Origin: an uncultured Pleurocapsa sp.
GTDB taxonomy: Bacteria; Cyanobacteriota; Cyanobacteriia; Cyanobacteriales; Xenococcaceae
Direction of reading: 5' to 3'
Assembly: GCA_938015355.1 (NCBI GenBank)
Contig: CALLPS010000002.1
Span: 1-46,140 of the forward strand
DNA: 46,140 nt
Each line of letters starts with the position of its first letter. Positions within the stretch are counted from its first letter, which is position 1. Below are positions 1-46,140 of this stretch, piece after piece. The notes beneath the pieces are model-generated. The model worked only from the letters and a program-made list of their open reading frames with translations, had not been told where the DNA came from and ran no database searches. The position numbers and the translations under genes were made by a program.

Positions 1-183
1 ACAAAATAGTCTCTTAAAATAACTTTTATTTTAGATTTTCTTTGTATTTTGGCTACTTGAGATACAACTTTTAGCTGATGCCATGATGAATTCTAAAATT
101 TACGATAGTACTGTAGTTTAAAAATAGTTTAGTTTTATAATCCCAGCAAAACTAACAGCGCAAAAAGCCTGAAATATAAAACC

Positions 184-615
184 ATGGAAGAGAGAATAAT
201 CAATATTTTATTGGTAGAAGATGACGAGGTTGATGTCATGAACGTCAAACGAGCGTTCAAAAAGTACAAAATCACGAATCCCTTGTTCTTAGCTGGTAAC
301 GGGATTGAAGCATTATATATGTTGCAGTCTCAAAACGGCGAACCTCCTCTAGTGCCAGAAAATAGAAGATTAATCTTACTAGACCTAAATATGCCCAAAA
401 TGAACGGTCTAGAATTTCTTCAAGAATTAAGACAAAATGAAGAATTAAAACGGACTCCTGTAATTGTTTTGACCACTTCTGATGAAGATCGCGATCGCAT
501 AGAAGCCTATAACCTAAATGTTGCTGGATATATTCTTAAACCTGTTACTTTTGTTAATTTTGCCGAAGTAATGGTTGCTTTGAATAAATATTGGGCTTTG
601 TGTGAAATGCCATAG
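184..615 (+). CDS. Single-domain response regulator (Rcp1-like REC)
   Basis: ILLVEDDEVD acidic pocket, LLDLNMPKMNG phospho-Asp region, VLTTS and KPV motifs; about 143 aa, REC only. Confidence 0.9.
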   Translation: MEERIINILLVEDDEVDVMNVKRAFKKYKITNPLFLAGNGIEALYMLQSQNGEPPLVPENRRLILLDLNMPKMNGLEFLQELRQNEELKRTPVIVLTTSDEDRDRIEAYNLNVAGYILKPVTFVNFAEVMVALNKYWALCEMP

Positions 616-639
616 TTAATGAATAATTGATAATTGATA

Positions 640-1950
640 ATGAATGAGGAACAGTATTCAATACTACTGGTTGATGATGACGAAGTTGATCGCCTTACGG
701 TTAAACGAGCTTTTAAAAAAGCTAATTTTTCGGCAATATTAACTGAAGTACAAAATGGTCAAGAAGCACTAGCTAATCTAGCATCAAAAGCGCAAGATTG
801 TGACTCTAACTGTGCAGAAAAAGAGATTGACAACTCTAAAACTAATGGAGATAAAAGCAATCTACTACAGGTTGCCACCACCACTAATCAGGATTTCGAT
901 TTAGTTTTACTGGATTATCGTTTGCCAGATATTAATGGTTTAAATTTAATTGCCGAAATCAAAGCTTTAAATTTAGATTTACCCATAATTGTTCTCACTG
1001 GTCAAGGTGATGAAGAGATTGCTGTAGAAATTATGAAAGCTGGGGCGGCAGACTACATATCAAAAGGGAAAATAGAGCCAGAAAGTTTAGCCAAAGCAAT
1101 TACTAGTGCGATTCGCATCCACAAAGCAGAGCAAGCAGTAGAAGCTGTCAATGAACGTCTTCGCGCTGGTAACGAATTATTGTTACTCAAAAATCAAGAA
1201 TTAGAAAAACAGAAGCAACAAATAAAATTACAAAACATAAAATTACAAGAATCCTATAATCTTAAGTCTGAGTTTTTAGCAACCATGTCCCACGAATTAC
1301 GCACGCCAATGAATGCGATTATGGGCTTTTCTCAACTGTTACTGCGCCAGTATCCCGATCCTCTTTCCGAACAGCAACAAAATCTAATTCAGCGGATTTT
1401 CAATAATGGAAAAAACTTACTGGACATGATTAATGAAATGCTTGATTTTTCTAAAATCGAAGCAGGAAAACTAGATTTAAATCCACAAAAACTAGATCTA
1501 AATTTTTTAATTAAATTAACTGTGGAAGAATTACGTTCTTTAGCTTTACAAAAAAATCTTAGTTTAGTCACCGATATCCAACTAGAGGATAGTTTCTTAG
1601 TTCAAGATTCTAACTTTATTAAACGAACTTTAATCAACTTGCTTTCCAATGCCCTCAAGTTTACCGAATCGGGTGGAGTGATAGTCAGAGCTTGGGAAAT
1701 AGAGGATACAACCATTGCTATTGCCGTTACTGACACAGGAATCGGCATTGCCTCAGAAGATCAAAACAAAATATTTCAGGCTTTCAGACAAGGAGATCAA
1801 ACTTTTACCCGCGAACATGCAGGAACAGGTTTGGGGTTAGCCATTTCGGAATCTTTAGTTAAGATGATGAAAGGCAAAATTTTAGTGAATAGCGAATTAG
1901 GTGAAGGGTCTACATTTATAGTTGAAATCCCTCGTAAGTACGATGCTTAG
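640..1950 (+). CDS. Hybrid REC - histidine kinase
   Basis: REC (LLVDDDEVD, LLDYRLPDINGL), then HisKA (FLATMSHELRTPMNAIMGFSQ) and HATPase (LINLLSNALKFT, DTGIGI, GTGLGLAIS). ORF track starts at TTG 634; ATG at 640 is likelier. Confidence 0.92.
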   Translation: MNEEQYSILLVDDDEVDRLTVKRAFKKANFSAILTEVQNGQEALANLASKAQDCDSNCAEKEIDNSKTNGDKSNLLQVATTTNQDFDLVLLDYRLPDINGLNLIAEIKALNLDLPIIVLTGQGDEEIAVEIMKAGAADYISKGKIEPESLAKAITSAIRIHKAEQAVEAVNERLRAGNELLLLKNQELEKQKQQIKLQNIKLQESYNLKSEFLATMSHELRTPMNAIMGFSQLLLRQYPDPLSEQQQNLIQRIFNNGKNLLDMINEMLDFSKIEAGKLDLNPQKLDLNFLIKLTVEELRSLALQKNLSLVTDIQLEDSFLVQDSNFIKRTLINLLSNALKFTESGGVIVRAWEIEDTTIAIAVTDTGIGIASEDQNKIFQAFRQGDQTFTREHAGTGLGLAISESLVKMMKGKILVNSELGEGSTFIVEIPRKYDA

Positions 1951-2011
1951 GTAAATAGATATTATTTAGTATGATAGATAATTTGTCTTTTTTATAACTT
2001 TTTCATAAACA

Positions 2012-3100
2012 ATGTCTGTCCCAACAACTATCAAAAATAATTATATTCTGGCAGTAGATGATATTCCCGACAACCTTCTCTTAGTTCAGCTAGCCCTTGA
2101 ACAAGAAGGACATCAAGTCGTTTTAGCTCATAATGGAGAGACAGCCTTAGCACATATAAAACAAGCTCCTCCTAGTCTTATTTTGCTAGATGTAATGATG
2201 CCTGGAATGGATGGTTATGAGGTAACGCGACGCATCCGTGAGGATAAAAATATTCCTTTTATCCCTATCTTGTTAGTTACAGCCAGAGTAGAATCTAGCC
2301 TGGTAACGGGATTAGATGCGGGGGCAGATGAATTTGTCCGCAAGCCTTTTCAGATCGACGAATTACAGGCTAGGGTACGATCTATGTTACGTCTCAAGGA
2401 AACCATCGATCAGCGAGAAAATTTTGTTTCTTGTTTGACTCATGACCTACGCACCCCCCTAGTAGCAGCCAACCGTATGCTGGATCTGATTTTGCAACAA
2501 GCCTTTGGCGATGTTACCTGTGAACAACAAGAAGCGATCGCCAATATTGTCAGTAGTAATGATAATATGTTGGAGATGTTGAACACCCTCCTAGAAACTC
2601 ATCACTATGAATTAGGGCAAAAAACCCTTAGTTTTATTCCTGTCGATTTAAAACAATTAGTTGATGAAGTTATTACCGAACTTAAGCCCCTGGCAATGGA
2701 CAAGGATATTGAGCTTTCAAATGATTCTGCCGATAATGTTCCTGAAATCAAAGGAGATCGTCTAGAGTTACGCCGAGTAATTACTAACCTGGTTAGCAAT
2801 GCCATCAAGTTTACTGATCAGGGAAGTGTCAAAGTGGCTCTATCTCAAAGCGATTCGGATGTAATTATTCAAGTAAAGGATACGGGAATTGGCATATCAC
2901 CCCAAGAACAACAAGCTATTTTCCAACGGTATCATCAAGGAAATCATCGACGGGCAGGAAAAGGTTTAGGGTTATATCTTTGTCAACAAATTATCAATGC
3001 TCATCAGGGAAAACTGACAGTAGAATCTCAAAGTAATTTAGATAATAGTAATTTAGATAACAGTGGAACTACTTTTACTTGTTCTCTGCCTAAATCTTAG
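2012..3100 (+). CDS. REC - histidine kinase
   Basis: REC (LAVDDIPDN, LLDVMMPGMDGYEV) plus HisKA (FVSCLTHDLRTPL) and HATPase (NLVSNAIKFTDQG, DTGIGI, GLGLYL). Confidence 0.92.
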   Translation: MSVPTTIKNNYILAVDDIPDNLLLVQLALEQEGHQVVLAHNGETALAHIKQAPPSLILLDVMMPGMDGYEVTRRIREDKNIPFIPILLVTARVESSLVTGLDAGADEFVRKPFQIDELQARVRSMLRLKETIDQRENFVSCLTHDLRTPLVAANRMLDLILQQAFGDVTCEQQEAIANIVSSNDNMLEMLNTLLETHHYELGQKTLSFIPVDLKQLVDEVITELKPLAMDKDIELSNDSADNVPEIKGDRLELRRVITNLVSNAIKFTDQGSVKVALSQSDSDVIIQVKDTGIGISPQEQQAIFQRYHQGNHRRAGKGLGLYLCQQIINAHQGKLTVESQSNLDNSNLDNSGTTFTCSLPKS

Positions 3101-3157
3101 ATCTGCCCTTAACTAGCCCTAAACAAAGGACTAGTTTCGCATCATATGCCGTATTTT

Positions 3158-4636
3158 CTATGATTTGGGAACCCAAACCGATACCGAACCTGCTAAACAG
3201 CGGAAGTTCGCCCAACCTTCATCATTAGTAGTAGTAGGTTCATCGATATGTTTGGTTAGATCGATATAAGTTTGGTTTGGTTGACCGATTTCCATCCATT
3301 TTGTACCTTGATCACCATTACTCAAAACTACTGCTATGCCCCCCGGATGATTCTCATCACCTAGTCTTGTCCAGCCAATACAGTTTCCATGGTCGAAGTA
3401 ATCATACTGATCACCATAGGCGAGATCTTGACGAGCCTGGAGAAACTTATCAATTAGCCATTGATGGGAATCCATCCAAATCTCGTATTCTTGTCCATCT
3501 CTGCCAACATCCTGGTAATGTGCGCCATAATAGTCAGCATAGAAAATGCAAGGATAACCATCTCTTCTTAGCAAAATTAGAGCATAGGCTAAAGGTTTAA
3601 ACCAGGCTTCAACCACCGACTCTAAAGCTTGCAAAGGCTGAGAATCATGATTCTCTACTAGAGTTACTGCTAGGGTAGGTTGGTCTTTAACTAAGGTGCC
3701 ATCAAATATTTGACGCATATCAAAGTTATTACCCGTTTTACTCGCCTCGGTAAAGTTATAGTGTAAAGGTGCATCAAATAAAGCCACATCCCCACCAGTC
3801 TCACCAATAAAGTGGTGTAGAGCTTCAATATTTCCCGACCAATATTCTCCCACAGCAAATAGAGGTTTTCCCGAACGTTCTCTTACATGGTTTAGCCAAT
3901 TAGGAAAAAATCCTGCTTTGACATGTTTAACGGCATCGAAACGGAAACCATCGACATCGGTAGTGTCTACATACCATTCACCCCAATACATAAGTTCTCC
4001 CCTGACCTCAGGGTGTTCGACATCGAGGTCGCAACCCATCAGATAATCAAAGGAACCCTTGGCTAAATCTACCTGTTCGTCAAATTGCTTATCTTTAAAT
4101 AGATAGATAGCATCAGCATCTCCGTCATAGGCATTATAATCAACCGCATCGAAATGATACCAATGCCATTGTAAGCTGGAATACTTATCCCCACGCCCAG
4201 GAAAAGTAAAGTGAGTCCAGGTTTTTACTGTCTGCAAATCTCCGATTGCTTCGTGGCGATTGTGGGGATTCATTGGTGTTGCTTCAACTTCTTCTTCCTG
4301 ATCCCCCCCCAGCTTATGATTTAAGACCACGTCTGCATAGATGCGGATGCCAGCCTCTTGAGCTACCTTAATCGCATTAATATATTCATCTTTTGTACCG
4401 TATTTAGTTCTAACCGAACCTTTTTGGTCAAATTCACCCAAATCGAACATATCGTAGACACCATAACCTACGTCATAACCACCAGCAGTACCTTTATAGG
4501 CAGGAGGCAGCCACAAAGAAGTAACTCCGATCTTTGCCAATTCCGCAGCATTTTCTGCCACTTGATTCCATAAACTACCATCGGGTTCATTGTACCAATG
4601 GAAATATTGCATCATTACGCCGTTAAATTCAGACAT
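3158..4636 (-). CDS. Alpha-amylase, GH13 (cytoplasmic type)
   Basis: GVMMQYFHWY, DVVLNHK, VDGFRFDAVKHV, VGEYWSGN, LVENHDSQP GH13 motifs. Confidence 0.93.
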   Translation of the reverse strand: MSEFNGVMMQYFHWYNEPDGSLWNQVAENAAELAKIGVTSLWLPPAYKGTAGGYDVGYGVYDMFDLGEFDQKGSVRTKYGTKDEYINAIKVAQEAGIRIYADVVLNHKLGGDQEEEVEATPMNPHNRHEAIGDLQTVKTWTHFTFPGRGDKYSSLQWHWYHFDAVDYNAYDGDADAIYLFKDKQFDEQVDLAKGSFDYLMGCDLDVEHPEVRGELMYWGEWYVDTTDVDGFRFDAVKHVKAGFFPNWLNHVRERSGKPLFAVGEYWSGNIEALHHFIGETGGDVALFDAPLHYNFTEASKTGNNFDMRQIFDGTLVKDQPTLAVTLVENHDSQPLQALESVVEAWFKPLAYALILLRRDGYPCIFYADYYGAHYQDVGRDGQEYEIWMDSHQWLIDKFLQARQDLAYGDQYDYFDHGNCIGWTRLGDENHPGGIAVVLSNGDQGTKWMEIGQPNQTYIDLTKHIDEPTTTNDEGWANFRCLAGSVSVWVPKS

Positions 4637-4879
4637 ATTAAAATTCCTAGTCTAGAAGCTAAATTCTAGAAGCTAAATATTTATAGATTAATGGGATTTT
4701 TGGTAACAAATAAGTAATAAATCTTTAGTTTTTACTTTAATTAGTCAATATTATCTATGTTCCCCCTAACAAATGAAATCATCCCTTGGATATATCTAAA
4801 ATCAGTAAAGTTATGTCCTGTTATAGATTCGCGATCGCTTTACTAATTGTTCTAATAAAAGTGAAGTTAAAAAAAAAAT

Positions 4880-5419
4880 ATGTCTCAGGTAAACATCGGA
4901 TTAACAGAAGAACAGCGTCATGGGGTAATCGAATTACTCAACCGTGACTTAGCTGACCTTTATCTACTACTAATTAAAACTAAAAAGTATCATTGGGATA
5001 TTGTTGGGCCTCAATTCCGCACTCTACACACACTGTGGGAAGAACACTATAATGCCTTAACTATTAACATTGATGCGATCGCCGAACGAGTTAGAATCCT
5101 CGGTGGTTATCCTTTGGGGACAGCAGCAGGATTTATTGAATACGGCACAATCAAAGAACATCCTAACGATCTCCCTAATGCTAACGAAATGGTGGTTCGC
5201 TTAGTAAACGACCACGAACAAGTGATTCGTAACCTCAGAGAAGATATCGATAAATCTGGCGATGAGTATCACGACCAAGGTACTGCGGATTTTTTAACAG
5301 GATTAATGGAACAACACGAAGAAATGGCTTGGATGTTGCGTTCTTTTATCGAAGGTGAAAAATTACAAAGTAGTGGCGATCGCTCTGGATTAGAGACTAA
5401 GCCCACTGTTAACGCTTAA
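4880..5419 (+). CDS. dps: Dps family DNA-protection/ferritin-like protein
   Basis: [34 protein letters not shown]...[13 protein letters not shown] ferroxidase-type Dps motif. Confidence 0.92.
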
Positions 5420-5513
5420 GCAATCAGTGTCAAAGAAAGAATCATCATGTTTCTTTCTACTCTTTTTTCTTCAAACAAAACAGCAAAAACTATCAAGCAA
5501 AATTTCAAATAAT

Positions 5514-6281
5514 ATGACAGAGGTATACAAAGCAGAACGGACTATTACTGCCGTACTCAAAGAAGAATCACAAGTAGATCAACTGGTGCGCCGTTTAATC
5601 GATCGCGGTGTCCCCCAAGACCATATCTCCCTAATGGGTCAGAATTTTGAATCTAAAACTCGTATTTCAGGTTTTATTTCCAAAAAGGATGTAATTTTAG
5701 GTGGTTTACGCACAGGGGCGGTTTTTGGTTCCCTATTTGGTTCTCTTCTCAGTCTCTTTACTGGGATGGGAGTGCTGTTTATCCCCTTTATCGGTTCGGT
5801 GGTAGCCGCAGGACCAATCACTTCAGTATTATTGGGCGCAGCCTCTGGTGCGATCGCTGGTAGTGCTGGTGCAGGATTGGCTTCCGCATTAGCTACTTTA
5901 GGAATGCCCGAGGAAAAAGCAGCAATTTATGAAACCCGTGTCAAAGCGGGAGAATATCTCTTGATGGTGGAAGTTCCTGCTAATAGATCTGGCGAATATC
6001 AGCTATTAATTGAAAGCGCTGGTGGTGAAGAGATCCACATCAACGAATCTGCACTACCTCGTCCTTGTCCTGGTCAATGCAATGGAGTGGAAGATTTATC
6101 TCCCGAAATTCGCTCCCATCTTTCAGAAGCAGCACAGCAAGATTTTATTGAGTGCTACAACACAGTTTTGAATCAGACTGATGATGAGACCAAAGCCGAA
6201 CATCAAGCTTGGGCAACGATTAAGGATAAGTACGATGAAGATGAAAACGGTGTTTGGTCAAAATCTAAAGTAGTTGCCTAA
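5514..6281 (+). CDS. Glycine-zipper stress protein with C-terminal ChaB domain
   Basis: Glycine/alanine-rich hydrophobic core followed by ChaB-like end ([46 protein letters not shown]). ATG 5514 preferred over the TTG-initiated ORF at 5427. Confidence 0.75.
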
Positions 6282-6340
6282 ACCAACAATTAACTAAAAA
6301 TCAATCAAATAATTATTATTAACCGAACAGCATTGAATAA

Positions 6341-6371
6341 GGCTTCTCCTGTAACTGGGAGGAGTCTTTTG
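6341..6371 (+). terminator. Rho-independent terminator downstream of the ChaB-fusion gene
   Basis: GGCTTCTCC / GGAGGAGTC stem (with G-U pairs) followed by TTTT. Confidence 0.6.
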
Positions 6372-6541
6372 CGGTTTAAATGAGATTTGAAAAAGCGATC
6401 GCCGAGCAGTTAAAGCATAATTTATGCCCAATGGATATGAATATTGAAGGAAATATTAAATCTGTCAAGATATATAGATATTTCGTTACAAAACTTGTTA
6501 ACATTGTTTACATAAGTTAATAAAACAACGGAAAAATATCT

Positions 6542-7504
6542 ATGCCATTTACTATAGATTCAGCTCGTAACATCTTCTCCAGCAATACTTTGACTGCTGA
6601 TGCAGTACCAGCGTTAACAGCTAGATTTAATCAGCTTAGTGCAGAAGATCAATTGGCTTGGATCTGGTTTGCTTACTTGGAGATGGGCAAAAGTATTACA
6701 ATCGCTGCTCCTGGGGCTGCTAATATGCAGTTTGCCGAGATTACTCTTAATGAGATCAAAGCAATGAGCTTTCAAGAACAATCTCAAGTAATGTGCGATT
6801 TGGCTAACCATGCGGACACTCCTATCTGCCGAACCTACGCTACTTGGACTGCTAACATTAAACTGGGTTTCTGGTACAAGCTGGGAGAATTAATGGAGCA
6901 AGGTGTTGTTGCGCCGATTCCTGAGGGTTATAAACTTTCCGCTAATGCCAATGCGGTACTAGTTTCCCTCCAAGGGTTAGATGCGGGTCAACAAATTACC
7001 GTGCTACGTAATACCGTAGTAGATATGGGATTTGACACTGATAAAATGGGCAATTTCAAGAGCGTTAGTGCTCCTGTCGCTCCTCCTACAGAAATCACTA
7101 AACGAACCAAAGTCAATATTGAAGGTGTTACAAATCCCACCATATTGAACTACATGAATTTATTAAATGCGAATGACTTTGATGAGTTGATTAAGTTATT
7201 TGCGGCAGATGGTGCACTACAACCTCCTTTCAAAAAGCCAATTGTCGGGAAAGATTCTGTATTCAAGTTTTTCAAAGAAGAATGTCCCAATCTTAAGCTA
7301 GCTCCTGAACGTGGCGTTGAAGAACCCGTAGAAGATGGTTATACTCAAGTCAAAGTTACAGGAAAAGTACAAACTCCTTGGTTTGGTGCTGGGGTGGGCA
7401 TGAATATGTCCTGGAGATTTTTGCTTAATTCTGAAAACAAAATTTTCTTTGTGGCGATCGATTTATTAGCTTCGCCTCAAGAATTGCTTAAGCTAGCTCG
7501 TTAA
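6542..7504 (+). CDS. Orange carotenoid protein
   Basis: MPFTIDSARNIFSSN...FNQLSAEDQLAWIWFAYLEMGKSITIAAPGAA...; N-terminal helical carotenoid-binding domain plus C-terminal NTF2-like domain. Confidence 0.96.
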   Translation: MPFTIDSARNIFSSNTLTADAVPALTARFNQLSAEDQLAWIWFAYLEMGKSITIAAPGAANMQFAEITLNEIKAMSFQEQSQVMCDLANHADTPICRTYATWTANIKLGFWYKLGELMEQGVVAPIPEGYKLSANANAVLVSLQGLDAGQQITVLRNTVVDMGFDTDKMGNFKSVSAPVAPPTEITKRTKVNIEGVTNPTILNYMNLLNANDFDELIKLFAADGALQPPFKKPIVGKDSVFKFFKEECPNLKLAPERGVEEPVEDGYTQVKVTGKVQTPWFGAGVGMNMSWRFLLNSENKIFFVAIDLLASPQELLKLAR

Positions 7505-7534
7505 TTAAAAATTTAATATTATATCGAGTTTAAG

Positions 7535-7580
7535 AACTTCAAAGCCATATTGTATATTTCCAGTGGGCTTTGAAGTTTTC
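7535..7580 (+). terminator. Hairpin/terminator in the ocp-frp intergenic region
   Basis: Perfect 12-bp stem AACTTCAAAGCC (7535-7546) / GGCTTTGAAGTT (7566-7577) followed by TTC. Confidence 0.6.
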
Positions 7581-7634
7581 TAATCATAATTTAGACAAAA
7601 ATATCAAATCAAAATTCAGTTATTTATATTACAA

Positions 7635-7961
7635 GTGAGTAAAATTCAGTGGTCTGAAACAGAAAATAAAATAGCGCAACAAGCTTTTCAGACAGCTTAT
7701 CAAAGAGAAACTTCTACTTTAATTGCCAATGTTCGCGATCGCTCTGCAACCATTACCGAGTTACAGGATTTATGGAATTTACACGATCTCTTGAGTACAA
7801 AAAGATATGAAATAGATGGCAAATATAGCTACGACCCTGACTCGGCGGTATTCGACCTGGCTAATTTCATTAAAGAGGGCTGGCTTAGTCTTGAGGATCT
7901 CCGGGGCTTGAACTCAGAAGTACTTTCTAAAATATCTGCTTTGTTGCGGATGCAATACTAA
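7635..7961 (+). CDS. frp: Fluorescence recovery protein (FRP)
   Basis: WSETE..IAQQAFQTAYQRET..LI..VR.....I......W.LHDLLS.KRYEIDGKYDY-like pattern, immediately downstream of OCP; GTG start. Confidence 0.9.
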   Translation: MSKIQWSETENKIAQQAFQTAYQRETSTLIANVRDRSATITELQDLWNLHDLLSTKRYEIDGKYSYDPDSAVFDLANFIKEGWLSLEDLRGLNSEVLSKISALLRMQY

Positions 7962-8061
7962 CTTATTTGCTGTCTTCTTATTTTCGGAAATTACTACTAG
8001 AGATAGAGTCAAGTCTTCTTAAATTTTATTTACAATAAAAAAAACGAAAGAGGCAAGCAAA

Positions 8062-8298
8062 ATGGATAAATTAGAAAATAGCCTTTCTATAGAACAGGAA
8101 TTAAGTCACAGAGTATTTAGCGATCGCATTAAACAATTAACAGGAGAAGAAGCCCAGGATTTACTGGTACAAATGCACAAACAGATGATGATTAAGGACA
8201 ATCTTTATAAAGAATTGTTTTTGAGTCAGGAAAAAGACATCGTGGACTCTCTATTCGCCCTCAAAGATAAAAAAGGAGGAAACTACAGCTTTGATTGA
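8062..8298 (+). CDS. NblA-like phycobilisome degradation protein (extended C-terminus)
   Basis: LSIEQELSHRVFSDRIKQLTGEEAQDLLVQMHKQMMIKDNLYKELF resembles the NblA core (LSLEQEF..R.F...V..M..EQAQ.FLV.LYKQMM.RE.MYK). Confidence 0.82.
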   Translation: MDKLENSLSIEQELSHRVFSDRIKQLTGEEAQDLLVQMHKQMMIKDNLYKELFLSQEKDIVDSLFALKDKKGGNYSFD

Positions 8299-8378
8299 TC
8301 GATTGCTCCGAGAAAAGAATTTCTGAGCCTTGATTACTCATTGTGTGTAAGTTTCCGCACCTTGATTACTAAACGATG

Positions 8379-9233
8379 TCAACTTTTAAAAAGTCCCTGG
8401 GGGCGTAACAAGAGAATCAGGATCATAATTGCTAAAGCAACTCCTAACTTATATTCTGAGCCTAACCAGGGAACACTCAACTCTTGAGCAATACCAATAA
8501 TGAAAGCTCCGGCGATCGCACCATAGACATTCCCAATCCCACCGAGAATTACCGAAGCAAACATTGGTAAAATCAAAAACCAACCCATATTAGGGCGCAC
8601 CACCGCAATTAGACCATACATTGCCCCAGCAAAAGCGGTTAATGTTCCTGTGATGATCCACGTCCAGAGAACAACCCGCTCCACATTAATTCCCGAAACT
8701 CTCGCCAAGTCAATATTATCGGCAACAGCTCGCATCGCTTTGCCAATTTTGGTATTTTGCAAAATCAAATGTAGCGCAATAATTGCGGCGATCGCTAATC
8801 CGACGACAATTACCCGATAATAAGCAATTTTCAGATCGCCAAACTCCAAAGCTCTAACTACAGGCAACTCATAAAGCTGATTTCCTCCGCCATAAAACAA
8901 TAAGATGCCGTTGCGGATAAATAGAGCTAGCCCAATCGAGATAATAATCAAAGTGGTATCACTGGCTCGGCGATCGCGCATTGGTTGCCAGAGGAGGTAT
9001 TCTGCAATCAACATGGCAACAATAGTACCTAACCCGCCCAAGATCATTGCTAACCAGATATTTATGCCTCCTGTATTAGCAAGCCAGGTTAGATAGGCTC
9101 CCAGAGTCATAAAGTCTCCATGAGCAAAGTTAGACAACTTGAGGATGCCATAAGTCAGAGTTAAGCCAATAGCAGCCAATGCCAAAATACTACCAATAGC
9201 GATGCCGTTAACAATAAGCTGGAGATCAAACAT
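8379..9233 (-). CDS. Branched-chain amino acid ABC transporter permease (LivH/NatD type)
   Basis: GIAIGSILALAAIGLTLTYGILKLSNFAHGDFMTLGAYL signature; multi-TM protein. Confidence 0.9.
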   Translation of the reverse strand: MFDLQLIVNGIAIGSILALAAIGLTLTYGILKLSNFAHGDFMTLGAYLTWLANTGGINIWLAMILGGLGTIVAMLIAEYLLWQPMRDRRASDTTLIIISIGLALFIRNGILLFYGGGNQLYELPVVRALEFGDLKIAYYRVIVVGLAIAAIIALHLILQNTKIGKAMRAVADNIDLARVSGINVERVVLWTWIITGTLTAFAGAMYGLIAVVRPNMGWFLILPMFASVILGGIGNVYGAIAGAFIIGIAQELSVPWLGSEYKLGVALAIMILILLLRPQGLFKS

Positions 9234-9350
9234 GATAAATTTTGTCAGGTTATTAACCGTTTTCTGTTGTTAATTAGCCCCACTATATTAAAACAGCATC
9301 CAAATTAGGCTACTATCGCTAGTTAATTTATCAATTTTGTTGAGCAATAT

Positions 9351-9722
9351 TTAGTCATGATGCTGATGCTGATGTTTTTCATAATGTATACATTGATCAC
9401 ATGGACCTTCAGGATTGATCGCACAACGGATATAGGGTGAGTGAGCATTATTGACACAAGTCGTATCGCCAATAAAATATTTAGTTGCTGGTCGGCGGCG
9501 GTCTCTTAAACCATGAGCATTACGACTGTAACCATAGGAATCATGATGTATTCGATCTCGATAGTTGTGATTGTATGTAGTGATAACTTGGGCGCGTCTT
9601 AACCTTGTTTGCCAGCGTTTTTTCGCTTTTTGGAAGATGAGTAAGTAAACCAAGGAAGGTAAAATACTCAGGATGAGGATAAGAGCTAGCTGGATGACAA
9701 AATGGGCAGAAATATTAGTCAT
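9351..9722 (-). CDS. Small Cys/His-rich membrane-anchored protein (DUF6464-like)
   Basis: N-terminal TM helix; CVNNAHSPYIRCAINPEGPCDQCIHYEKHQHQHHD C-terminus. Confidence 0.6.
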   Translation of the reverse strand: MTNISAHFVIQLALILILSILPSLVYLLIFQKAKKRWQTRLRRAQVITTYNHNYRDRIHHDSYGYSRNAHGLRDRRRPATKYFIGDTTCVNNAHSPYIRCAINPEGPCDQCIHYEKHQHQHHD

Positions 9723-9872
9723 TTTGAGCTAGATAAGAGCTAAATAAATGTTGTGCAAGGCTAATTTGACATTATGCTTTTTTATTATCTCTAAAAAATT
9801 ATGTATAGCTCAATTAATTTGGGGATATTTTTATATTTCCTGATTTTTATCTTTTTTTCTAATTTTCTCTAA

Positions 9873-10658
9873 CTATCGACAGTATGTTCTTTTCGCTAAA
9901 CTGGAATCAATGACAAATGGATTCTCATTACCCTGAAACTCAGCAACTTTATGAGAACGCTCTTGTTCTTGAATATCTACTGGATCGAGATTGTCCCATT
10001 GACAAAGGGTATTTTGCTGTGATGGAAAAAAATTAGAATCTTGTCCATTGGCTTGGAGGCGATAAACCGTATAAAAATAGAACATCGCCCGAGCAACATC
10101 ACCTTTTTTATTTTCTCTCGGTTCAAACAATCTATTGTTGAGAGATTCGCTATATTCATCAATAAATTGAGTGGGAATTGTTCTTAACTCTTGATCATTT
10201 CGCAACCATTTTTGGGTTGCAACATCATCGATTTCCCCAAAAGGATTATTGCTTCTCGCCGAATTTGCGCGATCGCGACTAGCAAAAAGACTGTGTAAAT
10301 CGCTTTTGGCTTGACCATTAGCGCCCTTGCTTTGTGGATAGATATGCTCCGCATTGATATTTTGAGCCGTCGCATCATTTCTGGGAGTATCAGAATCAGG
10401 AGCGATATTTGCCCCATAACCAGTATAGATTCCTGCAACCAATCCATTTTGATTATCAATCTGAGTATAAAGAATATCTCTGCCTTTTCTGTACCCTAGG
10501 GTTGCTTCAGGAGCATATTCTCTAGCTATTGCTGACTCCAATGCCGCACCATCTAAACTGGGAAATAGTTCCTCAGCCAAGACGATGGAGGAGTGATTTA
10601 CCACCAAGAAACAGCATAAACAGAAGATATTGGTGAGCTGCTGGAATAACTTATTCAT
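9873..10658 (-). CDS. Endonuclease I family, secreted
   Basis: AEHIYPQSKGANGQAKSDLHSLFASRDRANSARSNNPFGEI motif; N-terminal signal-like hydrophobic segment. Confidence 0.88.
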   Translation of the reverse strand: MNKLFQQLTNIFCLCCFLVVNHSSIVLAEELFPSLDGAALESAIAREYAPEATLGYRKGRDILYTQIDNQNGLVAGIYTGYGANIAPDSDTPRNDATAQNINAEHIYPQSKGANGQAKSDLHSLFASRDRANSARSNNPFGEIDDVATQKWLRNDQELRTIPTQFIDEYSESLNNRLFEPRENKKGDVARAMFYFYTVYRLQANGQDSNFFPSQQNTLCQWDNLDPVDIQEQERSHKVAEFQGNENPFVIDSSLAKRTYCR

Positions 10659-10866
10659 CAAATTAGAAAAAAAGATAATTAGCAAGAACTTTATAGGGAC
10701 ATGATCCCATCAAATGAGAGAAAAATCTCTAAAAAACAGATTAGCGATCGCTATTTAGGGTCTCAGATCACAGATCCTTACAATTTCCTAGCGTAAGATT
10801 GATGTAATAGATGATACATTTATTATTTTTTTACAAATTTCCCGTATCTTCTGTTACAATTCTTAT

Positions 10867-10981
10867 TAAGTCACCAGAATTTTGAAAGTTGTCTCGTTGG
10901 GGAACGCGCAGCTAAAGATTTTTCCAGACTTAAACAACAACAATTTTATCCAGCCAGCGATCGCTGCGCTGGTGTTTTTTT
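10867..10981 (+). ncRNA. Candidate orphan sRNA
   Basis: TTACAA (10831-10836) - 18 nt - TACAAT (10855-10860) promoter-like pair upstream; strong GC-rich terminator hairpin CCAGCCAGCGATCGCTGCGCTGG (10950-10972) with T7 ending at 10981; no plus-strand CDS in between. Confidence 0.5.
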
Positions 10982-11000
10982 GCTCAAAGTTTACAATCTT

Positions 11001-11120
11001 TTACCGTCGATTTGGGTTTATCACAAGGGCACAATGTAAAGCCTACCCCGTGACTGGGTACTTGCTCGTAGTATTTAGTATTTAGTATTTAGTATTTAGT
11101 ATTAAACCCGCTACTAATAG
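11001..11120 (+). repeat. Dispersed structured repeat R1, copy 1
   Basis: About 120 bp highly similar to 39507-39625; contains ACCC..GGGT hairpin, GGGTTTA...TAAACCC inverted ends and five (TAGTATT) units at 11069-11103. Confidence 0.85.
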
Positions 11121-11277
11121 GAAAACAAAGTGAGTGGAAAAATTATCAGGTAGTTCTTTTAATACCTAAGACAGATTATTTTTTGCTAAAAGTACTGAAT
11201 AATTAATGGATAATAGGCAGAAAATATTTTTGATTAATTGAATATAGATATCAAGATTGTTTGAGGCAAAATATATC

Positions 11278-12045
11278 ATGGAAGAATCGAGAAAAGATAA
11301 AATAATTAGTAATTTACAGCAGGCTAAAGAAACAGGACAGTTAAAGACAGAAAATATTCGAGATATTGTTAAAACTGCTGTATCTGAAGCTGCATCGGAA
11401 GTAAAAGAAGGTCGAACAGAAATTATCACTTTGGTTCAAGAAGCGATCGCCGCAGTAGTGGAAATATATCAGGATAAGCAAGGCGAAATTAAAGAAGAAA
11501 TTTCTGCTTCCATTGAAGGTGCACTAGAGGGTGTTAGTAGGGAGAAAAGAGAGTCTATTTCCTCTACTCAATCAGAAATTCAAACTTTACAAATAAAAGT
11601 AGAAAAAGAAGAAGCGGAACTCCAACAAGAAATAGAGGTCGTATTAAAAGAAATCCAAACTGAAGGCAAAGGTAACTCTGAGTCAGTAAAAAAAGCGATC
11701 GCCGATGCTATTCGTCATCTCGAAAATAGTGAAGAAGTTGCCTTATTACAGAAAAGATATGCTCAACTTAAAGCCCAATTAGCTATTATTCAGGCTAATT
11801 TAGCTAGTAGATATGGCGAAAGTTATGGGAACGTAAACCAATATCTTGATGATGCTAAAAGTTGGTATGAAAAAGCCAAAGATAATCCTGAAGTTTTTAC
11901 AGGAAAAATAGAAGCAAAACAACAAGAGTTTGAGTCTAAGTTAGGGGAAACTGGAGTAGCGATCGCAAGAAGAGAAAGACAGGTAAAACAACTGTTAAAA
12001 GAATTGTGGAAATCTATTTCTGATGTTTTTCATGATCATAAGTAA
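11278..12045 (+). CDS. Conserved coiled-coil/helical protein of unknown function
   Basis: ATG 11278; Glu/Lys/Ala-rich heptad-like protein (TENIRDIVKTAVSEAASEVKEGRTEI...). Confidence 0.7.
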   Translation: MEESRKDKIISNLQQAKETGQLKTENIRDIVKTAVSEAASEVKEGRTEIITLVQEAIAAVVEIYQDKQGEIKEEISASIEGALEGVSREKRESISSTQSEIQTLQIKVEKEEAELQQEIEVVLKEIQTEGKGNSESVKKAIADAIRHLENSEEVALLQKRYAQLKAQLAIIQANLASRYGESYGNVNQYLDDAKSWYEKAKDNPEVFTGKIEAKQQEFESKLGETGVAIARRERQVKQLLKELWKSISDVFHDHK

Positions 12046-12152
12046 CTAGAGTTGTTAACTTGTTGACCTTCGCTCTCTACCCGAATCTAAAGAGTAAATA
12101 ATAAGATTTCTGTGCCTTTCAAAGCATATCTGCTTGTTTCTTTCTTTTATTA

Positions 12153-12197
12153 AAAAAGACCTCTCAAATAGCTTTTTTGGGAGATCTTTATTTTTAT
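12153..12197 (+). terminator. Rho-independent terminator after the coiled-coil gene
   Basis: AAAGACCTCTC...GGGAGATCTTT followed by ATTTTTATTT. Confidence 0.6.
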
Positions 12198-12280
12198 TTC
12201 CTATATTAGTAATTAAAGTAATCAATAACTAAAGGATTATTACTCATTATTTGCGAAGCTTATCCTTTAGGACTCATTAC

Positions 12281-12330
12281 TTACGAGCAATCAAATAAAT
12301 TTGTCCTAACATCACTTTGTACGGCTATAG
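12281..12330 (-). repeat. Dispersed repeat R2, copy A
   Basis: Reverse complement CTATAGCCGTACAAAGT....TTAGGA...GCTCGTAA matches 29340-29390. Confidence 0.6.
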
Positions 12331-12339
12331 TGCCTAGAT

Positions 12340-12516
12340 TTAAGCATTTGCTTGTTCTGATTTTTTCGAGATTAGCCAAAGAGCATGGATGATTCCTGGC
12401 ACCCATCCTAGTAAAGTTAATAGGACATTGATTAGTAATGCTTGGCTAATTCCCATAGTGAGAAATACCCCAAGTGGAGGTAGTAAGATGGCTGCAATAA
12501 CGTTAATAATTCCCAT
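12340..12516 (-). CDS. YqaE/Pmp3 family small membrane protein
   Basis: 58-aa ORF absent from the supplied track: MGIINVIAAILLPPLGVFLTMGISQALLINVLLTLLGWVPGIIHALWLISKKSEQANA. Confidence 0.9.
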   Translation of the reverse strand: MGIINVIAAILLPPLGVFLTMGISQALLINVLLTLLGWVPGIIHALWLISKKSEQANA

Positions 12517-12761
12517 TTTTATTTCCTTGGATTTTCTTAAATACGATTGCTAATATTTTAATGTCTTGGGGATTGACTTTTCCTCAGTCTTAAGTAAGAC
12601 AATTATTCAGTTATTGATCTAGTTTAAGTATATCTCTAGTGAGAGGAAAAAATAGAGCTGATCACTGACAATACATAGTAATTAAAAAAATAAATTCGCA
12701 TTTTCGCTGTTTTGGAAAAAGCTTTGGAAAAGCATTTTAGAAATTACATTAGGAGGTACCT

Positions 12762-13127
12762 ATGTTAGGTTCATTATTAACGGTTTTAGCCACTGCCTTA
12801 AGTTTATTGGTCGTCGATATCATTTTCCCAGGAGTTAGTCTCGCTAATTTTCCTGCTGCAATGGTTGCTGGTTTAGTAATTGGTTTAGTAAATTCAGGTA
12901 TTAGACCTATAATCTCTTTACTATCCTTACCCCTCAATATTCTTAGTTTAGGAGCATTTTCTCTTGTAGTTAATGGATTATGTTTCTGGTTAGCTTCATT
13001 GTTTGTCCCTGGTTTCCGAGTCGCAGGGTTGATCGCGTTTATCGTTGCTCCCGTGATTCTTTCTTTAGTCAGTACTTTTCTCAATAAGTATTTTGCCGAA
13101 AAACTGCCTAACTTAGCTCAAGAATAA
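12762..13127 (+). CDS. Phage holin superfamily IV-like membrane protein
   Basis: Four hydrophobic helices; IFPGVSLANFPAAMVAGLVIGLVNSGIRPIISLLSLPLNILSLGAFSLVVN, typical of the family. Confidence 0.85.
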   Translation: MLGSLLTVLATALSLLVVDIIFPGVSLANFPAAMVAGLVIGLVNSGIRPIISLLSLPLNILSLGAFSLVVNGLCFWLASLFVPGFRVAGLIAFIVAPVILSLVSTFLNKYFAEKLPNLAQE

Positions 13128-13318
13128 CTATAAAAAAATAAAGTAAAATACCTTTTTAGGTAGGTAGACATAATTAAATATACAACCAAAATTAGGGTCT
13201 TAATTTTGATGTTGATTATTCGCCTGTCTTGTATTCTCCACTACCCAAAGCATCTTATAATTAATTAGACCCATCTACTTACTTATTATTTTGACCGCAG
13301 AACAAAATAATATTAGAG

Positions 13319-13346
13319 AGTTGTCTATTTTAGGCAACTTTTTTTC
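13319..13346 (+). terminator. Rho-independent terminator
   Basis: AGTTG...GCAACT stem followed by a run of T's. Confidence 0.5.
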
Positions 13347-13551
13347 GATTTTAATATTACAAAAAAATAAAAACTATATCTAATGATTATTGGGTAATAG
13401 AACCTTAGGTAGATAACTTTTTTAGTTCAAGCTGAGATACTAAAGAAAGAAATAAGAAGAGAATTTTTAGAATTTTTCAAAGCTAATTTTCCAACACAGA
13501 GCTTTGCATATATCTTCTGACTAGTATTTACTATAGATAGGAACAAAAACT

Positions 13552-14526
13552 ATGACTACTCAACAATACAAGCGCGCAGCCGGACTATTCTACAGTCGTG
13601 ATGAAGCCGAAGCAGCCGTACTTGCCCTCAAGGTTGCAGGTTTTGACATGGAGCGAGTAACCGTCATTGCCAGAGATGCAGACAAAATTGCTGGACAAGA
13701 AACTACAGAAGAAGTAGGAAACAAAGCAGACGAAGGTGCTGCTGCTGGTGCCTTGACAGGGGGAGCCTTGGGGGGGATTACTGGCTTATTAATCGGTTTA
13801 GGTACTTTAGCTATACCTGGTATTGGACCAATATTACTAGCTGGGGCAGAGGCAACTGCGATCGCAACTACCATAGCAGGTACGGGCATTGGTGCGGCGG
13901 CTGGAGGTTTAATCGGTGCCTTGATTGGTTTGGGTATCCCTGAAGAAAAAGCAAAAGTATATAGCGATCGCGTCAGTGGTGGTAGTTTTCTTGTAATGGT
14001 AACAGGCACAGAGTATGAAATTGACCGTGCTGCCACAATTATGAATCAAAATGGTGTAGAAGAGTTTGATATCTATGATATGCCAGGAACTACTCCCACT
14101 GCTGTTGATGATGTGGACGAAGATATTAGAACTCGTACAGATATCAATGATAACGACAAAATCAAACTATATGAAGAACGTTTGATGGTCAATAAGCAGC
14201 GGGAGAAGACTGGAGAAGTTGCTATCGGGAAACGGGTAGAGACAGAAACAGCAACGGTTGCTGTACCTATTGAAAGAGAGCGGGTTGTCGTAGAGCGCAC
14301 AAATGCGGTAAATAGCGCGGCAGTTAATCCAGATACAGCATTTGCAGGAGGGGAAGTAGCCCAGATGAATGTCTATGAAGAAACTGCTGATATTACAAAG
14401 CAAGCTTTTGTTCGTGAAGAAGTCAGTGTCCGCAAGGAAGTAGAGCATGAGACTGTGGAAGCGAAAGAAACTGTTCGCCGAGAAGAACTAAAAGTAGACA
14501 CAGAAGGCGACGTAATTCAACGATAA
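13552..14526 (+). CDS. Glycine-zipper stress protein with C-terminal DUF2382 (AvaK/YsnF-like)
   Basis: Gly/Ala-rich hydrophobic core; LYEERLMVNKQREKTGEVAIGKRVETETATVAVPIERERVVVER DUF2382 motif. Confidence 0.85.
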   Translation: MTTQQYKRAAGLFYSRDEAEAAVLALKVAGFDMERVTVIARDADKIAGQETTEEVGNKADEGAAAGALTGGALGGITGLLIGLGTLAIPGIGPILLAGAEATAIATTIAGTGIGAAAGGLIGALIGLGIPEEKAKVYSDRVSGGSFLVMVTGTEYEIDRAATIMNQNGVEEFDIYDMPGTTPTAVDDVDEDIRTRTDINDNDKIKLYEERLMVNKQREKTGEVAIGKRVETETATVAVPIERERVVVERTNAVNSAAVNPDTAFAGGEVAQMNVYEETADITKQAFVREEVSVRKEVEHETVEAKETVRREELKVDTEGDVIQR

Positions 14527-14554
14527 GGATAGAAAAGTAACTCAGATATTAGAT

Positions 14555-15355
14555 ATGGATTTTGGCATCAAAGATAAGGTAGCCGTAATTACTGGTGGCG
14601 ACTCAGGTATGGGAAAAGCCACTGCTAAGTTACTGGCTGCTGAGGGAGTGAAACTAGCTCTAATCGATAAAACAACCGATGAACTTAAGGCAACAGCAGA
14701 AGAAGTAAGTAAAATAGGCGAGGCAATACCAGTTACTGCCGATTTAAGAAATTTAGAAGAAGTCGAAGCAGCAAAGAAACATATCCTTAACTACTTTGGC
14801 TCGGTCGACATTTTGGTCAACTGCGCGGGTATCACTGGCGCAACTAAAGACTTTCTGGAGTTAACTGACGAAGATTGGTACAACACCATTAATGTTGACC
14901 TCATGTCTGCGGTGCGTGTCTGTCGAGCTTTCATTCCCTCTATGCAGCAACAAGGTTGGGGGCGAATTGTTCTGATTGGTTCAGAAGACGCAGTACAACC
15001 CTATACCGATGAGATGCCCTATTGTGCGGCGAAAGCAGGTGTGCTCAACTTAACTAAGAATCTATCTAAAGCCTATGCTAAAGATGGTATTTTGGTTAAC
15101 TCCGTATCCCCTGCCTATATTGCTACTCCGATGACGGATGCCATGATGGAGAAAAGAGCCCAGGAGAAAGGAATGAGTTTCGATCAAGCAATTGAAACTT
15201 TCCTTGATGAAAAACGCCCTCACCTAGAATTACACCGTCGGGGAAAAGCGCAAGAAGTGGCTGCGGTAATTGCCTTCCTTTGTTCCCAGCATTCTAGCTT
15301 CGTTGTCGGAGCAAACTATCGAGTTGATGGTGGCTCAGTAGCTACTGTCGGCTAA
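14555..15355 (+). CDS. SDR family oxidoreductase
   Basis: TGGDSGMGKATAKLL, NCAG, YCAAKAGVLNLTK. Confidence 0.93.
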   Translation: MDFGIKDKVAVITGGDSGMGKATAKLLAAEGVKLALIDKTTDELKATAEEVSKIGEAIPVTADLRNLEEVEAAKKHILNYFGSVDILVNCAGITGATKDFLELTDEDWYNTINVDLMSAVRVCRAFIPSMQQQGWGRIVLIGSEDAVQPYTDEMPYCAAKAGVLNLTKNLSKAYAKDGILVNSVSPAYIATPMTDAMMEKRAQEKGMSFDQAIETFLDEKRPHLELHRRGKAQEVAAVIAFLCSQHSSFVVGANYRVDGGSVATVG

Positions 15356-15390
15356 ACAATTAATAACTTTTAATAATTTTGGAGATGATA

Positions 15391-15849
15391 ATGAATAAAC
15401 TAACAGGATTTTTATTAGGTAGTGCTTTGCTATTTAGTACAGTTGCTTGCGATACCGCCCGTACTAGTGCCGACGCACCCACAGATATAGAAGATGGCGC
15501 AGTAGTCGAAAATGCGGCGGAAGTAGAAGAAACTTTAGAAGATGCCACTAGCGAAGTTCGTCAGGATCAATTGAGTTCAGATATTCGCGCCAGGGAACAA
15601 CGTAATGATATTGCTGGAGAACAAGGGGTAAGAGACGATTCTGATTTAGAAAGCGAAATTAGAGCAAAATTAGAGGCTAACATTCCTCGTGCCAAGCTTA
15701 CTGTTGATGCGGAAGAAGGTAATGTGGCAATTGTGGGTACTGTACCCAGTCAGAAAGAATATGAGAGTATCATGCCTCTCGCGCAAGACATCACTGGCGT
15801 TAACGAAATTAGTATGCAAGTGGAAGTTATTCCTTCTAGTGAATCATAA
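15391..15849 (+). CDS. BON-domain lipoprotein
   Basis: Lipobox-like LLFSTVAC; C-terminal BON pattern (ESEIRAKLEANIPRAKLTVDAEEGNVAIVGTVPSQKEYE). ATG 15391 with GGAG upstream. Confidence 0.8.
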   Translation: MNKLTGFLLGSALLFSTVACDTARTSADAPTDIEDGAVVENAAEVEETLEDATSEVRQDQLSSDIRAREQRNDIAGEQGVRDDSDLESEIRAKLEANIPRAKLTVDAEEGNVAIVGTVPSQKEYESIMPLAQDITGVNEISMQVEVIPSSES

Positions 15850-15937
15850 TCCTTATTACGAATATCGAAAAGAGCAGGGTTTGGCAATGCCAGCCCTTTG
15901 CTAGTATTTACAATAGTCAATTGTTAGTCAATAAATT

Positions 15938-16462
15938 ATGTTAGATAATCCATTTATAAGTACGATTATCTTAGGGACGGTCGCTTATGTGGCGATCATT
16001 GTCATGTTGCGGCTATCTGGCAAACGTACTCTCTCAAAATGGAATGCTTTCGATTTTGTGGTAACGATCGCTTTTGGCTCAATTTTATCCAGTATCTTAC
16101 TTTCTACCAAGGATTCTTTTGGCACAGGTATTCTGGGTTTTGCTCTATTGGTACTATTTCAATATATCTTGACCTGGATTTCGGCGCGTTCTTCTTTGGT
16201 GCAGAAATTAGTTAAAGCTGAACCCGCATTATTACTTTATCAGGGACAATTTCTCGACGATGTTCTCAAACGAGAGAGAGTAGCAAAAGGGGAAGTTTTA
16301 GCAGCATTGCGTGCTAGTGGAATTGGAGCCATTGAAGATGCTGATGCCGTTGTGTTAGAAACTGACGGTAGTTTTAGTGTGATTGCCGATTTAAGTAATA
16401 GCAGCGCTTCTGCCTTAAAAGATGTAAAAGAATGTGATCGTACAGCTCTTCAACTACAATAA
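15938..16462 (+). CDS. DUF421 (YetF-like) membrane protein
   Basis: LRLSGKRTLSKWNAFDFVVTIAFGSILSSILLS. Confidence 0.9.
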   Translation: MLDNPFISTIILGTVAYVAIIVMLRLSGKRTLSKWNAFDFVVTIAFGSILSSILLSTKDSFGTGILGFALLVLFQYILTWISARSSLVQKLVKAEPALLLYQGQFLDDVLKRERVAKGEVLAALRASGIGAIEDADAVVLETDGSFSVIADLSNSSASALKDVKECDRTALQLQ

Positions 16463-16543
16463 GTTCTTTGAGCAATGGCTTTGAATCTCTTAAAAAATTA
16501 TCAATAAATCAAATTTATCTAATCTATCTTTGGGGACATTTCG

Positions 16544-17254
16544 TTGATGAAGCTTTGGCTCTATTATCTCGCTGCATTTTTTGGCATTATCCTCGCACGA
16601 TACTTTATCGTAGCGGGAGGAACATACTGGCTATTTTATTCTTCTTCCAATAAGTCTTTTATCAAACAACCTCATATCCAATATCCAAGTTGGAGAGAGA
16701 TCAAAAAAGATATAGCTCTCTCTGTTATTGCGACAACTGCTTTAGCTATTTGTGCCGCTATCATAATGACAATCTATGATTCTGGTGCTACTCGTCTATA
16801 TTGGTCGGTCGGCAGTTATGGAATATGGTACTTTATTGCCAGTTTCTGTGGCGTAATCTTATTACAAGACACTTGCTACTATTTTTTTCATCGAGGTTTT
16901 CATCATCCTCTGCTATTTAACTGGCTACATCGAGGACATCATCGTTCTAAAAACCCGACACCTTGGACTTCTTTTGCTCTTGATTTTCCCGAAGCGTTAA
17001 TTCAAGGATTATTTTTAATAGTCATAGTTTTTATCATTCCTCTTCATTTTGTTGTACTGGCATTATGGCTAGTAACAATGACTATTTGGTCATTGGTCAA
17101 CCATCTTGGTTTTGAATTATTCCCTGGTTTTCCCGAGCACTGGTGGGGAAAGTGGTTTATTAGCTCAGATCACCATTCTCTTCATCACCGTAAATATAGT
17201 AAGCATTATGGGCTATATTTTACTTTCTGGGATCGCTTGCTTGGTACTAACTAG
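16544..17254 (+). CDS. Sterol desaturase/fatty acid hydroxylase family protein
   Basis: Histidine boxes HRGFHH, HRGHH, HHSLHH. Confidence 0.9.
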   Translation: MMKLWLYYLAAFFGIILARYFIVAGGTYWLFYSSSNKSFIKQPHIQYPSWREIKKDIALSVIATTALAICAAIIMTIYDSGATRLYWSVGSYGIWYFIASFCGVILLQDTCYYFFHRGFHHPLLFNWLHRGHHRSKNPTPWTSFALDFPEALIQGLFLIVIVFIIPLHFVVLALWLVTMTIWSLVNHLGFELFPGFPEHWWGKWFISSDHHSLHHRKYSKHYGLYFTFWDRLLGTN

Positions 17255-17322
17255 TATTGATTTTATATTTAATTGTGTTGAAATCAAATTAATATTATTA
17301 AATAAAAAAGTCAATAAAAAAA

Positions 17323-17345
17323 GAAGGAATATCTCATATTCCTTC
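17323..17345. terminator. Bidirectional terminator-like hairpin between convergent genes
   Basis: Perfect 10-bp stem GAAGGAATAT/ATATTCCTTC with 3-nt loop. Confidence 0.55.
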
Positions 17346-17386
17346 CTCTAAAATAATATTTGCAACTAACAATTTATAACTAACAA

Positions 17387-17569
17387 TTAGTCGATCGCAT
17401 CTTTAACGGCATCCTTACCATCTTCAACGGCATGCTGTGCTGATGCTTCAGCTTGCTTTGCTTTTCCTTCCGCTTGGTCTGCCTTGTCTCCAGTAACATT
17501 ACCCATTGCTTCTTGAGCTTTACCTTCAATGTTTTTTGCTGTGGCTTCTACTCTATCTTGAGTACTCAT
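17387..17569 (-). CDS. CsbD family stress protein
   Basis: VEATAKNIEGKAQEAMGNVTGDKADQAEGKAKQAE. Confidence 0.9.
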   Translation of the reverse strand: MSTQDRVEATAKNIEGKAQEAMGNVTGDKADQAEGKAKQAEASAQHAVEDGKDAVKDAID

Positions 17570-17820
17570 AATTTATTTCTCCTAAGATTAATTATCCGTT
17601 TCGTTACTAACTATAATAATAAAAAATCTTCTCTGATTTAATCTATCAAAGGTTATAAAAATATTTTTATAGTACTAATGCAATTACACTTATTATTTAT
17701 CTCTCTTTATTTCCTAATATCATTCTCGCGAAGCATAAAACAATAATGACTTTAATCAAATCTCTAATCGCAAATAAAAATCTTGCTTGACATCATAACT
17801 TTTACTACAATTACCAATCA

Positions 17821-19131
17821 TTACTCACCGAAACTTACCCAAGTTTTAATAACTTTTCCTGTGATTTCTTGATTGTACCAAGGAGTATTAGTTGCAGGAG
17901 AGCGCAACTGCTCTCGGTTAGCAGTCCAAATTTGCTGGGGATCAAATAAGACTAAATCGGCAGTTTGCCCAGGAGCGATCGCCAGAGATTTTTGCTGTAG
18001 ACATTGACTAGGACGACTACTAAGAGCTTGCCACAATTCTATTGCCGACCATTCCCCAGTATCCACAAATCTTTGCCATAACAGAGGTAAAGCCAATTCC
18101 AAACCGATTACCCCTGGGGGTGCTAGAGCGAAAGCTACAGTTTTCTCTTCATAGGTGTAGGCTTGATGATCAATGGCGATCGCATCGATCATACCCTGAG
18201 CAACACCATTAATCAAAGCTAGCTGATCTTGTTTATTTCCCAATGGCGGCTCCAGACGAAAATTAGGATCGTAACTAGCGATTGCCTCACTATCCCACAA
18301 CAAGTGCATCCAGGTGGTACTAGCTGTAATCGGCACCCCACGACTTTTGGCATCAGCAATTAGCTCCACGCCTCTTTTGGTTGATACCCGCATAATATGA
18401 ACGGGAGTAGGTATTTCCGCCACAATTTCGATTACCGCGGCGATCATCGCCGCTTCAGAAAAACTAGGATTTCCTGACATACCGTAGCGAATTGAGACTT
18501 CTCCATCCCTAACCACCCCATCTCCCACCAACTCATTTTGCTGCATGGCGATCGCAATTGTTTTCCGCCATGGCTGGACATACTCTAAAATCTGTTTCAA
18601 TGTATTGAGGCTACCCAAATTATGATGACCAACAAAGCCGATTATCCCTGGTGCTAACTCCCCTAGTTCAGTCATTTTCCGCTGCACATCATCATAGGAA
18701 GCACCCCAAAAATTCAATTGGGTTAGGGAATTCTGGTGACTGGAGTTGAGATCATCACTTTTTTGCTTAACGGCAGTTAAAACCTCGATATTATCAATTA
18801 AAGGAACAGTATCGGGTAAAATTCCGATTTGGGTAAACCCGCCCCCTGCCCCAGCTTGAACGAGATCAAATAAAGTTTCTCTGGCTTCGTTGCCTGGTTC
18901 TCCACTATGACTATAGAGATCTACTAGTCCTGTCCCTAAAATTAAGCCCGATTGATTAATAATTGTCGCTTGTATCGGATAATCAGTAATTTGCTCGGCG
19001 ATCGCTTCAATTTTACCGTTAATAATCAAAACATCAGCAATTTGATCGACTTGTTGAGTGGGGTCGATAATTCTTACTTGTTGCAGCAATTCCATTTTCT
19101 TAAGAACTTCTTGATTAATAATTGTTGACAT
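17821..19131 (-). CDS. pyrC: Dihydroorotase
   Basis: Amidohydrolase fold: GTGLVDLYSHSGEPG, VHIMRVSTKRGVELI, IDAIAIDHQAYTYEEKTVAFALAPPGVIGLE. Start at 19131 or an internal ATG; ORF track extends to 19182. Confidence 0.87.
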   Translation of the reverse strand: MSTIINQEVLKKMELLQQVRIIDPTQQVDQIADVLIINGKIEAIAEQITDYPIQATIINQSGLILGTGLVDLYSHSGEPGNEARETLFDLVQAGAGGGFTQIGILPDTVPLIDNIEVLTAVKQKSDDLNSSHQNSLTQLNFWGASYDDVQRKMTELGELAPGIIGFVGHHNLGSLNTLKQILEYVQPWRKTIAIAMQQNELVGDGVVRDGEVSIRYGMSGNPSFSEAAMIAAVIEIVAEIPTPVHIMRVSTKRGVELIADAKSRGVPITASTTWMHLLWDSEAIASYDPNFRLEPPLGNKQDQLALINGVAQGMIDAIAIDHQAYTYEEKTVAFALAPPGVIGLELALPLLWQRFVDTGEWSAIELWQALSSRPSQCLQQKSLAIAPGQTADLVLFDPQQIWTANREQLRSPATNTPWYNQEITGKVIKTWVSFGE

Positions 19132-19175
19132 TGTGTACTGTAGATCACGATAATAATAGTTTGTGTAAACTTTAG

Positions 19176-20522
<1,347 letters not shown>

Positions 20523-20618
20523 ATGAAACTTCATCTCCAGAAGACAATTTAGTCAGTTATCGTCTCAATTAGTTGAAATTTTTACCATATCAGTTAACTA
20601 CCACATCACATTAAAGCT

Positions 20619-21236
20619 ATGAACATTTCAGTAGAATGTAAACCGAGAATAGAAGGCAGTAAACCCCGTGCATTACGTCGAGAAGGATTAATTCCTGCTG
20701 CTTTATATGGACATGATGGCGCAAATTCAATCTCTCTGACTATTCCTGCTAAGGAAGCTCAGATGTTATTGCGAGACGCAGCCATCAATAATACTTTGAT
20801 CGATCTCAAAGTTCCAGATATTTCTTGGCAAGGAAAAGCTCTAATTAGAGAAGTACAGGCTCATCCTTGGAAAAGAACTCTTAATCATCTGAGTTTCTTC
20901 ACTGTTTCCGCCGATCAAAAAGTGGAGATTGTGGTTCCAGTTATATTAGTAGGTAAAGCTGCGGGAACTAAAGAAGGCGGGATTGTCGAGCAAATTATGA
21001 CAGAGCTAAATATTAGCTGTGCGGCGGATAGTATTCCTGAGTCGATTGAGATTGATGTCAGTAACTTTGAAATTGGCAGTATCTTGCATGTGGGAGAGAT
21101 TGTTGTCCCAGCAGGAGTATCAATTTTAGACGATCTCGAACGTACAGCTATTTCGGTGGTCTTACCTGCTAAACCTGTAGAAACAGAGGATGAAACTACA
21201 GAAGCAGAAGCTACGACGGAAACTACAGCAGAATGA
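20619..21236 (+). CDS. rplY: 50S ribosomal protein L25 (Ctc type)
   Basis: Ctc/L25 pattern LRREGLIPAALYGHDG...; C-terminal TL5-like domain and acidic Thr/Glu tail. Confidence 0.9.
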   Translation: MNISVECKPRIEGSKPRALRREGLIPAALYGHDGANSISLTIPAKEAQMLLRDAAINNTLIDLKVPDISWQGKALIREVQAHPWKRTLNHLSFFTVSADQKVEIVVPVILVGKAAGTKEGGIVEQIMTELNISCAADSIPESIEIDVSNFEIGSILHVGEIVVPAGVSILDDLERTAISVVLPAKPVETEDETTEAEATTETTAE

Positions 21237-21308
21237 TTCATTTTAGTTTTAGCTGCTTAAATATGGAACAGAGCTGGAATTATTAATTTGAAATTACTTT
21301 AATAACCA

Positions 21309-21337
21309 CCAGAGATTAATCAGATCTCTGGTTTTTT
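21309..21337 (+). terminator. Rho-independent terminator of rplY
   Basis: CCAGAGAT / ATCTCTGG followed by TTTTTT. Confidence 0.85.
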
Positions 21338-21392
21338 GTTACCTTTTTACTAGAGTTACTTTTAGCTGTAGTACACTTTGGTTGATTCCAAG

Positions 21393-21767
21393 TTATGAAG
21401 AGGAGGGCTGATAGAGAATCAAACGATTCCCTGTCGGATCATAAGCATATATTTCTCTGCCATGGGATGCTTCGACGATTTTTCCTGGGGGGGGATAACC
21501 CATCTCAGAAATCTGAAAAATAGCTTGTTCTAATTGCTCAACTTCCAAGCAGAGGCTCATCGCACTACTGATATTTTCAAACTCAGATTGTTGTTTTACT
21601 TTCGGTTGAAAGATGCCAAGACGAAACTTTTCTAATTGAAATTCTGCATAAATTGAAGGCTGGTAAACAGTCGGTTGCTTTTGAAAAAGCTGGCTATAAA
21701 AATCTACTAGAAGTTGAATTTTATTGGTAGAAATCGTTACAAAAACATCAAAACAATTAGATTTCAT
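21393..21767 (-). CDS. VOC/glyoxalase-like protein
   Basis: Small betaalphabetabetabeta-type ORF, VFVTISTNKIQLLVDFYSQLFQ...YAYDPTGNRLILYQ. Confidence 0.75.
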   Translation of the reverse strand: MKSNCFDVFVTISTNKIQLLVDFYSQLFQKQPTVYQPSIYAEFQLEKFRLGIFQPKVKQQSEFENISSAMSLCLEVEQLEQAIFQISEMGYPPPGKIVEASHGREIYAYDPTGNRLILYQPSSS

Positions 21768-21899
21768 GGAGTTGACAATTGTGCAATGACTATAGTGACT
21801 TTATGTTTACTATCTGCTATATTAGTTGGCATTTAACTAACCTAGCTATTGGTAAATTTAAATTACGGACTAACTTAGTAATTAAGATAAACTATTATA

Positions 21900-22625
21900 A
21901 TGATCAAGGTCTTGATAGTAGACGACCAAAAAACAGTTCAAGAAATTTTAAAAAGTTATATTGAAGCAGATCCTGGTATGGAATTTGTTGGCTGTGCAAA
22001 TAATGGTCAAGAGGCGATAGACCTCATCCAAGTGCATCAACCCAACGTCGTACTGATGGATATTGAGATGCCCATTATGGACGGCTTGACAGCTACTCAG
22101 ATTATTTCCGAGCAATTTGTCAATACCAGCGTCCTAATTATTAGTGTTCACAACGAAGAGACTTATCTCAACTCTGCTTTACAGGTAGGTGCCAAAGGAT
22201 ATTTGAAAAAGAATACTCCTGAAAAGGAATTGATTAATGCCATTTATTCCGCCTACAAAGGCTATTTTCAACTAGGACCTGGGTTACTAGAGCAATATCT
22301 TCGCAAAGCAACCAAATCTCAATCTAATGCCCAAGAGATCGAGCAATTGAAGTCTGTCTTGCTACAGCAGTCCAAGCTACTCGATAATTTAAATAATACC
22401 AGAAACCAACAATATCGCAGCAGAAGTAACAACGATAGAGTCAAAGGGGGTAAATCAAAGGTTTCCCTAGAAAACAAATACGCCACATTAGAAAAGCAAA
22501 TCTACTATGTTTCCAACCGTATAGATCAGTTAAAAAAAAGAGCTGATTTTAATCAGCAACTTGGCATTGTTGCCATATTGAGCAGTGCTTTTTTGGGGTT
22601 CATTATCCTCATATCTGGCCTCTGA
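21900..22625 (+). CDS. Response regulator with coiled coil and C-terminal TM helix
   Basis: REC (VLIVDDQKTVQEIL, LMDIEMPIMDGLTAT, GYLKK), Gln/Asn-rich coil, terminal LGIVAILSSAFLGFIILISGL. Confidence 0.85.
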   Translation: MIKVLIVDDQKTVQEILKSYIEADPGMEFVGCANNGQEAIDLIQVHQPNVVLMDIEMPIMDGLTATQIISEQFVNTSVLIISVHNEETYLNSALQVGAKGYLKKNTPEKELINAIYSAYKGYFQLGPGLLEQYLRKATKSQSNAQEIEQLKSVLLQQSKLLDNLNNTRNQQYRSRSNNDRVKGGKSKVSLENKYATLEKQIYYVSNRIDQLKKRADFNQQLGIVAILSSAFLGFIILISGL

Positions 22626-22930
22626 TATGCAAACCAATGGACTGGGGATAAAACTTGTCACTATTTATCTACTCTCATAATAAAACATTTATTGCAATTG
22701 ATTATTGTCTAACCTGAGACTTAGTTTACTAGACAATACAATCTAGATAATTAGCGAGATTATTAAATCAGCTAAATTAGCTGTCAGGGATTAAGTTTAG
22801 TCTGAGTATCTTACAGTTAGATGTTCATGTTAAATAGTTAAATACAAATTATGTCCCAGAATAGATACATAACTTTACAAATATTGATATCCTATTCCAT
22901 AGAGCACTGCTTTAATAATCGACCATTATC

Positions 22931-24415
22931 ATGACCAACATCATTACCTCAACAGCTAAGAATCAACCATACAAAATTGAAGAATGGAAGAGGGGTTATG
23001 ATTCTCAACCCAATGAATATGAGTATGAGATTACCGAAATTGAGGGAGAGATTCCTCCTGAACTATCAGGTACTTTGTTTCGTAATGGACCAGGCTTATT
23101 AGACATTGCAGGAACAGCAATCCATCATCCTTTTGATGGGGATGGGATGATTAGTGCATTTTCTTTTAAAGATGGCAGAGCATATTATCGTAATCGCTTC
23201 GTTAAGACAGAGGCGTATCTAGAAGAACAATCAGCAGGAGAAATTCTTTATCGAGGAGTATTTGGCACTAAAAAGCCTGGGGGTTTATTCAACAATATTT
23301 TTGATCTCAAATTAAAAAATATTGCCAATACTGGAGTAATTTACTGGGGAGGAAAATTACTCGCTCTGTGGGAAGCAGCCGAGCCTCATCGTTTAGATCC
23401 CCAGACGTTAGAAACCAAAGGGATTGATAATCTCGATGGCATCTTAGAGCCTGGAGATGCTTTTTCCGCCCATCCTTGGATAGATCCTAGTTGCATTTTA
23501 GATGATGGGGCTCCTTGTTTAGTTAACTTTCGGGTTGATCCTGGAATTTCCAGTAAAATTACCCTGTTTGAATTTGCTGTCGATGGTAAATTACTGCGTC
23601 GCCATTCCCATAGTATTCCTGGGTTTTCCTTTATTCATGATTTTATAATTACTCCCCACTATGCCATCTTTTTCCAGAATCCTGTTAATTTTAATCCTTT
23701 ACCCTTTGTGTTCGGGATTCGTGGTGCAGGAGAGTGTGTCCAGTTTCAGCCAGAGAAACCAACCAATGTAATTCTCATTCCGCGAGATCCTAACAATAAA
23801 CAAGTCAAAACCTTTAAGGTAGAATCAGGTTTCGTATTCCATCATGCTAATGCCTTTGAGCAAGGCAATCAAATTTGTATTGATTCCGTTGCCTATCAAA
23901 CTTTGCCCCAGGTGCAACCAAACTCTAATTACAAAGAAGTCGATTTTGAAAGTCTTGATCCTGGACAACTATGGAGATTTACTTTGAATCTTGAAGAAGG
24001 TACCGTAGAGCGCCAAATGTTAGAGAGTCGTTGTTGTGAATTCCCCACTCATAATCCCGATAATGTTGGTCGAGAGTATCGTTACTTGTATATTGGAGTG
24101 GCACCCAACGATACAGGTCGGAATGCGCCGTTACAAGCAATTCTCAAACTAGACTTAGAGACAGGAGAGCGTCAAGTACATTCTTTTGCCCCTAGTGGCT
24201 ATGTCAGCGAACCTATTTTCGTACCTAATCCTAATGCTAATCAAGAAGATGCTGGCTGGATACTAACTTTGGTCTATGACGGCAGCAAACACCGTTCAAC
24301 CTTGGCAATTTTGGATGGTGAAAATTTAGCAGGAGATGCGATCGCTTTGCTGCACCTCAAACATCATGTCCCCTATGGTTTACATGGTAGCTGGTGTGAT
24401 GAAGTATTTATTTGA
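22931..24415 (+). CDS. Carotenoid oxygenase family protein
   Basis: GTLFRNGPGL, HPFDGDGMISAF, SAHPWIDP, HSIPGFSFIHDFIITPHYAIF, FHHANAFE. Confidence 0.92.
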   Translation: MTNIITSTAKNQPYKIEEWKRGYDSQPNEYEYEITEIEGEIPPELSGTLFRNGPGLLDIAGTAIHHPFDGDGMISAFSFKDGRAYYRNRFVKTEAYLEEQSAGEILYRGVFGTKKPGGLFNNIFDLKLKNIANTGVIYWGGKLLALWEAAEPHRLDPQTLETKGIDNLDGILEPGDAFSAHPWIDPSCILDDGAPCLVNFRVDPGISSKITLFEFAVDGKLLRRHSHSIPGFSFIHDFIITPHYAIFFQNPVNFNPLPFVFGIRGAGECVQFQPEKPTNVILIPRDPNNKQVKTFKVESGFVFHHANAFEQGNQICIDSVAYQTLPQVQPNSNYKEVDFESLDPGQLWRFTLNLEEGTVERQMLESRCCEFPTHNPDNVGREYRYLYIGVAPNDTGRNAPLQAILKLDLETGERQVHSFAPSGYVSEPIFVPNPNANQEDAGWILTLVYDGSKHRSTLAILDGENLAGDAIALLHLKHHVPYGLHGSWCDEVFI

Positions 24416-24552
24416 GAGATGAAGATAAAAGGTAGCAATAATTAATTTAATGTATGTTTTTTATTTGTCATGAAAATTAGAACTCCTTGGCTGCCATATT
24501 TAACTATATTGATTAAAGCCATAAGCTATTAATTATTTAAAAAGTCTAGGAT

Positions 24553-25803
24553 ATGAGTATTTTTGAGAGTTTGGAGTCCGAAGTCCGAAGCTATTGTCGA
24601 TTATTTCCTACGGTTTTTACCAAAGCGGTGGGAGATCAACTGATTGATGAGAATGGACGCTCTTATATAGATTTCTTATCAGGTGCAGGAGCTCTTAACT
24701 ACGGGCATAATAATCCCAAACTGAAACAGAGTCTTCTTGAATACATTGAGTCAGATGCCATCACTCACAGCCTCGATATGTTCACTTCTGCCAAGCAAAA
24801 GTTTCTCCAACGTTTCTCTGAAGTAATCTTAAAGCCCCGAGGACTTGAATATAAGGTTATGTTTACGGGCCCTACGGGAACAAACTCGGCGGAGGCAGCT
24901 TTGAAACTAGCCCGTAAAGTTACAGGTCGCCAAACAGTGATCTGTTTCACCAAAGGCTATCATGGTCATACATTAGGAGCTTTAGCTGTTACACCTAATC
25001 CTGTCTATCAGAAGGCTGCGGGTATTCCCCTTGGTCACCACGTTAGAACTGTAGCTTTTGAGGACGAAAATAGCGCCCAAGATACTAGTCTTGATGACTT
25101 AGAAAAACTGCTCGATGACTTAAGCCAAAATCAAGATAAACCCGCAGCAGTTATTCTGGAAACTGTTCAATCTGAGGGAGGAATTAATGTTGCGAGCATT
25201 CCTTGGCTGAAGCGCCTTGCCCAGATCACTAAAGAGCGAGAAGTTTTGCTAATTGTTGATGATATTAAAGTAGGGTGTGGTCGCACAGGTCCTTTCTTTA
25301 GCTTTGAGCGAGCGGGAATAAAGCCTGACCTAGTTTGTCTGGCAAAATCTTTAAGTGCTTATGGAAACCCCATGGCGCTCGTGCTGATTCGACCAGACTT
25401 AGACTGTTGGAAACCAGGAGAACACAGCGGAACATTTAGAGGCAATAATCTAGCCTTTGTGACGGCTGCTGCTGCTATTGATGAGTACTGGCAGACTGAT
25501 GCTTTTACCCAAGAGATAGCGCATAAAGGGGAGGTGATGAAGAAGCGACTCCAAGAAATGATCTCGCAATATACAGAACTTGGAGGGAAACACCGAGGAT
25601 TAGGTTTGATTCAAGGAATCGCTTGTCAACAATCAGGAGTAGCGAAAAAGGTCAGTAATGAGGCTTTTAAGCGGGGTTTGATCTTTGAACCCATGGGAGT
25701 GAACAAAGAAGTTATTAATCTTCAGTCTACATTAACGATAGATGTTGATACTTTAAACCAGGGACTGGATATTTTGGATAAAAGCATCAGTGCGGCTCTT
25801 TGA
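24553..25803 (+). CDS. Class III aminotransferase, EctB-like (diaminobutyrate-2-oxoglutarate type)
   Basis: YCRLFPTVF, YIDFLSGAGALNYGHNNP, GPTGTNSAEAALKLARK, GYHGHTLGAL, VDDIKVGCGRTGPFFSFE. Confidence 0.85.
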   Translation: MSIFESLESEVRSYCRLFPTVFTKAVGDQLIDENGRSYIDFLSGAGALNYGHNNPKLKQSLLEYIESDAITHSLDMFTSAKQKFLQRFSEVILKPRGLEYKVMFTGPTGTNSAEAALKLARKVTGRQTVICFTKGYHGHTLGALAVTPNPVYQKAAGIPLGHHVRTVAFEDENSAQDTSLDDLEKLLDDLSQNQDKPAAVILETVQSEGGINVASIPWLKRLAQITKEREVLLIVDDIKVGCGRTGPFFSFERAGIKPDLVCLAKSLSAYGNPMALVLIRPDLDCWKPGEHSGTFRGNNLAFVTAAAAIDEYWQTDAFTQEIAHKGEVMKKRLQEMISQYTELGGKHRGLGLIQGIACQQSGVAKKVSNEAFKRGLIFEPMGVNKEVINLQSTLTIDVDTLNQGLDILDKSISAAL

Positions 25804-25815
25804 CGCTCCGCCGTC

Positions 25816-26037
25816 CTATAAGGACGGGGATTCCTGGTTCAGCGACCCATCGTAACCTGGCAGGATTGCTCCAACCAAACTAGAGGATTTGTTCCAATCT
25901 TTTTCCTTGGTCGCACGATATATTCTATGTCTTAAGTTTTTTACCTTCTTATAGGATTTAATCCAGTCAATTGTAGACCAGTTAATTCTATCTTCTAGGT
26001 TTTTAGCTCCGATGTCATTAATGACCCTATCTTTCAC
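25816..26037 (-). pseudogene. Group II intron reverse transcriptase N-terminal fragment fused to a different C-terminal end
   Basis: WSTIDWIKSYKKVKNLRHRIYRATKEKDWNK resembles intron RT N-termini, then switches to SSSLVGAILPGYDGSLNQESPSL, consistent with a TnpB C-terminus encoded in the RE hairpin. Confidence 0.7.
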
Positions 26038-26639
26038 TATCTTTTGACTCTTACATTAAATTCTTATCGTGATGATTTGCTTAGAAGTTAGCTCGGTTTC
26101 CCTTAGTGATTAACACTATCTACCCACTTATACCTTTTGGCTTTCGTGTTGCCTTTCGGCTGGTAGCATTCGCTTTTTCCAGCATCCTTTATCCTCTGAA
26201 TAATTCCGTCTTGCTTGCGCTCGACCTACTCAACTTTTGAGAACTCATAGGGTTTACCGTGTTTCGCATTTCCGTAGATTTATCTCTTTTAGGTTTCATC
26301 TATTCCCCGACGGGACTTGCGTTCTATCGGTGAAGGCACACTTCTAAATCCTCACCCTACCCGTTTACCATTTTGGTTCAAGCGTACAGCCTATTGCGCT
26401 TGTTATTACCTGACGAGATTTTGTAAATGATTTACTTGCGTTAACCTTGAGAGATTTTCCCTTGCTCCCTTAACCAGTTTTAGGCTACTAGCGTGGGCTA
26501 CTTTAGTGACTTGCATTCCGATGTATTCATTACTTACTAACACCGTAGTCGGAGTCAGGGACTCTTTTACTTGGGAATAACTCGATAGAATGAGTTAGGC
26601 ATTGCTGCTACTACATGAGAAGCGACTTTCACGTCGCAC
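26038..26639 (-). other. Group II intron 5' ribozyme region (domains I-III expected)
   Basis: Minus strand begins GTGCGACGTGAAAGTCGC at 26639; about 600 nt before the RT start codon, the usual layout. Confidence 0.65.
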
Positions 26640-26939
26640 AAACCGTGGGTATCCCTTTTTACCTGAAATATTCTTCTTGCAATTATCAAAAAAACGATTG
26701 ATTGCACGAAGCACTCTTTCTACCGCTGTTTGACAGGCATGAGAGTTCAATTCCTTAACGAAAGAATATTCGGCTCTCAGAAATGTATTATGTCTGAACA
26801 TTTCAGTTTTACCTATGGCACGATTATCCATCCAAAAGCGAAGCACTTTATTACGAACAAATTGTGTTGTTCTGATTGCCTCTTCTATGGATTGAATCTG
26901 ACTGGCAACTGGTTTAATTCTATATTCGAGAACAAACAT
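26595..26939 (-). pseudogene. tnpB N-terminal fragment
   Basis: MFVLEYRIKP...IEEAIRTTQFVRNKVLRFWMDN...ELNSHACQTAVERVLRAINRFFDNCKK...GKKGYPRF; true homology ends at the intron junction near 26640. Confidence 0.85.
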
Positions 26940-27035
26940 TTTGATACTAGGGAGTTAGGTATCAAAATACATGATACCAGATAAAGCCGTCTTAGAAAGA
27001 CGGGGCTTGTATCCCATTACCTTCGGTCAAACTGA

Positions 27036-27983
27036 CTATCCTAAACCAGCAACTTCTAACATTTCCGTCAGTACTTTGCCATGGAATTCCCAAGGGAAAG
27101 TTTCAATTGTAAGCTCCTGGACTCCTGTATCACCATCTACTGCTGGTCCTTCATAGACTAGCTTAGTTAAAATGTGTTGATCCATCTCTAAAGTTAATCC
27201 CTCCATTAACTTAGATTTCAAGTCAGGTCGAAGCAAAGCAATAGCTGTAAGTAAACCGATTGCTCCCCAGTTAGAAACACCGCAAACAATGAGATGATTG
27301 CAGGGAATACTACAAGCAATTTTGGCTCCCGTACTGACACCTTGGGCAATGATTTCTTGAGAAAGTGTTCCCATTCCGAGTTCATTGCCCGCATCCCCAA
27401 TGCCGATGGAGATAAGTCCACTGAGGGTAAAGAGGAGATGTAAAGGAGCTGTTTCAGCAGTGATATCCTTGCCGATCATATTCCAGACAATACCATCGTA
27501 ACCAGGCCCCGCTCTTTCAATAGCAATAACATGGGAAACTGGAAGATCACTATTGCGCCATGAATTCACAATAGAAACAATAGATGCATCTTCACTAGTT
27601 GCATCTACAGGAACAACATCTATGGGAACATTCCCAGGTATACCTGCTGCCTGGGCTGCAACCTTGACCGCATTAAGACATAAAGGATCTGTTACTAAAC
27701 GGACAGGTATTCCCACTCTCAGCAATCCTGCTGCTATGTGAGCGCTACCTATAGGGCCATCGGTTTCCGCTGCTGGGGGGTTGCCTCGGGGAACAAAAAA
27801 GCCTGTCATAATCGCTACGTGGGGAGCTGGATGCTCGGCGATGGAGCGAGCAGCACTTAGTAAACCGCCCTTGGCAGCCTCGATAATTGGCTCTATTTTA
27901 TTCCCGACATCTCGCCCACAGATGTTTTCAATTTGTTCTATCTTGGCTAAGACTGGTTGCCCATTTTCTATAACAGCATTCAT
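27036..27983 (-). CDS. Stand-alone DUF4392 (D-glutamate cyclase-like) protein
   Basis: HVAIMTGFFVPRGNPPAAETDGPIGSAHIAAGLLRVGIPVRLVTD; NELGMG; SNWGA. Confidence 0.82.
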   Translation of the reverse strand: MNAVIENGQPVLAKIEQIENICGRDVGNKIEPIIEAAKGGLLSAARSIAEHPAPHVAIMTGFFVPRGNPPAAETDGPIGSAHIAAGLLRVGIPVRLVTDPLCLNAVKVAAQAAGIPGNVPIDVVPVDATSEDASIVSIVNSWRNSDLPVSHVIAIERAGPGYDGIVWNMIGKDITAETAPLHLLFTLSGLISIGIGDAGNELGMGTLSQEIIAQGVSTGAKIACSIPCNHLIVCGVSNWGAIGLLTAIALLRPDLKSKLMEGLTLEMDQHILTKLVYEGPAVDGDTGVQELTIETFPWEFHGKVLTEMLEVAGLG

Positions 27984-27993
27984 AAGCAATTAT

Positions 27994-29286
27994 TTATTTA
28001 GATGCTCCCAGATCAACTAATTTTTTGGAAACTGTCTCTTCTATAACTTGGTTAACAATATCTAACAGCAGATTTAGACCTTCTTCTAATAACTCTTCGG
28101 AAACAGTTAAAGGAGGTAGACAGCGAATTACCTGCCCCTGCGCCCCTGCGGTTTCCATTATTAGACCTTTGCTAAAGGCTGTTCTGATAATTTTATCGGC
28201 TAGATTGCCATCTTTGCAGTCTAACCCTTGAATCATTCCTCTGCCCCGCACAGATAAATCGGCTAACCGATTATTGTTAGCTATTTGCTCCAAGCAGGAC
28301 TGCATAATAGCTCCTTTATGCTTAACGGAAGTTGAAAAACTATCGTCTTGCCAATAAAGATCTAAAGCTGCTTTGGCCGTCACAAAGGCGAGGTTAGGCC
28401 CTCTGAAAGTACCACTATGTTGACCTGGTTTCCACTGGTCTAATTCTGGTTTAATTAGCACCAAGGAGAAGGGAAGACCAAAACCACTCAATGACTTGGA
28501 AAGGGTAACAATATCGGGGGAAATACCAACCTGTTCAAAACTGAAAAAAGAACCTGTCCGTCCACATCCCACTTGGATGTCATCCACAATCAAGATTACA
28601 TCATGTTTACGACATACTCTTTCAAGCGATCGCAACCACTCAAAACTAGCCACATTAACTCCCCCAGCTCCCTGAATTGTTTCGACAATCACTGCTGCGG
28701 GGAGGGAGACACCACTACCTACGTCGGAGAGTACTTTGTCTAGATATTCTGTCGTGTCAATATCTGCACCCAAGTACCCATCATAGGGAATAAAAGTTAC
28801 CCCTGTGGTCGGAATTCCTGCCGATGCCCTTTGGGAAGCCTTCGCAGTTGTGGCTAATGAACCAAGGGTAACGCCATGATAGCCATTGGAAAAGGCAATG
28901 ACCGTTTCTCGTCCTGTTATCTTACGAGCTAGTTTTAGAGCTGCTTCCACGGCATTTGTTCCTGTTGGGCCGGGAAACTGAACTTTGTAATTTAATTGTC
29001 TGGGTTTGAGGATAATAGCGTCCAAGGTTTCCAGAAATTCCTCTTTCGCTACCGTTGCTAAATCTAGACCATGAACAATACCATCGGATTCGAGATAATG
29101 GAGCAGTCTTTGTTTTATTTGAGGGTTATTATGTCCATAATTTAGGGTTCCCACCCCACTCAGAAAGTCGATATATTTCTGACCTTCCTTATTTTCGAGA
29201 ATGGCTCCTTGTGCTGTCTTAAACACCGTGGGGAATAAACGGCAGTAACTTCGCACATTGGATTCCAATTGATTGAAGATGTTCAT
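27994..29286 (-). CDS. Class III aminotransferase, EctB-like (diaminobutyrate-2-oxoglutarate type)
   Basis: YCRLFPTVF, YIDFLSGVGTLNYGHNNP, GPTGTNAVEAALKLARKITGRE, VDDIQVGCGRTGSFFSFE, LSKSLSGFG. Confidence 0.88.
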   Translation of the reverse strand: MNIFNQLESNVRSYCRLFPTVFKTAQGAILENKEGQKYIDFLSGVGTLNYGHNNPQIKQRLLHYLESDGIVHGLDLATVAKEEFLETLDAIILKPRQLNYKVQFPGPTGTNAVEAALKLARKITGRETVIAFSNGYHGVTLGSLATTAKASQRASAGIPTTGVTFIPYDGYLGADIDTTEYLDKVLSDVGSGVSLPAAVIVETIQGAGGVNVASFEWLRSLERVCRKHDVILIVDDIQVGCGRTGSFFSFEQVGISPDIVTLSKSLSGFGLPFSLVLIKPELDQWKPGQHSGTFRGPNLAFVTAKAALDLYWQDDSFSTSVKHKGAIMQSCLEQIANNNRLADLSVRGRGMIQGLDCKDGNLADKIIRTAFSKGLIMETAGAQGQVIRCLPPLTVSEELLEEGLNLLLDIVNQVIEETVSKKLVDLGASK

Positions 29287-29339
29287 TATTGATGATCCTT
29301 AGTTATTTTTCTGTCTCGCCACAGTAGGAGAATTGCTTA

Positions 29340-29390
29340 TATAGCCGTACAAAGTTAGATTAGGAAAAAGTTTAGCTATCTGCTCGTAAG
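29340..29390 (+). repeat. Dispersed repeat R2, copy B
   Basis: TATAGCCGTACAAAGTTAGATTAGGA...TGCTCGTAAG matches the reverse complement of 12281-12330. Confidence 0.6.
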
Positions 29391-29603
29391 GATAAAGGAT
29401 GAAGGATAAATTTACACTCTCAAGCTGAATGTCCTAAGCTCAATCCGTAATGCTATACTGCAAAATTCCCAATAACTAGCATTTGTTTCCAGATTATTGA
29501 GAATTTTTTAGTTATGTCTTGATTATGAGCTATTCTGGCTAGCTAAATTTCTGTTTATAGCGATCGCATTTGCCTGGTTTGCGATCAATCAATCGTGTGC
29601 TTG

Positions 29604-30362
29604 TCAGCCTAAAAAGATACGATCAAGTGCACGAGTTGGATCACTATAAGTATTTCTGGCATGTGCCATACATTGATTATCCCAAAGCAAAAGTGAGTAT
29701 TGTTCCATCCGAATCGCCAAGTGATTGGTCTCGTAATACTCTAGAAAGCGATCAGCAATTTCTGACAAAAATGAGCCAGGATTAAAGGGTTGAAGGTTAT
29801 CTGGATCAGGGCTGTAGTCACCATGTTTAATATAATTATAAGAAAGTCTCAGAATCGGCTTGTCATCAGAAAATGAGAGGATCGGGTGAGTTGCACCCTT
29901 GGTACGACTGGCATGGACACCCCTCGTTGCACCGAAATAGTGTTGGGTCTCCATAAGTTGTTGCTTCATTTCTGCTGTAAGAGTATCGAGGAATCCTTCT
30001 ACATAAGCCAAAGTGGTCTGACCACCACTACAATCAGAAGGTTTTTGACACCAGAGGGCTAGATATTCGGGGGGACTGGGATAGTCGCTGGCTTCGGTAT
30101 GGGGAAGGACAGGCTTTTGACCTCTGGCATCAGAAAAATTTAGTAATTCAGGTTCATACCTGACATGGAAGATCTCTTTGCCATATTGCGGCATTAATTC
30201 CTTGTCAGTGACTAATTTAGCAAATTTGATCCAGTCAAAGTTTGAATCTTTAGTTTCCAGATAAATAAAATGATTTTGTTTCAGTAGTTGCTGATATTTG
30301 GAGACTAATTCAACTGAACAATCAGGGGACTTGATATTGGGAAATGATGCTGCCGTGGACAT
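29604..30362 (-). CDS. Fe(II)/2-oxoglutarate oxygenase, TauD/clavaminate-synthase-like
   Basis: PHTEASDYPSPPEYLALWCQKPS (HxE), C-terminal LLWDNQCMAHARNTYSDPTRALDRIFLG. Confidence 0.85.
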   Translation of the reverse strand: MSTAASFPNIKSPDCSVELVSKYQQLLKQNHFIYLETKDSNFDWIKFAKLVTDKELMPQYGKEIFHVRYEPELLNFSDARGQKPVLPHTEASDYPSPPEYLALWCQKPSDCSGGQTTLAYVEGFLDTLTAEMKQQLMETQHYFGATRGVHASRTKGATHPILSFSDDKPILRLSYNYIKHGDYSPDPDNLQPFNPGSFLSEIADRFLEYYETNHLAIRMEQYSLLLWDNQCMAHARNTYSDPTRALDRIFLG

Positions 30363-30834
30363 AATTTATTTTTCTTTTACAAAATTTATTTTTAGTTAAT
30401 AGCGGGAAAACCCAGCCATTAGCTATGAGGGCATTAACTATGTGCAAAATTTTGAGATGTGCATACAGGTTAATTTACTTGCTCTGTCTATAGGTAATTT
30501 TTAAATAGAATATTCCTAAAAACACGTATTCTTGTTTAAATTTAAAAAAACCTATTATTTATTGACATGTTTTTTGTAAATACAGAGCTTTTTTATCATG
30601 TATTTCATGATACAATAACGTACTTTCATAAGATCTATGATATTTTTGATTCCAGAGACGAGTATTCTTAATTAGCAGCTATGCTCTGACAATCAATAAA
30701 AATTGTTCAATTAATTTGGATAAATAAGAAGTAATTAAAGAACAATTAATTACCTACTCACATTCTCTGGAACCCTTACAAAAAGATGGTTACTTTTTTT
30801 TCAATGTGTAATTAATTTTGCGTAAGTAGGTGGT

Positions 30835-31647
30835 TCAAGCAGGCTTTTGTGAGAGGTAGAAGCCCCAACCTAATTCCCCAGCTGCGATCGCCTGTCGGGT
30901 TTTCTCAAAAGCAGCACTCATATCTGGATATTCTGCTCTAGCTAGTTCAGACACTAGTTGATAGCTCTTTTCTAAATGTTCGCTCAAATCTTTTGCCTGC
31001 AAAACGGTAAATCCGATCTGAGTTAGTTGATCGGCATAGGCCTCAGCATTAAATTTTGGTTCAAACAGCAATCGATCATAAACATGCTGGCGGGTGGTCT
31101 CACTGACTTCTTTTACTGGGGATACTAAGTCATCAAATAGGAAAATGCCACCTGGTCGTAGAACACGATAAGCTTCAGTTAGAGCCTTCTTTAGTTCGGG
31201 AATGTGATACAGAGCACCTTGACTCCAAGCATGGGTAAAAGAGTCATTCTCAAAGGGGAGGTTTGTTGCGGATTCTTTGTGAAAACTCACCCGTAGAGAC
31301 GGAGAATTACTAGCTAACTTGCGGGCATTATCGATATAACTGCTACTGAGATCAATTCCTACTACTTCGCACCCCGTCTGTTGAGCTAACCAAACGGCAG
31401 CTTTCCCATTGCCACAAGCAACTTCTAGCACCCGAGACTCAGCAGTAATACCACTTTGTGCCAACATATACTCATCCCAGCGCTTACAGGCGGGTGTAAA
31501 GTCTTCAGGTCGAGCATTGGCTAAATTTTCAAAATAGCCCCAGTGCAGACTACCTTCTGGGTCCCAAAAACTACGAAAACGGGCATCTCGTTCGAGATCA
31601 TCAAATAATGCCTCTGTATTAGCTTCAGTAAATTTAGTTTGGCTCAT
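30835..31647 (-). CDS. Class I SAM-dependent methyltransferase
   Basis: VLEVACGNGKAAVWLA, VVGIDLSSSYIDNAR, YRVLRPGGIFLFDD. Confidence 0.9.
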   Translation of the reverse strand: MSQTKFTEANTEALFDDLERDARFRSFWDPEGSLHWGYFENLANARPEDFTPACKRWDEYMLAQSGITAESRVLEVACGNGKAAVWLAQQTGCEVVGIDLSSSYIDNARKLASNSPSLRVSFHKESATNLPFENDSFTHAWSQGALYHIPELKKALTEAYRVLRPGGIFLFDDLVSPVKEVSETTRQHVYDRLLFEPKFNAEAYADQLTQIGFTVLQAKDLSEHLEKSYQLVSELARAEYPDMSAAFEKTRQAIAAGELGWGFYLSQKPA

Positions 31648-31771
31648 GATTTTCTTTGCTGATTGAATTAATGCTGTTTACGCTGAAAAGCATATAACAA
31701 TCTGGTACTGAACTTCGTTAAGAGGTATTAATTGCCTGGTTTTGATCTAGGGAGGATGTTATAGACTCAGA

Positions 31772-32446
31772 TCACTCACGCAACACATAACCAACACCTC
31801 TTACAGTTTGAATTAGTCGGATTTCTTGCTGTTGTTCTAGTTTAAGACGGAGATAACGCACATAAACTTCAATAATATTAGAATCCCCCATAAAATCATA
31901 GCCCCAGACACGCTCTAGAATCTGCTCACGGGTCAGTACCTGGCGAGGATGAGATAAGAGATACTCCAGAAGATCAAACTCCTTGGCAGTTAATTCAATC
32001 AAGCGTTGACCACGAAATATCTCACGGGTAGACCGATTGAGAGTTAGATCGCCAAACTGTAGTAGATCTACTTCCTCCTCCGTATCTCGACGTAGATTCG
32101 CCCGCACCCTGGCGAGTAATTCTTCAATACTAAAGGGTTTAATTACATAATCATCGGCACCAGCATCTAAACCAGCAACGCGATCGCTCACTTCATCTTT
32201 TGCCGTTAGCAGAATAATGGGAACTTTATCTCCTGTTTCCCGTAGGCGACGACAAATTTCTGGGCCCGATATCCCAGGAAGCATCCAATCAAGCAGAATC
32301 AAGTCGGGCTTCATCTCTCTGGCGGAAGACAACCCTGAAAAACCATCCACTGCATGAGTAACTTGGTATTTTTCAAACTCTAGTTCCATCTTAATGAACT
32401 GAGCTAACTTGGCTTCATCTTCTACCACTAAAATATGTGATGTCAT
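31772..32446 (-). CDS. OmpR/PhoB-family response regulator
   Basis: ILVVEDEAKLAQF, LLDWMLPGISG, KPFSIEELLARVRA; winged-helix LTAKEFDLLEYLLSHPRQVLTREQILERVWG. Confidence 0.93.
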   Translation of the reverse strand: MTSHILVVEDEAKLAQFIKMELEFEKYQVTHAVDGFSGLSSAREMKPDLILLDWMLPGISGPEICRRLRETGDKVPIILLTAKDEVSDRVAGLDAGADDYVIKPFSIEELLARVRANLRRDTEEEVDLLQFGDLTLNRSTREIFRGQRLIELTAKEFDLLEYLLSHPRQVLTREQILERVWGYDFMGDSNIIEVYVRYLRLKLEQQQEIRLIQTVRGVGYVLRE

Positions 32447-32471
32447 AACCTATCAGTAATCGAGTACTTAT

Positions 32472-33542
32472 TTACTTATTTTTAGGCAGTCTGAGAGAAT
32501 TCGCAGAATTTATTGGACCAAGAATCTTATTAAGATCCCGCAATTGTTCTGCTGTTCCCATACAGATAAAGGCATCTCGTTCCAAAATCAAAGTTTCTCC
32601 CGTTGGCCCCGCAATTAAATTACCATCGAAACGGCGAATTGCTAAGACCAAAGCTCCTGACTTGGAGCGTAATTTAGCCTCTCTTAGGGTCTTGCCGACA
32701 AAAGGACAAGCCTCGGAGTCGATCAGAAATTCTTCTAGATAGTAAGAGCGGTTAGATCCTGTAATGATACCATCTACAAAGTCCATTACCTGTGGTCTTA
32801 ATGCGGCTGCGGCTAATCTTTTGCCTCCAGTAATATAGGGTGAAACCACCGCATCTGCCCCCGCACGCTGAAGTTTTTGTACGGCTTCTTCATTACTGGC
32901 GCGAGCGATCGCCCTAATGCGAGGATTTAATGTTTTTGCCGACAGTACTGTATAGAGATTTTCGGCATCGGAAGGTAGGGCGGTGACCAGGCAAATTGCC
33001 CGATCAATCTTGGCACGCACCAGAGATTCATCCAGAGTCGCATCCCCCAGAATTACCGTGTAGCCTAACTGCTTGATTTCTTCTACTTCTTCTAGATTGT
33101 CATCAATAATAATGAAGGGTATCCCTTCAGCAAAAAATTCGCGGGCAACATGACGACCAGTTCGCCCAAAACCGCATACTATATAGTGTTCATCTAGAGA
33201 TTCAATCAAACTTTTCTCCTGTCTTAGTTTGATTCCTTCTTGAAAATACCCTTGAATCAGGGCTTCTGTAAAACGATTAACAATGTAACCAATTGTCAAC
33301 AAACCCATTAAGATCAAGGCTACGGTAAATAATCGTCCTCTTTCTCCCAGGGGTCGTACTTCCGAAAACCCTACCGTAGATAGGGTAATCACAGTCATGT
33401 AAGCAGATTCCGAAAAAGTCCACTTTTCGACTAACCAATACCATAGGGTACCAAATAGTACGATGCAGGCTAATACTACACCACCTCTGATTAACTCCTT
33501 GCGTAAACGACCATATTTTTCCTCAAAGGTGTAACTATACAT
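32472..33542 (-). CDS. Potassium channel with RCK/TrkA-N and TrkA-C domains
   Basis: YMTVITLSTVGFSEV filter region; YIVCGFGRTGRHVA NAD-binding. Confidence 0.9.
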   Translation of the reverse strand: MYSYTFEEKYGRLRKELIRGGVVLACIVLFGTLWYWLVEKWTFSESAYMTVITLSTVGFSEVRPLGERGRLFTVALILMGLLTIGYIVNRFTEALIQGYFQEGIKLRQEKSLIESLDEHYIVCGFGRTGRHVAREFFAEGIPFIIIDDNLEEVEEIKQLGYTVILGDATLDESLVRAKIDRAICLVTALPSDAENLYTVLSAKTLNPRIRAIARASNEEAVQKLQRAGADAVVSPYITGGKRLAAAALRPQVMDFVDGIITGSNRSYYLEEFLIDSEACPFVGKTLREAKLRSKSGALVLAIRRFDGNLIAGPTGETLILERDAFICMGTAEQLRDLNKILGPINSANSLRLPKNK

Positions 33543-33721
33543 TCAAAATTTGGTGCTGACTTTGACAACATTTGCTCACATTTTTGCTTAAAATTCATTA
33601 CATTAAGATGTAAGTCTGGCTTAAAGCAACCTAATCCCAGTAATATCTAATGACAACTGTCATTTTAAATGTATTTTTCTGAAATATATCTGGAAGTATA
33701 AATCTTACCCTGGAGTAACCT

Positions 33722-35002
33722 GTGATTCAATCCACAATATTAGAAAATTCCTTAATTAAATCTGATACTGCTGAATTTGACCGCGATCGCTTTGATAGCA
33801 GCGTAATGCAAACCTATGGTCGTTTTCCCATTGCGATTGATCGAGGAGCAGGCTGTCGTCTTTGGGATACAGAGGGGAAGGAATATCTCGATTTTGTCGC
33901 GGGGATTGCCACCTGTACTCTGGGCCATGCTCATCCTGCTTTAATTGCTGCGGTAACAGAGCAAATTCAGAAGTTACACCACGTCTCTAATCTTTACTAT
34001 ATTCCCGAGCAGGGTCAGTTAGCAGAATGGCTGGTTAAGAATTCTTGTATGGACAAGGTGTTTTTCTGTAATTCTGGAGCAGAAGCTAACGAGGCGGCAA
34101 TTAAACTGGTCAGAAAGTATGCTCATAGTCATTTGGAGAAAGTAGAAAATCCGATTATTCTCACTGCTAAATCTAGTTTTCATGGGCGCACTTTAGCAAC
34201 TATTACCGCTACAGGACAAGAGAAATATCAAAAGGGTTTTCATCCTCTGCCAGAAGGCTTTGCCTATGTTCCCTATAATGATATTACTGCTGTCGAAAAC
34301 GCTATTACCGACCTTGATGAAGGTACTTTGAGTCGGGTTGTCGGCATCATGATTGAACCTCTCCAAGGAGAAGGTGGGGTACGTCCAGGAGATCTGGAGT
34401 ATTTCCTCAGACTACGTAAAATTTGCGACGAAAATAATATTCTCTTGGTGTTTGACGAAGTACAGGTGGGTGTTGGCAGAAGTGGCAAACTTTGGGGTTA
34501 TGAAAAGTTAGGTGTGAAACCAGATATTTTGACTAGTGCCAAGGGTTTAGCGGGTGGGATTCCCATCGGTGCCATGCTCTGTAAGGATTCTTGTGCCGCT
34601 TTTGAACCCGGTAATCATGCCAGTACTTTTGGTGGTAATCCTTTCGTCTGTGCCTCTGCTCTAGCGGTATTACAGACCATCGAAACGGAAAATATTTTGC
34701 AAAATGTTCAACAGCGAGGAGAACAATTGCGGGTTAGATTAAGAGCGATCGCCCAGAAATATCCTAACTTGTTTACTGAAGTGCGTGGCTGGGGTCTCAT
34801 CAATGGTCTTGAAATTAGCTCTGAGATTGAATTAACCTCGATTGAAGTAGTTAAAGCAGCAATGGATCAAGGGTTATTACTCGCCCCCGCAGGAGCAAAA
34901 GTTCTCCGTTTCGTACCACCGCTAATAATCTCTCAAGAAGAAGTTGACCAAGGGATAAATATTCTAGAAGCGGTAATTGAGCAGTTATCGGTTGACACAT
35001 AA
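33722..35002 (+). CDS. argD: Acetylornithine aminotransferase
   Basis: YGRFPIAIDRGAGCRLWDTEGKEYLDFVAGIATCTLGHAHP, NSGAEANEAAIKLVRK, FDEVQVGVGRSGKLWGYE; GTG start. Confidence 0.93.
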   Translation: MIQSTILENSLIKSDTAEFDRDRFDSSVMQTYGRFPIAIDRGAGCRLWDTEGKEYLDFVAGIATCTLGHAHPALIAAVTEQIQKLHHVSNLYYIPEQGQLAEWLVKNSCMDKVFFCNSGAEANEAAIKLVRKYAHSHLEKVENPIILTAKSSFHGRTLATITATGQEKYQKGFHPLPEGFAYVPYNDITAVENAITDLDEGTLSRVVGIMIEPLQGEGGVRPGDLEYFLRLRKICDENNILLVFDEVQVGVGRSGKLWGYEKLGVKPDILTSAKGLAGGIPIGAMLCKDSCAAFEPGNHASTFGGNPFVCASALAVLQTIETENILQNVQQRGEQLRVRLRAIAQKYPNLFTEVRGWGLINGLEISSEIELTSIEVVKAAMDQGLLLAPAGAKVLRFVPPLIISQEEVDQGINILEAVIEQLSVDT

Positions 35003-35023
35003 GTTAATCACAAATCTCTGATC

Positions 35024-35081
35024 TCTCACAGAGAGAGACGTTTATCCCTAAATGAGGACGAACTTTCTGTGAGATTTTTTT
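35024..35081 (+). terminator. Terminator of argD
   Basis: TCTCACAGA (35024-35032) / TCTGTGAGA (35066-35074) followed by T7. Confidence 0.65.
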
Positions 35082-35148
35082 ATGATCCCCTAATCTAAAA
35101 GTTCGGTTGTTATACGACCCCGTAAAACTCTGTCTGTTAATGTTTTTT

Positions 35149-36684
35149 TTAGTATGTACAGATTGTTTTGGCAAACTTCAATAATCGAGATTTCTCTACA
35201 GGTTTTTCATTACCCATGATGTTAACAGCGATCGCTGCTGCTAAATTACCGAGAAATGAACCCAACTCCAACGGTAAATCTAAACGCGCACTCAAACTTG
35301 CCAGGGCAAAAAAAGCATCTCCTGCCCCCGTAGTATCTTTAACGGTTTGAGTCAAAGCAGGAGCTATATTTAATTTTCCTTCAGACTCAATTCCTAGTGA
35401 ACCAGCATCGGCTAAAGTTAACCAGCCTTGACGGGCACCTAAATGGAAGCTTAGTTTTTCTAGTAGCTCTTGGCGATCGCTATTCTGATTTGAATAAGCT
35501 AGCTGAAGTTCTCGTTCGTCTAAACAAAATGTATCTGCTCGTCGATACTTGTTAATCAGGTTGTAACCATAATTGGCACTGTTGGTTTGACAGTTTAGAG
35601 CCAAAAATGATGCTTGATCTTGAACTAGTTCCATGATCGATGAATCAATTAATCCATGACCATAATCTGCCAAAACAACTAGATCATAGTTGGGGAGAGA
35701 TTTATTTAAGGAGTCGAGAAATTTTTGCTGTTCTTCTCCTTGTAATCCTGCTTCATCTATGGTTTGTACAGCAAACAGTTGTGCCCGATCTTTCTCTGTA
35801 CTTTGGTGTTCTATATACCGACGTTTAATTACCGTAGAATAATTTTTTGACTGATGTAGACATAAATTGAGAGAGTCAGCCCCTTGATCGATAATTAATT
35901 TATGTACGCTTTGCTCATTACCAATAGCACTAGCTACTGTAACTGCCTTGGTAAAACTAGCTAAATGGCGAGCAATAGCCATAACCCCTCCTAAATGTTG
36001 CTCTTTTTTAACTAACTTAGTAGAAAGAGCTTTTCCTTTAGAAGTTAAACCTTGAATATTGCAGTGAACAAACTCATCAATAATCACATCACCAAGTACT
36101 AAGACATTAAGCTGCTGCATTTTATCAACCGCTTCCTTAATTTGAGAGAGGGAATGCTGCTGATTTAAAGATCTGGCGTAATGCTTTAACTCGGTGGGAA
36201 CAACATCAAGATAGTTATTGATTAATTTAGTCGAACTAAAAGTAATTTCATTCGTATATTGAATATCCCCTCCATAGGCTCTAACCTTTGCTGCTTCTCG
36301 GTCGATATTTTGAGTTACGTCGTTGCTAGCATCAGCATATTCGTCCCCTTTACAGTAGATATTAGGGCGTACTTTCTCAATAATTTCTAATGCTGTAGCT
36401 TTGGGAGTCAGGACAACAAAATCAACACAAGCCAATGCTGCTAAAGAACTCACCCGCAGTTCGTCAGTAAATATTGGTCTTCCTGGACCTCGATTAGTAT
36501 GAGCAGCGGCAGTCAAGGAAACAACCAACAAGTCTCCCATCGCTTTTGCAGCTTTTAGATGGGCTATATGTCCTGGATGAAGTAAATCAAATACCCCATT
36601 ACAAAGAACAATTTTTTGACCTTGTTCTCTGTAACTATTTAATACCTTGCCACACAAATCAAAATCGAGGTACTTTTCTGTCAT
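35149..36684 (-). CDS. HldE-like bifunctional protein with swapped order (nucleotidyltransferase, then PfkB kinase)
   Basis: N-terminal VLCNGVFDLLHPGHIAHLKAAKAMGD cytidylyltransferase motif; C-terminal kinase with VKDTTGAGDAFFAL. Confidence 0.87.
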   Translation of the reverse strand: MTEKYLDFDLCGKVLNSYREQGQKIVLCNGVFDLLHPGHIAHLKAAKAMGDLLVVSLTAAAHTNRGPGRPIFTDELRVSSLAALACVDFVVLTPKATALEIIEKVRPNIYCKGDEYADASNDVTQNIDREAAKVRAYGGDIQYTNEITFSSTKLINNYLDVVPTELKHYARSLNQQHSLSQIKEAVDKMQQLNVLVLGDVIIDEFVHCNIQGLTSKGKALSTKLVKKEQHLGGVMAIARHLASFTKAVTVASAIGNEQSVHKLIIDQGADSLNLCLHQSKNYSTVIKRRYIEHQSTEKDRAQLFAVQTIDEAGLQGEEQQKFLDSLNKSLPNYDLVVLADYGHGLIDSSIMELVQDQASFLALNCQTNSANYGYNLINKYRRADTFCLDERELQLAYSNQNSDRQELLEKLSFHLGARQGWLTLADAGSLGIESEGKLNIAPALTQTVKDTTGAGDAFFALASLSARLDLPLELGSFLGNLAAAIAVNIMGNEKPVEKSRLLKFAKTICTY

Positions 36685-36865
36685 GTCTAGCTCGCTTAAA
36701 ACGAAAAACTTTGTGCTATTTTAAATTTAAGAAAATGCGTTGCTGATCAATCAAACTTCTACGTCATTATCTTTATTTTGATTGTGTTCTATTCACTTTT
36801 AAATTGTAAATTGTCCCGTAGGGATGGAACGTAAAGTAGATAATGTAGACAATGTGTTGATTAGA

Positions 36866-37525
36866 TTAAAGCTGCGAACTTAGGGCTAATTGACTTTCAT
36901 TGCGGGTTAGACGATTAGCTCCTGCTAAATTTGTTTTGGTTTCTTCAATTACGGCATCGATGATACAATGACAGATGCTAAGATGGGCAATCTCTGCCAA
37001 ACCGTAAGACATGGTTGGAACATAAAAGTTTAAATCTCCAAGGTTACGCAGAGGATTATCAGCTTGAAAAGCTGAAAGAGTAATCACATGACAGCCCATT
37101 TCCAATGCTTGACGAACGCCAGCCAAAATATTGTCTGATTGTCCCGAGCTACTAATGGCAAACAAAATATCTCCAGGTTGAGCAAACATTTCAATTGGCT
37201 TACTAAAAACTTGTTCGTAGCCAAAATCGTTACTTACGCAGGTTAATAGAGCACTATCGTTAAAGGCGATCGCTTTGATTTTTCCATTACGCCAAAAATC
37301 GGTCGCTTGATGACTGGCTATCGAAGCACTTCCTCCGTTACCAATAAAGATAGCTTTTTGTTGTTTGTAATTTTGCTCCTGGATTAAATGAGCTGCTATA
37401 TCTATCCCTTGAGCAATTGATAGCGGACAATTTTGCTGATCGCTAACTAAGAAATTTGCACATAAGTTACTCAGTTTTTGAAAATAATCAATACTAAATT
37501 GTTGAGTTTTTAGGTTGAAGCTCAT
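36866..37525 (-). CDS. gmhA: SIS-domain phosphoheptose isomerase (GmhA-like)
   Basis: KAIFIGNGGSASIASHQATDF, GDILFAISSSGQSDNILAGV. Confidence 0.87.
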   Translation of the reverse strand: MSFNLKTQQFSIDYFQKLSNLCANFLVSDQQNCPLSIAQGIDIAAHLIQEQNYKQQKAIFIGNGGSASIASHQATDFWRNGKIKAIAFNDSALLTCVSNDFGYEQVFSKPIEMFAQPGDILFAISSSGQSDNILAGVRQALEMGCHVITLSAFQADNPLRNLGDLNFYVPTMSYGLAEIAHLSICHCIIDAVIEETKTNLAGANRLTRNESQLALSSQL

Positions 37526-37778
37526 CTGTTAATTTAATTTTGTTTTAAGAATGATGTTTATCCATTAATCTAGTTAGCAGCTTGTTCTCAATATCGCCGT
37601 TTTATGAAATATAAAAAGAATTTGAAACTGTATATTTATCAGGGTAAAAATTATTTTTTTCTTGATTGCAAGCGGCAATTAGGTATTTTCGATAATTGAT
37701 ATATTACAATAGCTGCTGTAAATAGATTGTTAAATTAACATAAACGATGATCTAGCACAAAAAAACAAATAAAATAAA

Positions 37779-38321
37779 GTGATTAAGGTAGCTTTTTTGG
37801 ATCGTGATGGTACAATCAACATTGATTATGGATATGTTGTAAGTAGGGAAAAGTTTGAGTTTGTTGATGGTATTTTTGAGGTCTGTAATTTACTAAAGGA
37901 TTTAGGTTTCAAACTAATAGTAGTAACTAACCAGTCAGGTATCGCTCGGGGTTATTATTCTGAACAAGATTTTTTAGATCTCAGTAAATGGATACATGGG
38001 AAGTTCAACAAACAAGGCATACCATTGCTGGATATATTTTATTGCCCCCACCACCCTCAAGCGGTTGTATCGTATTACCGAGAAACCTGCCGATGTCGCA
38101 AACCTTTTCCAGGAATGATCGAACAAGCTTGTGATAAATATTCCATAGACCTAAAAAAATCAATCATGATTGGCGATCAAGTATCAGATATGCAAGCTGC
38201 AAAAGCTGGAGGAATCGGCAAATTTTATTTACTTAATCGTAAAGTTATTGTTCCCCAAGCATTAGGAGTGTCTGCTCAACTAGATAATTTAGAGCAACTC
38301 AAGTATTTTGATTTCTCATGA
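37779..38321 (+). CDS. gmhB: HAD-IIIA heptose bisphosphate phosphatase (GmhB-like)
   Basis: FLDRDGTINIDYGYV, VVTNQSGIARGYYSE, CPHHP...CRCRKPFPGM, MIGDQVSDMQAA. Confidence 0.9.
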   Translation: MIKVAFLDRDGTINIDYGYVVSREKFEFVDGIFEVCNLLKDLGFKLIVVTNQSGIARGYYSEQDFLDLSKWIHGKFNKQGIPLLDIFYCPHHPQAVVSYYRETCRCRKPFPGMIEQACDKYSIDLKKSIMIGDQVSDMQAAKAGGIGKFYLLNRKVIVPQALGVSAQLDNLEQLKYFDFS

Positions 38322-38613
38322 AGATTAAATTGTTTACCTGCTAATTTTGAGCGAAAAAGACACTAGAAACTGTACCATATGCTCCATTGTTCTAGATATT
38401 ATTGTATACATATTAAAAACAACTTATAGTCGTTTAAACTTGCTATAAACAGCATAGAATTAGTAAATTCAATCTTCTATCATAGTCTCTAGTCAATAAT
38501 AAGCCTAAAGTTATTGACTAAGCGAGGTGACAATCATTAAACTGTTACAACACTAACGATGTTTATTTAGCAAATAGGTGAAAATTCTAGTTGTGTGAGG
38601 AGTGAACTATCTA

Positions 38614-38664
38614 AAGGCTTGTTTTTGGGATCGAAACACGGACAGAACCCCAAAGGCAAGCCTT
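38614..38664. other. Intergenic long hairpin adjacent to an 11-nt Yfr1-core match
   Basis: AAGGCTTG (38614-38621) / CAAGCCTT (38657-38664), inner TTTGGG/CCCAAA; GTGTGAGGAGT at 38593-38603 is the reverse complement of ACTCCTCACAC. Confidence 0.5.
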
Positions 38665-38683
38665 CTCACTTTTATATAAGCTC

Positions 38684-38711
38684 TTAGCTTTTAGCTTTTA
38701 GCTTTTAGCTT
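38684..38711 (+). repeat. Heptameric tandem repeat (TTAGCTT)x4
   Basis: Four perfect consecutive units. Confidence 0.9.
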
Positions 38712-38810
38712 TATGTAAAGATTTTCAACAAATACCTTAATTTAGTCGCTATTTTCTTGACAATCGGCTAAAACTATCTATTGAAATAATCATTTTTTAA
38801 GAAGCCAGCT

Positions 38811-39476
38811 TTGAATAAATATATTGACGGTGCAGTTGTATTAACCAGTATTTGCTCTTTGGGACTAACGACTATCTCCATTGCCGAAAGCAAAATTTAT
38901 GAACCGTCGAATAACGTTGTGAAAGAGATGCAACTACAGAGGTTGGATAATTCTTTATCCATTAATCTCAGACATTCAGAAATTTATCTTACCCCCACCC
39001 CAAGCAAACCCGAAGTAAAACCCGTCTCGGATATTGCGGTTAACCTGATCAAAGAATTCGAGGGATTTAAAGATTACGCCTATATTGATACCGATGGCAC
39101 TCCTGTAATTGGTTATGGTTTATCGAGAATTGCAGGAAAACCAGTTAAAATTGGCGATCGCATTTCTCCAACAGAAGCAGAAGCGGCATTGAATAATCAT
39201 CTCCAGGAAATTAATCAAGAATTGGATCAGATTGTCAAAGTGAATCTTAGTGAGAGACAATTAAGCGCCTTAGCTTCTATTTCTTTTAACGTCGGCATCA
39301 ATTCAATTAAAACCAGTACTCTGATCAGAAAAGTCAATGCCAAAGACTATGCAGGTGCCGCTAATGAGTTTTTACGTTGGGATAAAGCTAATTTGCGGGG
39401 TAGACTCGTGCAGATGCCAGGATTAGCCCGAAGAAGACAGGCGGAAAGGCAATTATTTCTGGAGAAAAGTAGTTAA
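38811..39476 (+). CDS. GH24 (T4-type) lysozyme with N-terminal signal/linker
   Basis: LIKEFEGFKDYAYIDTDGTPVIGYGLS...QLSALASISFNVG; TTG start; hydrophobic N-terminus. Confidence 0.85.
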   Translation: MNKYIDGAVVLTSICSLGLTTISIAESKIYEPSNNVVKEMQLQRLDNSLSINLRHSEIYLTPTPSKPEVKPVSDIAVNLIKEFEGFKDYAYIDTDGTPVIGYGLSRIAGKPVKIGDRISPTEAEAALNNHLQEINQELDQIVKVNLSERQLSALASISFNVGINSIKTSTLIRKVNAKDYAGAANEFLRWDKANLRGRLVQMPGLARRRQAERQLFLEKSS

Positions 39477-39506
39477 TTTCCAACTCAAAAGTAACGAGTG
39501 TCAACC

Positions 39507-39625
39507 TTACCGTCGATTTGGGTTTACCACAAGGGCACAATGTAAAGCCTGCCCCTTCAGGGGTACTTGCTCGTAGTATTTAGTTTTTAGTATTTAGTTT
39601 TTAGTATTAAACCCGCTACTAATAA
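39507..39625 (+). repeat. Dispersed structured repeat R1, copy 2
   Basis: Highly similar to 11001-11120; CCCC-TTCA-GGGG hairpin; five heptamer units at 39574-39608. Confidence 0.85.
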
Positions 39626-39669
39626 CTAATAACCAGAATCTTTGTCTTTTAAGACGAGGAGGATGTCAA
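39618..39669 (+). repeat. IS605-end-like hairpin repeat, left member of an inverted pair
   Basis: ACTAATAACTAATAACCAGAATCTTTGTCTTTTAAGACGAGGAGGATGTCAA; inverted near-copy at 41313-41364. Confidence 0.75.
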
Positions 39670-39753
39670 TACTTTTAGGTTTTGATATTTATCTGTCTAG
39701 CTATTTGTGGGAATTGGTATTATTTAAAACGAATGCAGGAGCAAAGCTATAAG

Positions 39754-41202
39754 CTATAAACTAAAAGCATTGAGGATAATTGAGGATAATAATCCCTGAT
39801 GTTTGAGCCACAGAGAAATTTTATGTCCAACTTCTGCTTCGTAGCCATGTAATTCTAGGTTAGTAATCTGCTTTAAATGATGAGCATGTTCTCGGTCTGG
39901 AGGAAATTGATTGTCGAAGTAGAGATGACAATTACTGGAAACGGACTTTTTTTGATAGACAGTTGCCAGATCAAAATAACTAGATTCAAGATCTTTTAGT
40001 AATGCAATTTCCTCTGGGCTATTCGGAATTTTAGTTTGTGCCCCAAAAGCATGGATTTCATCTACATCAAGCAAATAACCAAAGAGTAATGCTGCGTATC
40101 CCCCAGAAGAAGCACCCAGAAAAACTATTTTTTCAATATCTTGTTGGTCAATTATATTCTTTAAATAGATAGAAGTTTGCTCAACATTGCGAGTAATTCC
40201 AGGTAATCCTTTGTTGTACCAAGCATCTTGAATATCTCTAACAAATAGCTTTTTACCAGAAAAGTTAGCCATAAAATCTAGAAAATGGTAACGACATTTT
40301 GGAGTAATATGCCGAGCACTAAAACACACCAGGAGTACCTTACTATCTGAAGAGAAATCCTCTAAAATACTAGCTTGGCGATAATATTCTTGAGCAGTAT
40401 CAATTTGATTTAATTGCTCGTAAATTTGACCGATCTTATAAAAAACTGCACCATAATCTGAGTCTAGTTGAATAATTTCTTGATAGCATGCCAACGCTGA
40501 TTGCCAATCTTTTTTTTCCGTAAAGGCGACTGCCTGATTTTGTAAAGAGTCGATTTTCAAAGTTGATTGATCTGGTTGATTACTATCTTGAGCATAACTA
40601 TTATTAATACTATCAATTCCAGAATTATCTTGAGCTATTTTTCTTTTTAATAAATAAATATTCTCATAAAAACTCGACAAATTAGGATTAATTTCAATGC
40701 CTTGTTGATAAAGTGCGATCGCCTGATCCAGATCCCCCTGCTGAGTAAAAGCTTGTCCTAAAGCATAATATATCCAAGGACTTTTCATGCCCCGATCAAT
40801 TGCATTTTGATAACTAACAATTGCTTGGGTGTAATTATCTTGCTCACTTAGGGCTTGTCCTAAATAAAAATGAAACCAATATACATCATCTTCTAACTCA
40901 ATCGCCTGTTGATAATTAACAATTGCTGCTGTTAGATTACCCTGTTTTTTTAACGCTTCTGCCAAATGATAATAAAGCCAAGAAAAATGAGGTCGTATTT
41001 TAATTCCTTGACCAAAAATGGCGATCGCTGCTGTTAAATTACCCTGCTCAGTCAGAACTTTCCCCAGATTATTATACAGTTGATAATTTTGAGGAAATTC
41101 TAAGATAGCTTGACGATAGGTTGTGGCTACTTCATCCAGCTTTCCCTGCTCTTGTTGCTTTTGAGCAAGATCTAGATATTGATCAATAGTTTGTACTGTC
41201 AT
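39754..41202 (-). CDS. TPR-repeat protein with C-terminal alpha/beta-hydrolase-like domain
   Basis: Repeated 34-aa TPRs (YNNLGKVLTEQGNLTAAIAIFGQGIKI...); C-terminal IVFLGASSGGYAALLFGY nucleophile elbow. Confidence 0.82.
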   Translation of the reverse strand: MTVQTIDQYLDLAQKQQEQGKLDEVATTYRQAILEFPQNYQLYNNLGKVLTEQGNLTAAIAIFGQGIKIRPHFSWLYYHLAEALKKQGNLTAAIVNYQQAIELEDDVYWFHFYLGQALSEQDNYTQAIVSYQNAIDRGMKSPWIYYALGQAFTQQGDLDQAIALYQQGIEINPNLSSFYENIYLLKRKIAQDNSGIDSINNSYAQDSNQPDQSTLKIDSLQNQAVAFTEKKDWQSALACYQEIIQLDSDYGAVFYKIGQIYEQLNQIDTAQEYYRQASILEDFSSDSKVLLVCFSARHITPKCRYHFLDFMANFSGKKLFVRDIQDAWYNKGLPGITRNVEQTSIYLKNIIDQQDIEKIVFLGASSGGYAALLFGYLLDVDEIHAFGAQTKIPNSPEEIALLKDLESSYFDLATVYQKKSVSSNCHLYFDNQFPPDREHAHHLKQITNLELHGYEAEVGHKISLWLKHQGLLSSIILNAFSL

Positions 41203-41312
41203 TGTCTGCTAAAAATCAAATAATCCTCTTGTTTTATCGTTTGGCAATAAATAATATTACTGTCCATCGAAGAATTATATAATAATACCGATGATTTCTA
41301 GGTAGAAATATT

Positions 41313-41364
41313 TTGACATCCTCGTCTTCTTAAAAGACAAGGATTCTGGTTATTAGTTATTAGT
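41313..41364 (-). repeat. IS605-end-like hairpin repeat, right member of an inverted pair
   Basis: Reverse complement ACTAATAACTAATAACCAGAATCCTTGTCTTTTAAGAAGACGAGGATGTCAA. Confidence 0.75.
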
Positions 41365-41445
41365 TGGTAACCAATACTAATCACTCATAGCTTATGGCTT
41401 ATAGCTTTTGGTAAAATAATATGTAAATCAAAGAATCATAACTAA

Positions 41446-42225
41446 ATGTTGCCTAGAGAAGACTTACTCAAACGTGTTGAGAATAAACCAGAAATCACTC
41501 GGGTTATCGATCAAGCCGAACAAGCAATTAAAAACTGGGAGATAGTCGTTACAGATTTTCTATCTCCCCCTGTAATCGCAGAAGTTAAGTCAATTTTCCA
41601 GAATTTGACGGAAATTGAGGCTTTACCCTGGGGTGGTTATCCTCAAGCAGAAAGACAGCGCATCGCCTTATCTCGCCCCGATCTTCCCCTAGATGAGTCT
41701 CAAGTTGAACTAGCGGCTTTAGATATTGCAGGTAACTTTTTATTCGATCCTGCTACCCATCGAGATTTTTTGGGTTCACTTTTGGGCACAGGTATTGTTC
41801 GGGATAAGGTGGGAGATATTATTGTTCTGGGAGAAAGAGGCGCTCAGGCGATAGTTGTTCCAGAGATGGTAGATTTTCTCACTTCGGCTTTGACTCAAGT
41901 GCGCTCTGTAGCGGTTAAAACTCAGCAAATTGAATTTAGCGAATTAAAAATTCGTCCCCCGAAAAAGAAGGAAATGACTACTGTAGAAGCCTCCATGCGT
42001 TTAGATGCGATCGCTTCTGCTGGCTTTGGCATGTCTCGTAGTAAAATGGCAAATGCGATTACAGGGAAAGATGTTCGAGTCAATTGGAAAGAAATTACCC
42101 AGTCTAGCCATAACGTGAAAGCTGGTGACCTAATTGCTGTGCGGGGAAAAGGTAGATTAGAAATTGGTGAGGTATCTGTCACAAAAAAACAACGCTATCG
42201 AGTCAACTTAGTACGCTATAAATAA
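41446..42225 (+). CDS. Photosystem II S4 domain protein
   Basis: MLPREDLLKRVENKPEITRVIDQAEQAIKNWE; C-terminal S4 domain (RLDAIASAGFGMSRSKMANAITGKDVRVNW). Confidence 0.88.
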   Translation: MLPREDLLKRVENKPEITRVIDQAEQAIKNWEIVVTDFLSPPVIAEVKSIFQNLTEIEALPWGGYPQAERQRIALSRPDLPLDESQVELAALDIAGNFLFDPATHRDFLGSLLGTGIVRDKVGDIIVLGERGAQAIVVPEMVDFLTSALTQVRSVAVKTQQIEFSELKIRPPKKKEMTTVEASMRLDAIASAGFGMSRSKMANAITGKDVRVNWKEITQSSHNVKAGDLIAVRGKGRLEIGEVSVTKKQRYRVNLVRYK

Positions 42226-42314
42226 TTAAGACTTGCTCGACTCATAAAGGCTTATAGCTTATCGCTAAAACAATTAAATTCCCCATCCAAATAATACCAA
42301 TTAACTAAAACGAT

Positions 42315-42719
42315 ATGACTACAACTCCTCAATCCTCTGCTCCTAATGAACTAAAATATGGAGAAAGAGCGATCGCTGAAGGGGAATTAATTACCTTTCC
42401 TAACCCCAGAATTGGTCGAAAATACGACGTTAGTATCACCTTGCCAGAATTTACCTGTAAATGTCCTTTTTCGGGCTATCCCGACTTTGCCACTATTTAT
42501 ATTACCTATTGTCCCGATCAAACAGTTGTGGAACTAAAAGGATTAAAACTATATATTAACAGCTATCGCGATCGCTATATTCCCCACGAAGAAGTAGTCA
42601 ATCAAATTCTGGATGATTTTGTCGCAGCTTGCGCTCCCCTAGAGGCTCATGTCAAAGGCGATTTTACTCCCAGAGGCAATGTCCATACTGTGATTGAAGT
42701 ACATCACCAGAAGTCATAA
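42315..42719 (+). CDS. queF: NADPH-dependent 7-cyano-7-deazaguanine reductase
   Basis: EFTCKCPFSGYPDFATIYITYCPDQTVVELKGLKLYINSYRD; HVKGDFTPRGNVHTVIEVHH. Confidence 0.95.
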   Translation: MTTTPQSSAPNELKYGERAIAEGELITFPNPRIGRKYDVSITLPEFTCKCPFSGYPDFATIYITYCPDQTVVELKGLKLYINSYRDRYIPHEEVVNQILDDFVAACAPLEAHVKGDFTPRGNVHTVIEVHHQKS

Positions 42720-42804
42720 GACCCGATCAGAAACCTAACGGTAAAAATCGTTTACAATACAATAGTAAAGATTTGTTAATAAAACTAGACAGGATAACTC
42801 AATA

Positions 42805-42981
42805 ATGAAGACTGAAGAAATTCAACCCAGTGTAACCCCCAAACTAGAAGAGCCTAAATTTGGCTTTAATTCTTATTCCGAGCGTCTAAATTCTCGCGCC
42901 GCGATGATTGGGTTTGCTGCGATTTTAATTATTGAATATACTACAGGAAAAGGTTTTCTGGCTTGGTTGGGGCTATTGTAG
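42805..42981 (+). CDS. High light-inducible protein (HLIP, one-helix Chl a/b-binding-like)
   Basis: 58-aa ORF absent from the supplied track: MKTEEIQPSVTPKLEEPKFGFNSYSERLNSRAAMIGFAAILIIEYTTGKGFLAWLGLL; Chl-binding-like ERLNSRAAMIGF. Confidence 0.95.
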   Translation: MKTEEIQPSVTPKLEEPKFGFNSYSERLNSRAAMIGFAAILIIEYTTGKGFLAWLGLL

Positions 42982-43105
42982 ATTTGCCACTGCTAGCACC
43001 ACTGCTGGCAATAGGAGAATGCAATTATCAGTTACATTCTCCCAGGTATTTAGAACATCAAGCTTAACTGGAGAGTGTTAAGTACAGAATCAAATCTAAA
43101 ATCTA

Positions 43106-43963
43106 ATGTGGACAGAAATTTCCCAAGCTATTAGTCAAACTACTGGAACAGAATTTGCGATCGCAACCAGCAATTCCGTTAGCGGGGGCTGTATTAATCA
43201 AGGTTATAAGATAAGCAGCCAGGATGCAGAATATTTCGTAAAGTTGAATGATGCTGCGAAGGTAGAAATGTTTGCCGCAGAAGCTTTAGGATTAAAGCAA
43301 ATGTATGCTACCCAGACAATTACGGTGCCAAAGCCTATATGTTGGGGAGTGGCAGCTAATTCTAGTTATATTGTGCTGCAATGGTTAGATTTAGGTGGTG
43401 GAAATAAACAAAGCTGGGCAGAAATGGGTCGTCAATTAGCAGCCATGCATCGAGTGGGGACTAGTAAAGACTTTGGCTGGGAAAGAAATAATACTATTGG
43501 CTCGACACCTCAGATTAACACCTGGATGGACAACTGGGCAGATTTTTTTGCCGAACAGCGTATTGGTTATCAATTAAAGTTAGCCAAACGTCGTGGAGGA
43601 AGTTTTCCTGACACCAACAAAGTAGTTAACGCAGTTAGAGCTAAACTTGCCCAAAGAAAACCCCAACCATCCTTAGTTCATGGAGATTTGTGGTCGGGTA
43701 ATGCCGCTATTGACAAAAATGATGCACCGCTAATTTTCGACCCTGCTACCTATTATGGCGATCGGGAAACGGATCTGGCAATGACGGAACTATTTGGTGG
43801 ATTTCCCACTGCTTTTTACAACGGCTATAACGAAGCTTGGCAATTGGACGAAGGCTACCGACAACGTAAGAGTGTTTACAATCTCTATCATGTCCTGAAT
43901 CACTTCAATCTTTTTGGTGGGGGATATGCCAATCAAGCCCAAAGAATTATTCAGCAAATATAG
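43106..43963 (+). CDS. Fructosamine kinase family protein
   Basis: SGGCINQGYKI, PSLVHGDLWSGNAAID, PLIFDPATYYGDRETDLAMTELFGGF. Confidence 0.93.
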   Translation: MWTEISQAISQTTGTEFAIATSNSVSGGCINQGYKISSQDAEYFVKLNDAAKVEMFAAEALGLKQMYATQTITVPKPICWGVAANSSYIVLQWLDLGGGNKQSWAEMGRQLAAMHRVGTSKDFGWERNNTIGSTPQINTWMDNWADFFAEQRIGYQLKLAKRRGGSFPDTNKVVNAVRAKLAQRKPQPSLVHGDLWSGNAAIDKNDAPLIFDPATYYGDRETDLAMTELFGGFPTAFYNGYNEAWQLDEGYRQRKSVYNLYHVLNHFNLFGGGYANQAQRIIQQI

Positions 43964-44060
43964 CAATTCTCAGAGTCATGAGGTGCAATACAGTAATACA
44001 GTATTTTTGCCTTTCGCCTTTCGCCTTTAACCAAACATAGTCTTCTAATTCTGCTGTGCC

Positions 44061-44282
44061 TTAGGCTTTTTCTGTCTTTTTAATTTCCTGGCGATCGCCT
44101 GGTTCTTCGTAATACATTTCAGGCTCCACTGCATAATTATTAGCTAAACCTTCTCGATCTACTGTTTGACCAGGCTCAGCAGTTTGCTTAAAGTCATCTC
44201 CTTCTCTTTCCATTCTGGCTGCGGTTTCGGCTGAAGTGATGACGCGATCATAATTAGCATCGTTAGGGGTCTTATTTTCCAT
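44061..44282 (-). CDS. Small acidic hypothetical protein
   Basis: 73-aa ORF MENKTPNDANYDRVITSAETAARMEREGDDFKQ...; start reset to ATG 44282. Confidence 0.55.
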   Translation of the reverse strand: MENKTPNDANYDRVITSAETAARMEREGDDFKQTAEPGQTVDREGLANNYAVEPEMYYEEPGDRQEIKKTEKA

Positions 44283-44339
44283 GTTAGTTATCTCCAAAGT
44301 ATAAGTATAGTTAGTAATTTATCCGCCAATAACTATTGA

Positions 44340-44522
44340 TTATCGATCAATGTTAGGAACAACATCAGGACGTTCTTTTCCTTCCCAACCTGCTGGACGT
44401 TTAGAGTTATACCAGGCGATCGAACCGATAGAAACCGCTGCTAGAAAGCCTAATCCGACTACTATCGCTGCTGCATAGGGAAAATGGGGTTCGCTAATGG
44501 CAGTTTGTAATAAAAGATTCAT
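44340..44522 (-). CDS. Psb35-like small single-TM photosystem II assembly protein
   Basis: 60 aa: EPHFPYAAAIVVGLGFLAAVSIGSIAWYNSKRPAGWEGKERPDVVP. Confidence 0.65.
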   Translation of the reverse strand: MNLLLQTAISEPHFPYAAAIVVGLGFLAAVSIGSIAWYNSKRPAGWEGKERPDVVPNIDR

Positions 44523-44829
44523 AAATTTATTTATTGTTTGTGTGTCTTTGTTTCTTAACTACTTACTAAGTTATCTTGTAAATTGTTCTGCTCACATCCC
44601 CCCTTCTATAGATAAGTGAACTCTACCTCAAGATAGATCTGCTGGTAATCTTAAGAGATTCGATAATCAGAAAAAGCGAAAGTATAAAAATATATAAAAA
44701 TAAACTAGTGATATCCATAAATGATAATATTTTATCGATGTAATTTAATCAGTCATTGTGTTCTACAAAATAATTACAAATGAATTTCGGATTTAACTTT
44801 TTTAATTGACATTTAGACGTAAAGTAATA

Positions 44830-45447
44830 ATGACTAGGTTTGACCATCCACCGAGGATTCTATTTTTATACGGCTCATTAAGGGAGCGTTCTTACAGCCG
44901 TCTTGCCGCCGAGGAAGCAGCCCGAATCATCACTGGCATGGGAGCAGAAGTTAAATTTTTCCATCCCCACGAATTACCATTACGAGGTCAGGTAGAAGAA
45001 ACTCATCCGAAAGTGCAGGAATTGCGGGAATTAAGCCAATGGTCAGAAGGTCAAGTGTGGTCTTCTCCCGAAATGCATGGCAATGTTACGGGTATTCTCA
45101 AAAACCAAATCGACTGGATACCTTTAAAAATTGGTTCGGTACGACCAACTCAAGGAAAAACCCTTGCTGTGATGCAAGTTAGCGGCGGCTCGCAGTCCTT
45201 TAATGCTGTTAATACCTTACGGATTTTAGGTCGATGGATGCGAATGTTTACTATTCCCAATCAATCTTCGATCGCCAAAGCCTATCAAGAGTTTGATGAG
45301 GAAGGGAAGATGAAAGACTCAAGCTATAGAGACAGGGTGGTAGATGTGATGGAAGAGCTATATAAATTTACCTTACTACTACGGGATCAGGTTGATTATT
45401 TAACTGACCGACACAGCGAGCGTAAAGCTAAAGAATCAGCGAAATAA
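44830..45447 (+). CDS. arsH: ArsH, NADPH-dependent FMN reductase/organoarsenical oxidase
   Basis: [60 protein letters not shown] 44830 preferred. Confidence 0.93.
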
Positions 45448-45472
45448 TTAAGCAATTAGTAAATAAAAAACC

Positions 45473-45868
45473 ATGAAAAAATTGATGTTTGTCTGTCGTC
45501 GCAATTCCTGTCGTTCTCAAATAGCCGAAGGTTTTGCCAAAACTCTGGGAAAAGGCAAGGTTGAAGTTACTTCTTCTGGGTTAGAAGCCAGTCGGGTTCA
45601 TCCCACGGCAATTGAGGTAATGTCAGATATTGATATTGATATTAGAGAACAAACTTCTGATCCTTTGAGTGATTTTAAAGCTGATGATTATGATGCGGTC
45701 ATTTCCATGTGTGGTTGTGGCACAAGTTTACCCCCAGAATGGGTAATGCAAGAAGTGTTTGAAGATTGGGACTTAGATGACCCCGACGGACAACCAATCG
45801 AGACATTCCAACGTGTTAGAGATGAAATAAAAGAGCGAGTAGCAAAATTAATCGCCCAACTTAGTTAG
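45473..45868 (+). CDS. arsC: Arsenate reductase, glutathione/glutaredoxin type, LMW-PTP fold
   Basis: MKKLMFVCRRNSCRSQIAEGFA, ISMCGCGTSLPPEW, DWDLDDPDGQP. Confidence 0.92.
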   Translation: MKKLMFVCRRNSCRSQIAEGFAKTLGKGKVEVTSSGLEASRVHPTAIEVMSDIDIDIREQTSDPLSDFKADDYDAVISMCGCGTSLPPEWVMQEVFEDWDLDDPDGQPIETFQRVRDEIKERVAKLIAQLS

Positions 45869-45912
45869 TGCTTCTCAGGGGGGTAAATCTAATTTATGCC
45901 CGATGCTCTAAA

Positions 45913-46140
45913 TTACCAATCAATCTCGAAATTAAAGGGTAAACGAGCATAAACGCCACTAGGGTCATTAAATGCACTTAAAATTGCTAATTCCTGCCTA
46001 ATCTTCAAAAATTCAGTGGTAACAGGATCGATTACTCCTTGGGATTGTAAATATTCAACATCAAACAAATGTTGAAGCAACTGGGTTTCAAAGCGATTTT
46101 GCTGAGGATATTCTTCTAGTTGCCAACTGTTCCCCAATTC
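45913..46140 (-). CDS. Partial ORF of unknown function running off the window
   Basis: Open frame continues to the window edge; no recognisable motif. Confidence 0.4.
   Translation of the reverse strand, partial: ELGNSWQLEEYPQQNRFETQLLQHLFDVEYLQSQGVIDPVTTEFLKIRQELAILSAFNDPSGVYARLPFNFEIDW

Follow-up and report, generated by a model that had tools for sequence, protein, structure and literature searches.

Positions 27025 to 25800 on the minus strand of the window (the whole 46,140-nt stretch of uncultured Pleurocapsa DNA that was analysed) carry, in this order, the left end of an IS605-type element, the first part of its tnpB gene, the 5' part of a group II intron, and the last part of tnpB together with the right end of the element (Table 1). 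Very probably this is a dead nested element, in which a group II intron invaded an IS200/IS605-type tnpB and a single internal deletion of about 2.5 kb then followed. Homology switches sharply at two points, 26640/26639 and 25888/25887, each of which is defined by intact relatives. The locus is a clean fossil of a mobile element within another mobile element, and it illustrates how a single deletion can fuse two reading frames into a chimera open to misannotation as a gene.

Table 1. Features of the nested element in the window and, in the last three rows, tnpB genes of other cyanobacteria that contain group II introns.
Feature	Position	Strand	Evidence
IS200/IS605-type tnpB element, both ends present	25800-27025	minus	TTGAC adjoining left end, GTCAA at right end
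TTGAC target pentanucleotide, host side, adjoining left end	27026-27030	minus	Motif comparison with other copies
IS605-type left end with hairpins	26940-27025	minus	Fold against shuffles; conservation in relatives
tnpB codons 1-100, the 5' exon, ending PRF	26640-26939	minus	NF040570 match; 79-82% identity to intact tnpB
Group II intron 5' part, GTGCGACG..., without domains V/VI	25888-26639	minus	66% identity over ~700 nt to intact introns; covariation
Intron reverse transcriptase (RT), first 50 codons	25888-26037	minus	RVT_N; 66% identity to intact G016 RT
Deletion junction, RT joined in frame to tnpB 3' end	25887-25888	minus	Intact-element homology starts here in every copy aligned
tnpB last 23 codons and stop	25816-25887	minus	Match to TnpB C-termini of intact elements
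tnpB 3' end and right end, terminal hairpin, ending GTCAA	25800-25887	minus	C362 copy 97% identical; fold; end comparison
L272 (locus of L181)	800-2855		Exon 1 ...SRQREEFA, exon 2 KRIALRVVQSHDLIAYEDL; exact rejoin
L274 (L264)	710-4515		RT-bearing intron before NAAINILKRGLSTVG; 3' exon from about residue 362
L128, found separately	Intron 5' end at 2986	minus	TnpB profile 118-272, RT intron, then 275-389

Extent and ends of the element

An earlier note made from the sequence alone had located the element correctly, but its limits, given as 25804-27020, are corrected here to 25800-27025. Hairpins lie at both ends beside the target pentanucleotide, as is characteristic of IS200/IS605 elements, with TTGAC on the left and GTCAA on the right. 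TTGAC stands beside the left end in seven of the eight other copies compared (CTGAC in the eighth, L055), and all six right ends compared terminate in GTCAA. Compared with shuffled sequences, the left end has a far more stable fold (z -4.2) and the right end, taken alone, only a somewhat more stable one (z -2.0).

The open reading frame (ORF) at 26595-26939 matches the TnpB profile NF040570 (E 6.4e-12, profile positions 2-107 of 389), and a DNA search of 60 related genomes gave an E of 2e-103 for the tnpB part. Intact elements (L040, L042, L043 and L055) span about 1.33-1.36 kb from one of these ends to the other and contain a single open tnpB frame of some 410 codons. TnpB of the window element is incomplete: nothing but codons 1-100 and the final 23 is left, about 280 codons are gone, and a complete RuvC domain and zinc finger are not present. 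Genes for Y1 TnpA occur elsewhere in the same genome and, since both ends remain, the element might still be mobilised by TnpA supplied in trans; passive mobilisation of this kind apart, the sequence suggests no likely function.

A second internally deleted copy, a miniature derivative of about 298 bp, is found on contig C362 of the same genome (L037:2313-2610), where the last part of tnpB is in frame. Like such miniature IS200/IS605 derivatives, the element in the window keeps both ends and lacks its middle; unlike them, it also carries an intron fragment. A truncated TnpB on contig C69 proved unrelated: it is a piece of another TnpB and shows no group II intron start.

The exon-intron boundary

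Comparison with intact tnpB genes bears out the proposal of the earlier note that the N-terminal part of tnpB is interrupted at 26639 by a canonical group II intron 5' end. Similarity to the intact genes of G003 and G012 (79-82% identity) ends at 26640, between the codons for PRF and K, and the aligned query spans that stop there are 1-391 in G003, 41-391 in G012 and 149-391 in G015. The intron begins at the very next base, 26639, with a 5' end of the GUGYG type that is identical at its start to intact introns of G016. The next tnpB codon in the relatives is AAG, giving PRFKHNTRSVEY; beyond the break the intact relatives read AAGCACAATACCCGTTCAGTTGAATAC (KHNTRSVEY) and the window reads GTGCGACGTGAAAGTCGC. 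The intron would have inserted in sense orientation between the codons TTT and AAG. Many 6-nt candidates exist for the EBS1/IBS1 pairing. Among 387 genomes of the phylum and 27 of the family (overlapping sets), the exon-intron junction pattern GGNTAYCCNMGNTTYGTGYGAC occurs in the window only.

The group II intron fragment

The first ~750 nt of the fragment align with an intact 2.4-kb intron of a same-family genome. The region from about 26579 to 25892 aligns over ~700 nt with three loci of G016, of the same family (E 1.6e-67), and this value and that of the tnpB part together exclude chance similarity. The G016 intron starts GTGCGACGCAGTAAGTCGC behind three different 5' flanks. Two of its copies agree at every position for 2397 nt before they diverge, and this defines the extent of the intron; the third is identical over all of the 1.7 kb compared. 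Its RT is intact, and domains V and VI (D5/D6) lie some 2.3 kb from the intron start, at intron positions ~2319-2396 (RF00029 match).

An alignment of nine introns yielded 86 predicted base pairs, and compensatory change occurs at 66. The structure was predicted from this same alignment, which biases the count in its favour, and its pairs were taken as a whole and not domain by domain. Folded alone, the 752-nt intron part is weakly better than shuffles (z -1.8). A covariance search had been put forward as a check on the intron, and the Rfam scan of the window with group II models gave no match, either to D1-D4 or to RF00029. As a control, four intact relatives of the intron were scanned and matched RF00029 only, again with no D1-D4 model. 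Since the D1-D4 models miss intact relatives too and D5/D6 are deleted here, the absence of an Rfam match is uninformative and no evidence against an intron; the positive evidence is the homology and the compensatory changes.

The 3' splice site, like D5/D6, is present in the intact relatives and gone from the window. The intron, which presumably once spliced, cannot do so without D5/D6, so that TnpB retains only about 100 of its own residues. Judged by its sequence, the intron is a remnant and not an active group II member. Its RT starts at 26037, about 600 nt downstream of the intron 5' end as had been described, and residues 20-57 of the ORF at 25816-26037 match RVT_N (PF13655, E 4.8e-9, above the curated cut-off). 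Only the N-terminal 50 codons of an intron-encoded RT are there and the catalytic body is absent.

The deletion junction and the chimeric reading frame

Intron homology ends at 25892-25888, and homology to tnpB and the right end begins at 25887 or 25888 in all elements aligned. The junction reads GATTGGAACAAA / TCCTCTAGTTTGGTTGG, the intact intron CAGTGGAATCGGGTCAGAAGCC and intact tnpB GGAGATTTGTCCTCTAGCTTGG. Here the RT frame enters the TnpB frame (KEKDWNK / SSSLVGAIL), and the chimeric ORF ends in SSSLVGAILPGYDGSLNQESPSL before its stop codon, matching, in the TnpB frame, TnpB C-termini such as SSSLVGEILPGYDESVNQESPSF, also followed by a stop.

Most of what the earlier note had said of this region is upheld. 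Both ORFs, 26595-26939 and 25816-26037, are present as described, with profile matches to TnpB and RVT_N, respectively; RT likeness ends after KEKDWNK, and the ORF then finishes as tnpB within the right-end hairpin, its end matching TnpB and not RT. The note had also held that a deletion took the RT body, the intron 3' end and most of tnpB and left a chimeric ORF, and comparison with intact relatives shows the same losses, with about 1.6 kb of intron and about 0.85 kb of tnpB missing (approximate sizes). For the alignment that it had suggested to intact copies in the same genome, this 81% complete assembly offered none, so relatives served to map the junction. One illegitimate deletion of ~2.5 kb would have joined RT codon ~50 to the final 23 tnpB codons. 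No microhomology with the sequences of the relatives, which stand in for the true parental intron, is visible at the junction, and this suggests illegitimate joining. The 73-aa chimeric ORF is regarded as a by-product, an accident of frame.

At least two deletions might be supposed instead, with tnpB miniaturised first and an intron arriving later to lose its 3' end separately. Miniature copies of the element do arise, as on C362, and PMC5894124 records that introns lose the 3' end independently, but intron and tnpB here break off at one and the same point, 25888/25887, without any 3' exon sequence in between. One event is simpler, and we consider separate deletions improbable. An assembly artefact, in which an intron-bearing tnpB copy was misjoined to the right end of another element copy, is more improbable still. 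The draft genome is indeed 81% complete, in 464 contigs, with many TnpB copies, and the right end of the copy on C362 is 97% identical; however, judged against relatives, the junction offers no bases shared by intron and tnpB on which an assembler could have gone wrong, the right end of the window element differs from the C362 copy at three of 89 bases and so is not that copy, and the contig runs on through both flanking genes.

A single deletion within an intron-bearing tnpB thus stays the preferred explanation. An intact or intermediate copy of the same nesting was found in none of the 387 phylum and 27 family genomes, so the ancestor is one that we infer. The source genome itself has no intact copy of the nested element in its assembled part; it has 27 TnpB matches, the one in the window included, and six RT matches, none of which apparently belongs to the lineage of this intron (the nearest shares 45% identity with the G016 RT).

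Comparison with known systems

The element adds an example with an IS605-type host to a known kind of nesting and decay, and its exact junction was seen in none of the other genomes searched. According to PMC5894124, the group II intron RmInt1 inhabits ISRm2011-2, an IS630-family element of Sinorhizobium meliloti. The same paper describes loss of the RT along with the 3' end as a general way in which bacterial group II introns decay, and relatives of RmInt1 include the fragment FRE652, truncated at position 653. The window likewise has a group II intron inside an insertion sequence, with the 3' end and RT lost. It differs from RmInt1 in that the host is an IS605-type tnpB and not an IS630-family element, there is a single copy where RmInt1 homes in many, and the deletion also took most of the host gene.

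IStrons, as presented in PMC4227781, similarly combine a self-splicing intron type with an insertion sequence, but theirs is a group I intron and they spread as a unit, whereas the intron here is group II, internal and inactive; the element is not an IStron. It could still be imagined as a selected chimera, IStron-like with a group II intron and moving or acting as a unit, given that the element ends are present and the RT reading frame continues without a shift into that of TnpB. This is hardly credible, as the element is a single copy whose junction recurs in none of the genomes searched, D5/D6 are absent, and an in-frame join has a one-in-three chance.

Intron-in-tnpB nesting in other cyanobacteria

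Group II introns lie within tnpB, in sense orientation as in the dead element of the window, in three other cyanobacteria (L128, L272 and L274). Insertion points and introns differ from those in the window, and D5/D6 are retained. Recurrence was sampled in the 1 kb downstream of 100 RF00029 matches from the same taxonomic order, 97 of which gave more than 150 nt. TnpB sequence stood directly downstream as a 3' exon in three of the 97 (L181, L250 and L264), and a whole tnpB started just downstream in three more; these counts come from the best-scoring matches, not a random draw, and are biased to high scorers with no random-gene background. In L275, L276 and L277 a group II intron immediately precedes a tnpB that is otherwise whole, and has the same orientation as that gene.

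The L272 gene runs through TnpB residues 5-266, the intron, and then residue 264 onward, and no RT was found in this intron. The upstream part of tnpB in L274 is frameshifted, and L273 (L250) is a weak case without a TnpB upstream exon. Predicted splicing would rejoin the exons in frame in L272 and L128. The insertion points differ and the cases therefore look like independent invasions, so that nesting of group II introns in tnpB would appear from these sequences to recur. A literature search covering titles, abstracts and a few passages found no description of a group II intron in tnpB.

It is conceivable, if rather unlikely, that cyanobacterial tnpB genes are invaded time and again by group II introns in the sense orientation, forming a group II counterpart of IStrons, and that the window holds a decayed case. 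If so, splicing would preserve the function of the guided endonuclease and might do the same for its guide RNA. Introns at several tnpB sites in cyanobacteria resemble the intron/TnpB pairing of IStrons and are worth a survey.

Genomic neighbourhood

A search of 26 other family genomes gave no match to the neighbouring 317-aa gene at 27036-27989, which leaves no empty site for comparison and hints that this gene region was acquired horizontally. On the other side of the element, the plus-strand aminotransferase gene (24553-25803) has its stop codon, 25801-25803, inside the right end, so that the insertion set the last codons of the gene. Further along the window, the plus strand carries a match to the Rfam Cyano-1 RNA (38589-38668) that scores 41.5 bits, barely above the gathering score of 41.
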